IMG/VR virus record: IMGVR_UViG_3300007640_000057
Coordinates: 1-45,425 of that record
Source: a virus
Reading direction: 5' to 3' (one strand)
Length of the DNA stretch: 45,425 nt
The translations under genes were made by a program, and so were the position numbers. How positions within the stretch are numbered: position 1 is the first letter of the stretch; every line of letters starts with the position of its first letter. A model generated the notes under the pieces. The model had not been told where the DNA came from. It saw only the letters and a list, made by a program, of their open reading frames with translations, and did no database searches. Positions 1 to 45,425 of the stretch are shown one piece after another.

Positions 1-812
1 GAGCTGTCGATGCGGAGGCGTTCGGAGCCAGTAGTGGCGGACCCTGTATGAAATGCAATACCATTTAAACCAGAATGGCGAATAAGTTCTGACGTAGATG
101 TACCGTACCAAATGCCGCCTAAATGAGTGCCCTCTTGCAAATACCGTGTGGCGTAAAAATTATGGCCCGTATTAACAGTTGAATTGAGGCCGATTCCGTA
201 TCTGCTCGCAGCCGATGCGTTTATGGTTAATGTTGATACAGAATCAGCGCTGCCTGCTCCAATAAGCACCTGAGCGCCAGAAGCTCCGGCGTGTAAGTTA
301 ACGTTAGGACTCTCCGTGCCAATGCCCACCCTTCCGCTCGCATCAACAAACAACCGCCCCTGCCCATCAGTCGAGATGGCTACTTGGTCCGCTCCAGGGG
401 AATAGATGCCGTTGTCCGTAGAACCAACGCCAAGCGCCGGTGCTGCCGCTGTTCCGCTGGGTAAAATCAGCGCACCAGTCATGGTGTCGCCGGTGGTATT
501 TACAAACTCACCTGCCTCACTTCGCCATGCACTACCATCCCAAATTTTGAAAACATAAGTGCCGCCACTATTATCTAACCATTGTTCCCCAATAGAATTA
601 CCAGCCGTGCCACCAGAAGCAGGACTTGCATTGGGAGCACTGCTTCCAACATGCACAGGGCCAACTTTCACTAAATCTCCATTACTGTTCTTGAAGAACA
701 TGCCAGGAGCACCACTTGCATAGTTAATGGCAACTTGACCATCAACCATTGAAGCGGGATTAGGACGCTTGTCCAGCGTCGAGGAGCGTAAATGCTGAAG
801 AATGCCAGCCAT
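1..812 (-). CDS. Tail fibre protein, C-terminus cut by the window edge
   Basis: A leftward reading frame opens with ATG at 812-810 (MAGILQHLRSSTLDKRPNP) and stays open to base 1, giving about 270 residues. It has the glycine/serine/threonine-rich, low-cysteine composition of phage fibres. It contains GEQWLDNSGGTYVFKIWDGSAW-like and TGDTMTGAL motifs (the latter common in phage fibres) and GRVGIGTESPNVNLHAG, a motif typical of fibre stretches that precede a C-terminal intramolecular chaperone. It is the last gene of the tail operon inside the window and follows the 1714-residue fibre. A TTCCCATCG element sits about 10 nt upstream of the ATG, with no Shine-Dalgarno sequence. Its role in host binding is inferred from composition and position; the receptor-binding end is not in the window. 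Confidence 0.8.
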   Translation of the reverse strand, partial: MAGILQHLRSSTLDKRPNPASMVDGQVAINYASGAPGMFFKNSNGDLVKVGPVHVGSSAPNASPASGGTAGNSIGEQWLDNSGGTYVFKIWDGSAWRSEAGEFVNTTGDTMTGALILPSGTAAAPALGVGSTDNGIYSPGADQVAISTDGQGRLFVDASGRVGIGTESPNVNLHAGASGAQVLIGAGSADSVSTLTINASAASRYGIGLNSTVNTGHNFYATRYLQEGTHLGGIWYGTSTSELIRHSGLNGIAFHTGSATTGSERLRIDS

Positions 813-887
813 GATAAAACGATGGGAAGTGATTAAAAGTTGAAAACGTCAACTTGTCTTTACAAATTATAAACAATAAACGACAAA

Positions 888-3800
888 CTAGAAGCTTCCC
901 TCGTCAATTGTCGCTGAAATTGTTCCAGCAGAGAAGTCTCCACTTCCATCGCGAGCAACAATTGCACTCGCCGTATTGGCACTAGTGGCTGTAGTCGCAC
1001 TGTTGTCAATCTTCCCCGCAGTTGAAATCGTGTTCAACTTAGTGTCTGCAATGGATCCAGCAAGCATTGTGTTGGTAACAGTGCCACTATCACCAGTCGT
1101 TACGACTGTACCTGTTATGTCAGGCAGCGTCACGACTCGATCCGCAGTTGCATTTGCTGACGCTAACGTGATCTCATAATCGTCATCACTTGCTCCTTCA
1201 AAGGCAAGTACCCCAGTTGTACCAAATGTAACCGTGCCGGTAACAACGCCTCCTGCCTTAGGCAGTGCAGCATTTGCAAGATCATAAGCAGTCTTAACAG
1301 CAGTTGCAGTAGCCGCTAAAGTTGAACTTGTCGTTGACGTTGAATCCGTCAATTGAACGACGCCACTTCCTGCAGTAGTAGCTCCACTGATCGTAATGTT
1401 TGGTGTTGTAGTGCCACTTGTAACGCTCATTGGAGCGCCAACAGTAACGCTAAGCACAGTGCCACTAGAAGGAGTGGTCCATGTCAAACCCGTGTCTTCA
1501 GTGGAATCTGCAGTTAAAACTTGCCCGTCTGAGCCAACGCTCACTAAACCGAGATCTGTTGTACCAGAAGCAGCAATTAAGTCGCCTTTTGTGTACGATG
1601 ACTGACCAGTGCCACCATAAGATTCATCCAGAACGCCACTAGCAATGTTATTTGCATTGCGACATTCTGTGCTAACTTCTTCAATCGCTGCCTGTACATT
1701 TGCACTGGAAACATTGGCCGCAGGCGTGAATCCAATTTGACTAGCAGTTTGTGAGGTGTAAGTGGAGCTAACATCAATTTCCACCCATGCCGTACCATTG
1801 CAAAGCAACAAGTCGGGCGGATTAAGTTCAGTCTCTGGCGCAGGAGATGTGCCAGTACCGCCACTTTCTACAACAACGTAATAGCGATTGAACGTAGCAG
1901 AAGGTGAAGGCAATGGCTGGCCAATTGTCAGACCGGCAGCACTTCCCTCAGCAGACACTGTTGCGACAGTATTGCCACTTGCGTTATAAGTGCCAGCGAA
2001 AACAATTTCACCAATACTGACACCAACAGGATTCCAAACATTACCATCCCAAAGGAACAAATCTTTTTCCAATGGATTAAAGAAGAATTGTCCCGTAAAT
2101 TGAGCTGAAGGTGTTGTTTCGCCAAATTTTGTAACAGAATAATCTGCAAGTTTTTCTCCATTGATTGAATTGTCTGCAATGAAGCCACTACCAAAAGTGC
2201 CAGTAGTAATTTTGGATGCGCTTAAAACAGGAATGTCTGCAGCAACTAATGCAGTCGCGCCAGAAGAAACATGCCCTTGTCCATCGACCACCACTTTATA
2301 AAATGTTCCACTTGCAATGGAATTACTATGATCAATTTGATCGCCATTCATCACAAGTCCAGCGCCAGGTCGCATTACGCCTGTAGTGCCTGAAGTTGCA
2401 GTGGGAAGATCCGCTCCAATTAATGCCCTGAAAGTTGGCGCAGCGTCTGATCCACTGGCTGGGCCGACAAATACTGCATTTGCAGATTGAACATTAAGCG
2501 ATGGAGAAATAATTGCGGAAAAACTATCAGGATAAGTAGTGGAGAAACTGTAAACACTATCGCCGGAAACGGTTACAGTATTTAACGCAGCTTGTCTTAA
2601 CCATGAACTACCATCCCATGTGTATTCATATGAAGTGCTAGTGTTAAGCCATTGCTGACCAATGTAAGTTCCACTTCCTGCTGGGGTGGAATTTGTCACA
2701 ATAACAGTGCTTTGTCCAGCAAGTTTCAATGCTGTCACGCCACTGTCCACAATCTTTGAAGTAGTCACTGCTCCTGCATTGATTTTTGCAGTAGTAACTG
2801 CATTGTTGGCAATTGTTGCAGCAAAGGTTCCAGTGCCAGTTCCAGTAACGTCACCAGTAAGAGTAATGGTTTGATCACCAGTATTGTTGCCAGTAGAAGT
2901 GCCCGAAAATGTACCATTTTGCGTGGCAAGCGTTCCAAGGCCAAGTGTTTCTCTGATGTCTTCAACGCTTACATCATCAAGGATTGATCTAGCTGCAGCA
3001 GTACATGCAATTTCCTCAAGAACACCTCCACTTGCAGTAGCACGACCAAGGATGATATTTGATTGAGTTGCGGGAGTGATTTTTGCTAAAGTAACGGCAC
3101 CACTTGCAATCTTGACAGTCGTTACACCACTATCAGCAATTTTTGCAGTTGTAACAGCACTGTCATTGATTTTCGTGGTAGTGATATTGCTATCAACGAT
3201 TTTTGCTGTTGTGATTCCGCTGTTTACAATTTTTGCTGTTGTAATGGCACTATCAGCGATGTCAGCAGTTGCGATTGACCCTGCGTCATAATCGCCTGAT
3301 GTGACAGTATTTTGAATCGCAAGACTGCCAAGACCTAACGTAGCGCGTTGTGCTGTTGCACTAGCGTCATCGATTAAAGCACGACCAGCAGCGGTGATTG
3401 TTGATGTGGCATAAGTGTCAGAGCCGGTAGTGTAAATAATTTGCCCTGATGCAGTTGTGAGACCAGCAATTGACTGCAGTCCAGCATCATATGCTTGAAC
3501 ATCGGAATCAATGGAAAGTCCTAAATTGGTTCTTGCTCCTGAAGCTGTAGAAGCACCAGTACCTCCATCTGCAATCGCAAGATCCGTAATACCTGAAATC
3601 ACTCCTCCATTGATCGTTACACTGCTACTAGCGAAGGTGACGCCAGAAACGCTGCCGCCAGTAATGTTTACGCCGCTTGCGGATTGAGTCGCAATATCGC
3701 CGAGTCCTAAAGTAGAACGTACTCCACTTGCAGTAGATCCAGAGACAATGGAGCGGCCAAATGATGTGAAAGGCGCGGAAGAGACGATTCCAGAAGCGGA

Positions 3801-6032
3801 GGCGTAGATTAAGGTGTCGGCAGTAGTGAATTGGTCACTAACGCCAGATAAAATTGCGCTATAAGCTTGAACGTCAGACCCAATAGTTAATCCAAGGTTA
3901 TCTCTAGCGTCTGATGCGTTTGACGCTCCCGTTCCTCCGTCCGCAATAGCTAAATCAGTGATGCCAGTAATCACTCCTCCATTGATCGTTGCGTAGGAAA
4001 GAGTGCCACTGCTTAAAATGGCAGTGCCACCAGTAATCGCAACGCTAGATGCGTCTTGAGTTGCAATGGATCCAAGTCCTAGTGTGGTGCGCTGAGCAGA
4101 AGCATTTGCATCATCCAACAATGCTCTACCAGCAGACGTGAGCGTAATTGCCTCCAAATCTCCACTGCCTGCAGTCGCACGTCCAACAAGCACGTCAGAC
4201 GATACCTGTTGCATTTTCCCGAAGGTGACAGCGTTATCTGCAATGTCTTCAGTATCAACAACACCAGAAGCAAATGATCCAGAAAGGATCGTGCTACCAG
4301 AAATAACTGAACCGTCAATACTTCCAGACGCTAAATTTAACTTCTCTGCGCTAATCGTACTGTTGGCAATTTTTGCATTAACAACGGCAGAATCTGCAAT
4401 ATTAATAGTGTCAACAGCATCGCTCGCTAACTTAACCTGCGTAACACCACTATCTACTAACTGAGCAGTGTTGACACTGCCGGACGCCATTTTAGCTTGA
4501 GTGACATTTGCATCTGCAATTTTGCTTGTAATTACTGCATCGTCAGCAATCTTTACAGAAGTGACGCCGCTGTCTGCAATCTTTGCCGTAGTAACCTGAC
4601 CGTCTCCAATATCCGAAGCAACAATTGCGCCTGCATCGAAATCACCAGAAGCAATCGTGTTTCGCGTTGCAATTGTGCCAAGGCCAAGCGTAGTGCGCTG
4701 CGCGGAGGCATTTGCGTCGTCAAGAAGCGCCCTGCCCGCTGCCGTTAAGGCAATTGTCTCTAGGTCTCCACTGCCTGCAGTTGAGCGACCGACAAGCACG
4801 TCCGTCGCAACTTCTTGGAGCTTTGAAAACGTAACAGTATTGTCCGCAATATCAGAATCAACAATCACACCAGAAGCAAAAACTCCCGATGGAATAGACG
4901 ATCCAGAAATAACCGCACCATCGATACTTCCACTGGCAAGGTTTAACTTGCTTGCTTCAATGGTGCTATTGGCAATCTTTGCATTAGTTATTGCCAATGC
5001 AGCGATGTTAATAGTATCAACAGCGCCAGATGCAAGCTTGGGCTGCGTAACGCCACTATCAACTAAATTAACTGTATCAACACTGCCAGAGGCTAGTTTT
5101 GATTGAGTGATACCACTGTCAACTAACTGAGACGTGCCAACACTGTTGGATGCCATTTTGGCAAGTGTTACATTCGCATCAGTAATGTTTACAGTCGCAA
5201 CTGCATCACTAGCAAGCTTTGATTGCGTGATCCCGCTATCGACAATGTTTACAGTTGCAACCGCATCAGTAGCAAGTTTTGACTGCGTAACGCCACTATC
5301 TGCAATATTTACAGTTGCAACTGCATCAGCAGCAAGTTTTGACTGAGTGACGCCACTGTCAGCAATGTTAACTGTTGCAACAGCATTGCTTGCAAGTTTT
5401 GACTGAGTGATGCCAGAATCAACGACTTGAGTAGTAGAAACACTATTTGCAGCCATTTTGGCAAGCGTCACACTGCCACTAGCCAAAGCAGTTGTATCAA
5501 CAGCTCCAGTATCAATTTTTGCGCTGGTTACACTATCATTCGCTAATTCAGTTGTATCAACTGCTCCGGCTGCAATCTTCGCGTTGGTTACGCTATCGTT
5601 TTCTAGCAATGAAGTGTTGATTGTGTCGCCAGTCGCAACAGCGCCAAGGCCCAACGTTGATCGAGCAGCAGAAGCGTCTGCATCATCAAGAATCGTTCTT
5701 GCAAATGACGTACAAACAATTTCCTCAACATCACCTGCGCCAGAGCTACTACGACCAAGAAGTCGATCCGTTGCACTTACGTTTTGAATCTTGGCATAAG
5801 TAACAGCATCATTTGCAAAGGCACTTGTGCCAAGCTTTGCCGTACTCCCTTGATTAATCTTTGAAATATCTAATGTTGATGCATCTGCTAAATTAAATCC
5901 AGCCTGGATTAGGCTTTTTACTTGAATCTTTTTTGTTTGACTTGCGCTAACATCCGCAATAGGCAGTACATCATTAGATGCAGTTCCAACTTGAGTGAGT
6001 TCTACAAGCTCTGTGATTCTTTGGTCAGCCAT
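888..6032 (-). CDS. Very large repeat-rich tail fibre protein (1714 aa)
   Basis: The N-terminus (MADQRITELVELTQ, then NDVLPIADVSASQTKKI) matches the virion-anchoring start of many cyanophage fibres. The rest is nearly all repeat: 20-residue units of the form DSGVTQSKLASDAVATVNIA, two long copies of a GRSTAGSGDLE...RALLDDANASAQRTTLGLG module, and several AIADGGTGAS/NLGL modules. Such units form elongated beta-structured trimeric shafts in known fibres. The length is well above most siphovirus fibres. Start ATG at 6032; there is no Shine-Dalgarno. It lies between a tail-tube-like gene and the second fibre. The role in adsorption is inferred. Confidence 0.88.
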   Translation of the reverse strand: MADQRITELVELTQVGTASNDVLPIADVSASQTKKIQVKSLIQAGFNLADASTLDISKINQGSTAKLGTSAFANDAVTYAKIQNVSATDRLLGRSSSGAGDVEEIVCTSFARTILDDADASAARSTLGLGAVATGDTINTSLLENDSVTNAKIAAGAVDTTELANDSVTSAKIDTGAVDTTALASGSVTLAKMAANSVSTTQVVDSGITQSKLASNAVATVNIADSGVTQSKLAADAVATVNIADSGVTQSKLATDAVATVNIVDSGITQSKLASDAVATVNITDANVTLAKMASNSVGTSQLVDSGITQSKLASGSVDTVNLVDSGVTQPKLASGAVDTINIAALAITNAKIANSTIEASKLNLASGSIDGAVISGSSIPSGVFASGVIVDSDIADNTVTFSKLQEVATDVLVGRSTAGSGDLETIALTAAGRALLDDANASAQRTTLGLGTIATRNTIASGDFDAGAIVASDIGDGQVTTAKIADSGVTSVKIADDAVITSKIADANVTQAKMASGSVNTAQLVDSGVTQVKLASDAVDTINIADSAVVNAKIANSTISAEKLNLASGSIDGSVISGSTILSGSFASGVVDTEDIADNAVTFGKMQQVSSDVLVGRATAGSGDLEAITLTSAGRALLDDANASAQRTTLGLGSIATQDASSVAITGGTAILSSGTLSYATINGGVITGITDLAIADGGTGASNASDARDNLGLTIGSDVQAYSAILSGVSDQFTTADTLIYASASGIVSSAPFTSFGRSIVSGSTASGVRSTLGLGDIATQSASGVNITGGSVSGVTFASSSVTINGGVISGITDLAIADGGTGASTASGARTNLGLSIDSDVQAYDAGLQSIAGLTTASGQIIYTTGSDTYATSTITAAGRALIDDASATAQRATLGLGSLAIQNTVTSGDYDAGSIATADIADSAITTAKIVNSGITTAKIVDSNITTTKINDSAVTTAKIADSGVTTVKIASGAVTLAKITPATQSNIILGRATASGGVLEEIACTAAARSILDDVSVEDIRETLGLGTLATQNGTFSGTSTGNNTGDQTITLTGDVTGTGTGTFAATIANNAVTTAKINAGAVTTSKIVDSGVTALKLAGQSTVIVTNSTPAGSGTYIGQQWLNTSTSYEYTWDGSSWLRQAALNTVTVSGDSVYSFSTTYPDSFSAIISPSLNVQSANAVFVGPASGSDAAPTFRALIGADLPTATSGTTGVMRPGAGLVMNGDQIDHSNSIASGTFYKVVVDGQGHVSSGATALVAADIPVLSASKITTGTFGSGFIADNSINGEKLADYSVTKFGETTPSAQFTGQFFFNPLEKDLFLWDGNVWNPVGVSIGEIVFAGTYNASGNTVATVSAEGSAAGLTIGQPLPSPSATFNRYYVVVESGGTGTSPAPETELNPPDLLLCNGTAWVEIDVSSTYTSQTASQIGFTPAANVSSANVQAAIEEVSTECRNANNIASGVLDESYGGTGQSSYTKGDLIAASGTTDLGLVSVGSDGQVLTADSTEDTGLTWTTPSSGTVLSVTVGAPMSVTSGTTTPNITISGATTAGSGVVQLTDSTSTTSSTLAATATAVKTAYDLANAALPKAGGVVTGTVTFGTTGVLAFEGASDDDYEITLASANATADRVVTLPDITGTVVTTGDSGTVTNTMLAGSIADTKLNTISTAGKIDNSATTATSANTASAIVARDGSGDFSAGTISATIDEGSF
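5041..5460. repeat. 60-bp tandem repeats encoding 20-residue fibre units
   Basis: At least seven consecutive 60-bp blocks align in register without gaps. The best-conserved blocks start at 5221, 5281 and 5341 and encode ATVNIADSGVTQSKLA-type units on the minus strand. Divergence is mostly at third codon positions, so the repeats are old and kept by selection on the protein. Longer module copies lie at about 4126-4500 and 4736-5100. Confidence 0.85.
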
Positions 6033-6085
6033 GGAATAAAACGCAAGCCTTGGTTTAGTCTAATGTCTTTCTATATTAGCTATTA

Positions 6086-7096
6086 TCAGTCCGTAACTTC
6101 CTTAAGCAAGTAGTCTAAAGTGGATTCCAGATAAATTGCATCAGAATCTTCTTTTAAGATAAACTCTGGCGGTAATCCAACCCTTAACTTGATTTCTCCA
6201 TTGGTAACAAAATCAATGGAGCAAGAAATAAGTGAATCGGCACTTACTGTAACCCCAGTTCTTGTAATAACAGCCTCGACTTCATAGAAAACTTCTTGCT
6301 GAAAGCCACTAAGAAGCTCATTAGAGGCAATCGCAAAGACTGCCTTAAAAGCACTTCCAATACTGATCCTGTTGATAACTTGCAGTAAAAATAGCGGAGT
6401 CTCTTCAATGTCTACATTTTCGTAACTAAAAAGACACTCGACGCTTCCGCCACCGCTAAGCAATCCAGATGAGTATTGCTGCTGGAAATTATCCGACAAG
6501 CTTGTAACGTCTAAGGCGTTTCTGTCCGTATTCAATTCGTAAGATGTTACAGAGGCTAAAGTGTTGAATTTTGTGTCGCTAACTGTTACGTTAATTGCAA
6601 TTGGTTCTCCGAAAAATTGAGATAATGAATACTCAGCGCTTCTTTCATTATTAATGGCATCAGAGAACGATGGATAAAGCCTGATTCCTCCGACTGCATT
6701 GACATTGACATAAGCTCTGGCCGTTTGCTGTATTGCGTAATCGCTTAATCTAAATTCATCGTAGCCATCTGGCGGCAAAGCACTTGTCGTGCTAATTTCA
6801 TCATCGTCATAATCCGGGATGCTTACAGAAGATCCAGAAGCCCACACGACAGGATCATACCCATCGACATCTTGACCCGGAATGGACCAAAAAGTTGCAG
6901 GCAGAAATAATAATCCCCTTTCGTCTTCAGTTGAAAAATCAATAAAATCGCCAGTAATTAAATCATCATCTGCTCCTTCAAAGCTAAATCTATTTAATGT
7001 AGTGTTAACATCATCCGCATGAACCAAGCCATCAACGCTGTTTTCAGACTTTCGTTGTAATCTTACAACACCAGTATGTCCAACAAAAAACGTCAT
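6086..7096 (-). CDS. Tail protein with a C-terminal tail-tube-like domain
   Basis: 336 residues, no signal peptide or membrane segment. The C-terminal half (about residues 160-330) contains SYELNTDRNALDVTSLSD followed by FQQQYSSGLLSGGGSVEC. This aligns by eye with WTLNTNLNTIETTSLGD and TATTYTAGLFSATGSATA in the neighbouring tail-tube-like protein (7147-7557). Both resemble the major tail protein fold (TP901-1/lambda V type). The N-terminal 150 residues (VGHTGVVRLQRKSENS, SFEGADDDLITGDFIDF) are an extra domain I do not recognise. A structural role at the tail tip is inferred from this likeness and from its place between the J-like protein and the fibres. Confidence 0.65.
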   Translation of the reverse strand: MTFFVGHTGVVRLQRKSENSVDGLVHADDVNTTLNRFSFEGADDDLITGDFIDFSTEDERGLLFLPATFWSIPGQDVDGYDPVVWASGSSVSIPDYDDDEISTTSALPPDGYDEFRLSDYAIQQTARAYVNVNAVGGIRLYPSFSDAINNERSAEYSLSQFFGEPIAINVTVSDTKFNTLASVTSYELNTDRNALDVTSLSDNFQQQYSSGLLSGGGSVECLFSYENVDIEETPLFLLQVINRISIGSAFKAVFAIASNELLSGFQQEVFYEVEAVITRTGVTVSADSLISCSIDFVTNGEIKLRVGLPPEFILKEDSDAIYLESTLDYLLKEVTD

Positions 7097-7146
7097 CCTG
7101 CTTTAGGTTTCATTTGTTTATGCTATTAGTCAGTTTATTTGAGCGA

Positions 7147-7557
7147 TCAACTCATTACTACGGAAGTGAGGGGACCGTCAATCGTGAAATCAAACGACAC
7201 AGTAGTCACTTCATCAGTGGAAGCAGAAATACTTGCGCTGCTAATAAAAGCATCTGCCGAAAACGAATCACCCGTTCCAGCCTGAAACACTAAAGACACC
7301 TTATCACTGTCCGTAATTTCGTCTGTTTTTGCAATATTTGCAAGCAAATTTGTTGCATTTGTAGTGCCTGCTGTATAGTACGAAGCCGTAGCACTTCCAG
7401 TAGCACTAAACAATCCAGCCGTGTAAGTGGTTGCGGTGTCGCCAAGTGAAGTGGTTTCGATGGTATTCAGATTAGTATTTAGAGTCCAGTCTCTAATCTT
7501 GACGATTTCACTTGCTCCTAGCTTCAAAGAGCCATTGCGTCCAGTCAAAAAAGCCAT
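7147..7557 (-). CDS. Tail tube-like protein (136 aa)
   Basis: A compact, beta-rich, cysteine-free protein beginning MAFLTGRNGSLKLGASEIVKI. The pattern 'G..G.. ..G...V..I..W.LN...N..E.TSLGD' is characteristic of phage major tail/tube proteins, which stack as hexamers around the tail lumen. It lies at the tip end of the tail genes rather than beside the chaperones, where the probable main tube gene (18724-19302) sits. It may be a tip, collar or decoration paralogue. Start ATG at 7557, preceded by CTAACTCAAC with no Shine-Dalgarno. Confidence 0.65.
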   Translation of the reverse strand: MAFLTGRNGSLKLGASEIVKIRDWTLNTNLNTIETTSLGDTATTYTAGLFSATGSATASYYTAGTTNATNLLANIAKTDEITDSDKVSLVFQAGTGDSFSADAFISSASISASTDEVTTVSFDFTIDGPLTSVVMS

Positions 7558-7622
7558 GTTGAGTTAGCGTTTTAATTTATTGTAACAATATTCTAAATGA
7601 TTTCAAGCCTAGCGAAGTAAGA

Positions 7623-10592
7623 TTAAACTGTATATCCGGCTGGGGGATCAATATCGAATAAATTAGGGTCAAAGTTGGCAATCTTTGAGAGAAGTTGACT
7701 ACCAGAAATGTCACATTGATGTTCTATTGCGTTAATGGTCACCTCACCTTCTTCCTCCATTGAAACCGATACCACGCGAAATACTCTTCCTCTCGCATTG
7801 GCCGTTCCAAGGACAAAAATGCTTCCCTTGTACGAGCTTGAAAGAATAGATGCCGACACGCTAGATAACGTAACCGGATCGCCTCCTGGCTTCCACACAA
7901 AAGCAGTGCCGCTAATTGTGCCTTCATTAGAATAAGGTAAAATAATCGTACCGTCATCAGTCACTGACCCTGTTCTAATATCTTCATATTGATTATCCTC
8001 CAAGTGGACAATAATATAGCTGCCTGGCTGAACAGGAGCCTCAGTCGGAAATGTTTGAAATTCAACTGCACGAGTAGAGAATTGTCGCTGGTTGATTAAT
8101 AACATTGCATAATTAATTGCCTGCGATTTGGAAGTGACAAAACTAGATAAATCAAAAGTGCTTTTACTGGCAAACGCCTCATTGATTCCTTTTTTGGAAA
8201 CTGTTACGCTTGTTGACCGAGCAAATGCATCGTTAGTTGACTGGTCTCGATAAACAATTGTTGCAATTAAATCTTGAGTTGAATCCCCATAATCAAAGAA
8301 CTGCTCCTTGTAAGTTCCTTCAAGGATATTGCCTTGATTAAAGATTGCCGATGGAGTAATATTACGAGACACCTGTCCGCTGCTATTATAAGGCACTGCC
8401 GGAATCAAGGTCTCCTTTCCACCAATTTTCGCCAATTCCAGCAACGAATAAGGTGCAACTTCTGCCCAAAATTGCCTCCACGCTCTAGGGTCAGCAATCA
8501 CCCCGTCCATGTAATAGCCGTTTGCTATACAAAATTGTCTGCAAGTGTATAAAGACGTTACGTCAATTGCCTCTTCAACGGTATAGCGTCCAACACCATT
8601 AATATCATCAAGCAAAGTGTCAAGGAAAATGTCTGGAGCATATGAAGATGGGTTTAGTGGCAAACTACTGATAGGCAGGCCGGGGTTTGTGATCTGTCTG
8701 ACTACCTTACCTCTCGTAACGAATACGCTTAGGTTTTTTAAACTTGTTAAAAACTGACTACTATAAGCATTTAAGCCAACGAGACACAGTCCCTGATAAA
8801 GCTCAGGGTAAGCAGCCGCGTAGTTTACAACTTGCTGCTCAGATACTGCTGTAATTGAAATTTCTGGTCCATTGTCAAAGGAAGTTCTAATATTAGTGTC
8901 AGAGCGAACTGAATATAAAGTCCATTCTTGTAACAAAGGAGGTGCTGTGTTTTGAATGTTATTAAAACTGCGAATTGATCCCTGAAAGAAGAAAATATTA
9001 TCAATAGTATTAATGCTTCCACCATGAGACAGCAAAGCAACCGTGCTACTGCCTCCAAGTTTAATATTTTCAGCCACCAAATCAACAACAGGCTCAAATT
9101 CAAACTCCATATAATTAGATTCGCCGTTAGGAGTTAAAAATGTCAATGGAATAAAATAATCATTATCCGCAGCTCTTCGTATGCAGAAAATAATTGCTGG
9201 CTTTGTCCATAAAACATCTCCTCGTTTTCTGTATCGAATGGTGAAAAATGCCGCCCTATTTTTGTAACCATTATCAGCAAAAGAAAAATTACTTACATTC
9301 GTCTCTCCATACGTCGGCTGCCTACCGGATACAAACATGAAAACACGCGCCTTGATTGCAAAATGCACAATTCGCACTTGCGAAACTGTTTCGTAAGAAG
9401 CGATAAAAATTCTATTAATGCTTTTATATCCGCTCCTAGCATCTTCACTATTAGTACTGCCATATGGAACACTGCATAACGGTCCTGATTCAATGCATTG
9501 AAACACAACACTACCATTCCCAGGGCCATTGAGATCAGGCTGTCCTGAGGTTAAACTTGTTAGCTGAAACCTTGCTGCTCCAAGCTTGTAAATACCACCA
9601 AGTTCTAATGATTGAAACAACGTAGATCTAATCTGTTGTGCTTCTCTGTTTTCAGGAGTGCCTCCTCCGTCAAAATCAACTCTGACAAATTCAAGCGTAA
9701 AAGAACTTCCTTCGGGGAAATCTTCGGTCGAGCCAGCCGCATCAGGCCATTGACTAGGACGATCTGGAATTCTGATCCCAAGGTTAATCGTTTCTTCTTC
9801 CCCTGATTCAGTTCTATTTGTATAATTTACATTAATTGGCACTGGATTAATTAATCCAAGAGAAGCTGCAGATGCAGGAGAATATGACTGACTAAATCCT
9901 TCATACCTAACCGTACTATCGAGATTAATTACAGGCGCAAACATTTCTTGAGTTGCAACGCCTGATGTAAAGAATGGATCACTCGTATCTCCTCTCACCA
10001 AATCATCTTGACGAATCGCATTATCTCCTGGAAGCACATTACTGAAATACAGCCATGCCGAGGATCCGACAAATTGACGAATCAAAGTTTGACCAAAAGC
10101 TGTTTTGTCAGGATCAATACTTGAAATTATTCCTGCTCCAACTACGCCCATTAACTGTGCATATTGATTTCCTCCATTGCTATACACTGCAGAATAAAGA
10201 AGTGACGTATTGACCCTGACGCCTCCATAGGGATTATCCGTACTGGTATAAACTAAATTAATGGGATCTCCAAACCGAGCAAGTTCTTGCGCTGATTCAA
10301 ATCCATACCTGGGGCTAAATCTTTGATCCCTAGTTGTTGGAGCATTTTCTGCCTCAATTGTTGGAACATCGACATTTGGTCTTGGAGCAAGTAATGCTGC
10401 TCCAACTTGAAACAATACGCCAACAACAGTAAGAACAAGAGCCGTCACTCCAAAGTCGTTGCGAATATCAAAAACAGTTCCTTGTTTTGGGTCACTATAT
10501 TCCGCCTGCAGTCTTCTGAATTCAAAATAATCTGCCTCCGAGATGTTCAGAGTTTCAATTAACGCTTTTTCGTAAGGCAGAAGAGGGCGCAT
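7623..10592 (-). CDS. J-like tail tip / central fibre protein (989 aa)
   Basis: Its length and place directly after an NlpC/P60-like peptidase gene match the lambda K-I-J order, where J is the tail-tip protein that contacts the receptor. The N-terminus (MRPLLPYEKALIET) is followed by a hydrophobic stretch at about residues 48-68 (FGVTALVLTVVGVLFQVGAA), like the hydrophobic N-terminal segment of J/gp tip families, and then APRPNVDVPT. The C-terminal third carries beta-rich segments (VQPGSYIIVHLEDN, YKGSIFVLGTANARGRVFRVVSV) like the fibronectin/hub part of tip proteins. The ATG directly abuts the TAA of the upstream gene, so translation is probably coupled. Confidence 0.72.
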   Translation of the reverse strand: MRPLLPYEKALIETLNISEADYFEFRRLQAEYSDPKQGTVFDIRNDFGVTALVLTVVGVLFQVGAALLAPRPNVDVPTIEAENAPTTRDQRFSPRYGFESAQELARFGDPINLVYTSTDNPYGGVRVNTSLLYSAVYSNGGNQYAQLMGVVGAGIISSIDPDKTAFGQTLIRQFVGSSAWLYFSNVLPGDNAIRQDDLVRGDTSDPFFTSGVATQEMFAPVINLDSTVRYEGFSQSYSPASAASLGLINPVPINVNYTNRTESGEEETINLGIRIPDRPSQWPDAAGSTEDFPEGSSFTLEFVRVDFDGGGTPENREAQQIRSTLFQSLELGGIYKLGAARFQLTSLTSGQPDLNGPGNGSVVFQCIESGPLCSVPYGSTNSEDARSGYKSINRIFIASYETVSQVRIVHFAIKARVFMFVSGRQPTYGETNVSNFSFADNGYKNRAAFFTIRYRKRGDVLWTKPAIIFCIRRAADNDYFIPLTFLTPNGESNYMEFEFEPVVDLVAENIKLGGSSTVALLSHGGSINTIDNIFFFQGSIRSFNNIQNTAPPLLQEWTLYSVRSDTNIRTSFDNGPEISITAVSEQQVVNYAAAYPELYQGLCLVGLNAYSSQFLTSLKNLSVFVTRGKVVRQITNPGLPISSLPLNPSSYAPDIFLDTLLDDINGVGRYTVEEAIDVTSLYTCRQFCIANGYYMDGVIADPRAWRQFWAEVAPYSLLELAKIGGKETLIPAVPYNSSGQVSRNITPSAIFNQGNILEGTYKEQFFDYGDSTQDLIATIVYRDQSTNDAFARSTSVTVSKKGINEAFASKSTFDLSSFVTSKSQAINYAMLLINQRQFSTRAVEFQTFPTEAPVQPGSYIIVHLEDNQYEDIRTGSVTDDGTIILPYSNEGTISGTAFVWKPGGDPVTLSSVSASILSSSYKGSIFVLGTANARGRVFRVVSVSMEEEGEVTINAIEHQCDISGSQLLSKIANFDPNLFDIDPPAGYTV

Positions 10593-10976
10593 TTAATTAT
10601 CGCAGTTCATTCTAAATATTTTAATCGGTTTCAGTCGTGGTGTCCAGAATGAAGACCCTTGCTGACGTATTGTTAAATAACCATTTGAAATTACAGTGCC
10701 AAGTCCCAATTGTTTATCATTCATTGAAACCAACGCAACATCACCGTCCTTGGACTCTGTAACCTCAAGCGCAATATCAGACAGTTGTCTTAAAATTGCC
10801 TTTACTGTTGATCGACATTGCTCTCGCTCATAAGCCCATTGAAAGTCCGCTTCATAGTCATGCAGTTTTAATTCTCTTCTTGCTTCACAAACAAGCGCAA
10901 AACAATCAGTTTCATTATTCCCATCACCTGGCTTTGCGCCAAATTTATAGCGAAGCCCCAGTAATTTACTCCACAT
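10593..10976 (-). CDS. NlpC/P60-like tail-associated peptidase
   Basis: 127 residues from ATG at 10976; the ATG overlaps the TGA of the upstream gene as TGATG, which supports this start. LLGLRYKFGAKPGDGNNETDCFALV matches the NlpC/P60 pattern of a small GxxY...G segment followed by a catalytic DC pair; the candidate nucleophile is Cys25. I do not see an unambiguous catalytic His further on, so activity is uncertain. In siphophages this protein sits in the tail tip and either opens the cell wall or helps process the tip (lambda K type). Confidence 0.65.
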   Translation of the reverse strand: MWSKLLGLRYKFGAKPGDGNNETDCFALVCEARRELKLHDYEADFQWAYEREQCRSTVKAILRQLSDIALEVTESKDGDVALVSMNDKQLGLGTVISNGYLTIRQQGSSFWTPRLKPIKIFRMNCDN

Positions 10977-11473
10977 CACTTGAAGTTAATCCTTGAGTTT
11001 GTAGGAAGTTGGCCTGAGTTGCGACGAGTGAATGTACCAGCAGGAAACACTCCATTTACGCCGTCCATAGCACTTTTAAACCGAAGTTCAATCGTGGTTT
11101 CGGAGTAACTAGCGCCAACGCCAATGTAATAACTTGTGTATTCCGACATCGTTAAATAATTAGCAGACGATGGAGAGGGAGATGTCGAGTTTGTTTCTAC
11201 CCATCGTGTTTTAAGGGTAAGATTTGAAAGCTTGTTGCCATTGCCTGATTCAACTAAACTTAAAGCGAAACTAGAAAATGGAAATAATAACGCAAGCGTT
11301 TCGTTCTCTCCATTCAGTTGAGATGTGGCCCCTTGTACTGAAAAAGATGCAAAACGATGACCTTCATACGTTTCTCCTTGAAAGAAATTTTGAAACGCAA
11401 AACCCTGTGTTGGTCCAATAAATCCAGGCTGTGAATACGCCTGAATATTAGCCATGTTGACAATATTAATCAT
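10976..11473 (-). CDS. Minor tail protein (L-like position)
   Basis: 165 residues in the slot of lambda minor tail protein L, between an M-like gene and the NlpC/P60 gene. No family motif is evident; composition is that of a virion protein (serine/threonine rich, one cysteine). Two starts are possible: ATG at 11473, 2 nt after the upstream stop (TAACAATG), or ATG at 11455 giving MANIQAYSQPGF. The second resembles other starts in this operon (ATG GCT after a CAAC leader). Lambda L binds an iron-sulphur cluster, but the needed cysteines are not visible here. Confidence 0.6.
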   Translation of the reverse strand: MINIVNMANIQAYSQPGFIGPTQGFAFQNFFQGETYEGHRFASFSVQGATSQLNGENETLALLFPFSSFALSLVESGNGNKLSNLTLKTRWVETNSTSPSPSSANYLTMSEYTSYYIGVGASYSETTIELRFKSAMDGVNGVFPAGTFTRRNSGQLPTNSRINFK

Positions 11474-11475
11474 TG

Positions 11476-11895
11476 TTACGTAGAGTAATTAAGCTCACCA
11501 ATAAGCTTAACAGTTACCGTGCTAAGGCTTCTTTCGTTTGCTTCAATGTTTGGAGGTTCCACATAAAACCATCTAATATAAGTTAAATTTAACTTGGAAG
11601 ACAGGCTAGATGACATTCCTGCGAAGGTTCCAAGCCCAGCCAGGGGAGAGAGGGATGGATTAAATTGAAGTTGAAAGCGGTTCTGCTGATTATTTGCATT
11701 ATGGTAATGATCCCAAATAAGAATCACATTTGTTTCTGTTATGTTTTCAAACACTAAGTCAAGAAGATAGTTGCCCATTAAATTACCAAAATTCCTCCTG
11801 ACAACAACACCATTTAACGCTCTATATTCTTTCCGCGCAGGTTCTGCCATGCGAAGCGTCCTGCGAGTTGGGGCAATGGATGGAAAATCAGACAT
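11476..11895 (-). CDS. Minor tail protein (M-like position)
   Basis: 139 residues, directly downstream of the tape measure gene, where lambda-type phages carry gpM and related distal-tail proteins. Central segment NYLLDLVFENITETNVILIWDHYHNA and a beta-rich C-terminus (STVTVKLIGELNYST) fit a small virion protein, but I see no diagnostic motif. The start ATG at 11895 lies 6 nt after the tape measure stop. Function is inferred from gene order only. Confidence 0.6.
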   Translation of the reverse strand: MSDFPSIAPTRRTLRMAEPARKEYRALNGVVVRRNFGNLMGNYLLDLVFENITETNVILIWDHYHNANNQQNRFQLQFNPSLSPLAGLGTFAGMSSSLSSKLNLTYIRWFYVEPPNIEANERSLSTVTVKLIGELNYST

Positions 11896-11901
11896 GATTA
11901 A

Positions 11902-14900
11902 TTAGCGAAGGCCAATTTGACGACGAGTTGCTGGAGAATTTTGAAGCTTGTTTAATGCTAATTGACTGCCGCGACTAGCGCCATCTTTCGCTGCATCGCG
12001 TCTTGTTTGAGCCATTGCAAGCTCCAATTGATCGCGACTGACGTATTCCACGCCACCAATATTTGTGGTTTCAAAGCTCATATTAAGCACAGAAGGAGAC
12101 GGCATACCAGGAGCGCCTTTACCCATCACATCACGCGCTGAACGGCCTCCAAATTGCACTGGAATGCTTCTTCCGTCAGGCAGGGGTACAACTGCTTCGT
12201 TGTACCTTCCTTCGCCTACAAGGCCAAGTGTAGGGCCTTTGACGACGCCGCCATTTGCGAAAGCCTGAAATCCTCCTTTCAATACATTGCCATTGGCGCT
12301 ACCAATAACGGGGAAGGCTTGAGGGCTGAGATTGCCGAAGCCAGTCGTATTGAAGCTAGACACATCACCGCCACTTACAGGCAGGCCGCCGCCTCCGCCA
12401 CCGCCACCGCCACCAAAGCTTGGTCCTCCTAACGCTTTAAGGATTGCCTGGAGAGTAATCATTGCAACTTGCTTCGCAATAATTTCTGCAGCCATTGCAA
12501 CAAAGCTTTCTCCAATGGATTGAAGCATATCAGATAATGCTTCTTGCATGCCTTTAGAACCATTCACCACATCTTGGAACGCTTGACCAAATGCGCTTCC
12601 AATTGTTTGAGCAACATTTTGATAAATGGCCTTAATCTCTTCAGCTTTAATTGCAAGTTCTTCTAATTGAGCTAATTGCTCTACTTGCTCAGGAGCAAAC
12701 CCTTCCTGGCGTAATCTTTCGCGAATTTCTTGCCCTGGCGTAATTGCGCCTGCCATTGCAAGGCGACCCTGTAAACCTGCTTGAGTTTCTTCAAACTTCT
12801 TGCGCTGTTTTTCTAATTCATTTGATCTTTCTAGCGACTCGTTCCTTGCATCATACGCTGCAGCCGCTCTACGAATAAAATCAATGGTTGGCTGCATTTG
12901 AGCGATATAGTCTGCCCCTAAATCATTAGCTTGTTGTTGAACTAAATTATTAAATACTTGCACTGCGGTAAGCTCTTTCTTGCCACTCTTAAGCAGTTGC
13001 TCTTTTTTCCTTAAGTCTTCTGTTCGTTGTGCTAAATCTTCTCCAAATGCAATCAATGGAGCGCCCATTGTTGTAGTAAATTCTGCATAAGCAAGTTTTT
13101 TGCGATCTTCAAGGTTTCGCTTTGCGTCTTGAACTGCCTTGGCTCTTGTGCCAGTCGTAACTTTATTTGCTTTTTCTAGATCTCTGTTGTACTGATCTAT
13201 GGCAACGAGTTCATCGTATTTGACTTTCTCTTTGGCCATTAAGATTTCTTTTTGTCGCTTCGTGAGACTTACGTCATTTTCAATAGCTTTTTGCGCTTGT
13301 TTCAATGCAAGGTCATATTGTAATTTCAAGTCAGGATCATACGGCTGAAGTTCTTTGCCTTTGCCTTTATCCTTACCTTGAAGCTCTACTTTTGTCCGAG
13401 GAGGCAACATTGCAGTTGCTCTTTCTCCAGCAACACGCTCAGCGTTTCTAACAGTCTTTTCTGCGGCCACTCTCTCGTCAACAGCCTTTTCATACGCAGT
13501 TTCCGCTTTTAGCAGATTCTGCTCGGCTAAAGCAACTCCCACTCCCGCAGTAGAGCCTTTTCTTTGTTTAGCTTCTTTAAGCTCTCTTCTTCTAGCTGCA
13601 AGTATTAAATTTGCAGATTGTTCTACTCCCTGCTTTGTCGTAAGAACTGCTTGAGCAGCAGCTACGTCTCCGGCACCAGCAATGCCATCTAATTGCTTCT
13701 TCAGTTGCGCCACATCGCTAGCCGCTTGCCTTGCATTGTCCCCCACGCCTAACAGCGCATTAGCAATACCAGCAATGACCAGTCCAATACCAAGAGTAGC
13801 AATTCCCGTTAAAGCTCCGGTAAAAATGATAGCCGCACTCCGAGCAACTACAAAAGCTTTTTGAAGCCCCAACATTCCTTTTGTAAGACCAAAAATCAAA
13901 CCAGTAAAACTTCTAATTTGAGCAGCGGCCATCGCAGCAATGAATTTATAAATTGCAGCAATTGTTGGAGCAATTCCAGTGCTAACTAATAATTTAAATG
14001 CAGCAGTCACCCCACCAATGGCAACGCCAAATATCACAAGCCCGCGCCCTAGTCCAGTGTTTAAAAAATTCAATGCTGCGCTAACTGTAGAAACGATCAA
14101 TGGAGTTAATTGAGCAAAGAATTGCCCAAGAGACGCAACAGAAGAAGCAGCCTCTCTTACTGCAGGCGCAAGTTGTTGAATTGCGTCATAAATAGCACGA
14201 GCCCTTGGAGATAAAGCTTCTGCGGCATCGGCAGTGTCACTAAAATTGCCAGATAGTACCGTAAAAACATCAGTTACATCTTTAATTAATCTCTGAATTT
14301 CTGGGCCAAATGCTGCAGCGAATTCATCAACAATAGGAGCAAGAGCCTCATACATCTCCTTCATTGCGTTGTTAATTGAATTCGTCATGCCCTGAAGCGT
14401 TTTAGCTGCACCTTCTGCACCCTTCCCGAATCTTTCATCAAAAACGATTCCCAGATTGGAAAACACTTGCTCCATTGCCTTGCCGCTTAACTGCCCGTCT
14501 TCCATAGCCTTCTTGAAGTCAGCCATAGACATGCCAGCCGCATCAGCCATGAGAGACAACGCGCCGGGAATGACATCACCCAATTGCCCCGTAACTTCTT
14601 CGGACATGATCTTGCCCTTAGATGCCATTTGAGAGAAAGCGTATGTCACGCGATCTACTTGGTCAGGAGTGAGGGAAAGTGTCGCGGCTGCTTGAGAGAT
14701 GCCAGTGAATAAGCCTTGAATCGTACTGTCGTCAATGCCAGCGGGATTCATCGAAGCGTAAAGTCGAGCAAAGCCAGTGCGAGCACTTTCTAATGGCACG
14801 TTAAACTTTGCAACAGTGTCGTTAATAAATTGCAGTGATTGCTCAAACGCTGGCGTGTTATTTGTAATAGCTCGCAACTGGTTCTCGAAGCTATCCAAAG

Positions 14901-16581
14901 ACTTAGCCGCCTGGAATGCTTGATTTGGTAAATCAGTTATAAATGCCAGTGCCTTATACGCAGTTCCAAACAGCAATACTTGTTTGATTGCATTTCCAAA
15001 CTCTCCAGTCAGTTCAGAGACTGCTCCTGTCAAAGGAAGGCGACCCTGCTGCAATGGAGCCAAGCTTGACGCCAGACGTTTTGCTTGACCGGCCATTTGA
15101 CCGATGCCGCCTCGTGCACGTCGTCCGCCGCGTCCGCCACCACCAGCCATCGACGGCTGAAATGGAACAATTGCTCCTCCACGAGGAGGCTGTGCATATT
15201 GCCTAAATGGCCCGGCAGGACCACTACCCCCAGCACCCAAGGCAAACCCTTGTGGTCCTTCCGCCATAACAGAAGCACTTCTTGCGGCTGATCTTTTATA
15301 AGCTTCAGCAATTCTCCTGCCTCTAACGTCTCCCGGTCCTCCATAACGCGCTGCCTGTCGTCCAACAGCGGAAGGCAGTAATCCCGCAACTCTACTAGGA
15401 GCCAATTGCGCTTGACCGATTTCGCGAACGCTAACTTGCCTGATACGCTGATTCAAAGAGTCAACAAACACATAAGCAGCGGCGCGAAGAATGTTTTTAA
15501 GTTCTACACCAAGGTCCGATGGAAGATATTTTGCGGCAGCAATTGATTGACCAGGCAAAGCCGCTTGTGAAACGCCTGTTAAAGCCCTGCCAGTAGCAGA
15601 GGGGCCAATGGGAATCGTTCGAGAAGGAACTGTAGCGGGAAAATCAATTGCAGGAGGAAGACGACGTGCTGCTGCTTGCTGCCTCAACACTTCAGGATCA
15701 ACGCCTGCCATATACATAACGGCACGCGCGATTTGGTCAAGGAACGACCTCTTGATCTTCCTCGGCTCTTGCATTTGCATTTTCAAATTGCCAAGGATGC
15801 TTTCCATGGCAATATCATCTAACTCAAGCAGCTTTTTCTGCATCGCTGCTTTCGTTTTTAACTTGCTTCTTCCCGCCACTTTAGCGGTTGTGAGCATTTG
15901 TTGTAATTCTTTTGAAGTTGCTTGCTCTACGGCGTTCTGGAATCGAGCGCGTCGCCCAGCGCCAGTAGGCGTTTGTCCGGGCATGTTGCCGCCTGACAAG
16001 CCTTGTGTTCGCATAAATTCATACAGACCTGCGGCTCCTGTAGGACCAGCAGCAAAAGCCGCGCCTCGTGAAACTTCTCCAACCTCGGCTTTTACTTTTA
16101 CTTTGATTCCTTTAAGCTTGCCCTCTACGTCTCTGCGAAATTGAGTTACATCAGCATTTGTGATCCCGCTTTTAATGCTGACAGGAAACCTTAATTTCCC
16201 TCCACCTTGAGCAACTTGTTGATTTTCGTTAAATTTACGCCTTAACTGAGCAACTGTTAGCTGAACATCTCTGCCTGTTGCCGCAGCACGAATGCTGACA
16301 GGAATCTCTACAGCATCACGTTTCGCAAGAGCATCAAGACGCGCTTGAATTTGGTCAAATTGTCTGCCAGTGAGCCCTCCAACTAAATTAAGTTCAACGT
16401 TAAATTTCTTGCGCTTTATCGCCCTGTCTAAATTTCTTATTTCCTTGTTAAGGACTTGCCTGTTAAACTTTACCTGCAACTGAGCAGTAAATTCACTTTG
16501 CGCGATATTAACGGCTTTCCGCATTTGCTGGCGGAAATAAACCAGATCAAGACCAACGCCAAGCTTTAACTCAGGTGCCAT
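11902..16581 (-). CDS. Tape measure protein (1559 aa)
   Basis: The longest tail gene after the fibre, placed directly after the tail chaperones. It has a mostly helical, Ala/Gln/Arg-rich N-terminal region. A typical tape-measure core domain lies at about residues 560-750 (LDSFENQLRAITNNTPAFEQ, FSQMASKGKIMSEEVTGQLGD, AMEDGQLSGKAMEQVF). Hydrophobic segments follow at about 830-950 (GLVIFGVAIGGVTAAFKLLV, GIATLGIGLVIAGIANALLG), of the kind thought to enter the host membrane, then a long lysine/glutamate-rich coiled coil. A ten-glycine run sits near residue 1395. At roughly 0.15 nm per residue the tail would be about 230 nm; this is an inference from the family rule. Confidence 0.93.
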   Translation of the reverse strand: MAPELKLGVGLDLVYFRQQMRKAVNIAQSEFTAQLQVKFNRQVLNKEIRNLDRAIKRKKFNVELNLVGGLTGRQFDQIQARLDALAKRDAVEIPVSIRAAATGRDVQLTVAQLRRKFNENQQVAQGGGKLRFPVSIKSGITNADVTQFRRDVEGKLKGIKVKVKAEVGEVSRGAAFAAGPTGAAGLYEFMRTQGLSGGNMPGQTPTGAGRRARFQNAVEQATSKELQQMLTTAKVAGRSKLKTKAAMQKKLLELDDIAMESILGNLKMQMQEPRKIKRSFLDQIARAVMYMAGVDPEVLRQQAAARRLPPAIDFPATVPSRTIPIGPSATGRALTGVSQAALPGQSIAAAKYLPSDLGVELKNILRAAAYVFVDSLNQRIRQVSVREIGQAQLAPSRVAGLLPSAVGRQAARYGGPGDVRGRRIAEAYKRSAARSASVMAEGPQGFALGAGGSGPAGPFRQYAQPPRGGAIVPFQPSMAGGGGRGGRRARGGIGQMAGQAKRLASSLAPLQQGRLPLTGAVSELTGEFGNAIKQVLLFGTAYKALAFITDLPNQAFQAAKSLDSFENQLRAITNNTPAFEQSLQFINDTVAKFNVPLESARTGFARLYASMNPAGIDDSTIQGLFTGISQAAATLSLTPDQVDRVTYAFSQMASKGKIMSEEVTGQLGDVIPGALSLMADAAGMSMADFKKAMEDGQLSGKAMEQVFSNLGIVFDERFGKGAEGAAKTLQGMTNSINNAMKEMYEALAPIVDEFAAAFGPEIQRLIKDVTDVFTVLSGNFSDTADAAEALSPRARAIYDAIQQLAPAVREAASSVASLGQFFAQLTPLIVSTVSAALNFLNTGLGRGLVIFGVAIGGVTAAFKLLVSTGIAPTIAAIYKFIAAMAAAQIRSFTGLIFGLTKGMLGLQKAFVVARSAAIIFTGALTGIATLGIGLVIAGIANALLGVGDNARQAASDVAQLKKQLDGIAGAGDVAAAQAVLTTKQGVEQSANLILAARRRELKEAKQRKGSTAGVGVALAEQNLLKAETAYEKAVDERVAAEKTVRNAERVAGERATAMLPPRTKVELQGKDKGKGKELQPYDPDLKLQYDLALKQAQKAIENDVSLTKRQKEILMAKEKVKYDELVAIDQYNRDLEKANKVTTGTRAKAVQDAKRNLEDRKKLAYAEFTTTMGAPLIAFGEDLAQRTEDLRKKEQLLKSGKKELTAVQVFNNLVQQQANDLGADYIAQMQPTIDFIRRAAAAYDARNESLERSNELEKQRKKFEETQAGLQGRLAMAGAITPGQEIRERLRQEGFAPEQVEQLAQLEELAIKAEEIKAIYQNVAQTIGSAFGQAFQDVVNGSKGMQEALSDMLQSIGESFVAMAAEIIAKQVAMITLQAILKALGGPSFGGGGGGGGGGLPVSGGDVSSFNTTGFGNLSPQAFPVIGSANGNVLKGGFQAFANGGVVKGPTLGLVGEGRYNEAVVPLPDGRSIPVQFGGRSARDVMGKGAPGMPSPSVLNMSFETTNIGGVEYVSRDQLELAMAQTRRDAAKDGASRGSQLALNKLQNSPATRRQIGLR

Positions 16582-16612
16582 ATCAAATGCGCTAATATTT
16601 TACAGTTTAGCT

Positions 16613-17089
16613 TTATTCTACTTCCCTTGATGAGGCATTTTTGAGTTCTTCGGCCATCATTCCAATTACACTGCCACTCATTTTCCTTGTTTTTAACAAT
16701 CTTTGCAACACTCTTAAGCTCTCATCTGTAATACCAGTTTCTTTTTTAATCTTTCGAGGATCAAACGGCAAGAAATCTTCAACAGTGTTTTTAGCTTTTT
16801 TCCCTGCAACAGCACCAAGAACAACAGTTGCAAGTTTTGCTGTAGAAACACTATGGAGATTATATTTTGTAATATCCTGCTTTTCAATCCATTTCATTGC
16901 AATCACTACATCTTGCACACGTTGCATGCCAAAATTCTCCGCATGCCACCGACTGTCTTTATAGTCAGACGACGACAAGCGGAAATAAATTTCGTTCCAA
17001 TTTGTAAGATTTTTTAGAACTCGACGGGCTCTTCGTTCGAGTCTTTCGGGCTCGCTAAGGAATTCTTCTTCGGAGTCGGTGCTTTTCCC
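16613..17089 (-). CDS. Tail assembly chaperone, frameshift-expressed C-terminal part (GT/T-like)
   Basis: This is the -1 frame half of a G/GT-type chaperone pair. The frame is open from just past a TAG at about 17093 to the stop at 16613 and has no ATG before residue M of GMQRVQD, well inside the conserved-looking part. It is therefore best read as a fusion to the upstream ORF through the slippery heptamer at 17083-17089. After the slip the protein reads GKSTDSEEEFLSEPERLERR and continues through NWNEIYFRLSSSDYKDSRWH to NASSREVE. In lambda the GT form recruits the tube protein while G coats the tape measure; the same roles are inferred here. Confidence 0.72.
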   Translation of the reverse strand, partial: GKSTDSEEEFLSEPERLERRARRVLKNLTNWNEIYFRLSSSDYKDSRWHAENFGMQRVQDVVIAMKWIEKQDITKYNLHSVSTAKLATVVLGAVAGKKAKNTVEDFLPFDPRKIKKETGITDESLRVLQRLLKTRKMSGSVIGMMAEELKNASSREVE

Positions 17090-17586
17090 AGGCTATCTCC
17101 CTTGACCTCCTCTTCCTGTTCAGAAACGATAAATTCCACCACTTTAGCAATTAAACGTCGCCCCATTGATTTAGTGTCTTCAATGGACCAATCATCAACA
17201 CGAGTCCATTGTTCATCAATCAAGGCTTCACCACGACAACGAATGAAAGTGGTTGCCATGCGTGCATTATTTGCTTCCACGCCACCAGAATCACTCAACA
17301 TGTCAAGTGTTTCTTCGGCAAAATCTTCCAGAAGCTCCATCTCGTTCATATCACCATTACCTTGAAGAAGGTCAAAAGCTTCGGTAAGAGAAACGTCTTT
17401 TGCTTTTGCAATTCGTTTTGCAAGTTGCACTGCACGAATCGTTGCTTGACTTTGAGACTTACTTGCTTCTTCCTGTTCAATAGCTTCCGCTACAAGCCAG
17501 CCACCATGCTTCTGTAAACGCAATGTAGGCAGTAGTTCAAAATATTCAGGCTCTTTGCCTTGAAGAACGAAACTATACTTGCTCAT
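17014..17586 (-). CDS. Tail assembly chaperone (G-like)
   Basis: 190 residues, acidic and helical, starting MSKYSFVLQGKEPEYFELLPTL. It lies between the head-tail connector/tube genes and the tape measure, the universal slot for tail chaperones, and ends in a charged low-complexity tail (KAPTPKKNSLASPKDSNEEPVEF). That tail is skipped when ribosomes slip at 17083-17089. Its start overlaps the end of the upstream 79-residue gene. The protein is expected to coat the tape measure during tail assembly and to be absent from finished virions. Confidence 0.75.
   Translation of the reverse strand: MSKYSFVLQGKEPEYFELLPTLRLQKHGGWLVAEAIEQEEASKSQSQATIRAVQLAKRIAKAKDVSLTEAFDLLQGNGDMNEMELLEDFAEETLDMLSDSGGVEANNARMATTFIRCRGEALIDEQWTRVDDWSIEDTKSMGRRLIAKVVEFIVSEQEEEVKGDSLGKAPTPKKNSLASPKDSNEEPVEF
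17083..17089 (-). promoter_or_regulatory. -1 programmed frameshift slippery site GGGAAAA
   Basis: The minus strand reads CTG GGA AAA GCA in the zero frame. G GGA AAA is a canonical X XXY YYZ heptamer, and its first base is the third base of a codon, as required ((17586-17089) mod 3 = 2). The -1 frame is closed by TAG only 4 nt upstream of the heptamer and is open for 159 codons downstream, so this is the only good place for the switch. Possible stimulatory stems follow (for example ACTCGA pairing with TCGAGT). The layout matches lambda G/GT. Confidence 0.85.
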
Positions 17587-17812
17587 GATTAAGGATGTTG
17601 AAAACGACGTTAAATGCCTTTACTCTTTCGCTGCCAGAACGAATGTCATAAGGCACTTCAACAATCAAAGAATGATGTTCGTTTGAAATTCTAACCGTAG
17701 TTCCGCTAAAAGAAATAGCGCAAACGATTCCAACTTCTAAGCCTGTGCCCTTGATCTTGCAATTTATCGCGTGAAGACGGTTATCCTCACTCCATAAATA
17801 ATCAACTTGCAT
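17573..17812 (-). CDS. Small protein of the tail operon, unknown function
   Basis: 79 residues, MQVDYLWSEDNRLHAINCKIKG. It overlaps the gp10-like connector gene upstream (by 11 nt) and the chaperone gene downstream (by 14 nt), so it is almost certainly translated in the operon. Beta-strand-like alternation (VGIVCAISFSGTTVRIS, HHSLIVEVPYDI) suggests a small beta-barrel. I do not recognise a family. Confidence 0.6.
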   Translation of the reverse strand: MQVDYLWSEDNRLHAINCKIKGTGLEVGIVCAISFSGTTVRISNEHHSLIVEVPYDIRSGSERVKAFNVVFNILNHEQV

Positions 17813-18260
17813 TTAAGCGTTCCAAGTGTCGACCAACGCGTAGCTTAAGCGCCTTTCCGGGGGCCTTCCTAAAGAAAGACGATGGAATGGAAATGTCATC
17901 GGTAAATGGCCTCCCTGGATGTCTGCTAGTACCTTCATGAACATACCATGCATACGAATCGCCTGAACTGTTTCTTGCTTCACTCCAATCCCATTCCGCG
18001 ATAATACCATTTGAGCTGCGTTGAATGTCAAGACTATTCACTCCTGCTTTGTATAAATTACCAAGATCATAAATGTCACGAGGACTAAACACTACTTCAC
18101 CATTTTCTCTCTCAGTTGCTTGATCCCATTTCCATTTATCCTCTTTAAATTGATCGTCCCAGTGAGCTTCATTAATATCTTCTTTTGCCCATTGCTCAAA
18201 CCCATCCATTAAAGCTTTTTCAATAAGCTCTATGCCAATAATTGTTGCAGTAATGGCCAT
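17802..18260 (-). CDS. HK97 gp10-like head-tail connector / tail completion protein
   Basis: 152 residues. The segment YAWYVHEGTSRHPGRPFTDD fits the HK97 gp10 family signature of 'YA.YVEFGTS....RPF', seen in proteins that complete the head-tail joint. It sits between the adaptor genes and the tail terminator/chaperone genes as expected. Its ATG overlaps the upstream TAA as TAATG, a coupled start. Function is from family likeness and synteny. Confidence 0.7.
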   Translation of the reverse strand: MAITATIIGIELIEKALMDGFEQWAKEDINEAHWDDQFKEDKWKWDQATERENGEVVFSPRDIYDLGNLYKAGVNSLDIQRSSNGIIAEWDWSEARNSSGDSYAWYVHEGTSRHPGRPFTDDISIPSSFFRKAPGKALKLRVGRHLERLNAS

Positions 18261-18670
18261 TACGGTTCAGCATAAAGACGACGAATTGTCATGTCAGGAA
18301 TAATGATTCTGCAGCGTTCATAGCCCACATCATCTCCGGGCGTATAACGAAATGTTGCATCAGGAAATCGTCTTGCCATTCGATCCATTGCATCAGCGAT
18401 TTCTTTCCCATCAGGATTGTATTGAACCAATATTGTTTCCCATTGTTGCAATACAGTGGCAATACCAACACCTGCTTCTGGTAACACTTCTGGATATTGG
18501 CGAATCGTAACTTCCAGTCCTTTCACTTGCCATTCATTTGGTACGCTTTTTTGCCCCACCACATAAACCGCAGGTACTTCCGTTGCGTCAGGGAAAATAT
18601 ATTTGCCAATTAGATTCGGACTATCACTTAAAAGAGTGACAATTGAATCCCTAATTTGCGTTATGTTCAT
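18260..18670 (-). CDS. Tail terminator-like protein
   Basis: From ATG at 18670 the protein reads MNITQIRDSIVTLLSDSP, a typical tail terminator (lambda U-like) opening with a short helix, then beta strands and PGDDVGYERCRIIIPDMTIRRL at the end. A longer frame from 18706 exists, but its extra residues come from a terminator hairpin. The intrinsic terminator of the major tail protein gene ends only 4 nt before the ATG, so expression must depend on read-through or on initiation tight against the hairpin. Assignment is by position and fold-like pattern. Confidence 0.58.
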   Translation of the reverse strand: MNITQIRDSIVTLLSDSPNLIGKYIFPDATEVPAVYVVGQKSVPNEWQVKGLEVTIRQYPEVLPEAGVGIATVLQQWETILVQYNPDGKEIADAMDRMARRFPDATFRYTPGDDVGYERCRIIIPDMTIRRLYAEP

Positions 18671-18674
18671 AAAT

Positions 18675-18699
18675 AAAAAAGCTCCCCATATAGAGGAGC
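18675..18699 (-). terminator. Intrinsic terminator after the major tail protein gene
   Basis: On the minus strand GCTCCTC-TATAT-GGGGAGC forms a 7-bp stem (one G-U) followed by six U residues. It lies 25 nt past the tail tube stop codon. It is unusual in ending 4 nt before the ATG of the next gene. Confidence 0.8.
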
Positions 18700-18723
18700 C
18701 TAGCAAAGATCAATGGAAGAAAA

Positions 18724-19302
18724 TCAGTTAGGAGCAGTCGGGATGATGCTACCAGTCTCTTCAGCATTTTGATGAATGCCGATACGACCACGGCTTTGCA
18801 GATCAAATGTAACTTCAACAAGATTATCAGCGGGATAGCTCTCGTTGTAGTTCATTACGCAAGCGCTAAATGCAACGCGGTCATAGTAATAAGTGGTGCC
18901 AGAAGAACCAAGTTGCTTGTTGATTTCAACATACACTTCATGGTTCTTGTCATAGCGAGAAGAAGCAACTACTTGGAATGCTTCGTCAAAGCTATTCGGC
19001 AGGAACACAGAGCCGTCAACATCCTTTTGGAAGTAAGACGTAATCGAGGCAGTTGCAGCAGAAGTGACGATCACGCTATCAGTAAAGCCACCGCCACCAA
19101 GCAAGTAGAACTCCTGATTGCCGTCGTTAAAGGCCACAGAAGCCGTCGTAGCGGCCTGGAGGGTATAAAGAGTAGGTGCGCCGCTAACAGTGAACGTAGC
19201 GCCGCTTTGGGTGATCGTAGGGCGTGCAGTGCCGCCAATTGAGCCAACACGCACAATAACGTCTTGGCTCTTAACCAGTTCAGTGGGATGATAGAGAGTC
19301 AT
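18724..19302 (-). CDS. Major tail protein (tail tube)
   Basis: 192 residues, beta-rich, one cysteine, in the slot between connectors and tail chaperones. Two tail-tube-like hallmarks are visible: a long loop rich in small residues (GGGGFTDSVIVTSAATASI) and a C-terminal strand pair (ADNLVEVTFDLQSRGRIGIH). It is followed at once by a strong terminator, as is common for abundant virion proteins. The leader CTCCATTGAGGACAA-ATG combines the recurrent TCCATTG motif with a GAGGA Shine-Dalgarno. It would polymerise around the tape measure. Confidence 0.75.
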   Translation of the reverse strand: MTLYHPTELVKSQDVIVRVGSIGGTARPTITQSGATFTVSGAPTLYTLQAATTASVAFNDGNQEFYLLGGGGFTDSVIVTSAATASITSYFQKDVDGSVFLPNSFDEAFQVVASSRYDKNHEVYVEINKQLGSSGTTYYYDRVAFSACVMNYNESYPADNLVEVTFDLQSRGRIGIHQNAEETGSIIPTAPN

Positions 19303-19329
19303 TTGTCCTCAATGGAGAAAGAAGTGGTT

Positions 19330-19722
19330 TCAAGCGTTCAAGACGCTCCCTTTACCAACCAGTCTGAAAATTCCCCTGATTGGTGTTCCAAGAAATTGCC
19401 AATATTCTTCAGCAATTTGTTCGTTTGGTAGCAACTCAAACCTTCCTTCCCTTCCATTGATTGTTGCCGATGCACTAGAGCCTGGGGTGATTCCAGACGC
19501 AAATGACAACGGATTTGTCAATTTACCTTCCATATAAACAGCGGTGTTATCAGCGCCGAGAAGGTGATCGTACTGTGGATTACGTTTTTGTTTTAATGTG
19601 GCATAATAAGTAGTGCCACTAGAAACTGGAACATAATTACCAGTTCCTGAGTCAACAATATAACCAGAGGCCACTTGCCATACCAAAGTGGCATTTGCTA
19701 GTGGCCGCAAGTTATTTGTCAT
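19330..19722 (-). CDS. Head closure / connector-like protein
   Basis: 130 residues, MTNNLRPLANATLVWQVASG. It is located between a DUF4054-like adaptor and the tail tube gene, and overlaps the adaptor by 4 nt (ATGA-type). The middle segment NREGRFELLPNEQIAEEYWQFLGTPIRGIFRLVG is compatible with stopper-type small beta-barrel proteins. No signature motif; function inferred from gene order. Confidence 0.55.
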   Translation of the reverse strand: MTNNLRPLANATLVWQVASGYIVDSGTGNYVPVSSGTTYYATLKQKRNPQYDHLLGADNTAVYMEGKLTNPLSFASGITPGSSASATINGREGRFELLPNEQIAEEYWQFLGTPIRGIFRLVGKGSVLNA

Positions 19723-20030
19723 ACAACAAATCCAACAGAAGATGAAGGGATGGTGTTAAGAAGTCGCTTGTATTCTTGACCGTAAAGAGTGGCATCTAAT
19801 CCTTCGCCATAAACCTTGCCTTCAGTTGCTTCAATTTGAATACCCATTTGTGCAAGTTGAACAGCGATAATATGAGCAGCAAGATGTTTCACTGCTCTAT
19901 CTGTTTGATCTCCAAACAAACTAGAAGATGCATCTTCAGTCGCCTCCTCAATCGCTCCATTCACGATCCCCGATGGATGAGGGGTGAATTCAGGAAAGCG
20001 TTCAAGAAATGAAGAATAAGTGACTGCCAT
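19719..20030 (-). CDS. Head-tail adaptor, DUF4054-like
   Basis: 103 residues from ATG at 20030, 2 nt after the upstream stop. The pattern SSFLERFPEFTPHPSGIVNGAIEEATEDAS, followed by RAVKHLAAHIIAVQLAQMG and ending TLYGQEYKRLL, fits DUF4054-type phage head completion proteins, which form the ring docked under the portal. All are helical segments in the expected order and length. Confidence 0.7.
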   Translation of the reverse strand: MAVTYSSFLERFPEFTPHPSGIVNGAIEEATEDASSSLFGDQTDRAVKHLAAHIIAVQLAQMGIQIEATEGKVYGEGLDATLYGQEYKRLLNTIPSSSVGFVV

Positions 20031-20032
20031 GA

Positions 20033-20419
20033 TCAAGCATTTCCAGTGCGAATTGCTTCTTTGCGACGTTGAATTGCGTTACGAACGCGCACACGACCTT
20101 CAATTTTTCTCCATTCATCAAGCTTTTCTTCATCGTGAATAAGATCAATGCAACGAAGAGCTTCAACAAGAGGAAAGCTAGAAAGGGTCTTGACACTATC
20201 AGGAACCTGGCCTTCTTTAATCTCTGCTTTCAGCTCTTCAATTGCACCAATCGACATCAAGCGTTTCACTGTTGGGTTTTTCCTGGCAACTTCCCATTTA
20301 GTATCAGGTACATCATGGTTAACGCCAGGAGTAAGTTGGATAACACCAGTTTCAGTGATGACGCCAAATCCACCTTCGCGAGGAGGGTTCTCAAGTTCGG
20401 GGCGATAAGCAATTAACAT
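20033..20419 (-). CDS. Head gene of unknown function (128 aa)
   Basis: Lies between the capsid protein and the head-tail adaptor. The sequence (ETGVIQLTPGVNHDVPDTKW, then KRLMSIGAIEEL) reads like a short capsid-operon protein: an N-terminal beta segment and a charged helical C-terminus ending RNAIQRRKEAIRTGNA. In many phages this slot holds a minor capsid or connector protein. No family recognised. Confidence 0.55.
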   Translation of the reverse strand: MLIAYRPELENPPREGGFGVITETGVIQLTPGVNHDVPDTKWEVARKNPTVKRLMSIGAIEELKAEIKEGQVPDSVKTLSSFPLVEALRCIDLIHDEEKLDEWRKIEGRVRVRNAIQRRKEAIRTGNA

Positions 20420-20466
20420 GTTTTGTTCAATTTAGAACTGACACTATCTTAACGCCCCGTTCCTTA

Positions 20467-21381
20467 TCAGGAATTAGCTTGAACGTAGATCACACTCTTC
20501 GGATAGTAGATGGACACGCCACCCACACGAGCATGAGCAGGAACAATGAATTCCAGACCACGTTGCTGAGGAGGGAACAGTTCCAGAGGCTGAGGAATGT
20601 GCAGTTGCAGTTTCTCAGGATCACGCTTATAAATCACCATACGATTGGTGTTCAGTGACGTGCTGTTGTCCGCATCAAGCTGATTGATAGGCTCAACATT
20701 GCGGATGTAAGGATTGGTCCGCAGGAAGTATTCCAGCACAGTCACGTCCGAAGAATCGGAGTTGCGAGTGGTGGAAACAGTGTTGTAATCCTCATAAGGC
20801 ATAAGGATCGTGTCGGGCTGCTCAACCATCTTGGAAGCATTCACAATGGCACTGACGCCATAGTTCAGCAGTTCCAGCATTTCCTGAGCAGTGGTGCCAC
20901 TATCAGAGAACCACTTATCAGCAGCATAAACATCAACAGTGGAGTTGTTGAAGAAGCCGGTCAAGCTGGCAGAAGAATCACCGAACATTGCGATGGATTC
21001 CACTTTCTCCTCATAAGCACGACGCACGGCAGCGGCACGACGTTGCTCAAGAGCAATGTCAGCCATTTGAGCAGCACGCAGTTCCTGAACCGTATAGCCG
21101 AAAGAACCGCCAATAGAACGAATGTTGATGGTCTTTTCGACTTGCGTCACGTCAGCGCGAGGCAGGTCATCGGCAGCATCAGCAATAAGCTTGAACTCAC
21201 CAGTCGCATTCATCACGCGATAAGTGTAAGTTTGTGCGCCGGGACCAGCTTCAGAAGTGACTGGCAGAATGGTGGGATACTTAATATCCGCATACTTCGT
21301 CTCGAAAATTTGAGGACGAATAAACTCAAGCTGACGGCTTAAAAACAGTCCAGCTTCAGCATCAAAGCGTTCAAAAGTCAT
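20467..21381 (-). CDS. Major capsid protein, DUF2184-like
   Basis: 304 residues. DLPRADVTQVEKTINIRSIGGSFGYT followed by VQELRAAQMADIALEQRRAAAVRRAYEEK and a GDSSASLTGFFN loop match the DUF2184 family of HK97-fold capsid proteins. The C-terminal FIVPAHARVGGVSIYYPKSVIYV is a typical closing strand set. It has one of only two canonical Shine-Dalgarno sites noticed in the window, AGGAGG placed 5 nt before the ATG, consistent with very high expression. It follows the cement protein, an order common to phages with this capsid type. Confidence 0.9.
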   Translation of the reverse strand: MTFERFDAEAGLFLSRQLEFIRPQIFETKYADIKYPTILPVTSEAGPGAQTYTYRVMNATGEFKLIADAADDLPRADVTQVEKTINIRSIGGSFGYTVQELRAAQMADIALEQRRAAAVRRAYEEKVESIAMFGDSSASLTGFFNNSTVDVYAADKWFSDSGTTAQEMLELLNYGVSAIVNASKMVEQPDTILMPYEDYNTVSTTRNSDSSDVTVLEYFLRTNPYIRNVEPINQLDADNSTSLNTNRMVIYKRDPEKLQLHIPQPLELFPPQQRGLEFIVPAHARVGGVSIYYPKSVIYVQANS

Positions 21382-21393
21382 TGGAGCCTCCTA

Positions 21394-21951
21394 TCAAGAA
21401 TCAGCGGAAAGAGTGAAGCTGGGGCCATTCAGCTCCAGAATTGCAACTCCAGAAGAAGTGGTGCTGGTCAGGAAGCGAGCATTGGAAAGACGTGAAGTCT
21501 TGCCAGAAGCAAAAGCATGAGAGAATTGACCGGCTTTACCAGTTCCGCTAGCAGTATGCAGAACACGAACAGGAGAAGAAGGATTAACAGCACCAGTCAC
21601 ATAAACGGCAACGGCACCTTCATTAACCACATTCATCACCATCCCGCTAGCAACAGCAGGACGACTGTCGGAATCAGTAGCTTGCTCATCAACATAAGTG
21701 AGTACGTTCACGCCAAGAACAGTGTCGCCGCTAGCAGCAATAGTCTTAGCAGAATTCGCAACACTACCACCAGAGTTGTAAACCACAACATTACCGAAAG
21801 CAGTTGCACCGGCTTCAGCAATTTGAGTGGAAATGGTGTTGTCACGAATGTCGCTCAGTTGACCTTCCAGGAGAGCCTGTTGAGCGAGTTCATAGGTGGA
21901 CTGAACGCCACCGGCAGTAGCAGTGCCGGAAGCGGAGAAAGTAACGGCCAT
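21394..21951 (-). CDS. Capsid structural cement / decoration protein (Gp24-like)
   Basis: 185 residues, almost free of charged patches, rich in Ala/Ser/Val. ALLEGQLSDIRDNTISTQIAEAG followed by FGNVVVYN and VLGVNVLTYVDEQATDSDSRPAVASG is the usual layout of small structural cement proteins encoded next to DUF2184/DUF2213 genes. A canonical AAGGAGG lies 10 nt before the ATG, inside the last codons of the protease gene, so translation is coupled. Expected to bind the outer capsid surface. Confidence 0.72.
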   Translation of the reverse strand: MAVTFSASGTATAGGVQSTYELAQQALLEGQLSDIRDNTISTQIAEAGATAFGNVVVYNSGGSVANSAKTIAASGDTVLGVNVLTYVDEQATDSDSRPAVASGMVMNVVNEGAVAVYVTGAVNPSSPVRVLHTASGTGKAGQFSHAFASGKTSRLSNARFLTSTTSSGVAILELNGPSFTLSADS

Positions 21952-21953
21952 AA

Positions 21954-23147
21954 TCAGCGAGCCTCCTTAGAAGTGGCGAGGGGTGCTTTCCATGCGCTGG
22001 TCAGATTTTCCCAGTAGGAAGAACCTGCAACGGGATTAGCAATGGTAGAAACGGCTTTACGAAGTTCTTCCGTTTCAGGGGAGTCGTTGCGCTTAGCAAC
22101 TTCAGAAAGAGTGTCAAACATTGCAGTGACATAATCATCAGATTTCTCTGAAAGATCCACGTCACCACGAACAGTCTTGACAACGCTTTCCATGATTTCA
22201 CGAGCAGACTTGCCAGAGAAATCAAAGTCGCTATCAAGATTGACACGAGCTTTGTCAATCAGGGCAACACGCTCTTCTACCAGGGAGTCGAGGTTGATCT
22301 CGCGAGCTGCGTCCAGTTCAACTTTCAGGCTTTCAATTTCTTCAGAAAGCGCATCAGCGCGACCTTCGGCAGAATCAGCTTTGCCCTTCATTTCTTTTTC
22401 CATGGCCATCATGTCTTCCTTAAGTTCGGAAGCTTTAGCCATCATTTCGTCATACTTTTTCTTCATCATGTCATACGACATTTTGGCGTCTTCGCGTTCT
22501 TTAGTGATCGCCAGAGCTACGCTCTCGCTCACCTCAAACTCAGCGCCATCGAACATAACCTTGGCGGTCATAGATGGTTCCTCATATTGTGGAATTAAGG
22601 AGGGATCGGCAGCATCTAGACGATCTAGATGAAGCTTCACCTGAGGGCCTGCGCGGCCTCTACGAACAACGGCGACATGATTACCACTAATGGATTTTTG
22701 AATTCCATCGTAGTTTTCACCGTTTTCAGTAACACCAGGTGTAGGATCAAATTCAACCCTATAACCTGCGCTCACTTCTTTAGCATCACCTCGCATAATA
22801 CGATCAATCGCTTCTTGGTCTGTAATGGTCATGACTGCACGAACAAAGCCGTTGTCATAAATAATGTCAGTACCAGTGAATCCGATTTGATAATTTTTAG
22901 TATTTTGCGCGTCCAATAAAATTGGTGGATGCTCAAAAGTGATGGCCTTACCCCCGAAGGATGTCAGGCTCTCAGGGGACGCCACTTCTGCTTCCGGTCG
23001 ATACTCACGCCTAATTGAACCGTCCGCATCGGTGTACGTTTGCACGCCAGTGCGAGCGATTGTAGCCCAAGCCCGAAGATAACCTTCAGGAGTGGTCTCG
23101 TACTTTTCAATTGGCGCTACATCGTAGCGAAAACATGTGTCGCCCAT
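21954..23147 (-). CDS. DUF2213-type prohead protease fused to a scaffold domain
   Basis: 397 residues. The N-terminal about 180 residues match DUF2213: TPEGYLRAWATIARTGVQ, SFGGKAITFEHPP (candidate catalytic His73), RGDAKEVSAGYRVEF (candidate Ser126) and GNHVAVVRRGRAGP. After DRLDAADPS the remainder is a charged coiled coil (about residues 210-310, KKKYDEMMAKASELKEDMMA) of the kind that acts as internal scaffold and is then digested. Placement just before the cement and capsid genes agrees. Catalytic assignments are inference from conserved-looking residues. Confidence 0.82.
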   Translation of the reverse strand: MGDTCFRYDVAPIEKYETTPEGYLRAWATIARTGVQTYTDADGSIRREYRPEAEVASPESLTSFGGKAITFEHPPILLDAQNTKNYQIGFTGTDIIYDNGFVRAVMTITDQEAIDRIMRGDAKEVSAGYRVEFDPTPGVTENGENYDGIQKSISGNHVAVVRRGRAGPQVKLHLDRLDAADPSLIPQYEEPSMTAKVMFDGAEFEVSESVALAITKEREDAKMSYDMMKKKYDEMMAKASELKEDMMAMEKEMKGKADSAEGRADALSEEIESLKVELDAAREINLDSLVEERVALIDKARVNLDSDFDFSGKSAREIMESVVKTVRGDVDLSEKSDDYVTAMFDTLSEVAKRNDSPETEELRKAVSTIANPVAGSSYWENLTSAWKAPLATSKEAR

Positions 23148-23150
23148 GAC

Positions 23151-23206
23151 TTAACAATAAAGGATAGAAAGCACTAGAATGCAAGGAGTTATGCAATAGC
23201 GCATAA
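23151..23206 (+). promoter_or_regulatory. Promoter and operator dyad of the XRE gene
   Basis: TTAACA (23151-23156) and TAGAAT (23175-23180) are separated by 18 bp and would start RNA near 23187. The perfect inverted repeat TTATGC-aatagc-GCATAA (23189-23206) overlaps the start region and ends at the base before the ATG. This is a classical place for autorepression by a dimeric helix-turn-helix protein. The same 59-bp gap is the upstream region of the leftward protease gene. Confidence 0.6.
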
Positions 23207-23494
23207 ATGAAACTTTTAGCCAGTAAGATTGATGTCTTAAAGTTGTCCTACAGCGAAGCGAAGCTGATTATTGCTTCTCGTATTAAGCTAGCGCGTCTTA
23301 ATGCCGGATTGTCGCAAAAAGAAGTCGCAGATAATCTTCACTGCAGTCAAAGCACAATATCAAGACTAGAAAAAGGCGAAATTCAACCCGATTTTCTTCA
23401 AATTCGCGTAATGAGCGGATTATTCAACGTGAGTATTCTTTGGCTGGGAGGCTATCCAAGCTTTGTTGTCAATTCCGCTCAATCTTTACTTTGA
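23207..23494 (+). CDS. XRE/Cro-CI family transcriptional regulator
   Basis: 95 residues with a clear helix-turn-helix at about residues 25-80: RIKLARLNAGLSQKEVADNL, then HCSQSTISRLEKGEIQPDF, then LQIRVMSGLFNVSILWLGGY. It is alone on the plus strand inside a 30-kb leftward block and is divergent from the protease-capsid genes. Its 3' end overlaps the convergent 102-residue gene by 16 bp. A small ORF (ATG CAA TAG) just upstream is preceded by AAGGAG, so the strongest ribosome site does not serve the regulator itself. There is no integrase nearby, so lysogeny cannot be claimed; control of late genes or superinfection are alternatives. Confidence 0.85.
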   Translation: MKLLASKIDVLKLSYSEAKLIIASRIKLARLNAGLSQKEVADNLHCSQSTISRLEKGEIQPDFLQIRVMSGLFNVSILWLGGYPSFVVNSAQSLL

Positions 23495-23787
23495 CCTTCT
23501 GCTGATTCGCCTTCGCTCAACTGATCTTCCAAGTCTTCAATGACATAAGCTTTCGCAATAGCTTCAGCTTCAAAAATTAACATCTTGACAGGCTCGAAAT
23601 CCTCATCAGGCTTCTCGTAAAAGCTCTCAACATAAACATGTGTTTCGTCAAGGCGTCCGTTCTTAAAACGCTGTTCTTCGACAAGCTTCCAATTTGAAGT
23701 GGAACGATGCTCATGCGATGACAGGATCGCCAAAGATTGCATCACACCAATTCCCATTTCCTCTTCCATGGCATTGATATGTTCCAT
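23479..23787 (-). CDS. Unknown acidic protein (102 aa)
   Basis: MEHINAMEEEMGIGVMQSLA... ending LEDQLSEGESAEGQSKD. Strongly acidic and probably helical, with a central HVYVESFYEKPDEDFEPVK stretch. It is the last gene after the sugar cassette and before the divergent regulator and protease. No family recognised; codon use is like its neighbours. Confidence 0.55.
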   Translation of the reverse strand: MEHINAMEEEMGIGVMQSLAILSSHEHRSTSNWKLVEEQRFKNGRLDETHVYVESFYEKPDEDFEPVKMLIFEAEAIAKAYVIEDLEDQLSEGESAEGQSKD

Positions 23788-23814
23788 TTTTTTCTAGCTG
23801 TTTAAATAATCCTA

Positions 23815-25071
23815 TCAGGAAGCCACTGTTACGGAGTACCCGTCAGCAAGAACAGTCTTTTGACTCATGAAGTTATTCACAGTTTCTTCGATGTGACTCA
23901 AGTGCTCTTCAGTTAATCCTGGATGACACCCAACAAAAAATACCTTATCCAACACCTGATAGGCATTTTCAAATTCCTTAGCCTCACCAAGATGTTTGTA
24001 TCCAGGATGCAAAAGAAGATTACCAGCGAAATAGTTTCGTGTCTGAATTCCATTGTCTTCTAAATATTGTTGAAGCTCATGCTTTAATTCCTTGTTGTCA
24101 AAAACGAGCGGAACTCCAAACCAACTAACTTCAGCCTTAGCACTTTCTCTTGGCACCTTAATGGAGAAATAATAATCTTCAAAAAGACTTGCGATGAATT
24201 TATAATTTGCACGACGTTTTGAATGCACTTCGTCAAACTTTTCAAGTTGAACCAATCCAACAGCACCCTGCAAATCTAATGGCTTTAAGTTGTAACCAAT
24301 CGTGCTAAACACGTATTTATGATCAACAATGGAATCGTAACCATCGAGCCATTTATCAAAACGATTACCGCATGTTCCATTCCTCAGTAAATTACATTCT
24401 CCAACGCAGTAACAATCGCGCCCCCACCAAGCGAAGCTACGAGCAAGCTTGTTAAACCCTGGAAGGTTAGAACTCACCATTCCTCCTTCCATTGTTGTGA
24501 TGTGATGCGCTGGATAGAAAGAACAAGATGAAGCGACAAAATAATCACTCAGCCATTTACCATTCCATTTCGTACCAAGAGAATCACAACCATCGGCAAT
24601 CATCTTAATGTCATGCTTATCGCAAATAGCTTTCAGTTGGTCAATGTCACATGGATTGCCAAGTACCGGACTGTTGATAATCGCAACAGTTTTATCAGTA
24701 ATAGCGGCTTCAATCGCCTCAAGGCTCCAGTTCAACGTCTTCCATTCAATGTCAACAAACTTAGGCACCATTTTGTTTTGCAGAATCGGCGCAACAGTCG
24801 TTGGAAAGCCCACGACGCTTACAATAACTTCAGCATCATCTCCCCAGTTAAAATATTTCTTCAATGCAGCAAACATCACCAAATTAGCTGAGCTACCACT
24901 ATTAACCATTAGGCTTTCTTCAAAGCCAAACTTTTTAGAAAACGCCCTTTCAAACTTGGCTACATTAGGCCCCGAAGGAAGCCAACCATTGCTTTCCAGG
25001 CATTCGACTGCTGCTTTAATTTCTCGACCGTCAAAAAATGGGCCGGAGTACAGAACTTTTGGCTTTTGCAT
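23815..25071 (-). CDS. RfbH/E1-like PLP/PMP-dependent sugar 3-dehydrase (DegT/DnrJ/EryC1/StrS superfamily)
   Basis: 418 residues with the fold-type-I layout: VNSGSSANLVMFAAL (cofactor phosphate loop) and IADGCDSLGTKW (Asp160 to the pyridine nitrogen). In the usual Schiff-base lysine position the motif reads SFYPAHHITTMEGG, with His189 in place of Lys. Replacement of this Lys by His, plus a Cys cluster (Cys220, 222, 226, 234 in RDCYC..EC.......CGNRF), is the known signature of CDP-6-deoxy-hexulose 3-dehydrase (E1, RfbH), a [2Fe-2S]/PMP enzyme making 3,6-dideoxysugars. The dedicated reductase (E3) is not in the window; host ferredoxin could serve. The first 112 nt overlap the SDR gene. The exact sugar product is unknown. 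Confidence 0.8.
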   Translation of the reverse strand: MQKPKVLYSGPFFDGREIKAAVECLESNGWLPSGPNVAKFERAFSKKFGFEESLMVNSGSSANLVMFAALKKYFNWGDDAEVIVSVVGFPTTVAPILQNKMVPKFVDIEWKTLNWSLEAIEAAITDKTVAIINSPVLGNPCDIDQLKAICDKHDIKMIADGCDSLGTKWNGKWLSDYFVASSCSFYPAHHITTMEGGMVSSNLPGFNKLARSFAWWGRDCYCVGECNLLRNGTCGNRFDKWLDGYDSIVDHKYVFSTIGYNLKPLDLQGAVGLVQLEKFDEVHSKRRANYKFIASLFEDYYFSIKVPRESAKAEVSWFGVPLVFDNKELKHELQQYLEDNGIQTRNYFAGNLLLHPGYKHLGEAKEFENAYQVLDKVFFVGCHPGLTEEHLSHIEETVNNFMSQKTVLADGYSVTVAS

Positions 25072-25853
25072 AAGTCTTCAAGACCTTCCTCCAAAGAGAT
25101 CAATGGATGAAAGCCAAGCGCGAAAATCTTGCCGCAGTCTAACGCCATTTTTACTCGCGACTCTGCATTAGTCGGCTGAAACGTCCTGCAATTACTAGAA
25201 GACTTTAAATATTTCTTGCAAATTTCAACTGCCTCTGAAACGGGAATGCTGCTTCCACTGCCCACATTGTAAATTTCATTAACCTTTCCTTTCGAGCAAA
25301 CCAAATCAATAGCCCTGCACGCATCGTAAATATGAATGTAGTCACGAGTGAGGCCAGCAACGATATTGACATCCTTGTCTTCCCTTAAGCTATCGATCAA
25401 ATATCGAAGAACATTGCGACTGCCAATACTTTTATCCGGTCCTCCATAAACATTACCAAGACGCAAGATTCGCCAATTCATATTATGTCGCGAGCAGTAA
25501 TCAATAACAATTTGCTCAGCACAGCGTTTCGTAATAGGATACAAACCCGTTGGATTACAGCAGTCTTCTTCCTTCATTGGAAGATTAGTGTCACCATAAA
25601 CAAACCAAGAACTAACAAAATTAAAAGTTTTCACTCCATTCTCATGACAAGCCTCCAGTCTTTTAAGGAGAGCCGTCAAATTAGTATCAGAGTGAATCCA
25701 TGGATTAGTGTAAAAATTACTTGTAGTACTGATCAAATACAAAACTTCTCTAGTGAGAGGCTCCAGCTCGTCTCTAGGAATCGCTATTGAATCGTATAGT
25801 TCAGTGAAATAAGTTCCAATGATACCAGTGGCACCATAAACACTAAAAGTCAA
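24960..25853 (-). CDS. NAD-dependent sugar epimerase/reductase (extended SDR)
   Basis: 297 residues. N-terminal dinucleotide motif GATGIIG (7-13), active-site Ser81/Ser82 in FVSSWFVYGDT, and YPITK (Tyr105, Lys109). Downstream RLGNVYGG and TRDYIHIYDACRAI are typical of nucleotide-sugar SDRs. The start is TTG at 25853, overlapping the TGA of the upstream gene as TTGA; the next in-frame ATG is well past the Rossmann motif. The last about 35 residues lie over the start of the RfbH-like gene and look like read-through tail rather than domain. Together with the RfbH-like enzyme it could finish a dideoxysugar (as CDP-abequose/paratose synthases do); this pairing is inference. Confidence 0.8.
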   Translation of the reverse strand: MTFSVYGATGIIGTYFTELYDSIAIPRDELEPLTREVLYLISTTSNFYTNPWIHSDTNLTALLKRLEACHENGVKTFNFVSSWFVYGDTNLPMKEEDCCNPTGLYPITKRCAEQIVIDYCSRHNMNWRILRLGNVYGGPDKSIGSRNVLRYLIDSLREDKDVNIVAGLTRDYIHIYDACRAIDLVCSKGKVNEIYNVGSGSSIPVSEAVEICKKYLKSSSNCRTFQPTNAESRVKMALDCGKIFALGFHPLISLEEGLEDLCKSQKFCTPAHFLTVEKLKQQSNAWKAMVGFLRGLM

Positions 25854-26209
25854 TTGTTCTTTTTACGAGCTTCAACCATCTTAATGATTCGATTCGCCCA
25901 GGAACGACCCGCGTCTCCGCCCCATAACTGCCAAGCAATATAACCAGCATCATCCTCGCCGCCGCTCTTGTTCTTCTCGTGGCGAGAGAAAAATGCAGCC
26001 ATACGTTTAATCGTTGCATAGCTCACTTTACCGCCGCCTGCCAGATCAGAAGCTCTTGCCACTCCACTACCAATGCCTTGTTTACCAGCTTCCTGCGTAG
26101 ACAAGCCCCCTTTCTTGTACTTCTTGCGAAGCTCTAAACCACGACGGGCTGCAGCTCTTACGGACGATGGAGGGGCGAACGATTCAACGTCGCCCCTGTC
26201 TACTTTTTT
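25850..26209 (-). CDS. Frameshift-expressed phage domain (RAAARRGLELR...WGGDAGRSWANRI)
   Basis: This frame has no start codon before TTG at 26104, yet the conserved-looking part begins earlier. Translation from the slip site gives VDRGDVESFAPPSSVRAAAR, then RGLELRKKYKKGG, 33 codons upstream of that TTG. From memory, related phage proteins carry PP..VR.AA.RGLELR before QEAG..GIGSGVARA, and the later segment MAAFFSRHEKNKSGGEDDAGY is a recurrent phage domain of unknown role. The whole is best explained as the C-terminal half of a -1 fusion with the gene at 26200-26451. Without the shift only an N-terminally cut 84-residue form from TTG would be made. Function unknown. Confidence 0.7.
   Translation of the reverse strand, partial: KKVDRGDVESFAPPSSVRAAARRGLELRKKYKKGGLSTQEAGKQGIGSGVARASDLAGGGKVSYATIKRMAAFFSRHEKNKSGGEDDAGYIAWQLWGGDAGRSWANRIIKMVEARKKNN
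26171..26209 (-). promoter_or_regulatory. -1 programmed frameshift signal: AAAAAAG plus stem-loop
   Basis: In the zero frame the minus strand reads GAA A AA... as GAA, AAA, AAG, TAG. The heptamer A AAA AAG (26209-26203) is the strongest bacterial slippery sequence and is followed immediately by the stop. After a 5-nt spacer comes AGGGGCGA (26197-26190), perfectly complementary to TCGCCCCT (26178-26171), with an 11-nt loop. Heptamer, stop, spacer and stem all match the known requirements for -1 frameshifting. Confidence 0.78.
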
Positions 26210-26451
26210 TCTTCTTTTAGCTTCTTAAGATACCCACGGCAACGAGCTTCTCCCGGCCCCATCTTTTCGTCGATGTAGCTAGCCCAATATTCATCACTCT
26301 TGCCTTCTTTCTTGATACCAGCTTCAGATAAGGCAATCGCCATTGCTTGACGAGGATCTTTTACCAATTCACCTCCACTGCTTTTCAAGGTGCCAGCCTT
26401 AAATTCTCGCATCACAGTGCGAATTTTTTCGCGACGCTGATTTGTGGTCAT
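26200..26451 (-). CDS. DUF6496-like small protein, zero-frame product of a frameshift pair
   Basis: 83 residues from ATG at 26451. EKIRTVMREFKAGTLKSSGGELVKDPRQA followed by MAIALSEAGI matches the DUF6496-type pattern seen in many phage and bacterial small proteins (VMREFK.G.L.S......R.QA.AIALSEA). It ends KKLKEEKK-stop directly on a slippery A AAA AAG. A TTG start at 26463 overlapping the upstream TGA is also possible. The full-length fused product would be about 200 residues. Confidence 0.7.
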   Translation of the reverse strand: MTTNQRREKIRTVMREFKAGTLKSSGGELVKDPRQAMAIALSEAGIKKEGKSDEYWASYIDEKMGPGEARCRGYLKKLKEEKK

Positions 26452-26459
26452 AACGTAAA

Positions 26460-27176
26460 TCAACCAGTGAAACCAATCCTAGCATCTTTGACTTTTCCTT
26501 CGCCAAAGAAATGATTTCTGTAAATTAATAAAGTAGTGATCATTCTCTCTGCTACAAAGGCAATTGACCGTCTTTGATAACCTTGAAGCGATTCGCATAA
26601 ATTCATGTTCTCTTCATAAAAAGGCATCATCGTTTCAAACACTAATTCACAATATCTATCAAACAACCATTTAGGACCACGAGCCATATTACAACCATGA
26701 AAAACTCCTTGATTCCATGCGTATTCAAGCATATCAACCGTAAGAGGAATTCTTTTTCTGTTGGCTAAATCAATGGAAAATTGATAAGCAGGGAACGTAC
26801 CGTGACTGCTTTCATATTGATGCCTCATGTTTCCAAACAATGCAGGTTCAGGCACATACAAAACACCGTCCTCTGATTTAGCAACATCTTCTTCAATCCA
26901 TGGCCTTCTATATTGACAAATGCCAAGAAAATCATCATCAGCATTTTTCCACATCCAATACAAAACAGTGAGATCACCAAAAATAGAATTCAATGGAGAA
27001 ATATTTTCTCCAGCGTCATCCATTAACCATTGATCGTCTCTGTATTGTTGTTTTGTCCCTTCATCAAAAGCAGAAGCCCCCGCAAGTACATTAATCAACT
27101 TGCCTTGTGTTACTTGATAACGAGGCGGCTTTTGGTGAAGGGAACAACAGTAAAGCGATGGGGAATTATTATGCAT
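26460..27176 (-). CDS. DUF4422-like glycosyltransferase
   Basis: About 238 residues from ATG at 27176. This start overlaps the end of the GT32-like gene by 8 nt; a longer start exists at 27203 but lies fully inside that gene. DDAGENISPLNSIFGDLTVL followed by YWMWKNADDDFLGICQYRRPW is the diagnostic core of DUF4422 (GD..G.NIS..N....ELT.LYW.WKN...DY.GL.HYRR), a GT-A-like family of sugar transferases. Later RGPKWLFDRYCELVFETMMPF also fits. Works with the adjacent transferases on an unknown acceptor. Confidence 0.78.
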   Translation of the reverse strand: MHNNSPSLYCCSLHQKPPRYQVTQGKLINVLAGASAFDEGTKQQYRDDQWLMDDAGENISPLNSIFGDLTVLYWMWKNADDDFLGICQYRRPWIEEDVAKSEDGVLYVPEPALFGNMRHQYESSHGTFPAYQFSIDLANRKRIPLTVDMLEYAWNQGVFHGCNMARGPKWLFDRYCELVFETMMPFYEENMNLCESLQGYQRRSIAFVAERMITTLLIYRNHFFGEGKVKDARIGFTG

Positions 27177-27879
27177 AAATTTGACGATTAGCCCAGAGTT
27201 CATTATAATTATTTACTCCCTTAGCTCCAAGGCCAGTCAAGTCTCCACCACCTGCAGGCTTACTCCATGCCATGATCGTTCCATCAGGAAGAACAAAGGC
27301 TCGATTCTTCTGCTGATAAGTTGGTGTTAATTCCAGGTAGTCTCCAAACACATGATTAGCATTGCCGCCATGAAATGCTAAAGCTTGACCAAGTAATGTC
27401 GGGCCAGTGGGACACAATGGTGTAATGCCATAGTATTTCTCTTGGCAATTATCAACAATCATGTTGATTGCAGTTTGAAGATGGGGGCTATTTGGTTTGG
27501 AGTAAATAACAGTAGTAGCACATGCCCAACTTGTAAAGCTAAATCGTTGAATGTCTCTAAATGCAAGCCATTCAACACGATCACCAATATCGACCGGATT
27601 CACGGCTCTAACGCCAATGTCAAAATACCACCCGCCAAGTTTATTAAGAAGACAGAAACGTCCAAGATCAGCCTTATAAGAATATGGCCTCAAAGTATCG
27701 TAGGCGTCTAAAACAGCGGCGGGATAGTTTTCTTCAATAAAAGCACGAAGTGTTTCTTTGTTATAAATAACATGATCAGCATCAGGGTAGATTTGATCAA
27801 TCGTGCCAGTAGCGTATTTTAAGAATGGAGACAGTTCCTGATTTTCGTGGTCAGAAAGATAGATTTGTGAAATTTGCAT
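27169..27879 (-). CDS. GT32-like glycosyltransferase
   Basis: 236 residues. LRPYSYKADLGRFCLLNKLGGWYFDIGV is the 'DXD sugar-binding' core of GT32/Gly_transf_sug proteins (Y..KAD..RY..L...GG.Y.D.D). The second Asp of the DXD pair is replaced: the sequence is DIG. PTLLGQALAFHGGNAN and LTPTYQQ further on are consistent with the family. Missing the second metal-binding Asp may lower or change activity. It is the middle gene of three consecutive transferase genes. Confidence 0.75.
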   Translation of the reverse strand: MQISQIYLSDHENQELSPFLKYATGTIDQIYPDADHVIYNKETLRAFIEENYPAAVLDAYDTLRPYSYKADLGRFCLLNKLGGWYFDIGVRAVNPVDIGDRVEWLAFRDIQRFSFTSWACATTVIYSKPNSPHLQTAINMIVDNCQEKYYGITPLCPTGPTLLGQALAFHGGNANHVFGDYLELTPTYQQKNRAFVLPDGTIMAWSKPAGGGDLTGLGAKGVNNYNELWANRQIYA

Positions 27880-27889
27880 TGTTTTTTCC

Positions 27890-29116
27890 TCAACCGATTT
27901 TTACAGGCATGAATCCCTTATATTCCTTCTGCGGCTTAACTGGCTCAGGAGCCAGCAGTTTATTAGCAATGGAAAGGAATTGATTTTGAATGTAAGGCCA
28001 AGTAAACGGCTCGTTTCTTAATCGAGTGTGACACCACTCACCATGACTTTTCAGCACTTCACGATGATGATAGTAATAATCAAGAATTGCAGCGGCGGAT
28101 TCAGGGTCAGGCAACAGCCTTTCTAATCCATAGTTTCGATCGGTTTCAGCAGCATTGCATGCAATACGAGGAAGCTCATCAAAGATCTCAGCCAGGCTTG
28201 TATGATCAGGGACAACTTGCGTAACACCAACAGATCCATGTTCAGTATTGACAAGACCCCACCCCTCGCCAATGCAAGTGTTGATGCCAATATCAGCAGC
28301 ATTGTAAACCATATTCAATTGTTCAATGGGCAAGCAATTGTCTACGGAAAAATGAGGGCTAGTCAGGATTAATTTGCTAGTTGCATCGTAACCTTCATCA
28401 CGAGCAATTCGCTTAAACAATGGAATCAAATCCCATCCCAAATCTTTGCTTCCCATGTTTAACCACAGGCGAGCATCAGGCTTATCTTTCGCAAACTTGA
28501 TAAAACTTTTAAGAGTTAAGTCAATGCGCTTACGGGGTTGATTTCGATTGCCATTGAAGACAATAAATACATCTTCTGGCACACCAAGTTTTTCGCGACA
28601 TTTCTTCTTGTCCATCGGGAAGAATTTATCAAAGTCAGTACCATGACCAACAACATCAACATGCTTCTCGTAACCCATGAGACGAATTTCTTTCTTGCCG
28701 AATTCTGTGTAAGTGGCAATCCCATCCCATTCTTCCATTGGGGTTTTGAGATCAGGGAATAAACCGTATGAATCAATCGGCGTATAAACAAACCACTTAA
28801 AACCAATCTCTTCCTTGATTTCTCTGGCAGGTTTCCATAATTGCAATGCCACCCAAATATCATTCGTCACCCAAACAAGATCTGGCTTGACTTGCTTGAT
28901 GATTGCAGTGATGCGATGCGAACCAAATGGATCGTTACCATGAGCATGCGCTGGATACATCTTGCAATGTTGTTGCATTTCAGATGGATCACCATGCCAG
29001 TTCACAGCAAGCGCATGCACTTCATGTTCTTTCGCTAGTGCTGGAATAAGGTATTCTGCGACACGCCCAAATCCAGTTTGAACGCCACAGTCGCCACAAT
29101 AAAGAATTTTCGCCAC
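27890..29116 (-). CDS. GT4-family glycosyltransferase (GT-B fold)
   Basis: 408 residues, GTG start at 29116 (MAKILYCGDCGVQTGFGRVAEYL). The N-terminal Rossmann-like half is followed by the usual hinge and nucleotide-sugar half: FIVFNGNRNQPRKRIDLTLKSF (R/K pair that holds diphosphate), LILTSPHF, and CIGEGWGLVNTEHGSVGV (the E...G..E motif with the catalytic-region Glu residues). Most similar in outline to GT4 enzymes found in phage genomes. First gene of the sugar cassette, just after the MuF-like gene. Confidence 0.85.
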   Translation of the reverse strand: MAKILYCGDCGVQTGFGRVAEYLIPALAKEHEVHALAVNWHGDPSEMQQHCKMYPAHAHGNDPFGSHRITAIIKQVKPDLVWVTNDIWVALQLWKPAREIKEEIGFKWFVYTPIDSYGLFPDLKTPMEEWDGIATYTEFGKKEIRLMGYEKHVDVVGHGTDFDKFFPMDKKKCREKLGVPEDVFIVFNGNRNQPRKRIDLTLKSFIKFAKDKPDARLWLNMGSKDLGWDLIPLFKRIARDEGYDATSKLILTSPHFSVDNCLPIEQLNMVYNAADIGINTCIGEGWGLVNTEHGSVGVTQVVPDHTSLAEIFDELPRIACNAAETDRNYGLERLLPDPESAAAILDYYYHHREVLKSHGEWCHTRLRNEPFTWPYIQNQFLSIANKLLAPEPVKPQKEYKGFMPVKIG

Positions 29117-29154
29117 AAAACTTGATCAATCTTGAACAATCTTAATGGCAAAAA

Positions 29155-29835
29155 TCAAATCGGAACAGATGGCGCCTGTTGCCGCAAATATTCGATACTG
29201 CAACGGCACCTTGCTCTGCATTCACAACGCTCACCAGGCAATGGTAAAGAACCAATTGAAACAATCCCTGCTCTTGCATAACGAATGCAATCATCACAAT
29301 GTTGTGCCATTGGGTCTAGCACACGACGCATTAAAGAATAACCCTGTTCCCGCTGCCTAAGTTCAGCGCCCTGCCAATATGAACCTCTAGTGCTTTCGGC
29401 ATACAAACCAATACGAGCCAATGCCATTGGCATTGAAACTTTTTGTTCCAAAAGATCAAGCGCAAACCCTTGCAGGTAGGAATATTCCTGCCTTAGTCGC
29501 TGACCGATTTTGCCGTAATCACTTGCGGTCATATTATCCCTTCCGCCTTTACCAATGATCGCGTTTTGAACATGAGCAGATTTGATTGCTTCTCTTACAC
29601 TTTGCTGCCATTGATCGAACGTGATGTTGCCATCAGCCATCATGCGTGTATAACGACGTAATTTCGTTGCAAGCTTTTCGATGCGCTTATCCACGATCGC
29701 ATGAACCGCCTTCCGGCTAAGGAACCGTCCTCGTTCGTCCCGATAGCGACCAGTAGAACGATCAAAAGACCACTCTGCATCAAGCCTGTCGGCAGTGACT
29801 GCCGCCGAAAACGAGGAAAGATCATTCAGCATCAT
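29155..29835 (-). CDS. MuF-like minor head protein
   Basis: About 226 residues from ATG at 29835 (or 29832), overlapping the end of the portal gene. A charged helical N-terminus is followed by a Cys-rich C-terminus (HCDDCIRYARAGIVSIGSLP, then GERCECRARCRCSIEYL). This matches the C-terminal module of Mu gpF / SPP1 gp7 minor head proteins (C..C......I...P.....C.C.C). Position right after the portal is the rule for this family. Probably carried inside the capsid; role inferred. Confidence 0.8.
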   Translation of the reverse strand: MMLNDLSSFSAAVTADRLDAEWSFDRSTGRYRDERGRFLSRKAVHAIVDKRIEKLATKLRRYTRMMADGNITFDQWQQSVREAIKSAHVQNAIIGKGGRDNMTASDYGKIGQRLRQEYSYLQGFALDLLEQKVSMPMALARIGLYAESTRGSYWQGAELRQREQGYSLMRRVLDPMAQHCDDCIRYARAGIVSIGSLPLPGERCECRARCRCSIEYLRQQAPSVPI

Positions 29836-31885
29836 CAGCCTCAAGCATTTCCTTGAAGCGTTCTGGAGCTTCATCCTTCCATTGATTCAAGGCGTCCTCG
29901 ATGTCAGCGTCTGAAATTAAAGAAGCTTCGTCAATGTCCGCAAGAATAATGCCTTCAGCCTTTACTGGATCAATGGCATCTTGAACTTTACTGCTAACCA
30001 TTTTTGCTTTGCCTTTGCGTTCAGCGTCAGGATCTTTGCGCCTTTTACGGGCCACAATTGTTTGCCTTTGTTCTTTGCTCATGGCCTTCGCTTTTTGTTC
30101 AGGAAGACACTTGGGCTTTCCTTCTTTCTCTCCACGGGCTCCGCAAGGGCCAAGGATTTCTCCATTAGCTCCAATCCTCACCCATTTTTCTTTGAACCAT
30201 TTGTCCAGATCATCGGCATGAATCTCTCCTTCATCATTTTTAAATGCACCAGATAAAGAGCCATGCTTTTTCTTGTATGCGCTCTTGTATTGCTGCACCA
30301 CATAACCACTCGCATAAGCAGAAGGCCAAACTTTGAACTTGCTTTTAGCAGCACTAACAGCACGACGATGAAGCTCTTTATCAGTAAAGACAACATCACC
30401 GCGTTTTGCTTCAAGGTCACGTTCAAGGAACAAACCAGCTTCCGCATCAGCAACTTCCCTGGTTCCATCCATTGGAAGAGTGCCGTTTTCTTCATTTAAT
30501 GGATCTCGACCGCCAGGAGGCACAGCAAAGTTTTTTTGATCTCCTTGCATGGGCAATTCACGAGGAACCGATGGATCGAGAGTGAGTTCCATTGACCACT
30601 CAGAACCGCCGTAACGGGCGTCTGCCACTTCCTTAGGACTCAATACACCTAACTGAATGTAACGACCGTCTACAGCCGCCACACGAGCCCTTACATCAGC
30701 TTTTTCGCGTTCATTCAATTCAAATAGATCATTGAAATGCACTCGCCATGAATCTGGCACTCGCCCTTTCGTTGGACCATCATTACTAAGCATGATGTAT
30801 TCGATTAGTTTCTTCAATGGACGGCGAAATGAAGCTTGTTGGTAATCAGCTAAAGTTTTCGCGAAATCACGCTCTTCACTTCGACCAGTAGAACCAAGTC
30901 CTCCAGGACTTTCGCCGAATAACACCGTATGAGGAATTTTTGACGCTCCAATAATATCAATACGAAGCTTCTCCAATACATCACTAATACCATTGAAATT
31001 ACGACCAAGAAATTCAAGCTCTTCCTTGTCAGCATCAATCGCATAGCCACGATAAACACTCTTGCTCATATCATTCAAGATCAAGCGATTCCTGACATCC
31101 CCTTCCTTGCCTGCAGCAAGCATTTGTGACAAGCCCTTGATTTTATGAACAAAAATATCAAATTCACTCATTAAAGTTGCAGTGGAATGCAAGCCAGTCC
31201 AGTAATGCTTGAAACTGTCATAAACAGTTTGAAGACTACTCATTCCCCATCCATAGTTACGCTGCCTAATGCGATACGGAAGCCAGTCACCATCAAACCG
31301 TAAAATTCTGTCTTTATGAATACGAACAAGTTGAGGCTTGTTAATTAAATCACCAGAGATAATTTGATAATAAGTCGCCTTGGAATAGTCGTATAAATTT
31401 TCCTCATTAATAACAGGAGCAATTTGCCACCTATCTAATACTTCCATTCCTTCAATGGATCGAATATTTGCCTTATCAACTGGTTGATCTGCTCTACGCC
31501 CATCATTGATGTACAGTAAAATAACAGCGCCCCCATACAGCCTTGAATTTTTAGAGGCAAGCATTAAGTTTTCAAGAATATAAAGATCTTCAATTACTTG
31601 CTCAATACCAGCAACTTCCTCTGCAGCCGCACCCTCACCCCCAAACAACACCTTAAATCCACGCCTTGTGGCTTGTTCTGCATAAATATCAATAATACGA
31701 CGAGGCAGCCATTCACCATAAAGACCTTCAAGCTCTTCTTGCGTTAAAAAGACAATAGGCTTCGTATTAGTGGATAAAGTTTTGTCTCTTCCGCTAACTC
31801 CCATGCCTGTGAAGACATTGGTAAGCCCATCATTACGCACACCATTGTCAACGACATGACCCAATTTAATTGATTCTTCGGCCAT
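29822..31885 (-). CDS. Portal protein (DUF1073-like) with an extra C-terminal basic domain
   Basis: 687 residues. Residues 1-450 show the DUF1073-type portal pattern: EGLYGEWLPRRIIDIYAEQATRRGF, KNSRLYGGAVILLYINDGR, IGASKIPHTVLFGESPGGLGSTGRSEERDF, then a long helix with KLIEYIML. From about residue 480 a separate region begins (FTDKELHRRAVSAAKSKFKV, WPSAYASGYVVQQYKSAYKK, LGPCGARGEKEGKPKCLP, AMSKEQRQTIVARKRRKDP). It is like small Lys-rich phage and algal-virus domains of the DUF5872 type with a paired-Cys motif. Portals usually stop before this. The start at 31885 lies in the 66-bp divergent gap with the plus-strand operon. Confidence 0.85.
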   Translation of the reverse strand: MAEESIKLGHVVDNGVRNDGLTNVFTGMGVSGRDKTLSTNTKPIVFLTQEELEGLYGEWLPRRIIDIYAEQATRRGFKVLFGGEGAAAEEVAGIEQVIEDLYILENLMLASKNSRLYGGAVILLYINDGRRADQPVDKANIRSIEGMEVLDRWQIAPVINEENLYDYSKATYYQIISGDLINKPQLVRIHKDRILRFDGDWLPYRIRQRNYGWGMSSLQTVYDSFKHYWTGLHSTATLMSEFDIFVHKIKGLSQMLAAGKEGDVRNRLILNDMSKSVYRGYAIDADKEELEFLGRNFNGISDVLEKLRIDIIGASKIPHTVLFGESPGGLGSTGRSEERDFAKTLADYQQASFRRPLKKLIEYIMLSNDGPTKGRVPDSWRVHFNDLFELNEREKADVRARVAAVDGRYIQLGVLSPKEVADARYGGSEWSMELTLDPSVPRELPMQGDQKNFAVPPGGRDPLNEENGTLPMDGTREVADAEAGLFLERDLEAKRGDVVFTDKELHRRAVSAAKSKFKVWPSAYASGYVVQQYKSAYKKKHGSLSGAFKNDEGEIHADDLDKWFKEKWVRIGANGEILGPCGARGEKEGKPKCLPEQKAKAMSKEQRQTIVARKRRKDPDAERKGKAKMVSSKVQDAIDPVKAEGIILADIDEASLISDADIEDALNQWKDEAPERFKEMLEADDAE

Positions 31886-31902
31886 TTCAGCTAATTCTAA
31901 AC

Positions 31903-31930
31903 TTGCTTTTATTCTATCAATGGCTATGAT
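31903..31930 (+). promoter_or_regulatory. Candidate promoter of the terminase operon
   Basis: TTGCTT (31903-31908), 16-bp spacer, TATGAT (31925-31930) in the short divergent gap. RNA would start near 31937, 15 nt before the ATG at 31952. Close to sigma70-type consensus but not verified. Confidence 0.42.
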
Positions 31931-31951
31931 GCGAGTGTTGTTCTTTTAATT

Positions 31952-32443
31952 ATGCCCATTGATTTCGTCTTTTCCGAAGAAGAAAGGCTGCAAGCAACAG
32001 AAGAAGCCATGAGAAGGCAATCAGTAAACGAAGCAAAAGGCTTGCGAGGTCGTAACCGAGGAGCGTTCAAGGGCAACAAGGCATTGGAAATTCACATCCT
32101 TGGCGCTGCCGGTGAAATGGCCGTAGCTTCTTACCTCGGCATGAAGAAATTTCTGTACCAAGAAACAGAAGCAAAACGAGGCAGTTGTGACTTGCCAGGT
32201 AAAATCGATGTTAAAACTAGAAGCAAGCATAAGTACGATTTAATCGTACAAAAAAATGAAGACCCCGAAAAGCGATTTATTCTCGTTACCATTGAAAACA
32301 AACGCACTCTTATCCATGGCTGGTGCTATGGAAAAGATGCAATGGAAGAAAAATACTGGGCAGACCCTGCACGAGGTAGGCCAGCTTACTTTGTTCCCAA
32401 AGAAATCCTGCGCCCTTTAGAAACTTTAGATCATGGCTCTTAG
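31952..32443 (+). CDS. PD-(D/E)XK-like nuclease-fold protein
   Basis: 163 residues. GAAGEMAVASYLGMKKF places a Glu in a first helix, then RGSCDLPGKIDVKTRSKHKYDL supplies D...(I)DVKT, the typical D-x-K of PD-(D/E)XK enzymes. The order E...D...DxK fits that fold. First gene of the rightward terminase operon; it overlaps the terminase start by 11 nt. It may act in packaging, recombination or host DNA degradation. Catalytic activity is inferred from the motif only. Confidence 0.6.
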   Translation: MPIDFVFSEEERLQATEEAMRRQSVNEAKGLRGRNRGAFKGNKALEIHILGAAGEMAVASYLGMKKFLYQETEAKRGSCDLPGKIDVKTRSKHKYDLIVQKNEDPEKRFILVTIENKRTLIHGWCYGKDAMEEKYWADPARGRPAYFVPKEILRPLETLDHGS

Positions 32444-33809
32444 ATGTTCGCAATTCGCAAAACATGCCCTAGGCGTAGAATTATGGCCAAAACAGGAGAA
32501 AGTCCTTAATAATCTTTTTGAAAAGAAAATAAATCATGCCATCTGGGCCATGGGGAGACGCTCCGGCAAAACTTTCATGGCCGCAGTTGCTGCAACTTAC
32601 ATGTGCTTTGTACAAGCAGATTTCTTTCAACGTAAAGTTAGAAAAGGAGAAAAGTGGTACATCATCACTGTCGCTAATGACTTAGGACAAGCAAAAATTG
32701 CTCTTGAAAACATCAGACAGTTAGTCGTTAATAGCCCGTTTGAACAAGAAGTTATTAGAGAAACTGCATTTGAAATTGAAATCAGTAACGGCTGCGTGTT
32801 CCAAGCAATTCCAGCATCGGCTCGTGCTTCTCGTGGTAAGGCAGTTGTTGCCATTATTCAAGATGAGCTTGCCTTCTCAATTGAAGGCGATGCAAATAGA
32901 GGTGCAGAAGCAATGTACAACGCTCTTTCTCCTTCCATTGCTCAGTTTGGTCACCATGGAAAAATAATTGAACTTTCATCTCCTTGGCTAACAGACGGTC
33001 TGTTCTATCAACATTTCAAACAAGCAGAAAGTGAAGAGTTTCCTGGAATGCAAGCATTGCAAATTCCAACATGGGACATCAATGTAAACTTACCCTGGGG
33101 ATGTGATTTCCTAGAAAACGCCCGCAAAAAAGACGAAGAAAGCTTTTGGGTGGAATTTGGAGCGCAATTTGCTAAAAGTCAATCAGCTCTTCTTGCGCCA
33201 GAAATTGTAGAGGCATCAGTCAATAAAGATAGAAACGTAATGTTGCCAATGAAAGAATACATGGGCACTTACATCCTTGCACTTGACCCTGCTCGTGGTG
33301 GTGTTGGTCGAGATGATTACACCGCTTGCATTGTGCATTACGAAGGCGAACGTCTAATCGTAGATAAGTTTCATGCGTTTGAACCTGATTTTGAAATTGC
33401 CGGTAAAAAAGAAGTGAATATTGCAAAAGTGGAGGATTGGATTAAAGAGCATCATCGTGTTTATGAATTTCAATCCATCGTTCTTGACCAGTTCAATAGT
33501 TCAGCGACAATTCAAAGCTTGTCGAAAGACTTTCCTGTTTGTGAACTTGCATGGTCTGTTAGTACCAAGATGAAGGCATTCAGCAAGATGAAAGAGCTTT
33601 TCAATGGAGGGTTAATTGAAATGTACAATCACAAAAAAGCAGTGTTTCAACTTAAAAACCTTAGTGTCATTTATAGACAAAGTGGACAATGGTCAGTGAC
33701 AGGTGGTAAAGAAACTGGAATTGACGACTACGCATTTGCTTTAGCTGGTGCTATTCTTGAAGCATCAAAAGATAATGATGTCGATTGGTTAAATAGCCTT
33801 ATTCGCTAA
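32433..33809 (+). CDS. Terminase large subunit (TerL)
   Basis: 458 residues. ATPase: Walker A GRRSGKT (41-47), Walker B VVAIIQDE (138-145), and a coupling-type ELSSPW segment near 180. Nuclease: LALDPARGGVGRDDYTA with Asp285 as first metal ligand, then SIVLDQFNSS and GIDDYAFALAGAI with later acidic ligands. Full length for the family. It is encoded on the strand opposite to portal and capsid, which is unusual. No small terminase subunit is recognised next to it; the short genes that follow are candidates. Confidence 0.94.
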   Translation: MALRCSQFAKHALGVELWPKQEKVLNNLFEKKINHAIWAMGRRSGKTFMAAVAATYMCFVQADFFQRKVRKGEKWYIITVANDLGQAKIALENIRQLVVNSPFEQEVIRETAFEIEISNGCVFQAIPASARASRGKAVVAIIQDELAFSIEGDANRGAEAMYNALSPSIAQFGHHGKIIELSSPWLTDGLFYQHFKQAESEEFPGMQALQIPTWDINVNLPWGCDFLENARKKDEESFWVEFGAQFAKSQSALLAPEIVEASVNKDRNVMLPMKEYMGTYILALDPARGGVGRDDYTACIVHYEGERLIVDKFHAFEPDFEIAGKKEVNIAKVEDWIKEHHRVYEFQSIVLDQFNSSATIQSLSKDFPVCELAWSVSTKMKAFSKMKELFNGGLIEMYNHKKAVFQLKNLSVIYRQSGQWSVTGGKETGIDDYAFALAGAILEASKDNDVDWLNSLIR

Positions 33810-33850
33810 TCGCGATTAGCATATCAAAAGTTTATGTTTATTTCAAAACA

Positions 33851-34030
33851 ATGCTTACAGTAGAACTTAGCCCCGAAGAAGTGATTTTTTTAGTCGCTTT
33901 ATTAACTGCAGATCGCCAAACTGCCTTGCAATTACTAGCAGCAGAGCATGCCTATAAACCTAGATTACTCCCAAAATTAAGAGAAGCTAAAAAGATTGCA
34001 AAAGCAATGAAAAATCTTCAAGGGGGTTAA
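33851..34030 (+). CDS. Small unknown protein (59 aa)
   Basis: Start ATG at 33851, stop TAA at 34028-34030: MLTVELSPEEVIFLVALLTA, then a helical basic half (PRLLPKLREAKKIAKAMKNL) ending QGG. It starts 41 nt after the terminase stop and reads as two or three helices. It could be a DNA-binding or terminase-associated peptide; no family recognised. Confidence 0.6.
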   Translation: MLTVELSPEEVIFLVALLTADRQTALQLLAAEHAYKPRLLPKLREAKKIAKAMKNLQGG

Positions 34031-34055
34031 ACTAAATAAAACTACTTCAGCAGCC

Positions 34056-34295
34056 ATGGGATTCAACGATAATGCCGACAAGGCTTTTGATGATGCCATT
34101 GAAGCAGCTTATGTCATGCAAGAAGCAGAAGAGCTTTACGGCAGAGATAGTAAAGAACTTGTTGAAGCATTTCAAGATTATCAAAAAGCAGTCAATAATT
34201 ACTACAGGCTTAGTGGTACGAGAAAAAATAATTTCTGGACTTCCTTTTGTGAATACAATCCATCCTGCGCTGAATGCCTCGTTTACGACACCTGA
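34056..34295 (+). CDS. Small unknown protein (79 aa)
   Basis: MGFNDNADKAFDDAIEAAYV, then EELYGRDSKELVEAFQDYQK, ending with a short Cys motif (FCEYNPSCAECLVYD). Acidic helical body with three closely spaced cysteines at the C-terminus that could bind zinc. Located 25 nt after the previous gene in the terminase operon. Confidence 0.6.
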   Translation: MGFNDNADKAFDDAIEAAYVMQEAEELYGRDSKELVEAFQDYQKAVNNYYRLSGTRKNNFWTSFCEYNPSCAECLVYDT

Positions 34296-34304
34296 TCAGT
34301 GCCA

Positions 34305-34433
34305 ATGGTCAAAATTCTTTACGTCATGAACGGACGACGATACGAAGAAAAAGTGCCATGGAAAGAGGCAAGATTTAAAAATCAACAGCTTTTTCTCGCT
34401 GGAGCAGCCGTGTATTGGACTGAGTTCTGCTAA
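34305..34433 (+). CDS. Very small unknown protein (42 aa)
   Basis: ATG at 34305 to TAA at 34431-34433: MVKILYVMNGRRYEEKVPWK, ending AAVYWTEFC. It begins 9 nt after the previous stop and keeps the operon spacing. The alternation of strands and charged turns suggests a small beta fold. No family recognised; reality is supported only by spacing and composition. Confidence 0.45.
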   Translation: MVKILYVMNGRRYEEKVPWKEARFKNQQLFLAGAAVYWTEFC

Positions 34434-34599
34434 GATTTACGAGCTTCCTGCAGGAGCCCATTGGCCAATGGTAAAACGATTCAAAGGGGGAAGACTTTGA
34501 ATTGAAATGATTGCAAGTGAAGTTGAAGGCACTTGTAATTAAGCAGTGGAGCACAGGCCGCACCTGTTGAGTCTCTAAGGCGAGACAACTCCATTGATT

Positions 34600-34685
34600 G
34601 CCTCTGTGATGGAACTTGGTAGACATTGCAGACTTAAAATCTGTTGACCGTTACGGTCGTGTGGGTTCAAATCCCACCGGAGGCA
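34600..34685 (+). tRNA. tRNA-Leu (anticodon UAA)
   Basis: A full class-II cloverleaf can be drawn. The acceptor GCCTCTG pairs with CGGAGGC (one G-U). The anticodon arm GCAGA-CTTAAAA-TCTGT has anticodon TAA. The long variable arm GACCG-TTA-CGGTC identifies leucine, and the T arm is GTGGG-TTCAAAT-CCCAC. The discriminator base is A; CCA is not encoded. It reads UUA and UUG codons, useful in an A+T-rich phage if its host is G+C-rich. Confidence 0.95.
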
Positions 34686-34690
34686 TTTGC

Positions 34691-34727
34691 TAGAATTTGA
34701 TCACGTTGGTCCCTGAGCGATCAGGGA
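34691..34727 (+). promoter_or_regulatory. -10-like box and GCGA-tetraloop leader hairpin (rightward member)
   Basis: TAGAAT at 34691-34696 lies 13 nt before a 7-bp perfect hairpin TCCCTGA-GCGA-TCAGGGA (34710-34727). A second stem, CCAGGC with GCCTGG, follows before the ATG at 34775. The tetraloop is the same as in the leftward leaders. Confidence 0.5.
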
Positions 34728-34774
34728 TGCATGATTACCAGGCATGCAACGGGGCCTGGCTCATGGAGTCCATC

Positions 34775-34885
34775 ATGAACTTTCTTGCCATCATCAAGGC
34801 GAAGCTTGAAAAAGCCGCTCGCCTGCATCAAGCGCAACTTGCACACCTCTCTTATCGTGGAGTGTCTTACACTAAAGTTGCCTAA
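34775..34885 (+). CDS. Small DUF4278-like protein (YRGVSY motif)
   Basis: From ATG at 34775: MNFLAIIKAKLEKAARLHQA, ending QLAHLSYRGVSYTKVA. L.YRGVSY is the signature of DUF4278, a domain found almost only in cyanobacteria and their phages. In-frame alternatives are ATG at 34763 and 34727; the last overlaps the GCGA hairpin. Followed by a terminator 43 nt downstream, so this is the last gene of the rightward operon. Function of the family is unknown. Confidence 0.6.
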   Translation: MNFLAIIKAKLEKAARLHQAQLAHLSYRGVSYTKVA

Positions 34886-34912
34886 AAAAAAAGACGGGGC
34901 ACCACCCCCGCC
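34884..34912 (-). terminator. Intrinsic terminator (leftward)
   Basis: On the minus strand GGCGGGG...CCCCGTC closes a stem (one G-U), followed by nine U residues. It would stop leftward transcripts that pass the terminator at 35002-35021, so nrd mRNA does not run antisense into the tRNA region. Confidence 0.65.
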
Positions 34913-34927
34913 TCATTCGTCCTCGTC

Positions 34928-34953
34928 GCAAGGGCTTAAGCCCTTGCTTTTTT
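34928..34953 (+). terminator. Intrinsic terminator of the rightward terminase operon
   Basis: Perfect 20-bp palindrome GCAAGGGCTTAAGCCCTTGC followed by six T residues on the plus strand. It marks the end of the rightward unit and faces the leftward nrd terminator 50 bp away. Confidence 0.85.
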
Positions 34954-35001
34954 ATGGTAAGTGAAAATACTCAAGCCGACAAGCAATTGTTAGGAAATAA
35001 T

Positions 35002-35021
35002 AAAAAAGGCCCTTGCGGGCC
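35002..35021 (-). terminator. Intrinsic terminator of the nrd operon
   Basis: On the minus strand GGCCC-GCAA-GGGCC is followed by six U residues, 43 nt past the nrdB stop. Confidence 0.8.
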
Positions 35022-35063
35022 TCGTATTCCGTAACCGTCTCCACAAAGCGTGGAATAGCTATT

Positions 35064-35795
35064 CTAAGCTTTTCCGTACGATGGAAGGGACGTATTAGGC
35101 GCTTCAAAGAACGCTGGTTGACGACTTCTGGAGGTTTCAGAAAGCTCCTCAGCCTTGCCACGCTTAAACAAATTGTCAGACTGCCTCAACCAAAAATCCT
35201 TATCTAACCATTTGTTCGTGCTAGTGCCAAGTTCATCGAAAATCCATAATGCAGTAGCACGACGAAGCTTGTCTAAAGAGTTTCCTGCATTTTCATTAAG
35301 CTCCCTCGCGACCAGCGAATGGACTCCGACGTGAGTAATTTCATCACGACTAATGTCCGCGCTGACCGTACGAATACCCACGTCGCCATTAAATCTAAAA
35401 AACGGAAGGATTACAAAAAACAATGAACGCTCCAATACTGAAGCTTTCAAGATTGGATGAGCTGGATGATCCAGCCAAGCTTTAAGGATGTTCTGCACTT
35501 CCTTCTCTGCTTTGTCGTTCACGCCATGGGCATCAGCGATGTAGTTCAGAGCCTGATCATGACGCTCTTCATCTTCTTGATTATGACGAAGAGCTTCAAC
35601 AACACCAGGAGTAGAAGGAAGGTCACGCTCTAAACCTTGCTCAAGAAAATCCTTCACAGGAAGTTCAAGATGACGCAATGCTAAAGCACGAAACAATGTA
35701 GCTTCGCTCCCATCGACCAATTTACCTTGATCAACAGGAACTGCCTGCCAAGATCGCTTCTTGGCAATCATTGAAAGATAGGGGCTGTTTGTCAT
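35064..35795 (-). CDS. nrdB: Ribonucleotide reductase small subunit-like diiron protein
   Basis: 243 residues from ATG at 35795. All six metal ligands of an R2-type ferritin-like protein can be placed: Glu44, Glu76-x-x-His79 (NQEDEERH), Glu122 (LERSLFF) and Glu152-x-x-His155 (DEITHVGVH). The residue four after the first His, Tyr in class Ia/Ib enzymes, is Leu83 here; Tyr85 is close but out of register. It is therefore likely a short class I beta subunit using a metal-based or otherwise unusual radical. The leader is TTTCCATTGATCCTC-ATG, with no Shine-Dalgarno. Gene order alpha-beta with a 33-nt gap supports the pairing. Confidence 0.8.
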   Translation of the reverse strand: MTNSPYLSMIAKKRSWQAVPVDQGKLVDGSEATLFRALALRHLELPVKDFLEQGLERDLPSTPGVVEALRHNQEDEERHDQALNYIADAHGVNDKAEKEVQNILKAWLDHPAHPILKASVLERSLFFVILPFFRFNGDVGIRTVSADISRDEITHVGVHSLVARELNENAGNSLDKLRRATALWIFDELGTSTNKWLDKDFWLRQSDNLFKRGKAEELSETSRSRQPAFFEAPNTSLPSYGKA

Positions 35796-35828
35796 GAGGA
35801 TCAATGGAAAGAAAATGAAGAGTCTCCT

Positions 35829-37280
35829 TTATTCCGCGCAACTAGCGCAGAAACCTGTCTCTAAATTACAAGACGATACTTCCCCGTCAGTCTCAGATGA
35901 AGATTCCTCTCCATCGAGACCAAACATGGCTTTGAAATTGTCATCCAATGCCGCGTAGGCATCATCCTTTCGCTGCGTGTCTGGTAAAACTTGCAGCGAA
36001 TAATAGAGACTCGTTTGACTTGATTCTAACCAATCCTTCAAGAACTCACGATCATAAGTGACAATATCAGACCAAGAATTAAAGGAATAACCATGCAAAA
36101 GACCAGTGCGTTCAAGTAAACGCAAAATACCACTTGTCACCCGCAAATAATCATCCCAACCAACATCAGCAGCGGTTTCTACGTTGCCATAATCAAAACT
36201 TTCCACACCAAATGTACCACTATCGCGGTCCACAAGACGAGCAATGGGAGGAGCAATTTCAGGAGCTGTTGTAAAGCCATTTTTGTCTAAATAACGATAA
36301 GAACAAGATGCTGTAGGAGCAATGGCAAAAGCACGTTCCATTTCATTGTCACGAGCAATTTTAGCTGCACCATCAATAGCTTCAGTAAGCTTTTTAACAA
36401 TTAATGCAGCCTTACTAGCGTCTTGCTCAAAGCTCTCTTTCTTAAAGCAACAAGCCTCTAATGCATCACCAAATTCTTTATAAGAAACATCATTGGCTGC
36501 AAGGAAATTCGCTAAGCCTAAAAGCCCTAATCCAATCTGTTTGTCCACAGAAGAAGGAAGATATTCGCCAGTACCACCCACTCCAGTACGAGAATGCAAT
36601 GCACAAAGTTCTTCCATTGCTTCTGCAAAAGCTTCAGGCAATTCTGAGATATCGCAGGCACCAAGATTGACATGCTCAAGAAGACAAGTACCGCGATGGG
36701 GAAGATAAACTTCAAGGCAAACATTACCGTAAATGCGTTCTCCTTTTCCGTTATAGCGAATTTTGTTTAACCAAATATCACCACGAGCAATGCCCTTCAA
36801 AAGCTCATCAATCAGTTCTTGAGAACTATTTTCAATAAACCTATCGTCAACGTCCAAGCAACGCTTCACCCATGGCAATTCTTGTCTCGTCGCTTTAAGA
36901 AATTCAATGGCATCGGGATGGTCATAATCAAGATGCAAAACTACTGCACCGTTTTTATAAATACCACCACGACGTAAAGTTTCATTTAATACAGAATAAA
37001 TACGCCCAAAACTCACAGGCCCACTCGCTACAAGCCCTTTACCATTTTCATCTCCCCTAGCCCGTAATTTAGACAAATGCACTGCAACACCAGCACCCTT
37101 CCTTAAACCATGTGAAACAAAACGCCATGAAGCTTCAATACCATCCTCTCCTTCCATTGAATCTTCAACTACAAATACAGTGCAACTAACTGGCAAGCGC
37201 CCTTCAGGATCATTCATCCAGTTCTCCACGCGACCAGTGCGAGCAATGCGTTCGCACCTTGCATTTTCTTTGAATGTCAT
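35829..37280 (-). CDS. nrdA: Ribonucleotide reductase large subunit (short class I alpha, no ATP cone)
   Basis: 483 residues from ATG at 37280. Catalytic Cys33 (LPVSCTVF), Asn186-x-Cys188-x-Glu190 (GNVCLEV, thiyl radical site), Cys199, PTASC loop, paired Tyr in SLYYSLQV for radical transfer, and C-terminal CASC (478-481) for re-reduction. It reduces ribonucleoside diphosphates to deoxy forms. It lacks the N-terminal ATP cone and is far shorter than E. coli NrdA (761), like the cyanophage enzymes once called class II. The Tyr pair and the neighbouring beta gene show it is class I. A longer frame from 37316 would translate the terminator hairpin. Confidence 0.9.
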   Translation of the reverse strand: MTFKENARCERIARTGRVENWMNDPEGRLPVSCTVFVVEDSMEGEDGIEASWRFVSHGLRKGAGVAVHLSKLRARGDENGKGLVASGPVSFGRIYSVLNETLRRGGIYKNGAVVLHLDYDHPDAIEFLKATRQELPWVKRCLDVDDRFIENSSQELIDELLKGIARGDIWLNKIRYNGKGERIYGNVCLEVYLPHRGTCLLEHVNLGACDISELPEAFAEAMEELCALHSRTGVGGTGEYLPSSVDKQIGLGLLGLANFLAANDVSYKEFGDALEACCFKKESFEQDASKAALIVKKLTEAIDGAAKIARDNEMERAFAIAPTASCSYRYLDKNGFTTAPEIAPPIARLVDRDSGTFGVESFDYGNVETAADVGWDDYLRVTSGILRLLERTGLLHGYSFNSWSDIVTYDREFLKDWLESSQTSLYYSLQVLPDTQRKDDAYAALDDNFKAMFGLDGEESSSETDGEVSSCNLETGFCASCAE

Positions 37281-37285
37281 AAGAC

Positions 37286-37308
37286 AAAAAAGCCCCGTCT
37301 CACGGGGC
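37286..37308 (-). terminator. Intrinsic terminator hairpin abutting the nrdA start
   Basis: Minus strand GCCCCGT-GAG-ACGGGGC followed by six U, then GTCTT and the nrdA ATG. It would end transcripts from the upstream small genes, or act as an attenuator for nrdA. Confidence 0.8.
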
Positions 37309-37373
37309 GCGATCAACAGTACAAGACTAGCGTAAAGGGACGATGGAAAAAGAATGAAATGGTTAAATTGACA

Positions 37374-37562
37374 TTAATCACAGAGCCCTTCTGGATCTTC
37401 AATTGATAATTTGTCCATAGCAAACAATTTCGCTTCATTTAAGCCCTTAAACCAATATGGTTTGCCTTCATGAGCAATGAACCATCTCATGCCAGGACGA
37501 CTATGAGCAGGCCAAATCTTAATGTCTCCAATCATGAAAGGACATGGCAAATCTTCAAACAC
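37374..37562 (-). CDS. Small unknown protein (62 aa)
   Basis: GTG start at 37562 (MFEDLPCPFMIGDIKIWPAH); a nearby ATG upstream is out of frame. The sequence GMRWFIAHEGKPYWFKGLNEAKLFAMDKL looks like a small alpha/beta domain. It is followed by the nrdA leader terminator. No family recognised. Confidence 0.5.
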   Translation of the reverse strand: MFEDLPCPFMIGDIKIWPAHSRPGMRWFIAHEGKPYWFKGLNEAKLFAMDKLSIEDPEGLCD

Positions 37563-37622
37563 AGTCTCTCCATGGTTTCATTAATTGTAAAGAGCAATGG
37601 AAAGGGAAACATGTAGGGAATG

Positions 37623-38234
37623 TTACCAATTAGGATATTCAGACAAATCTTCAGTTTTTATTTGGAAATCAATAAGATCAATATTAAAGCCATCACGTTG
37701 TCTTAATGACGTTTTATTAAAATGCTTTTTATCTGGCATTAATTGAGACTCCAAATAATTTACGGTTTTATTTGCATAACGTTCTGAAGCAACTCTGCAT
37801 TTCCATGTACTTATTTGCGTGATAATAAATTCTGCACTGTCGTTATATCCCATAGCTTCTTCAGGCTCCTTTTTAGTTTCTAGTTGTTTCCATATAACGC
37901 GCTTAGCATAGCGTCTCTTCATGCTATTAACCATTTCCTGATCCTTAGCAGGAAGCATTTTTAAAGAATCAATGGAAGAGGGAAAGTCTGGCTTGAGGCT
38001 AACGCTCTTCCAGACAATAAGCTTGCATTCTTTAATCTTCAACATTTCCTCGATAGTCCTCCTAGCAGAAGACGATGGAAGAAGGAAGTATTTAGAAGGC
38101 TCCTCTTCCCAGGAACAGAGCATGAGCCAAACGGGCTTGCGCTTCCTTGAATGAGACCTCCTGGTCAGGCGAGCACCATAACGATCCTTGACACCCTCTG
38201 GTATGAAAACTTGCGGAAGGAACTGGATAGACAA
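37623..38234 (-). CDS. Unknown basic protein (203 aa)
   Basis: MSIQFLPQVFIPEGVKDRYG followed by a basic run (RRSHSRKRKPVWLML) and a lysine-rich middle, ending EDLSEYPNW. Net positive charge suggests nucleic-acid contact. The promoter-side region 38235-38340 contains four GCAAWTA-type repeats (CGCAAATA, CGCAATTA) that could be operator sites. I do not recognise a family; a later start is possible. Confidence 0.55.
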   Translation of the reverse strand: MSIQFLPQVFIPEGVKDRYGARLTRRSHSRKRKPVWLMLCSWEEEPSKYFLLPSSSARRTIEEMLKIKECKLIVWKSVSLKPDFPSSIDSLKMLPAKDQEMVNSMKRRYAKRVIWKQLETKKEPEEAMGYNDSAEFIITQISTWKCRVASERYANKTVNYLESQLMPDKKHFNKTSLRQRDGFNIDLIDFQIKTEDLSEYPNW

Positions 38235-38775
38235 GCCTTAATTGCGGAGATAACCACAATACCACACTTCCCGCAAATAAGGCATTTTCGCAATTAAGAG
38301 CGTTTCCGCACCGCAAATATATGAATGTGCTAGACTTAACCAGTAAGGACTGTGCAAACAAACCTTACGACCTCACGAGAAGCAAAGCGAAAGCTTACGA
38401 TTGTTACGAATCATTAAGCATCCTCTCGCCGAAGCGTTTTTACGAAAACTAAGCCCCCCAAGGGCGGTGTACTTAAAACGCTTCTTTAATTAACCATCAA
38501 ATAACAATCCCCTCTTGCTTCTCTAAACTCCTCTCTAAACTACTGAATATAATTTCAGTTGATTAAGTTTCTTCGGGATAGTGTGGCCTGTGCAAGGCGG
38601 GAACTAAAAAAAAACAATAAAACAATAAAAAAAAGATAAACTAAAGGGCCTATTGACAAATCCTCGCCTTGGGGGCTCGGTCTGCTCGTACGGCCCTCCT
38701 TCTTACTATGGAAAGAAACATTATCTCCTATTTCCATTGACAAACCAAAAACCCTTCGCCCTAATTCAACCCTCA

Positions 38776-38895
38776 ATGCCAGATAAATTAAAGTCAATAA
38801 TTCAAGACACTTGGCCTCAACTCTCTCGACCTCATGCTACAGTTGTTAAAGCTGAAAAATTCGATGCAAAATTTCGTCGCTTCTATTTTGGGTAG
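38776..38895 (+). CDS. Doubtful small ORF (39 aa)
   Basis: MPDKLKSIIQDTWPQLSRPH, ending KFDAKFRRFYFG. Composition is protein-like and a TTTCCATTG element lies 45 nt upstream, but there is no Shine-Dalgarno, no neighbour on this strand and no family likeness. It may equally be chance within a regulatory region. Confidence 0.22.
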   Translation: MPDKLKSIIQDTWPQLSRPHATVVKAEKFDAKFRRFYFG

Positions 38896-38941
38896 CCCCG
38901 CCGCAGAAAATTAAAACCTGCGTGTTACTGCTCTCCATCGT

Positions 38942-39052
38942 AGAGGCAATCTAAAAACTAGTCTGTATCGGTTGATACCGTTTCGTAGATTGTTTTTCCA
39001 CAGCCTGTGGAAAACGGTCTAAATTTTGGCGTGTCTGTAGGAGATTGCCTCT
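38942..39052. repeat. 111-bp inverted repeat enclosing DnaA-box-like dyad
   Basis: Outer arms AGAGGCAATCT and AGATTGCCTCT pair perfectly. Inside are CGGT-TGAT-ACCG and the 9-bp dyad TTTTCCACA/TGTGGAAAA. Either a cruciform/protein-binding DNA site or a structured RNA. Confidence 0.6.
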
Positions 39053-39130
39053 CAACTAATCAAGGGATCCGTCAATGACTGCCAGGAGACCCTACAGAGT
39101 GCTTGCAACCTGCCGAGTGATCACACCATA

Positions 39131-39153
39131 AGAAAGGGCCCTTAAGGGCCCTT
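39131..39153 (-). terminator. Probable terminator after the Gp88-like gene
   Basis: Perfect palindrome AAGGGCCCTTAAGGGCCCTT (39134-39153) followed on the minus strand by UUUCUUAU, 27 nt past the stop codon. Confidence 0.6.
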
Positions 39154-39179
39154 GTAGAAGATTCTGGCAGGGCTGGCGA

Positions 39180-40058
39180 TCAACCAAGACAGAATGCATC
39201 GCGTTGTGCTGGCGTCCACTTAACACCGTGCGGGAGCTTAAAACGTAGGCCGACAATCCGAAAGCCTTGACGATCACCAGGGCGAAAGTCTGACTTGTCG
39301 CCGTCAATCACCCAGAACTTACGATTTTGATAGTAAACAAAATTCGGCAAGGGTTGGCCGCGCTTGACGTTAAAAGCAGCGGCGATGTTTATGCCAGCAT
39401 TAACAGCAGAAGCTGCGATTTTATGGTTCTGCTTATTGTCATGGCCATCGAAACTAAAAGTTAAGTGATAACCTAAGCGCTTACATTCTGCCCAGTTATG
39501 CTTCACTTTCGTGTAGTCATAGAAGATAACGTTCTCGCCCGTATTGTCTCGCATGAAGTTAAAGATCTCAAAAATGTTGCGCTTTCCAATAGGAACCAAA
39601 GCGCCAAACTTAATGTGGCAGAATGTAGAGAATTCTGGCGTGATAGTAAGGTCTAAATTCTCCCACATAATGTCGGAGGTTCCATTAAGTCTCACGGCCA
39701 GGATCCCATCATCTTGCTTGTTGCAAGCGTAGAGAATTGCCAGAATCAACAACAGCCCGAACCGCTGATTGTCTGCTGAGAATGCTAAAGTCCGACGAAT
39801 TCTTGCCGCTTGCTTGGTGTTCATATAAGCCGGATTGCCTGCAAAGTGCAGACAAATAGCCTTGCAATTCTTTGCACCTGGGCAAACATTAACGCCGGAT
39901 GATTCTGCAGGAGACAAGTGGAGAATTCTTGTCTCAATTTCGCTCTTCTCAGTCTTAGGATTAACCCCTAAAAGCGACTTAAAATCCAGCTTATATATCG
40001 TGCAGAACTGCTTCAGATCGGCAGGAAGTTTGGCGCGAGAGTTGATGACGGCAGACAT
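39180..40058 (-). CDS. Gp88-like phage protein with Cys cluster
   Basis: 292 residues from ATG at 40058. ILHLSPAESSGVNVCPGAKN, then CKAICLHFAGN, gives C59-x5-C65-x3-C69, the hallmark of the phage 'gene product 88' family (LS.A.S.GVNVCP.A..C...CL...G). Later DLTITPEFSTFCHIKFGALVPI and VKHNWAECKRLGYHLTFSFDGHD also fit. A longer frame from 40169 would translate a GCGA-loop hairpin, so the shorter start is preferred. The biochemical role of the family is unknown; the cysteines suggest a metal or Fe-S site. Confidence 0.72.
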   Translation of the reverse strand: MSAVINSRAKLPADLKQFCTIYKLDFKSLLGVNPKTEKSEIETRILHLSPAESSGVNVCPGAKNCKAICLHFAGNPAYMNTKQAARIRRTLAFSADNQRFGLLLILAILYACNKQDDGILAVRLNGTSDIMWENLDLTITPEFSTFCHIKFGALVPIGKRNIFEIFNFMRDNTGENVIFYDYTKVKHNWAECKRLGYHLTFSFDGHDNKQNHKIAASAVNAGINIAAAFNVKRGQPLPNFVYYQNRKFWVIDGDKSDFRPGDRQGFRIVGLRFKLPHGVKWTPAQRDAFCLG

Positions 40059-40084
40059 GGAAGAAAGGAGAGAAAGGACTGCGT

Positions 40085-40115
40085 CGCATCGCTGCGCCGC
40101 TTGATCGAAAGCATA
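40085..40115 (-). promoter_or_regulatory. GCGA-tetraloop leader hairpin of the Gp88-like gene
   Basis: Minus strand CGCA-GCGA-TGCG (40096-40085) lies 26 nt before the ATG. A TATGCT -10-like box (40115-40110) sits 13 nt further upstream. This is the weakest leftward member of the hairpin family (4-bp stem). Confidence 0.4.
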
Positions 40116-40578
40116 GGCCACAAAATCCCGCAACGATCGACCGGAGTGGACGATTTTATTTGTGGCCACTGATGTGGCACGTTGCCTTGACGCGCAGTCT
40201 GAAGGATGGTAAGCGCTGCCATTACGGGTCCAGATCGTGCCAAACCAGAGAGGAAACGCGGACGTGCGCGACTACAGCATCACGGCGATTCTGTCAAATA
40301 ATCCGCTTTCTGTATCACTGCAAACTTTAAGCGCTGAGAACACTTGCGAACACTGGCGACCTTCGGAAACGCTTTCTAGGTGGGATGCCACGCGGGAGAG
40401 GGTTTGGCGGCTTACAGAGGCTTCTGGGGGCCCCTCACGGCCTATCACCCGTGTTTATCAATCCATCGGCTCACCTTATGAGTCAAACTGTATCAACGGA
40501 TACAGACAGGGATCCCATAGTGTGATCAACCAACGTGATAGTTCAAACGTACTAGGTCACCAAGCTAGTCTAGAGCTT
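40116..40578. other. Non-coding stretch upstream of the Gp88-like gene
   Basis: No reading frame on either strand that I would defend. GTATC-AACG-GATAC (40490-40503) can form a short hairpin. It leads directly into the repeat block at 40579. Confidence 0.4.
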
Positions 40579-40836
40579 CACGATCACGATCACGATCACG
40601 ATCGCCAATCGATCACGATCAGAATTCTCATCAGGGCACAATACGATTGCGTATCAAGATCGGGCATCAATCAGGATTCGTATCAGCATCAATCTCCAAT
40701 ACGATTCCGTATCACGATCACAATCCGATACGATTCCGTATCACGATCAAGGCTTGATCACGATCATGATCAGCATCACAATCCGATCACGATTCGTATC
40801 AGGATCGAAAAACGATCACGATTCGTATCAGGATCA
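40579..40836. repeat. GATC-rich degenerate repeat block
   Basis: Begins as an exact CACGAT hexamer tandem (40579-40602). It continues as five or six degenerate copies of ACGATTCSGTATCASGATCA, for example at 40699, 40728, 40786 and 40812; many copies contain the dyad ATACG-attc-CGTAT. I count about 16 GATC sites in 258 bp, where about one is expected. Confidence 0.85.
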
Positions 40837-40838
40837 AA

Positions 40839-40981
40839 GGTTAAGAACAGGTTAAGAAGAGGTTAAGGGCAGGTTAAGAACAGGTTAAGAAGAGGTTAAG
40901 AAGAGGTTAAGGGCAGGTTAAGAAAAGGTTAAGAGAAGGTTAAGAGAAGGTTAAGAGAAGGTTAAGAGAAGGTTAAGAGAA
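40839..40981. repeat. 13 x 11-bp tandem array of GGTTAAG (iteron-like)
   Basis: GGTTAAG occurs 13 times with no mismatch at 40839, 40850, 40861, 40872, 40883, 40894, 40905, 40916, 40927, 40938, 40949, 40960 and 40971. The 4-nt spacers vary (AACA, AAGA, GGCA, AAAA, AGAA). The spacing is exactly 11 bp, close to one helical turn, so a protein bound to each unit would lie on one face of the DNA. Such arrays serve as iterons or partition sites in replicons; the function here is inferred. Confidence 0.93.
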
Positions 40982-40990
40982 TTCCCCTTA

Positions 40991-41073
40991 GATACGACCC
41001 TAGCCGGACCTAATACGACCCTAGCCGGACCTTATACAACCTTAGCCGGTTCTAATACGATACCAGCCAGTTC
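40991..41073. repeat. Four 20/21-bp tandem repeats running out of a gene's 3' end
   Basis: Units start at 40991 (20 bp), 41011, 41032 and 41053 (21 bp each), consensus TAATACGACCCTAGCCGGAC. The unit at 41053 encodes the last residues of the gene at 41042-41224 (GWYRIRTG), and the stop lies in the next unit. The array therefore appears to have grown by duplication of the gene's 3' end. Confidence 0.85.
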
Positions 41074-41224
41074 CAGATTGAGCGGCCTCAATGGCCGCTT
41101 CTTCCGTTTCATATGGTCCTCCAATTCTTTCTCCATTGTCTTCATCATCATGCCAATACCAGCCTTCTATAAGCTCAGTGCCTTTACAGTCTTCTGCATT
41201 AAAGAATTCCACTAATAGCATCAA
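41042..41224 (-). CDS. Small acidic protein (60 aa)
   Basis: MMLLVEFFNAEDCKGTELIE, then WYWHDDEDNGERIGGPYETEEAAIEAA. The pattern WYWH.DE.GERIGP....EEA resembles small 'query-like' phage and bacterial domains of unknown role. The start overlaps the previous gene's stop (ATGA). Its 3' end is repeated three more times downstream. Confidence 0.6.
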   Translation of the reverse strand: MMLLVEFFNAEDCKGTELIEGWYWHDDEDNGERIGGPYETEEAAIEAAQSGTGWYRIRTG

Positions 41225-41409
41225 TCGTCTCCGATAATACGAAAATCAGGATCATTTTCCTTTTTAATCCATCGACATTGATTTAGCTCAGGCCATACGA
41301 CAAAAAGCTTGTCGTGATGATTCTGTTCAACAATAGCCATGGTGAGACTGTTGCCAATTCGGCTCTTGCCTTTCTTGCTAGTGGCAATGACGTTTACGAT
41401 GTCTTGCAT
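41221..41409 (-). CDS. Small unknown protein (62 aa)
   Basis: MQDIVNVIATSKKGKSRIGN, then EQNHHDKLFVVWPELNQCRW, ending DFRIIGDD. ATG at 41409 is preferred because it follows TTCCATTGCTCCTCCC, the same leader as nrdB. ATG at 41445, directly after a GC-rich hairpin, would add 12 proline-rich residues. KGKSRIGN...VEQN...VVWPELNQCRW reads like a small beta-barrel. No family recognised. Confidence 0.55.
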   Translation of the reverse strand: MQDIVNVIATSKKGKSRIGNSLTMAIVEQNHHDKLFVVWPELNQCRWIKKENDPDFRIIGDD

Positions 41410-41456
41410 GGGAGGAGCAATGGAAGGGAATGGTAGTGAAGGCATGATGAAAGGAA

Positions 41457-41477
41457 AGGCCGCCTTGAGGGCGGCCT
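41457..41477 (-). terminator. GC-rich hairpin between two small genes
   Basis: Minus strand AGGCCGCC-CTCAA-GGCGGCCT, perfect 8-bp stem, followed by UUCCUUUC. It can end the 41486-41785 transcript or act in the leader of the next gene, 11 nt before ATG 41445. Confidence 0.6.
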
Positions 41478-41485
41478 AGTGCGCG

Positions 41486-41785
41486 TCAGGAAGCTTCAGA
41501 GGCCCAACGAATCAGCCTGGCAACAATCGTGTCGCTGGTCTCGTTGAAGAGCTTGCTAATGGCCATTGCAGAGGCTGCAAGATCGAACTCGCCATTGGCA
41601 TCAGTCTTCACTCGCCCCATGCAGAGTTGACCATGATCGTTCTTCGTGACCAAGGCAACACCAGGCATGATGAAACCAGTGCCAGGCTTGCCATCACGAA
41701 TGAAACGAGCAGTGAGGCTAAGGAGTTGATCTTCAGTGTGGCGAACAGTGAGGCCACCAGCGTTGATCGGGAAAGTGCGGGTCAT
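41486..41785 (-). CDS. Unknown early-region protein (99 aa)
   Basis: MTRTFPINAGGLTVRHTEDQ, then GTGFIMPGVALVTKNDHGQLCMGRVKTDANG, then a helical end (MAISKLFNETSDTIVARLIR). It has its own promoter-hairpin leader and a hairpin behind it, so it is a monocistronic unit. No family recognised. Confidence 0.6.
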   Translation of the reverse strand: MTRTFPINAGGLTVRHTEDQLLSLTARFIRDGKPGTGFIMPGVALVTKNDHGQLCMGRVKTDANGEFDLAASAMAISKLFNETSDTIVARLIRWASEAS

Positions 41786-41806
41786 GGTTTTGATGCAAAG
41801 GGACAG

Positions 41807-41832
41807 AGGCGTCGCCGCCTGGAAGAAATATA
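41807..41832 (-). promoter_or_regulatory. -10-like box and GCGA-tetraloop leader hairpin
   Basis: Minus strand TATATT (41832-41827), 6 nt, AGGCG-GCGA-CGCCT (41820-41807), then 21 nt (CTGTCCCTTTGCATCAAAACC) to the ATG at 41785. Confidence 0.6.
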
Positions 41833-41841
41833 TATCAGAAG

Positions 41842-41865
41842 GGGCCAGAGCACAAGCCCTGGCCC
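41842..41865 (-). terminator. Probable terminator of the 41891-42253 gene
   Basis: Minus strand GGGCCAG and CTGGCCC pair over a 10-nt loop, 25 nt past the stop. The following tract is CCUUCUGAUAUAU, so termination may be weak. Confidence 0.45.
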
Positions 41866-41890
41866 AAATTTGACAAGCCCCCTAAGAAAA

Positions 41891-42253
41891 TCACTTGGCG
41901 TAGGCATGCCATTCACGCTTGCCCTTGCTGCTTTCCTTGCTGTTGGCTTCCCATTTCTCAGGAAGCTCTTCAGACACAATGCGAGTACCAGCAGGCACCT
42001 TAATCGAGCCCATGAGCGTGGAGATGGTCCATTGATCCATCACAGGACCGTTGATGTACCAGGATTGAGCAACGCTACATAGGCCGACCATTTCCAGTTC
42101 ACGAGGGTTCTCAGCGCCCATGCGCTCTTGAATTTCGAAGGGCTTGTGCCATTCAGGCAGCGTAATGGTCAAGCGAATGCCAGTGAGACCTTCGAAGACA
42201 GTGAAATGATCACCAGAGGCGATCTGTTCGACGGTGTGGTTGATGATGGTCAT
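41891..42253 (-). CDS. Unknown early-region protein (120 aa)
   Basis: From ATG at 42253: MTIINHTVEQIASGDHFTVF, GLTGIRLTITLPEWHKPFEI, ending SKGKREWHAYAK. Earlier in-frame starts up to 42418 would translate the leader hairpin and promoter and are rejected. Beta-rich with a lysine-rich C-terminus. No family recognised. Confidence 0.6.
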   Translation of the reverse strand: MTIINHTVEQIASGDHFTVFEGLTGIRLTITLPEWHKPFEIQERMGAENPRELEMVGLCSVAQSWYINGPVMDQWTISTLMGSIKVPAGTRIVSEELPEKWEANSKESSKGKREWHAYAK

Positions 42254-42273
42254 GGAAGGAAAGCGAAGGAACA

Positions 42274-42304
42274 GAGGCATCGCTGCCTCATGCCCAGAAT
42301 TGTA
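42274..42304 (-). promoter_or_regulatory. -10-like box and GCGA-tetraloop leader hairpin
   Basis: Minus strand TACAAT (42304-42299), 9 nt, GAGGCA-GCGA-TGCCTC (42289-42274), then 20 nt to the ATG at 42253. The promoter stretch is almost identical to that at 42827. Confidence 0.65.
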
Positions 42305-42332
42305 CAGCAAAAAGCGCGATCTGGCTAGGCAG

Positions 42333-42354
42333 AAAAAAGGCCCCGAAGGGCCTT
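42333..42354 (-). terminator. Intrinsic terminator of the 42361-42783 gene
   Basis: Minus strand AAGGCCC-TTCG-GGGCCTT, a 7-bp stem closed by a UUCG tetraloop, then six further U. It lies 6 nt after the stop codon. Confidence 0.85.
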
Positions 42355-42360
42355 GATGGT

Positions 42361-42783
42361 TCAGATGACTCCGTTGCGCTTGCAGTAGTCGCGGATCCAG
42401 GAGAGGGTCTTCGTGCATCTCTTGTCCTCGCCATCCTTGTTAACGAAGCGGAGGGCGTAGACGACTTGACCGTTGAGGTTGCGGTATCCCTGGCGGCTGA
42501 CGACGATCTGCTTGCGCTGGCAGAACTCGTTCTGTGCAATGGCGTCAGCGAGTTCGTCGATCTCGCGGCGGGGTTTGTCTGCTGCGGTCTTGGTGTTCTT
42601 CTCTAGGCCCAGGTCGGAGACCATGGCGCGAACTGAGCTGAGGCTGAGCCACTCGCCGTCAACCAAGTAGTGGGGGCCACCGAAGCCAGCGACGCGGTCT
42701 TGCTTGCGACCGGGCTTGGACACCTCATGACCTGCAGCGACGAGGGCTTTGAGTGCGTCGTTGATGGGAATGAACTTAGCCAT
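42361..42783 (-). CDS. Unknown protein (140 aa), G+C-rich gene
   Basis: MAKFIPINDALKALVAAGHE, then RVAGFGGPHYLVDGEWLSLS, then PRREIDELADAIAQNEFCQRK and a basic end (TKTLSWIRDYCKRNGVI). The N-terminal helix pair followed by a wing-like HYLVDGEWLSLSSVRAMV suggests a DNA-binding fold. Base composition is clearly richer in G+C than the rest of the window, a possible sign of recent acquisition. It has its own leader and terminator. Confidence 0.65.
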   Translation of the reverse strand: MAKFIPINDALKALVAAGHEVSKPGRKQDRVAGFGGPHYLVDGEWLSLSSVRAMVSDLGLEKNTKTAADKPRREIDELADAIAQNEFCQRKQIVVSRQGYRNLNGQVVYALRFVNKDGEDKRCTKTLSWIRDYCKRNGVI

Positions 42784-42803
42784 GATTTTGATGCAAGTGG
42801 ATT

Positions 42804-42832
42804 GAGCGTCGCCGCCCATGCACAGAATTGTA
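42804..42832 (-). promoter_or_regulatory. -10-like box and GCGA-tetraloop leader hairpin
   Basis: Minus strand TACAAT (42832-42827), 9 nt, GGGCG-GCGA-CGCTC (42817-42804, one G-U), then 20 nt (AATCCACTTGCATCAAAATC) to the ATG at 42783. Confidence 0.65.
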
Positions 42833-42852
42833 CAGCATCAGGCAGGATCTGA

Positions 42853-43170
42853 CTACCCTGTGTGCTTGGCAATCCATTTTATGTCCCATGAGCCTGGTTT
42901 TGCTCTTTCATACCAGTGGCCCACTGGCACTATTTCACCTTCTTCGATGTCGGCGTCATTAGCAGCACACCAGCCACCAACACACTCATCGCCTTTATAT
43001 ATAGCAATAATATCTTCTTTGTCTTCCATTGCTTGTCTGATATGAAATATGAAGTCTTTTAAACACCAAGCTTGATATTCTCCTTTCGTTGCATTGAAAT
43101 AAGGGCCGTTATCAGTGAAGGTACGAATTGTTGCGGGAGGGATTACTTTAGGGCAAGAAAGAGAAATCAT
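42853..43170 (-). CDS. Unknown protein (105 aa)
   Basis: MISLSCPKVIPPATIRTFTD, then FHIRQAMEDKEDIIAIYKGD followed by WCAANDADIEEGEIVPVGHWYE. Its ATG overlaps the upstream TGA (ATGA), indicating coupling. Mixed alpha/beta. No family recognised. Confidence 0.6.
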   Translation of the reverse strand: MISLSCPKVIPPATIRTFTDNGPYFNATKGEYQAWCLKDFIFHIRQAMEDKEDIIAIYKGDECVGGWCAANDADIEEGEIVPVGHWYERAKPGSWDIKWIAKHTG

Positions 43171-43400
43171 TTGAGATTAGGATTGCGTTCTTGGGGAGTG
43201 AGCGATGGATGAGAATCGAGATGGGAATCGGGATAGGAATCTAAAAGGGAATATTTCCCTTCCATTGTTTCTTCATCTTCAACTATTGAAACAGTGTATG
43301 GCGTGCCTGCCATTGCGTAGAGCTTGGTGAGTTCCCAGTGCTCTTCTTCTGAGGAGCAATAGTCTTCCCAGCCATCTTCTGAGGCGAAAAGGTAGTGCAT
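43167..43400 (-). CDS. Small acidic protein (77 aa)
   Basis: MHYLFASEDGWEDYCSSEEE, then WELTKLYAMAGTPYTVSIVEDEE, and a low-complexity end with three SYPDSHLDSHPS-type repeats. Leader TTTCCATCGCTCCTTGTTTTC-ATG belongs to the same set as nrdB. Coupled to the next gene. No family recognised. Confidence 0.55.
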   Translation of the reverse strand: MHYLFASEDGWEDYCSSEEEHWELTKLYAMAGTPYTVSIVEDEETMEGKYSLLDSYPDSHLDSHPSLTPQERNPNLK

Positions 43401-43537
43401 GAAAACAAGGAGCGATGGAAAAGGGCGAGATCGGAATTGGCCTCATGCAGCCAGGTGCCGCATGTATATCCGAGAGTATACAGAAAGGCCACAATTGGTG
43501 CTGTGGCGTAGGCTACAGAGCGGATAAAGTTAATCAT
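43283..43537 (-). CDS. Small membrane protein candidate (84 aa)
   Basis: MINFIRSVAYATAPIVAFLY, then TLGYTCGTWLHEANSDLALF: an N-terminal hydrophobic helix typical of small phage inner-membrane proteins. Its ATG overlaps the upstream stop as ATGA, which supports translation. It overlaps the next gene by 118 nt in another frame, and that part of the product looks random. The functional part is probably the first 45 residues. Confidence 0.42.
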   Translation of the reverse strand: MINFIRSVAYATAPIVAFLYTLGYTCGTWLHEANSDLALFHRSLFSCTTFSPQKMAGKTIAPQKKSTGNSPSSTQWQARHTLFQ

Positions 43538-43740
43538 CGTGCTTTCAGGGAGATCAGGAATTGCTCTGCTTCCCATTCCTGGTTGAAAGGAGGGGAGATC
43601 AGTTGAGTGCGAATGGAAAGTTCAGATTCACGTTCCCATTCGTAGGCAAACCACTTGCCGTCACGCTTTTGAACGCCATAGCCCCAGTGCTGTGCTTCGC
43701 GGTCGGCCTGGATTGCTGCGAGGTGTGAGAGGGAGTTCAT
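43534..43740 (-). CDS. Unknown protein (68 aa)
   Basis: From ATG at 43740: MNSLSHLAAIQADREAQHWG, then GVQKRDGKWFAYEWERESEL, ending EAEQFLISLKAR. The larger frame from 43830 would translate the leader hairpin and is rejected. Charged, alpha/beta; DGKWFAYEWE resembles small antiparallel sheets. First gene of a coupled group of four. Confidence 0.55.
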   Translation of the reverse strand: MNSLSHLAAIQADREAQHWGYGVQKRDGKWFAYEWERESELSIRTQLISPPFNQEWEAEQFLISLKAR

Positions 43741-43759
43741 GGCTTTAGGAAGTAAAGGA

Positions 43760-43787
43760 GCGGAATCGCTTCCGCCCCTAAAGAATA
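43760..43787 (-). promoter_or_regulatory. -10-like box and GCGA-tetraloop leader hairpin
   Basis: Minus strand TATTCT (43787-43782), 6 nt, GCGGAA-GCGA-TTCCGC (43775-43760), then 19 nt (TCCTTTACTTCCTAAAGCC) to the ATG at 43740. Confidence 0.65.
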
Positions 43788-43792
43788 CACCA

Positions 43793-44128
43793 TCACGGGT
43801 GCCCTTCTGGGGTGTGTTGCATTTCTTCATGAAATGAAAGTTCTCTGCCCATTCCCTTGACAGAAATCACTCGATCACAGTCAAACGAACGCCATGCACC
43901 AGGCCCCTTCTTGGCGAGGTTAAAGTCCCTTACGCGAATGATCGAAGGAACTGTGCAATTGGTGCCAGTGCCTTTGATTTCTTTAGTGTCGCGAGGATTG
44001 AACGTAATGCAGCGTTTTGTGCCATCTTTCTTAGTGAATTCAACGCTGACGATATTGCTGCCGCAATTGAAAATGAAGCTTTTGATCGCTTTGATCTTTT
44101 CGTTGGATTCCTTCGATGAAAGAGTCAT
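43793..44128 (-). CDS. Unknown protein (111 aa)
   Basis: MTLSSKESNEKIKAIKSFIF, then VSVEFTKKDGTKRCITFNPR, ending in a proline/histidine tail. The central strands (VSVEFTKKDG...RCITFNP, WRSFDCDRVISVKG) look like a small SH3-type or WYL-like barrel, a common phage early-protein fold. No family recognised with confidence. Confidence 0.58.
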   Translation of the reverse strand: MTLSSKESNEKIKAIKSFIFNCGSNIVSVEFTKKDGTKRCITFNPRDTKEIKGTGTNCTVPSIIRVRDFNLAKKGPGAWRSFDCDRVISVKGMGRELSFHEEMQHTPEGHP

Positions 44129-44243
44129 GATCTTGTGGTTGTGGGTTTGTGATATCGAGATAGAGGCTCATGAAATAATTGTCATAAGCCTCTAAAAGTT
44201 CTTTAAATTTTTTATCAGTCACGCTCTTGCATGGAAATGCCAA
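44040..44243 (-). CDS. Small unknown protein (67 aa), overlapping
   Basis: MAFPCKSVTDKKFKELLEAY, then DNYFMSLYLDITNPQPQDHD. It bridges the gap between two firmer genes, overlapping the one before by 29 nt and the one after by 89 nt. The helical first 45 residues look real; the rest lies over the next gene. Moderate doubt remains. Confidence 0.4.
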   Translation of the reverse strand: MAFPCKSVTDKKFKELLEAYDNYFMSLYLDITNPQPQDHDSFIEGIQRKDQSDQKLHFQLRQQYRQR

Positions 44244-44475
44244 CTAAAACGTCTTCAATATATTTTTGAGCTTCGCGAAGCTTATCAAAAGCTTCTGTGC
44301 GCTCATCACGAGCTTTGTAATAATCATCCCATCCACTGGGAAAATCACGACCATTGCAAGTTGTTGAAGCAAAAGCTTGGATTGCTTTGTTGATGCTTTT
44401 ATGTGCTTCGAGATACTCATCATGCAAAGCTTGATAGCTTGTGCCGTTGAGGTTGATCTGAGGAATGGTTGCCAT
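44215..44475 (-). CDS. Unknown protein (86 aa)
   Basis: From ATG at 44475: MATIPQINLNGTSYQALHDE, then YLEAHKSINKAIQAFASTTC, ending EDVLVGISMQERD. Two long helices, coiled-coil-like. Its promoter-hairpin leader lies just after the terminator of the previous unit. No family recognised. Confidence 0.58.
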   Translation of the reverse strand: MATIPQINLNGTSYQALHDEYLEAHKSINKAIQAFASTTCNGRDFPSGWDDYYKARDERTEAFDKLREAQKYIEDVLVGISMQERD

Positions 44476-44493
44476 GGAAAAGAAAGTAAAGGG

Positions 44494-44521
44494 CGGGATC
44501 GCTCCCGATGAGAGAATAATA
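44494..44521 (-). promoter_or_regulatory. -10-like box and GCGA-tetraloop leader hairpin
   Basis: Minus strand TATTAT (44521-44516), 8 nt, CGGGA-GCGA-TCCCG (44507-44494), then 18 nt (CCCTTTACTTTCTTTTCC) to the ATG at 44475. Confidence 0.65.
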
Positions 44522-44525
44522 CATG

Positions 44526-44547
44526 AAAAAGCTCCCATTTTGGGAGC
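44526..44547 (-). terminator. Intrinsic terminator of the HicA-like gene
   Basis: Minus strand GCTCCCA-AAA-TGGGAGC followed by five U, 14 nt past the stop codon. The promoter of the next unit starts 5 nt further on. Confidence 0.82.
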
Positions 44548-44560
44548 CTGTTACATTTCT

Positions 44561-44740
44561 TCACAAAGCCAGAAGCCGTTTGATGCGTCTGTCGATATTG
44601 GTGAGAGCACGATAATCTGAGGCAGACTTAGCGGTGGTGAGTACCACGCCTGAGGGATGCTTCCAGATAAAGTGCTTTTTTTCGCGCACTAGCTTGAAAC
44701 CATGCTTTTTGCAAAGTTTCTTAATGTCTGACGCTTTCAT
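44561..44740 (-). CDS. HicA-like (YcfA-type) small protein (59 aa)
   Basis: ATG at 44740, stop at 44561-44563: MKASDIKKLCKKHGFKLVRE, then KKHFIWKHPSGVVLTTAKSA, ending LTNIDRRIKRLLAL. The order helix, ..GF..VR..KH.IW.HP.G....T.....D.R...NI...I is that of HicA double-stranded-RNA-binding-like proteins. His23 sits where the HicA catalytic His usually is. No HicB antitoxin is adjacent: the gene that overlaps it by 20 nt encodes a membrane peptide. A toxin role is therefore not supported. Confidence 0.65.
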   Translation of the reverse strand: MKASDIKKLCKKHGFKLVREKKHFIWKHPSGVVLTTAKSASDYRALTNIDRRIKRLLAL

Positions 44741-44918
44741 ACTGGCTAGGCATGTGAGCGTATTGGCAGTAGCGTTGGGGGTGCGAACGCAGGCAACGCT
44801 GGTAGGCTTCTGGATTGTCGGATGGCATTGGGTTGATGAACCATGCCAGGAAGCCTGCGGTGAGGCTCGCTGATGCCAGTGCTAGAACGAGAAGCGGAGA
44901 AGGTGGTCTGAGGTCCAT
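44721..44918 (-). CDS. Small membrane protein (65 aa)
   Basis: MDLRPPSPLLVLALASASLT followed by AGFLAWFINPMPSDN: one N-terminal membrane segment (residues 8-28), then a short cysteine/histidine-containing tail (RCLRSHPQRYCQYAHMP). The leader ends GCTCTTTCC-ATG. It overlaps the HicA-like gene by 20 nt, so the two are probably translated together. Function unknown. Confidence 0.58.
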   Translation of the reverse strand: MDLRPPSPLLVLALASASLTAGFLAWFINPMPSDNPEAYQRCLRSHPQRYCQYAHMPSQYESVRH

Positions 44919-44985
44919 GGAAAGAGCATAGGGGGCTCATGCCGGACTATACAGAGCTGACCGGATCTTGGCAATACAATGCCCG

Positions 44986-45425
44986 TTAGTCCTCAAGAGC
45001 AAGCTCTGAAAGCTCTTCCAAAAGCTCAAGACACCATTGCCTGCCTTTCTTGTCGAGAAGCTTTTTGGCAGTGGGAGCTGGATCTTTGAGTTGAAGCGAT
45101 GGAAAGGGGATAATGATGCCTGCCTCAATTGCTGCTGCACGAGCTGAGCGGTACTGACCATGATCCAAGGCTTCGGCTATTTCGGGGTGATCACGACGCA
45201 GGCGAGCTTTGATGTAGTCGGCGCTGTTGCTCCTATGCTTCAAGGGGACAATGTCCCTTTGATCCTCTTTAGCCTTACGGGCTTCCTTGGACCGCCTGTC
45301 CCCACCATGCCTGTCAAGTTGTTGCTTAACGTGATCAAGCGTAACCGCTTTTTCAGGCTTTTCGCGGTCAAGCCAGTCTACCACTCGGACCACGAGTCCT
45401 GGATCAAGCTGCAAGCCTTCACGAA
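44986..45425 (-). CDS. C-terminal part of a basic, probably DNA-binding protein (cut by window edge)
   Basis: The frame is open to the right edge (REGLQLDPGLVVRVVDWLDR...), so the true start is outside. RHGGDRRSKEARKAKEDQRD, then RSNSADYIKARLRRDHPEIA and ALDHGQYRSARAAAIEAGI form a tail repeatedly seen in cyanobacterial and phage proteins with ParB-like or helix-turn-helix domains. Codon use is G+C-richer than the head genes. A role in DNA binding or partition is a guess from this likeness. Confidence 0.6.
   Translation of the reverse strand, partial: REGLQLDPGLVVRVVDWLDREKPEKAVTLDHVKQQLDRHGGDRRSKEARKAKEDQRDIVPLKHRSNSADYIKARLRRDHPEIAEALDHGQYRSARAAAIEAGIIIPFPSLQLKDPAPTAKKLLDKKGRQWCLELLEELSELALED

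Follow-up and report, generated by a model that had tools for sequence, protein, structure and literature searches.

A conserved, probable programmed −1 frameshift links a DUF6496 gene to a head-associated domain in S-CBS4-like phages

Comparison of related phage loci indicates that the junction between a small DUF6496 gene (A) and the overlapping domain in its −1 frame (B) is very probably a conserved programmed −1 ribosomal frameshift, producing A together with a fraction of fused A-B protein that may act in head assembly. We analyzed a 45,425-base virus record, IMGVR_UViG_3300007640_000057, positions 1 to 45,425 (here called the window). An initial annotation had proposed a frameshift at this site from the letters of the window, and that reading is now supported by the heptamer found in every relative with the −1 layout, by covariation in the downstream hairpin, by natural in-frame fusions, and by relatives that have lost B. 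Slippage in vivo, and its efficiency, we infer from these comparisons. The layout is not specific to the window and is widespread in S-CBS4-like viruses.

The head genes of the window lie on the minus strand. With 82% identity to its counterpart in the marine Synechococcus phage S-CBS4, the major capsid protein (20467-21381) identifies the window as an S-CBS4-like phage. The DUF6496 label given to A was borne out by a match to Pfam PF20106 that exceeds the gathering cut-off (30.4 bits against 24, E=5.3e-7); matches of A to RecA were set aside, with no individual matched stretch being significant. An ATG start is present in A in 81 of 85 relatives; for the other 4, the sequence covered contained none of the start codons. 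The A/B locus sits in the head cluster, with the portal on one side and the protease and capsid genes on the other, and is therefore outside the tail-chaperone locus, as had been claimed; searches of Pfam and PHROGs returned no tail assembly chaperone G or T match for A or B, which places neither of them in the G/GT family. Elsewhere in the window, the minus-strand region 16600-17620 carries a probable tail assembly chaperone pair with the usual lambda-type frameshift: the open reading frame (ORF) at 17586-17014 includes CTG GGA AAA GCA (a G_GGA_AAA heptamer), and the −1 frame stays open ahead of a tape-measure-sized gene.

Table 1. Elements of the A/B junction in the window.
Feature	Coordinates	Strand	Description
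Gene A, DUF6496 protein	26200..26451	−	83 aa, 0 frame, stop TAG 26202-26200
Slippery heptamer A_AAA_AAG	26203..26209	−	X_XXY_YYZ at equivalent position in 99/99 relatives with the −1 layout
Stimulatory hairpin, 8 bp (putative)	26171..26197	−	Pairing kept and covarying in relatives, weaker in in-frame fusions
B domain, −1 frame	25850..26203	−	117 aa, phrog_2859; first ATG/GTG/TTG at 26104
Predicted frameshift product A-B	25850..26451	−	83 + 117 = 200 residues; inferred

Gene A ends GAA GAA AAA AAG TAG, and the two arms of the hairpin, AGGGGCGA (26197-26190) and TCGCCCCT (26178-26171), pair perfectly, starting 5 nt past the heptamer; both the A AAA AAG TAG ending and the 8-bp stem at that distance were thus confirmed in the letters. 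The junction region folds at −33.7 kcal/mol (z of −1.8), and a scan of both strands shows no terminator there, so we rejected a terminator as the explanation of the hairpin. In a scan of about 11,000 codon positions across 31 ORFs of the window, the heptamer of A was alone among slippery heptamers in having a perfect stem of at least 7 bp 3 to 9 nt after it, and just one further in-frame AAAAAAG, GGGAAAG, or CCCAAAG heptamer turned up. Upstream of the heptamer, the best Shine-Dalgarno (SD) duplex averages −6.24, close to the −5.99 of shuffled sequence, with no clear enrichment. An open stretch of 117 codons extends in the −1 frame from 26203 to 25850, and its first ATG, GTG, or TTG is a TTG at codon 34, confirming that 33 codons precede any of these starts; the predicted product likewise agrees with the roughly 200 residues first estimated.

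Viral contigs searched for B and A yielded about 160 loci, and an alignment-based search then added to these. Of 151 first-round loci, 136 have B in the −1 frame relative to A and 15 have both in one frame, with no +1 case; over all loci there were 99 distinct junctions in −1, 12 in frame, and none in +1. Every one of the 99 −1 junctions has a heptamer in the frame of A (AAAAAAG in 75, GGGAAAG in 18, CCCAAAG in 6) at one shared position, lying one codon upstream in 2 of them, and in nearly all of the junctions listed in full, A stops immediately after the heptamer or one codon later. The cultured isolate S-CBS4 also carries this cassette, but its deposited record splits it into gp018 and gp019 and places the start of gp019 at a GTG within the B domain.

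That deposited start illustrates the main alternative, namely, that B is a separate gene whose translation begins within the −1 frame at GTG (Val15) or TTG (Leu34), perhaps through coupled reinitiation, with no frameshift involved. The 96 relatives compared do offer such codons, with GTG at Val15 in 29 and TTG at Leu34 in 37, but each is merely one synonymous choice: Val15 is otherwise GTA (44), GTT (21), or GTC (2), and Leu34 is otherwise CTG (19), TTA (16), or, for the rest, CTT, CTA, or CTC. A GTG or TTG occurs within residues 1 to 33 in 44 of the 96, whereas the other 52 have no start codon there. Furthermore, the segment upstream of the candidate starts is conserved as protein and, in phages in which B has its own ATG, the same stretch lies within the domain, in agreement with the suggestion that the start-less codons encode the N terminus of B. 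Over B residues 12 to 33, mean entropy at the first, second, and third codon positions is 0.45, 0.23, and 1.39, the signature of translation of the start-less stretch in the −1 frame. An internal start also leaves the heptamer unexplained. Because the candidate start codons are not conserved, we rejected this alternative as very unlikely, and with it the independent start at the TTG that the initial annotation had weighed against its own proposal. The junction tryptic peptide, GDAEGFAPPASVR in S-CBS4 or GDVESFAPPSSVR in the window, is one that only a frameshift could yield, since the first residues of GDAEGFAPPASVR precede the GTG annotated as the start.

Even less probable is transcriptional slippage on the A run, by which mRNAs that had gained or lost one base would give the fusion with no slippage of the ribosome. 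The window does have a run of seven A's, most relatives have AAAAAAG, and one in-frame relative (L126) shows that a single added A joins the frames. However, the 18 GGGAAAG and 6 CCCAAAG junctions lack a long homopolymer and yet keep the X_XXY_YYZ phase, and the hairpin is conserved at 5 to 6 nt; the GGGAAAG and CCCAAAG variants led us to reject transcriptional slippage. A sequencing error, the other objection raised in the initial annotation, or a decaying pseudogene, suggested by the homopolymer run and by the one-A difference in L126/L013, is refuted at the level of the family by the identical layout of 99 distinct junctions, an isolated phage among them, and by conservation of the −1 frame as protein, and we give it almost no credence.

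The programmed frameshift is further supported by the hairpin, which starts 5 to 6 nt past the heptamer across relatives and whose stem columns pair, one by one, in 85 to 100% of the −1 junctions. Columns 47 and 63, which form the most variable pair, switch between C-G, T-G, and A-T. Along a tree derived from the downstream B sequence only, the two columns change together in 8 or 9 of 10 independent contrasts and oppositely in none (p about 0.004). The hairpin lies within coding sequence, so its conservation is in part protein constraint. AGG encodes the Arg of the 5′ arm in 91 of 96 −1 junctions but accounts for only 16% (142 of 900) of the Arg codons elsewhere in B; in-frame relatives have AGG at the 5′-arm site in 2 of 12 and CGN in the others. 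Mean hairpin energy is −16.2 kcal/mol in the −1 junctions versus −6.8 kcal/mol in the in-frame relatives, in which the protein motif is largely retained. It therefore appears that there is selection on the RNA, beyond that on the protein, only where a frameshift is needed. The standard hairpin is mostly absent from 4 of the 99 junctions, all of the CCCAAAG type; in two of these loci (L105 and L107) folding predicts a different, much longer hairpin after the heptamer (−37.6 kcal/mol), a possible swap of stimulatory structure.

Two groups of relatives provide natural controls. Among the relatives, 12 distinct examples have both domains in one frame, of which 11 have lost the heptamer and most have lost the hairpin pairing. 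These fusions are nested inside frameshift lineages on the tree, needing 2 to 4 changes, which suggests that the frameshift is ancestral and that the fusion is a working product. One of the fusions (L126/L013) has its frames joined by one additional A in the run, either an evolved insertion or a sequencing error. At three other loci (L097, L119, and L122), A has been kept and B lost, and the A genes end without heptamer or hairpin. Taken together, the in-frame fusions and the B-less loci imply that A alone and A-B both seem to be viable, as fits a system that uses both products.

B corresponds to phrog_2859, of unknown function in PHROGs, and no Pfam or NCBIfam model for it was found. Its company elsewhere is with head proteins: it stands at the N terminus of a Limnohabitans DC31 protein with a Peptidase_S78_2 prohead-protease domain and of a Vibrio 1.122.A protein with a weak match to DUF2213. 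In the S-CBS1 capsid protein (836 residues) it lies near the N terminus, in L278 it stands at the C-terminal end of a portal-like protein, and in HRTV-4 it lies inside the portal/Mu gpF protein. The AlphaFold2 model of a natural in-frame A-B fusion (L030; mean pLDDT of 89), in which B is predicted to be all-helical, gave fold matches in BFVD to viral models named prohead protease (E near 1e-6), XkdF, and portal; in the PDB, B had no relative in either sequence (E>0.6) or fold (best E of 3.3). By its company, B is a head-protease/portal module, which adds to what was first noted. The portal protein of the window (29822-31885, minus strand) has a C-terminal DUF5872, in a place similar to that of B in L278. 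Standalone B genes also occur on chromosomes of Rhizobiales and other bacteria (L185, L193, and L171 near 4000, from Rhizobium, Rhizobiales, and Verrucomicrobiota), and their neighbors in Rhizobiales and Xanthomonas offered no clear hint of function.

We propose that the majority of ribosomes would terminate where the DUF6496 gene ends, releasing the short protein A, and that a fraction would slip back by one base through tandem slippage of tRNAs on A_AAA_AAG (or, in relatives, on G_GGA_AAG or C_CCA_AAG), aided by the hairpin 5 to 6 nt downstream, and continue in the −1 frame to make A-B. A alone could then serve as partner or competitor of A-B in a ratio set by the frameshift. Given that B elsewhere is placed on prohead proteases, protease-capsid fusions, or portals, A-B would most likely act inside the assembling head, a role to which, taken by itself, we give roughly even chances. 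No protease domain was found in A or B in Pfam or PHROGs, the N-terminal B module being all that is shared with the prohead proteases. The protease gene of the window (21954-23147) is a DUF2213 gene without B, so the link to head assembly draws on domain company and gene position. More tentatively, the frameshift may be a dosing device in head assembly, with a protease/portal domain split off and supplied in trans on a DUF6496 carrier, in which case the heptamer and hairpin would fix the number of head-domain copies per prohead.

Automated work on frameshifts in phages has mainly concerned tail chaperones (PMC10885494). Within the open literature (subscription papers were outside our scope), we found no report of the A/B gene pair, no paper on DUF6496, and nothing on cyanophages and programmed frameshifting that points to this locus. 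The mechanism is thus the known, ordinary −1 frameshift of the dnaX and lambda type, and the locus is new. The A/B junction is a well-supported case of programmed frameshifting away from the tail-chaperone locus, in S-CBS4-like viruses from many metagenomes; the in-frame and domain-loss lineages act as natural controls, and the evolutionary evidence is unusually complete. The finding also revises how S-CBS4 gp018/gp019 are annotated and draws attention to a head-associated domain that is widespread, structurally uncharacterized, and apparently regulated in its stoichiometry.

The heptamers of E. coli dnaX (A_AAA_AAG) and lambda G/GT (G_GGA_AAG) are both of the tandem-slip type. The A/B junction resembles these systems in its tandem-slip heptamer and close stop, and dnaX in its downstream hairpin; it differs in the gene concerned, in a product that belongs with neither the tail chaperones nor the polymerase subunits, and in having no clear upstream SD stimulator. 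Capsid proteins extended by frameshifting are known from gene 10 of phages T3 and T7, Lactobacillus phage A2, and Listeria phages A118, A500, and PSA (PMC5009743). As in those cases, a fraction of a head-cluster protein would gain a C-terminal domain, and relatives may be in frame; unlike in those cases, it is a small DUF6496 protein rather than the capsid protein that would be extended, and the domain added in A-B, all-helical in the model, is not known to be Ig-like. Finally, the B domain of the window is homologous to that of the Peptidase_S78_2 and DUF2213 prohead proteases, S-CBS1 gp04, and the portals, but whereas B is there encoded in one frame with a large head protein, in the window it would be attached to a DUF6496 protein through a frameshift.
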